DNA of 5,301 bases from Thermoproteota archaeon (lineage in GTDB: Archaea; Korarchaeota; Korarchaeia; B14-G2). This document shows positions 1 to 5,301 of this stretch, piece after piece. The notes below the pieces were generated by a model. It was not told where the DNA came from. It saw only the letters and a program-made list of their open reading frames with translations, and searched no databases. Numbering within the stretch: position 1 is the stretch's first letter; the number at the start of each line of letters is the position of its first letter. Made by a program: the position numbers and the translations under genes. Location of the stretch: assembly GCA_003661385.1 (NCBI GenBank), contig QMWA01000126.1, positions 1 to 5,301 on the forward strand. Direction: 5' to 3'.

Positions 1-609
1 GCCTAGCAGTATCCCCGGCGGCCCGCCAGTCTTCTGGCGGATTTAACCGGGGACTTGCTAGGCGGGCTACGGACGCTTTAAGCCCAGTATGCGTGGCGAC
101 CCCTCGGGGAGCTGGTTTTACCGCGGCGGCTGGCACCAGCCTTACCCTCCCCTTCCTATACCGGACTTTTTACATCCGGCGACAGCCCCCCTCTTCGGGG
201 GGCACTCGGGCTCCCCCCGTCGCGCTTTCGCGCATTGCGGAGTTTTCGCGCTTGCTACGCCCCGTAGGGCTTGGGCCCTTGTCTCAGTGCCCATCTCCGG
301 GCTCCTGCTCTCACAGCCCGTACCGGTTATCGGCTTGGTGGGCCGTTACCCCACCAACTACCTGATCGGCCACGGTCTCATCCTCGGGCATCACCTGGCA
401 GGGGCCAGGCTACTTTCACAGTAGGGGCATTCCAGCACCCTACTGCTATCCGGGATTACCCCCAGTTTCCCGGGGATATCCCGGTCCCGAGGGTAGATTG
501 ACCGTGTATTACGGAGCCGTGCGCCACCAGCGGGCCGCCCCCCGCTGGTAGACTTGCATAGCTTAGCCGGAGCCCGATAGGGGTCGCCTCCAGCAGGATC
601 AACTGGTCT
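1..609 (-). rRNA. 16S ribosomal RNA, 5' part (partial)
   Basis: Read on the minus strand, this is the 5' domain and start of the central domain of an archaeal 16S rRNA. The 5' end is set near 609 by the near-universal GUUGAUCCUG motif (RNA 604 to 595) and the following AGGCGACCCC. The 530-loop core GGUGCCAGCCGCCGCGGUAA lies at 118-137, and ACUGGGCUUAAAGCGUCCGU lies near 70-90. The gene leaves the window at its left edge, at roughly E. coli position 650, so the 3' half, including the anti-Shine-Dalgarno end, is not seen. The distance between landmarks fits an uninterrupted archaeal 16S, so no rRNA intron is seen here. Helix 1 is CCAG/CUGG instead of the usual archaeal CCGG/CCGG. The exact 5' end is uncertain by a few bases. 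Open frames across this stretch are by-products of its GC-rich sequence. Confidence 0.97.
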
Positions 610-633
610 CCAGGCGGCCGCAAGGCCTCCTGG
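610..633 (-). other. leader hairpin abutting 16S
   Basis: Two 10-nt arms (610-619 and 624-633) pair with a single A/G mismatch and close a 4-nt loop. The hairpin ends exactly where the mature 16S begins. Its distal arm (629-633) can alternatively pair with 657-661, so it competes with a longer upstream stem. Confidence 0.5.
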
Positions 634-667
634 GGAGGCAACCTTTCTCCGGCTGCCCAGGTCCTTC

Positions 668-717
668 AAGCGTAAGTTTTCCCCCCACTCAAGTACCGTG
701 GGGGTGTCCTTACGCTT
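668..717 (-). other. strong leader hairpin
   Basis: The arms AAGCGTAAG (668-676) and CTTACGCTT (709-717) are perfect 9-nt complements. Inside them CCCCCAC (682-688) pairs with GTGGGGG (698-704). The two helices are separated by an internal loop of 5 and 4 nt and capped by a 9-nt loop. It lies mid-leader, so it is more likely an rRNA processing or folding element than a terminator. The role is inferred from position only. Confidence 0.6.
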
Positions 718-820
718 ACATTAGTGTACCCACGGGCGGAAGTGGGGCTTCATTACAGGCTGTTAGCCACCTCCACCCCGCCGGGTTCCCGTGGGAACCA
801 ATATAGTAGCTCTATCTCAT

Positions 821-832
821 GGTTTATTAACG
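821..832 (-). promoter_or_regulatory. candidate 16S rRNA promoter (TATA box)
   Basis: On the minus strand the sequence reads AAAACGTTAATAAACC, an A/T-rich TATA-like box (TTAATAAA, 830-823) preceded by a purine-rich BRE-like stretch. A start about 25 nt downstream would fall near 799, just at the GGTTCCC inverted repeat. An alternative weaker box, CTATAT at about 804-809, would shift the start to near 780. No transcript data are available, so the choice between them is an inference. Confidence 0.5.
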
Positions 833-836
833 TTTT

Positions 837-871
837 GTTACACTTCCATGTAATATGTTACACTTTAATGT
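837..871. repeat. tandem direct repeat upstream of rRNA promoter
   Basis: GTTACACTTCCATGT (837-851) and GTTACACTTTAATGT (857-871) match at 13 of 15 positions with a 20-nt period. The pair sits directly upstream of the candidate rRNA TATA/BRE, at about -37 to -72 from the inferred start. The spacing is about two helical turns, which would put both copies on the same face of the DNA, as expected for a tandem regulator or activator site. That function is inference. Confidence 0.55.
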
Positions 872-933
872 GAACTTATGAGGACATAATGATGTCATCT
901 TGACGTGAGGGTGTTGTGGTGGACCCGGCGGGA

Positions 934-947
934 CTTCCACATTGTGG
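934..947 (-). other. noncanonical intron in T loop of tRNA-Ala (about 14 nt)
   Basis: The T loop is expanded by 14 nt. Splicing 934-947 out gives UUCAAAU; splicing 935-948 out gives UUCAAGU, and both are acceptable T loops. Exon UUC (953-951) pairs with GAA (937-935), and CAC pairs with GUG around an AAU loop inside the insert. This resembles a relaxed bulge-helix-bulge beneath the intact T stem. Confidence 0.75.
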
Positions 948-987
948 TTTGAACCCGCGACCTCCGGCTTGCAAGGCCGGCGCGCTA

Positions 988-999
988 CTGTCCGCAGCT
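988..999 (-). other. noncanonical intron in D loop of tRNA-Ala (about 12 nt)
   Basis: The excess in the D loop is a 12-nt stretch beginning AGCTGC and ending GACAG. One alternative boundary, shifted by one base (989-1000), gives the same mature RNA because of a repeated G. Exon GUC (1005-1003) can pair with intron GAC (992-990) next to the D stem, which gives a relaxed bulge-helix-bulge of the kind cut by the archaeal splicing endonuclease. The boundary is inferred from the expected mature tRNA. Confidence 0.7.
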
Positions 1000-1026
1000 C
1001 CAGACTGCGCCACGGGCCCACCACAG

Positions 1027-1117
1027 TGGTGCGGCGGCCGGGATTTGAACCCGGGTCTGAGGCTTCACCCTATTGTGTGGCAGGCCTCTATCCTAGACCA
1101 GGCTAGACTACCGCCGC
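1027..1117 (-). tRNA. tRNA-Gly (GCC) with anticodon-loop intron
   Basis: On the minus strand the acceptor arms are GCGGCGG (1117-1111) and CCGCCGC (1037-1031), with discriminator A1030 and an encoded CCA (1029-1027). The T arm is CCGGG-UUCAAAU-CCCGG. The D stem at 1108-1105 pairs with 1093-1090, partly by G-U pairs. The anticodon stem GAGGC/GCCTC (1088-1084 with 1063-1059) contains CUGCCA followed by a 13-nt insert, giving anticodon GCC at 1081-1079, so glycine. Without the insert the RNA is 78 nt. It is the first gene of a tRNA-Gly to tRNA-Ala unit. A TATA-like box lies about 26 nt upstream, so the transcript probably starts at or near the mature 5' end. Confidence 0.95.
1065..1077 (-). other. 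canonical 37/38 intron in tRNA-Gly (13 nt)
   Basis: The insert CACAATAGGGTGA lies between A1078 (position 37) and A1064 (position 38), the standard archaeal intron site one base 3' of the anticodon. Removal restores a 7-nt anticodon loop (CUGCCAA) on a 5-bp stem. A boundary shifted by one base is possible, and the bulge-helix-bulge it forms is relaxed and includes G-U pairs. Confidence 0.8.
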
Positions 1118-1139
1118 CCACCATAAGCCTGGGAGGCTC

Positions 1140-1147
1140 TATTTTAA
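1140..1147. promoter_or_regulatory. shared TATA element between tRNA-Gly and nep1
   Basis: The sequence reads TATTTTAA on the plus strand and TTAAAATA on the minus strand. On the minus strand its centre is about 26 nt from the first base of tRNA-Gly, the usual archaeal TATA-to-start distance, and a purine-rich AAAGG precedes it as a possible BRE. On the plus strand a start would fall near 1169, about 12 nt before the nep1 ATG. It is the only good A/T-rich box in the 63-nt divergent spacer, so both genes probably use it. Support is stronger for the tRNA direction. Confidence 0.55.
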
Positions 1148-1180
1148 CCTTTAGCCTCCTGCACCCTATAAGGTAGTCAA

Positions 1181-1879
1181 ATGTGGGTAGTGGTTCTAGC
1201 TGAGTCTGCAATCGAGAAGGTACCTGAGGAGATAGTCTCTCATCCGGTTGTGAGGAAGGCTGCATCTAGGAGGAGGAAGAGCCCTCATGAGCTTATCCTG
1301 GATAGCAGCATAATGATGCCTGCAATGAAGTCCTTAGAGGACTCACGTAAGCGTGGTAGGCCTGATATAGTTCATGTAGCTTCCCTTCTATGCTTAGAGT
1401 CGATTCCATATGCTGAGGGGGTTATAGACTACGTGATCCACACTTACGATGACCAGGTCATCACATTTACTAGAGGGGTGCGGATACCCAAAAACTACCT
1501 GAGATTCATCGGCCTCTTTGAGCAGCTCTTTAAGGTAGGTAGAGTTCCTCCTAGCTCTGAGCAGCCCCTAATTAGGGTGAGAGCTCTCTCCTTCTCAGAG
1601 CTGATGTCGGAGATAGCCCCAAAGTACACCGTCGCACTGTCTGATGCTGGAGAGATCGTCCATCTCCCATCGTATGTCAAGAGCTTAAGCTCTATAGACA
1701 ATGTATGCTGGGTAATCGGTGGGTTTCCTCACGGGGAGCTCTCTCACAGGGTATTAGACCATGTAGACGATGTTATCAGCATATACAGGGCGCCACTCCA
1801 CGTCTGGACGGTGATAAGTGAGCTCCTCACAGTCTTCAGATACTGCCTAGTGGAGGGATGCTTTGTCTCACAGGCGTAG
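1181..1879 (+). CDS. nep1: Nep1/Emg1-type 16S rRNA pseudouridine N1-methyltransferase
   Basis: This 232-residue protein is a SPOUT-fold methyltransferase of the Nep1 (Emg1) family. The family uses S-adenosylmethionine to methylate N1 of a conserved pseudouridine in small-subunit rRNA helix 35, and it acts in 30S assembly. Visible hallmarks are the N-terminal VVVLAESAIEKVPEEI, LDSS (40-43), KRGRPDIVH (57-65, the RNA-contact region), IHTYDDQVI, RIPKNYLRFIGL, the cofactor loop VIGGFPHG (178-185) and SIYRAPLHVWTV (200-211, trefoil-knot region). The length is slightly above the roughly 205-220 usual in archaea, and the extra sits in a cysteine-containing C-terminus. The ATG at 1181 fits the family N-terminus and follows a weak AGGT site. 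It is the first gene of the plus-strand cluster, and its end overlaps the Rpp21 start by 17 nt. Confidence 0.95.
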   Translation: MWVVVLAESAIEKVPEEIVSHPVVRKAASRRRKSPHELILDSSIMMPAMKSLEDSRKRGRPDIVHVASLLCLESIPYAEGVIDYVIHTYDDQVITFTRGVRIPKNYLRFIGLFEQLFKVGRVPPSSEQPLIRVRALSFSELMSEIAPKYTVALSDAGEIVHLPSYVKSLSSIDNVCWVIGGFPHGELSHRVLDHVDDVISIYRAPLHVWTVISELLTVFRYCLVEGCFVSQA

Positions 1880-2360
1880 GCTCGCTGAGATGAAGAGAAT
1901 AGCCAGGGAGAGGATCAGAATACTTCTAGCTTTAGCCTTAAGTGTGTATCCAAGAGATCCAAGCACTGCAATCAGATATGGGGCGCTAGCCAGGGAGATA
2001 GCTAAGAAAGCTAGGGTCAGGATACCAAGGCCAGCCAAGATCCTCTACTGCAGAGGCTGTAAGACTCTAACCTACCCAGGCTATACCTCAGTTGTTAGGG
2101 TTCTGTCCTATCCTAAGCCGCACATCCAGGTGAGATGCCTCATCTGTGGGAGAGTTAACCGATATATATTTGACAAGCAGAGTAAGTCAAAGCCCAAGGT
2201 AGTTGGTGACTACATTGGTGACGGTGAGGGATGTAGAGGCAGACAAGCTGATACCTGCTCTAGCAGAAGTCCTAAAGAGGATCCCAGAGATAAAGCAGCC
2301 AGAGTGGGCTATGTTCGTGAAAACAGGCCCCCACAAGCAGAGGCCTCCGATGCAAACTGA
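1863..2360 (+). CDS. rnp4: RNase P protein component 4 (Rpp21 family), with run-on C-terminus
   Basis: The first ~115 residues match archaeal Rpp21/Rnp4, a protein subunit of RNase P that, with its partner Rpp29, supports the RNA's cleavage of pre-tRNA 5' leaders. An N-terminal basic helix pair (RIARERIRILLALA, RYGALAREIAKKARVRIPR) leads into a zinc ribbon with Cys63, Cys66, Cys92 and Cys95 (CRGC and CLIC). TTG at 1863 is chosen because GGAGG (1852-1856) sits 6 nt upstream; ATG 1890 is possible but lacks such a site. The family is normally about 110-125 residues. Here no stop occurs until 2360, so about 48 further residues are read out of frame through the start of rps19e. That tail looks like a shadow of eS19 codons, not a domain. 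It could be a genuine overlap or the result of a lost stop or a sequence error near 2180. Confidence 0.88.
   Translation: MSHRRRLAEMKRIARERIRILLALALSVYPRDPSTAIRYGALAREIAKKARVRIPRPAKILYCRGCKTLTYPGYTSVVRVLSYPKPHIQVRCLICGRVNRYIFDKQSKSKPKVVGDYIGDGEGCRGRQADTCSSRSPKEDPRDKAARVGYVRENRPPQAEASDAN
2162..2169 (+). promoter_or_regulatory. possible internal promoter for rps19e
   Basis: TATATATT stands out at the 3' end of the Rpp21 core, in an otherwise mixed-composition region. A start about 25 nt downstream (near 2190) would leave a short leader before the rps19e start at 2215. It also simply encodes part of the Arg-Tyr-Ile-Phe run of Rpp21, so the call is tentative. Confidence 0.3.
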
Positions 2361-2640
2361 CTGGTGGTACATAAGGGCTTCATCAATCCTGAGAAGGATA
2401 TACCTAGATGGCCCTATAGGTGTAGAGAGGCTCAGAACGTACTATGGAGGAAGGAAGAGGCGTGGAGTCAAGCCAGAGCATGCTGTTAAAGCGAGCGGAA
2501 AAGTAATAAGAGCCATACTCCAGCAGCTAGAGAAGGCTGGGCTTATCACGAAGCAGCCTGGTAAGGGGAGAGCAATAACTCCGAGGGGACAAGCGCTCCT
2601 AGATAAGCTTGCAGCCAGGATCTACAAGCTAGGTGGTTAA
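2215..2640 (+). CDS. rps19e: small ribosomal subunit protein eS19
   Basis: This protein of about 141 residues is archaeal/eukaryotic eS19, a helical protein of the 30S head that is absent from bacteria. The family signature is clear: VTVRDVEADKLI at the N-terminus, KTGPHKQRPPMQTDWWYIR in the middle, then SILRRIY, DGPIGVERLRTYYGGRKRRG, and the winged-helix C-terminal part (ILQQLEKAGLI, GRAITPRGQALLDKLA). The start is ambiguous because TTG2203, GTG2206, TTG2215 and GTG2218 are all in frame. TTG2215 is preferred since it gives the family's MVTVRDV start and has GGTGA (2205-2209) 5 nt upstream. An in-frame TAG sits just before 2203. The first ~146 nt overlap the Rpp21 reading frame. The gene ends 1 nt before the preferred pdcd5 start. 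Confidence 0.95.
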   Translation: MVTVRDVEADKLIPALAEVLKRIPEIKQPEWAMFVKTGPHKQRPPMQTDWWYIRASSILRRIYLDGPIGVERLRTYYGGRKRRGVKPEHAVKASGKVIRAILQQLEKAGLITKQPGKGRAITPRGQALLDKLAARIYKLGG

Positions 2641-2641
2641 A

Positions 2642-2986
2642 GTGAGCAGTGATGAAGAGCTAGAGATGCTAAAAAGGATGAGACTTGCACGAATGCAGGA
2701 AGCGCTACGGCAGCAGCAGGCAATCGCCGAAGAAATCCAGAGAGAGCAAGAGGAAGAAGAGAGGAGAAGACAAATCCTAAGAGCTATCCTGACAACAGAA
2801 GCTAGAGGAAGGCTAGCTAACCTAGCGATGGTTAGACCAGATCTAGTAGCTACAGTCGAGAACCTGCTAATACAAGCTTACATGCAGGGCAGAATAAGAA
2901 GGCAGATAACAGATGCGGAGCTAAAAGAGATATTGAGGAGGATATCATCGTCAACTAAAAGGGAGATAAGCATAAGGTTCATGTGA
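2642..2986 (+). CDS. PDCD5-family DNA-binding protein
   Basis: This small helical protein of about 114 residues belongs to the PDCD5/TFAR19 family (archaeal MTH1615-like). The family consists of nucleic-acid-binding three-helix-bundle proteins whose exact archaeal role is unsettled. A charged N-terminal helix with glutamine and glutamate runs (about 3-45) is followed by the core LTTEARGRLANLAMVRPDL, VENLLIQAYMQGRI and ITDAELKEILRRI, then a basic tail ending near KREISIRFM. GTG at 2642 is preferred because AGGTGG (2631-2636) lies 5 nt before it; GTG2633 would add three residues but lacks a site. It lies between rps19e and rpl39e, its usual place in archaea, which suggests co-expression with translation genes. 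Confidence 0.9.
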   Translation: MSSDEELEMLKRMRLARMQEALRQQQAIAEEIQREQEEEERRRQILRAILTTEARGRLANLAMVRPDLVATVENLLIQAYMQGRIRRQITDAELKEILRRISSSTKREISIRFM

Positions 2987-2995
2987 GGGGAGAAT

Positions 2996-3148
2996 ATGGC
3001 TCGAAACAAACCTCTGTCTAGAAAGCTGATCCTAGCTGCCGCCTTGAATAGGAATAAGCCTATACCCGCATGGGCATACCTGAAGACAAACAGGAGGGTA
3101 AGAAGAAAGCCTAGAAGGCACTGGAGGAGAGTTAAGCTGGGTGTCTAG
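2996..3148 (+). CDS. rpl39e: large ribosomal subunit protein eL39
   Basis: This is a 50-residue, very basic protein starting MARNKPLSRKLILAAALNRN and ending in RHWRRVKLGV. It is archaeal/eukaryotic eL39, which lines the nascent-peptide exit tunnel of the large subunit in place of part of bacterial uL23. The NKPIPAW segment and the arginine-rich second half are diagnostic, and the length is exactly typical (about 50-51). ATG at 2996 follows GAGGGG (2985-2990), which overlaps the pdcd5 stop. Its own stop at 3146-3148 is 1 nt before the eL31 ATG, so the pair is probably translationally coupled. Confidence 0.97.
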   Translation: MARNKPLSRKLILAAALNRNKPIPAWAYLKTNRRVRRKPRRHWRRVKLGV

Positions 3149-3149
3149 C

Positions 3150-3455
3150 ATGCCCAAGAAAGAGGAGTCCTGGTCTGTGAATCTAGTAGTGAGGCTAGGC
3201 CCTCAGAGAAAGCACTTCTCAAGAAAGCAGAGAGCATCCAGGATGATAAAGCTGATACTTGAGGAAGCCGAGAAAATCACAAGGAAGAGAGTAAAGGAGG
3301 ATAGCGAGGAGAAGCCAAGGATAGTGATATCTCCAGAGCTGAATGAGCTTGTATGGAGGAGAGGTGCCGAGAAACCAGTAAATAAAGTTGAGGTCATGGT
3401 GTTCAAAGACGAGGAGAAGAACCAGATAGTAGTCACACTACCTAAGGAGGAGTAG
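3150..3455 (+). CDS. rpl31e: large ribosomal subunit protein eL31
   Basis: This protein of about 101 residues is eL31, which sits near the exit-tunnel rim of the archaeal/eukaryotic large subunit. Recognisable segments are VNLVVRL near the N-terminus, RKQRASRMIKLILEEAEK, ISPELNELVWRRGAEKP, and the final beta-rich VEVMVFKDEEKNQIVVTLP. ATG at 3150 is preferred, since GGGTG (3139-3143) is 6 nt upstream. An in-frame GTG at 3141, overlapping the rpl39e stop, would add three residues (MSS). It is followed after 6 nt by eif6, whose ribosome-binding site GGAGG lies inside the last codons of this gene. Confidence 0.96.
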   Translation: MPKKEESWSVNLVVRLGPQRKHFSRKQRASRMIKLILEEAEKITRKRVKEDSEEKPRIVISPELNELVWRRGAEKPVNKVEVMVFKDEEKNQIVVTLPKEE

Positions 3456-3461
3456 CTTTAG

Positions 3462-4127
3462 ATGTCCATTAGCGTCCTTGAGGTCGAGAAGTCACCATAC
3501 ATAGGGTTGCATATCGTTGCGACAGACTCATTTGCGCTGATATCCCATAAAGTGAAGGAGAAGCATCTGAAGACCATTAAAGACACACTTAAAGTAGATG
3601 TCTACAGGGCCTCTGTATGCAGCTCTGATCTCATAGGCCTCTTCCTAGCCGCCAACTCAGAGCACATAGTAATCCCATCAGCATGCACGCATACAATACC
3701 AGATTCCCTCGTAAAGGAGCATGGGGTCACCATTCATGAGGTGGGTACAGCCCTTACAGCGCTAGGTAACAACATATTACTAAATGACCAGGCAGCTTTA
3801 ATCAACCCAGAATTTACTCGCCTAGAGGAGAAAGCCATATCTGGGCTTCTAGGCCTACCAGCGGTTCGGATGAGGTTGGCAGGCTATGCTACCGTGGGCG
3901 CTGTGGCTTTAGCGACGAACAAAGGCTGCGTACTATGCAAGGACTGTTCCCAAGAGGAGTTAGATGCCGTCAGCAAGGCGATGAAAGTCCCAGCTGGCCT
4001 AGCTACCGTGAACTCCGGCAGCCCATATGTCAGGCTTGGTGTAGTAGCAAACTCACATGGTGTAATAGTAGGCTCTGAGACCACGTCAATAGAACTCGAG
4101 GAGATACTGTCTGCACTCAACTTTTAA
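3462..4127 (+). CDS. eif6: translation initiation factor 6 (aIF6)
   Basis: This 221-residue protein is aIF6, which binds the large ribosomal subunit and blocks premature joining with the 30S subunit. The family folds as a five-bladed pentein. Visible family segments include SPYIGLHIVATDSFALI, NSEHIVIPSACTHTI, HEVGTALTALGNNILLNDQAALINPEF, GYATVGAVALATNKGCVLCKDC, and the end ANSHGVIVGSETTSIELEEI. The length is the usual ~220. The ATG at 3462 has GGAGG (3446-3450) about 11 nt upstream, a rather long gap. In many archaea a gene for ribosomal protein LX follows, but here prefoldin alpha starts 22 nt after the stop. The stop codon itself lies inside a TATA-like stretch. Confidence 0.97.
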   Translation: MSISVLEVEKSPYIGLHIVATDSFALISHKVKEKHLKTIKDTLKVDVYRASVCSSDLIGLFLAANSEHIVIPSACTHTIPDSLVKEHGVTIHEVGTALTALGNNILLNDQAALINPEFTRLEEKAISGLLGLPAVRMRLAGYATVGAVALATNKGCVLCKDCSQEELDAVSKAMKVPAGLATVNSGSPYVRLGVVANSHGVIVGSETTSIELEEILSALNF

Positions 4128-4129
4128 AC
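4121..4129 (+). promoter_or_regulatory. candidate leaderless promoter for pfdA
   Basis: CTTTTAAAC spans the eif6 stop codon, and its centre is about 25 nt before the pfdA ATG at 4150. That is the normal archaeal TATA-to-start distance. No Shine-Dalgarno-like site precedes this ATG, unlike most genes here. The simplest reading is a leaderless transcript starting at or next to the ATG, giving prefoldin alpha and FtsY their own promoter. Confidence 0.5.
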
Positions 4130-4149
4130 CTCTACCTCAGTAGACTTTC

Positions 4150-4605
4150 ATGTCTGAACAGGAGAGAATAGCAGTGCTTGTACAGGCTATAAAGTCGCTA
4201 GAAGAGGCCATAGCAGTGTATGAGACTAATGCAAGGTTACTTACATCGCTGATACAGAGAGAGGAAGCTGTTAAGGACACCTTGCAGTACCTATCTGAGA
4301 GAGGAGTTCTAGAGAAGGGGTACCTCCCCCTAGGGGAGAGCGTAATGCTACCAGTTGATAAGCTGAAGGTGCCTCAAGTCCTCGTTAATATAGGTTCAGG
4401 GTACTATGTTGAGTCTTCTCTAGAGCGAGCACTAGCCATAGTTGAAGAGCGTATCAGGACGCTAAGTGAGAGCTTAAGCAATGTGACGAGGGTTCTTGAA
4501 GACCTAAAGCTAAGATATCAAGCCATACAGGCTGAGTTAGCATCTATGGTCAGCAAGCAGGAGGGGAGCACCCTTGCTAGAGCGGCTGAAAGCCGCCCTA
4601 AGTAG
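4150..4605 (+). CDS. pfdA: prefoldin subunit alpha
   Basis: This 151-residue protein is the alpha subunit of prefoldin (GimC). Prefoldin is the jellyfish-shaped cytosolic hexamer of two alpha and four beta subunits that captures unfolded nascent chains and passes them to the thermosome. The layout is typical: an N-terminal coiled-coil helix (about 3-52), a beta-hairpin segment (about 55-92, including LPLGESVMLPVDKL and VLVNIGSGYYVE), and a C-terminal coiled-coil helix (about 93-140). The length is at the usual ~145-150. The ATG lacks an upstream ribosome-binding site, which fits leaderless translation. The last 32 nt overlap the ftsY start, so the two are probably coupled. The beta subunit is not in the window. 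Confidence 0.94.
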   Translation: MSEQERIAVLVQAIKSLEEAIAVYETNARLLTSLIQREEAVKDTLQYLSERGVLEKGYLPLGESVMLPVDKLKVPQVLVNIGSGYYVESSLERALAIVEERIRTLSESLSNVTRVLEDLKLRYQAIQAELASMVSKQEGSTLARAAESRPK

Positions 4606-5301
4606 AGCTGTAAAGGAGACTGTATCTAGGATATCACAAGTAGAGCTCACGGAGAGGAACCTAACTGAAGCTTTAGAAGGCCTGGAGATGGAGTACTTGT
4701 CTCTGGGAATTCCTCTGTCAACCATAGAGGCTTTGAAGGCCAGCCTGCTGTCTAAGCTCTCTGGAAGAAAGGTAAGCCGTTTTACCGACTTAACTCAAGT
4801 TGTAAAGTCTGCTCTAAGAGAGGTTCTGCTAGACACACTTAACCTCCCTCGCATCGACCTGCTATCGATGATAAGAGAAGCCCCCTCTCCCCCATTTGTC
4901 ATGCTATTTCTGGGATACAATGGAGCTGGCAAATCTCTGACGCTATGTAAGGTGGCTGTTTTGCTCAGAAGCTATGGGCTTAGGGTGCTTGCTGCTGCAG
5001 GAGACACATTCAGAGCTGGTGCTATCGACCAGCTAGTAGGCTACTGCAAACAAGCTGGTATTCCATGCATAGAGTCTGAAAGAGGCTCAGACAGCTGTGC
5101 AGTAATCTTCCAGGCGGTTAAAGCAGCTGAGAAGAGGAAGTATGATGTGGTGCTAGCTGACACAGCTGGGAGGACTCATGCCGATGTAAACCTGATGGAT
5201 GAGCTTAGGAAGATAGTCCGAGTAATAGAGCCTGACTTAAAGGTACTGGTTGTCGATGCAGTACTTGGGGAAGACGTCATTAATCAGTGTAGAGAATTTG
5301 A
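4574..5301 (+). CDS. ftsY: signal recognition particle receptor FtsY (partial, 3' end missing)
   Basis: The first 242 residues of FtsY are present; the gene runs off the right edge. FtsY is the SRP receptor GTPase that docks ribosome-nascent chain complexes at the membrane. A helical N domain (about 1-105) precedes the G domain, with P-loop GYNGAGKS (114-121), DTFRAGAIDQL (144-154, the SRP-GTPase insertion-box side), DTAGR (196-200) and DAVLGED (228-234, near the closing loop). DTFRAGA and the context favour FtsY over the paralogue Ffh. There is no long acidic A domain, as usual in archaea. The P-loop reads GKSLT where GKTTT is usual. TTG4574 is the first possible start after an in-frame TAG at 4538, with GGAGG (4560-4564) 9 nt upstream. 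Confidence 0.93.
   Translation, partial: MLERLKAALSRAVKETVSRISQVELTERNLTEALEGLEMEYLSLGIPLSTIEALKASLLSKLSGRKVSRFTDLTQVVKSALREVLLDTLNLPRIDLLSMIREAPSPPFVMLFLGYNGAGKSLTLCKVAVLLRSYGLRVLAAAGDTFRAGAIDQLVGYCKQAGIPCIESERGSDSCAVIFQAVKAAEKRKYDVVLADTAGRTHADVNLMDELRKIVRVIEPDLKVLVVDAVLGEDVINQCREF

Follow-up and report, generated by a model that had tools for sequence, protein, structure and literature searches.

A tRNA-Ala(UGC) gene with predicted introns in the D loop and the T loop, and a high genome-wide load of tRNA introns, in an archaeon of the Korarchaeum class

The window, the whole stretch of 5,301 nucleotides analysed here, is contig C126 of G000, a metagenome-assembled archaeal genome of 1.74 Mb in 206 contigs that is 91% complete. 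By kinship labels this genome belongs to the Korarchaeum class, where it forms an order-level branch of its own, and not to Thermoproteales, the group that the earlier note had named for introns outside position 37/38. The same class holds genome G002, which we take to be Korarchaeum cryptofilum. The host is an uncultured heat-loving archaeon and a deep relative of Korarchaeum. On the minus strand the window carries, in this order, genes for tRNA-Gly (1117-1027) and tRNA-Ala (1019-917), followed by the first part of a 16S rRNA gene (609-1). The features are:

1140-1147, minus strand: TATA-box-like TTAAAATA, read from the sequence, about 25 nt upstream of tRNA-Gly
1027-1117, minus strand: tRNA-Gly(GCC) with encoded CCA, 7 nt upstream of tRNA-Ala
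1065-1077, minus strand: 13-nt anticodon-loop intron of tRNA-Gly(GCC), position 37/38, with a better central helix at 38/39
917-1019, minus strand: tRNA-Ala(UGC) gene with two interruptions, 103 nt including the encoded CCA
988-999, minus strand: D-loop intron AGCTGCGGACAG, 12 nt, at about position 20/21
934-947, minus strand: T-loop intron CCACAATGTGGAAG, 14 nt, position 59/60
1-609, minus strand: 5' part of a 16S rRNA gene truncated at the contig end, on the same strand as the tRNA pair and downstream of it

Because of the tRNA-Gly intron, ARAGORN names the gene at 1027-1117 tRNA-Ser(AGA); we rejected this call in favour of tRNA-Gly(GCC) with an intron. The TATA-like TTAAAATA is a possible promoter for a dicistronic Gly-Ala transcript. 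In the 16S leader (610-916, minus strand) a hairpin, GTAAGCGTAAG...CTTACGCTT, may serve as a stem for pre-rRNA processing.

Read along the minus strand from 1019 to 917, the tRNA-Ala gene starts with GGGCCCG TG GCGC, a 21-nt D loop and GCGC G CCGGC CTTGCAA GCCGG AGGTC, and continues with GCGGG, a 21-nt T loop and CCCGC CGGGTCC A CCA. Base pairing holds throughout the four stems (acceptor, D, anticodon and T). The anticodon is UGC in a loop of 7 nt, G3:U70 and the discriminator A (A73) are present, and the CCA end is encoded. This confirms the earlier description of D and T loops of 21 nt in an otherwise intact tRNA-Ala.

Excision of the 12 and 14 nt leaves a tRNA-Ala of 77 nt, as the earlier note had predicted. 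ARAGORN made no call when both inserts were kept or when the D insert alone was excised, and called a false tRNA-Val when the T insert alone was excised. With both inserts excised it called tRNA-Ala(tgc), that is, an independent caller recognises a standard tRNA. In 19 other genomes of the class, the loops of the orthologous tRNA-Ala(UGC) are of normal size and lack inserts. One uninterrupted orthologue (L093) has exactly the D arm that splicing would give here, GCGCAGTCTGGTAGCGCG, and the spliced tRNA-Ala is identical at 63-66 of 74 positions to four orthologues from the Korarchaeum class.

Splice motifs were scored in a fixed register: each 3-nt bulge is cut between its second and third bases, and the 3' end of the upstream exon pairs with that of the intron to give the central 4-bp helix. 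In this register all 4 central pairs are formed in each of the two tRNA-Ala introns, which supports the proposal of two noncanonical introns with bulge-helix-bulge geometry. In the D-loop intron (988-999) the central helix is GTCT/GGAC, the outer helix is the D stem, whose 4 bp follow a single A.A mismatch, and the 3' bulge is AG^T. Its boundaries can slide by one base, with the mature tRNA unchanged. The inner helix is absent here, giving the bulge-helix-loop form. In the T-loop intron (934-947) the central helix is TTCA/TGGA, the outer helix is the T stem (5 bp) and the 3' bulge is again AG^T. This motif at 59/60 has both bulges at the full 3 nt, on either side of 4 bp, and only its inner helix is minimal, so that the term relaxed, used in the earlier note, does not suit it.

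Taken alone, the tRNA-Ala gene gives modest statistics, the central pairing of its two introns being matched in 4% and 1.7% of intron shuffles. The strength of the geometry evidence lies in the six tRNAs of the genome that are interrupted at 59/60 (Ala-UGC, Met-CAU, Thr-GGU, Asn-GUU, His-GUG and Trp-CCA). Jointly these six introns form 22 of the 24 possible central pairs; shuffles gave 10.8 +/- 2.2, and none of 5000 reached 22. As a positive control, 18 introns at 37/38 fit 60 of 72 pairs, a value that no shuffle out of 5000 reached. For the precursor at 37 C a different structure is predicted to be the most stable one: the fold with the splice motifs has -37.7 kcal/mol, the minimum free energy fold -48.6 kcal/mol.

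An intron-aware parse of the genome found 40 complete tRNA genes with 51 introns, a density of 1.28 per gene. In total 35 of the 40 genes are interrupted: five have no intron, 21 have one, 12 have two and two have three, where counts for single genes may be off by one because the splice motif is among the features by which the parser makes its selection. Twenty introns lie at 36/37-38/39 and the other 31 are noncanonical. The median length is 13 nt and most are 10-18 nt long. We set some registers by hand from the mature tRNA (the D loops of Arg-UCU, -CCU and -CCG, the D arm of Thr-UGU, Ser-CGA and the third intron of Ile-GAU), and these miss the strict geometry. The same parser, run on G002, gave 46 tRNAs, a plausible complete set, and 6 introns.

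The tRNA-Ala(UGC) gene is therefore not exceptional in its own genome. The gene for tRNA-Trp(CCA) (L036, G000:C49:6387-6476) has the same layout, with introns in the D loop and the T loop and none at 37/38. Archaeal introns at 20/21 and at 59/60, and tRNA genes with several introns, have been documented before (PMC4090602), which makes the gene one of a known kind. Two noncanonical introns in one tRNA were earlier called a striking single case, a view that does not hold beside the 14 multiply interrupted genes of this genome. We regard the gene as a further member of the documented class of multiply interrupted archaeal tRNAs, and the genome-wide load as the more interesting result.

Many tRNAs of this genome escape common tRNA callers or receive a wrong name from them. 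With the plain Rfam tRNA model, 11 of 38 matches in G000 were within the best 150 hits of six genomes, and 139 of 198 matches in the five other genomes of the class were within the same best 150. Genes for tRNA-Phe, tRNA-Tyr, initiator tRNA-Met and some others were not found with the Rfam model in this 91%-complete genome; they may be encoded in the part of the genome that the assembly lacks, or be so disrupted, by splitting or permutation, that the model does not recognise them.

The splicing endonuclease, EndA, is encoded as one protein of 367 aa with two PF01974 domains, and is the only EndA found in the genome. Its C-terminal half is closest to the catalytic subunits of crenarchaea (A. pernix) and its N-terminal half has a weak match to the crenarchaeal structural subunit. 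Across ten EndAs of the class the catalytic residues Y299, H314 and K345 (Tyr/His/Lys) do not vary, nor does K222, whose counterpart in the alignment with the A. pernix protein is K44, in the Crenarchaea-specific loop (CSL). This loop and its lysine confer cleavage of noncanonical introns (PMC6379350). The AlphaFold2 model is confident (mean pLDDT 91.3), and the nearest solved structure is the fused EndA of M. kandleri, followed by the A. fulgidus chimera 3p1y. This chimera, described as having the 'broadest substrate specificity', is of the fused two-domain homodimer type with a CSL, as predicted for the EndA of G000, and has a fold similar to the one predicted here. The A. pernix CSL has been inserted into the A. 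fulgidus EndA (PMC6379350). Such proteins are engineered, whereas the EndA of G000 is natural. An EndA of this make-up, with two fused domains and the CSL lysine, supports the earlier suggestion of an endonuclease with broad specificity. The genome also encodes the ligase RtcB (PF01139; L209, contig C181). Its gene is cut by the contig end and was joined from two frames across an apparent 1-nt deletion; this frameshift near the contig end is probably an assembly error.

We consider, with a probability of about 0.9, that tRNA-Ala(UGC) is a functional single-copy gene with introns at 20/21 and 59/60, both cut independently by the fused EndA and with exons joined by RtcB. In brief, the exon bases just 5' of each intron would pair with the last bases of that intron, as GTCT/GGAC in the D arm and as TTCA/TGGA in the T arm, and each helix so formed would stack on the intact stem of its own arm. 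The resulting motifs would be a bulge-helix-bulge in the T arm and a bulge-helix-loop in the D arm. The single fused (beta-alpha) EndA, acting as a homodimer with its CSL lysine, could cut both motifs independently, after which RtcB would ligate the exons to the 77-nt tRNA-Ala. The gene anatomy, the comparative intron boundaries, the geometry, EndA with its key residues and the rtcB gene are observed in the analysis; from the sequence we infer that the gene would be transcribed, cleaved and ligated, that the introns would be released as circles and that the two cuts would be independent. Each motif sits within its own arm, with that arm's stem as outer helix, so that the two cuts look independent and either order would be possible. 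A required order of folding and cutting, proposed earlier, is thus not indicated for this gene. The order of cutting may be relevant in tRNA-Arg(GCG) and tRNA-Ile(GAU), whose introns are close together.

It is very improbable that the gene is a decayed copy, with random insertions in a dead gene while another tRNA-Ala(UGC) serves the cell. The incompleteness of a 206-contig assembly leaves room for a second intact gene, which the earlier note had proposed to look for. We found no other tRNA-Ala(UGC) among 41 tRNA loci of the 91%-complete genome, and the pseudogene reading is therefore not favoured. Only one match to a T-loop-interrupted tRNA-Ala was found in the genome; the stems, the identity elements G3:U70 and A73, and CCA are intact, and five other isoacceptors have inserts of this geometry at the same position, all of which speaks against decay.

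Even less probable is that the tRNA functions unspliced, with enlarged D and T loops, although the predicted fold of the precursor retains the acceptor, anticodon and T stems. The inserts would separate GG(18,19) and the T-loop TTCRA...T and so break the contact between the D and T loops, which is required for the L shape of tRNA. The lack of inserts in the orthologues also argues against this reading, as does the occurrence of 51 such inserts at typical archaeal intron positions (PMC4090602). An assembly or sequencing artefact, for which one might point to the fragmentation of the assembly into 206 contigs, is just as improbable: in 35 of 40 complete tRNA genes, on many contigs, the inserts leave the exons intact, and most have splice-motif geometry.

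In G002, tRNA-Ile(UAU) is present and Ile2(CAU) is absent. The presence of tRNA-Ile(UAU) without Ile2 is reported for K. cryptofilum (PMC8450103). G002 has the EndA architecture, K222 with the CSL, the catalytic residues and tRNA-Ile(UAU) in common with G000. It differs in its 6 introns in 46 tRNA genes and its uninterrupted tRNA-Ala(UGC), compared with 51 introns in 40 genes here, so the intron load of G000 is about ten times that of this relative. K. cryptofilum has been described as the sole archaeon with an alpha2 EndA and noncanonical introns, and Fujishima and Kanai proposed a 'korarchaeal alpha2 with specific loop' type of EndA (PMC4033280).

The multi-intron tRNAs of Thermoproteales (e.g. 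Pyrobaculum; Sugahara 2008, via PMC4090602 and PMC8450103) also have short introns and motifs of the bulge-helix-bulge type. Positions such as 20/21, 25/26, 29/30, 30/31, 37/38 and 59/60 are common to both groups, as is a maximum of three introns per gene. In contrast, EndA of Thermoproteales consists of separate alpha and beta subunits, and that of G000 is one fused two-domain protein. The number of introns per gene is 0.21 in archaea overall and 0.84 on average in Thermoproteales, and Pyrobaculum calidifontis has 71 introns in 46 genes (PMC8450103). An intron density like that of G000 has so far been reported for Thermoproteales. A validated pattern search found the T-loop-interrupted tRNA-Ala(UGC) only in G000 among 384 archaeal genomes of 250 genera, a count that applies to a strict pattern and to a set in which the share of Thermoproteales is unconfirmed. 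The class of genome G312 was considered as Thermoproteales and rejected, since it looks euryarchaeal; its 0 of 59 matches to this pattern says nothing on Thermoproteales. A query with eIF6 gave no match in the contigs of the genome. Our search of the literature on Korarchaeia and tRNA introns, which covered few of the subscription journals, returned no paper on such a lineage.

These comparisons suggest that a high density of tRNA introns, most of them noncanonical, evolved a further time, outside Thermoproteales. We lean towards the view that this order-level korarchaeal lineage had its own burst of tRNA intron gain, reaching a density like that of Thermoproteales independently and enabled by its fused, CSL-bearing EndA. 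If true, the burst would be an independent test of the hypothesis that endonuclease and introns co-evolve. At least one relative with the same type of enzyme keeps few introns, and EndA may therefore permit such a burst and not alone cause it.

Several other tRNA genes of this genome may be mentioned. Three introns each are found in tRNA-Ile(GAU) and tRNA-Arg(GCG) (L033, G000:C2), and in tRNA-Ile(GAU), also on G000:C2, none of the three is at 37/38. A locus on the minus strand (L007 1501-1598, G000:C2:18416-18513) is a probable tRNA-Ala(CGC) with two anticodon-loop introns, at 33/34 and 37/38. Its anticodon is enclosed by GGTAG...CTACC repeats and G3:U70 is present; the splice motif at 33/34 is weak (2 of 4 pairs), and the locus could alternatively be read as a second Thr(GGU). 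All three isoacceptors of tRNA-Val carry introns of 13-14 nt at 25/26, TCACTAGCATAAG, TCGATAGCATAAA and TCCGCTGTGATAAG (L010, L028 and L029), which suggests that these introns were inherited through gene duplication.
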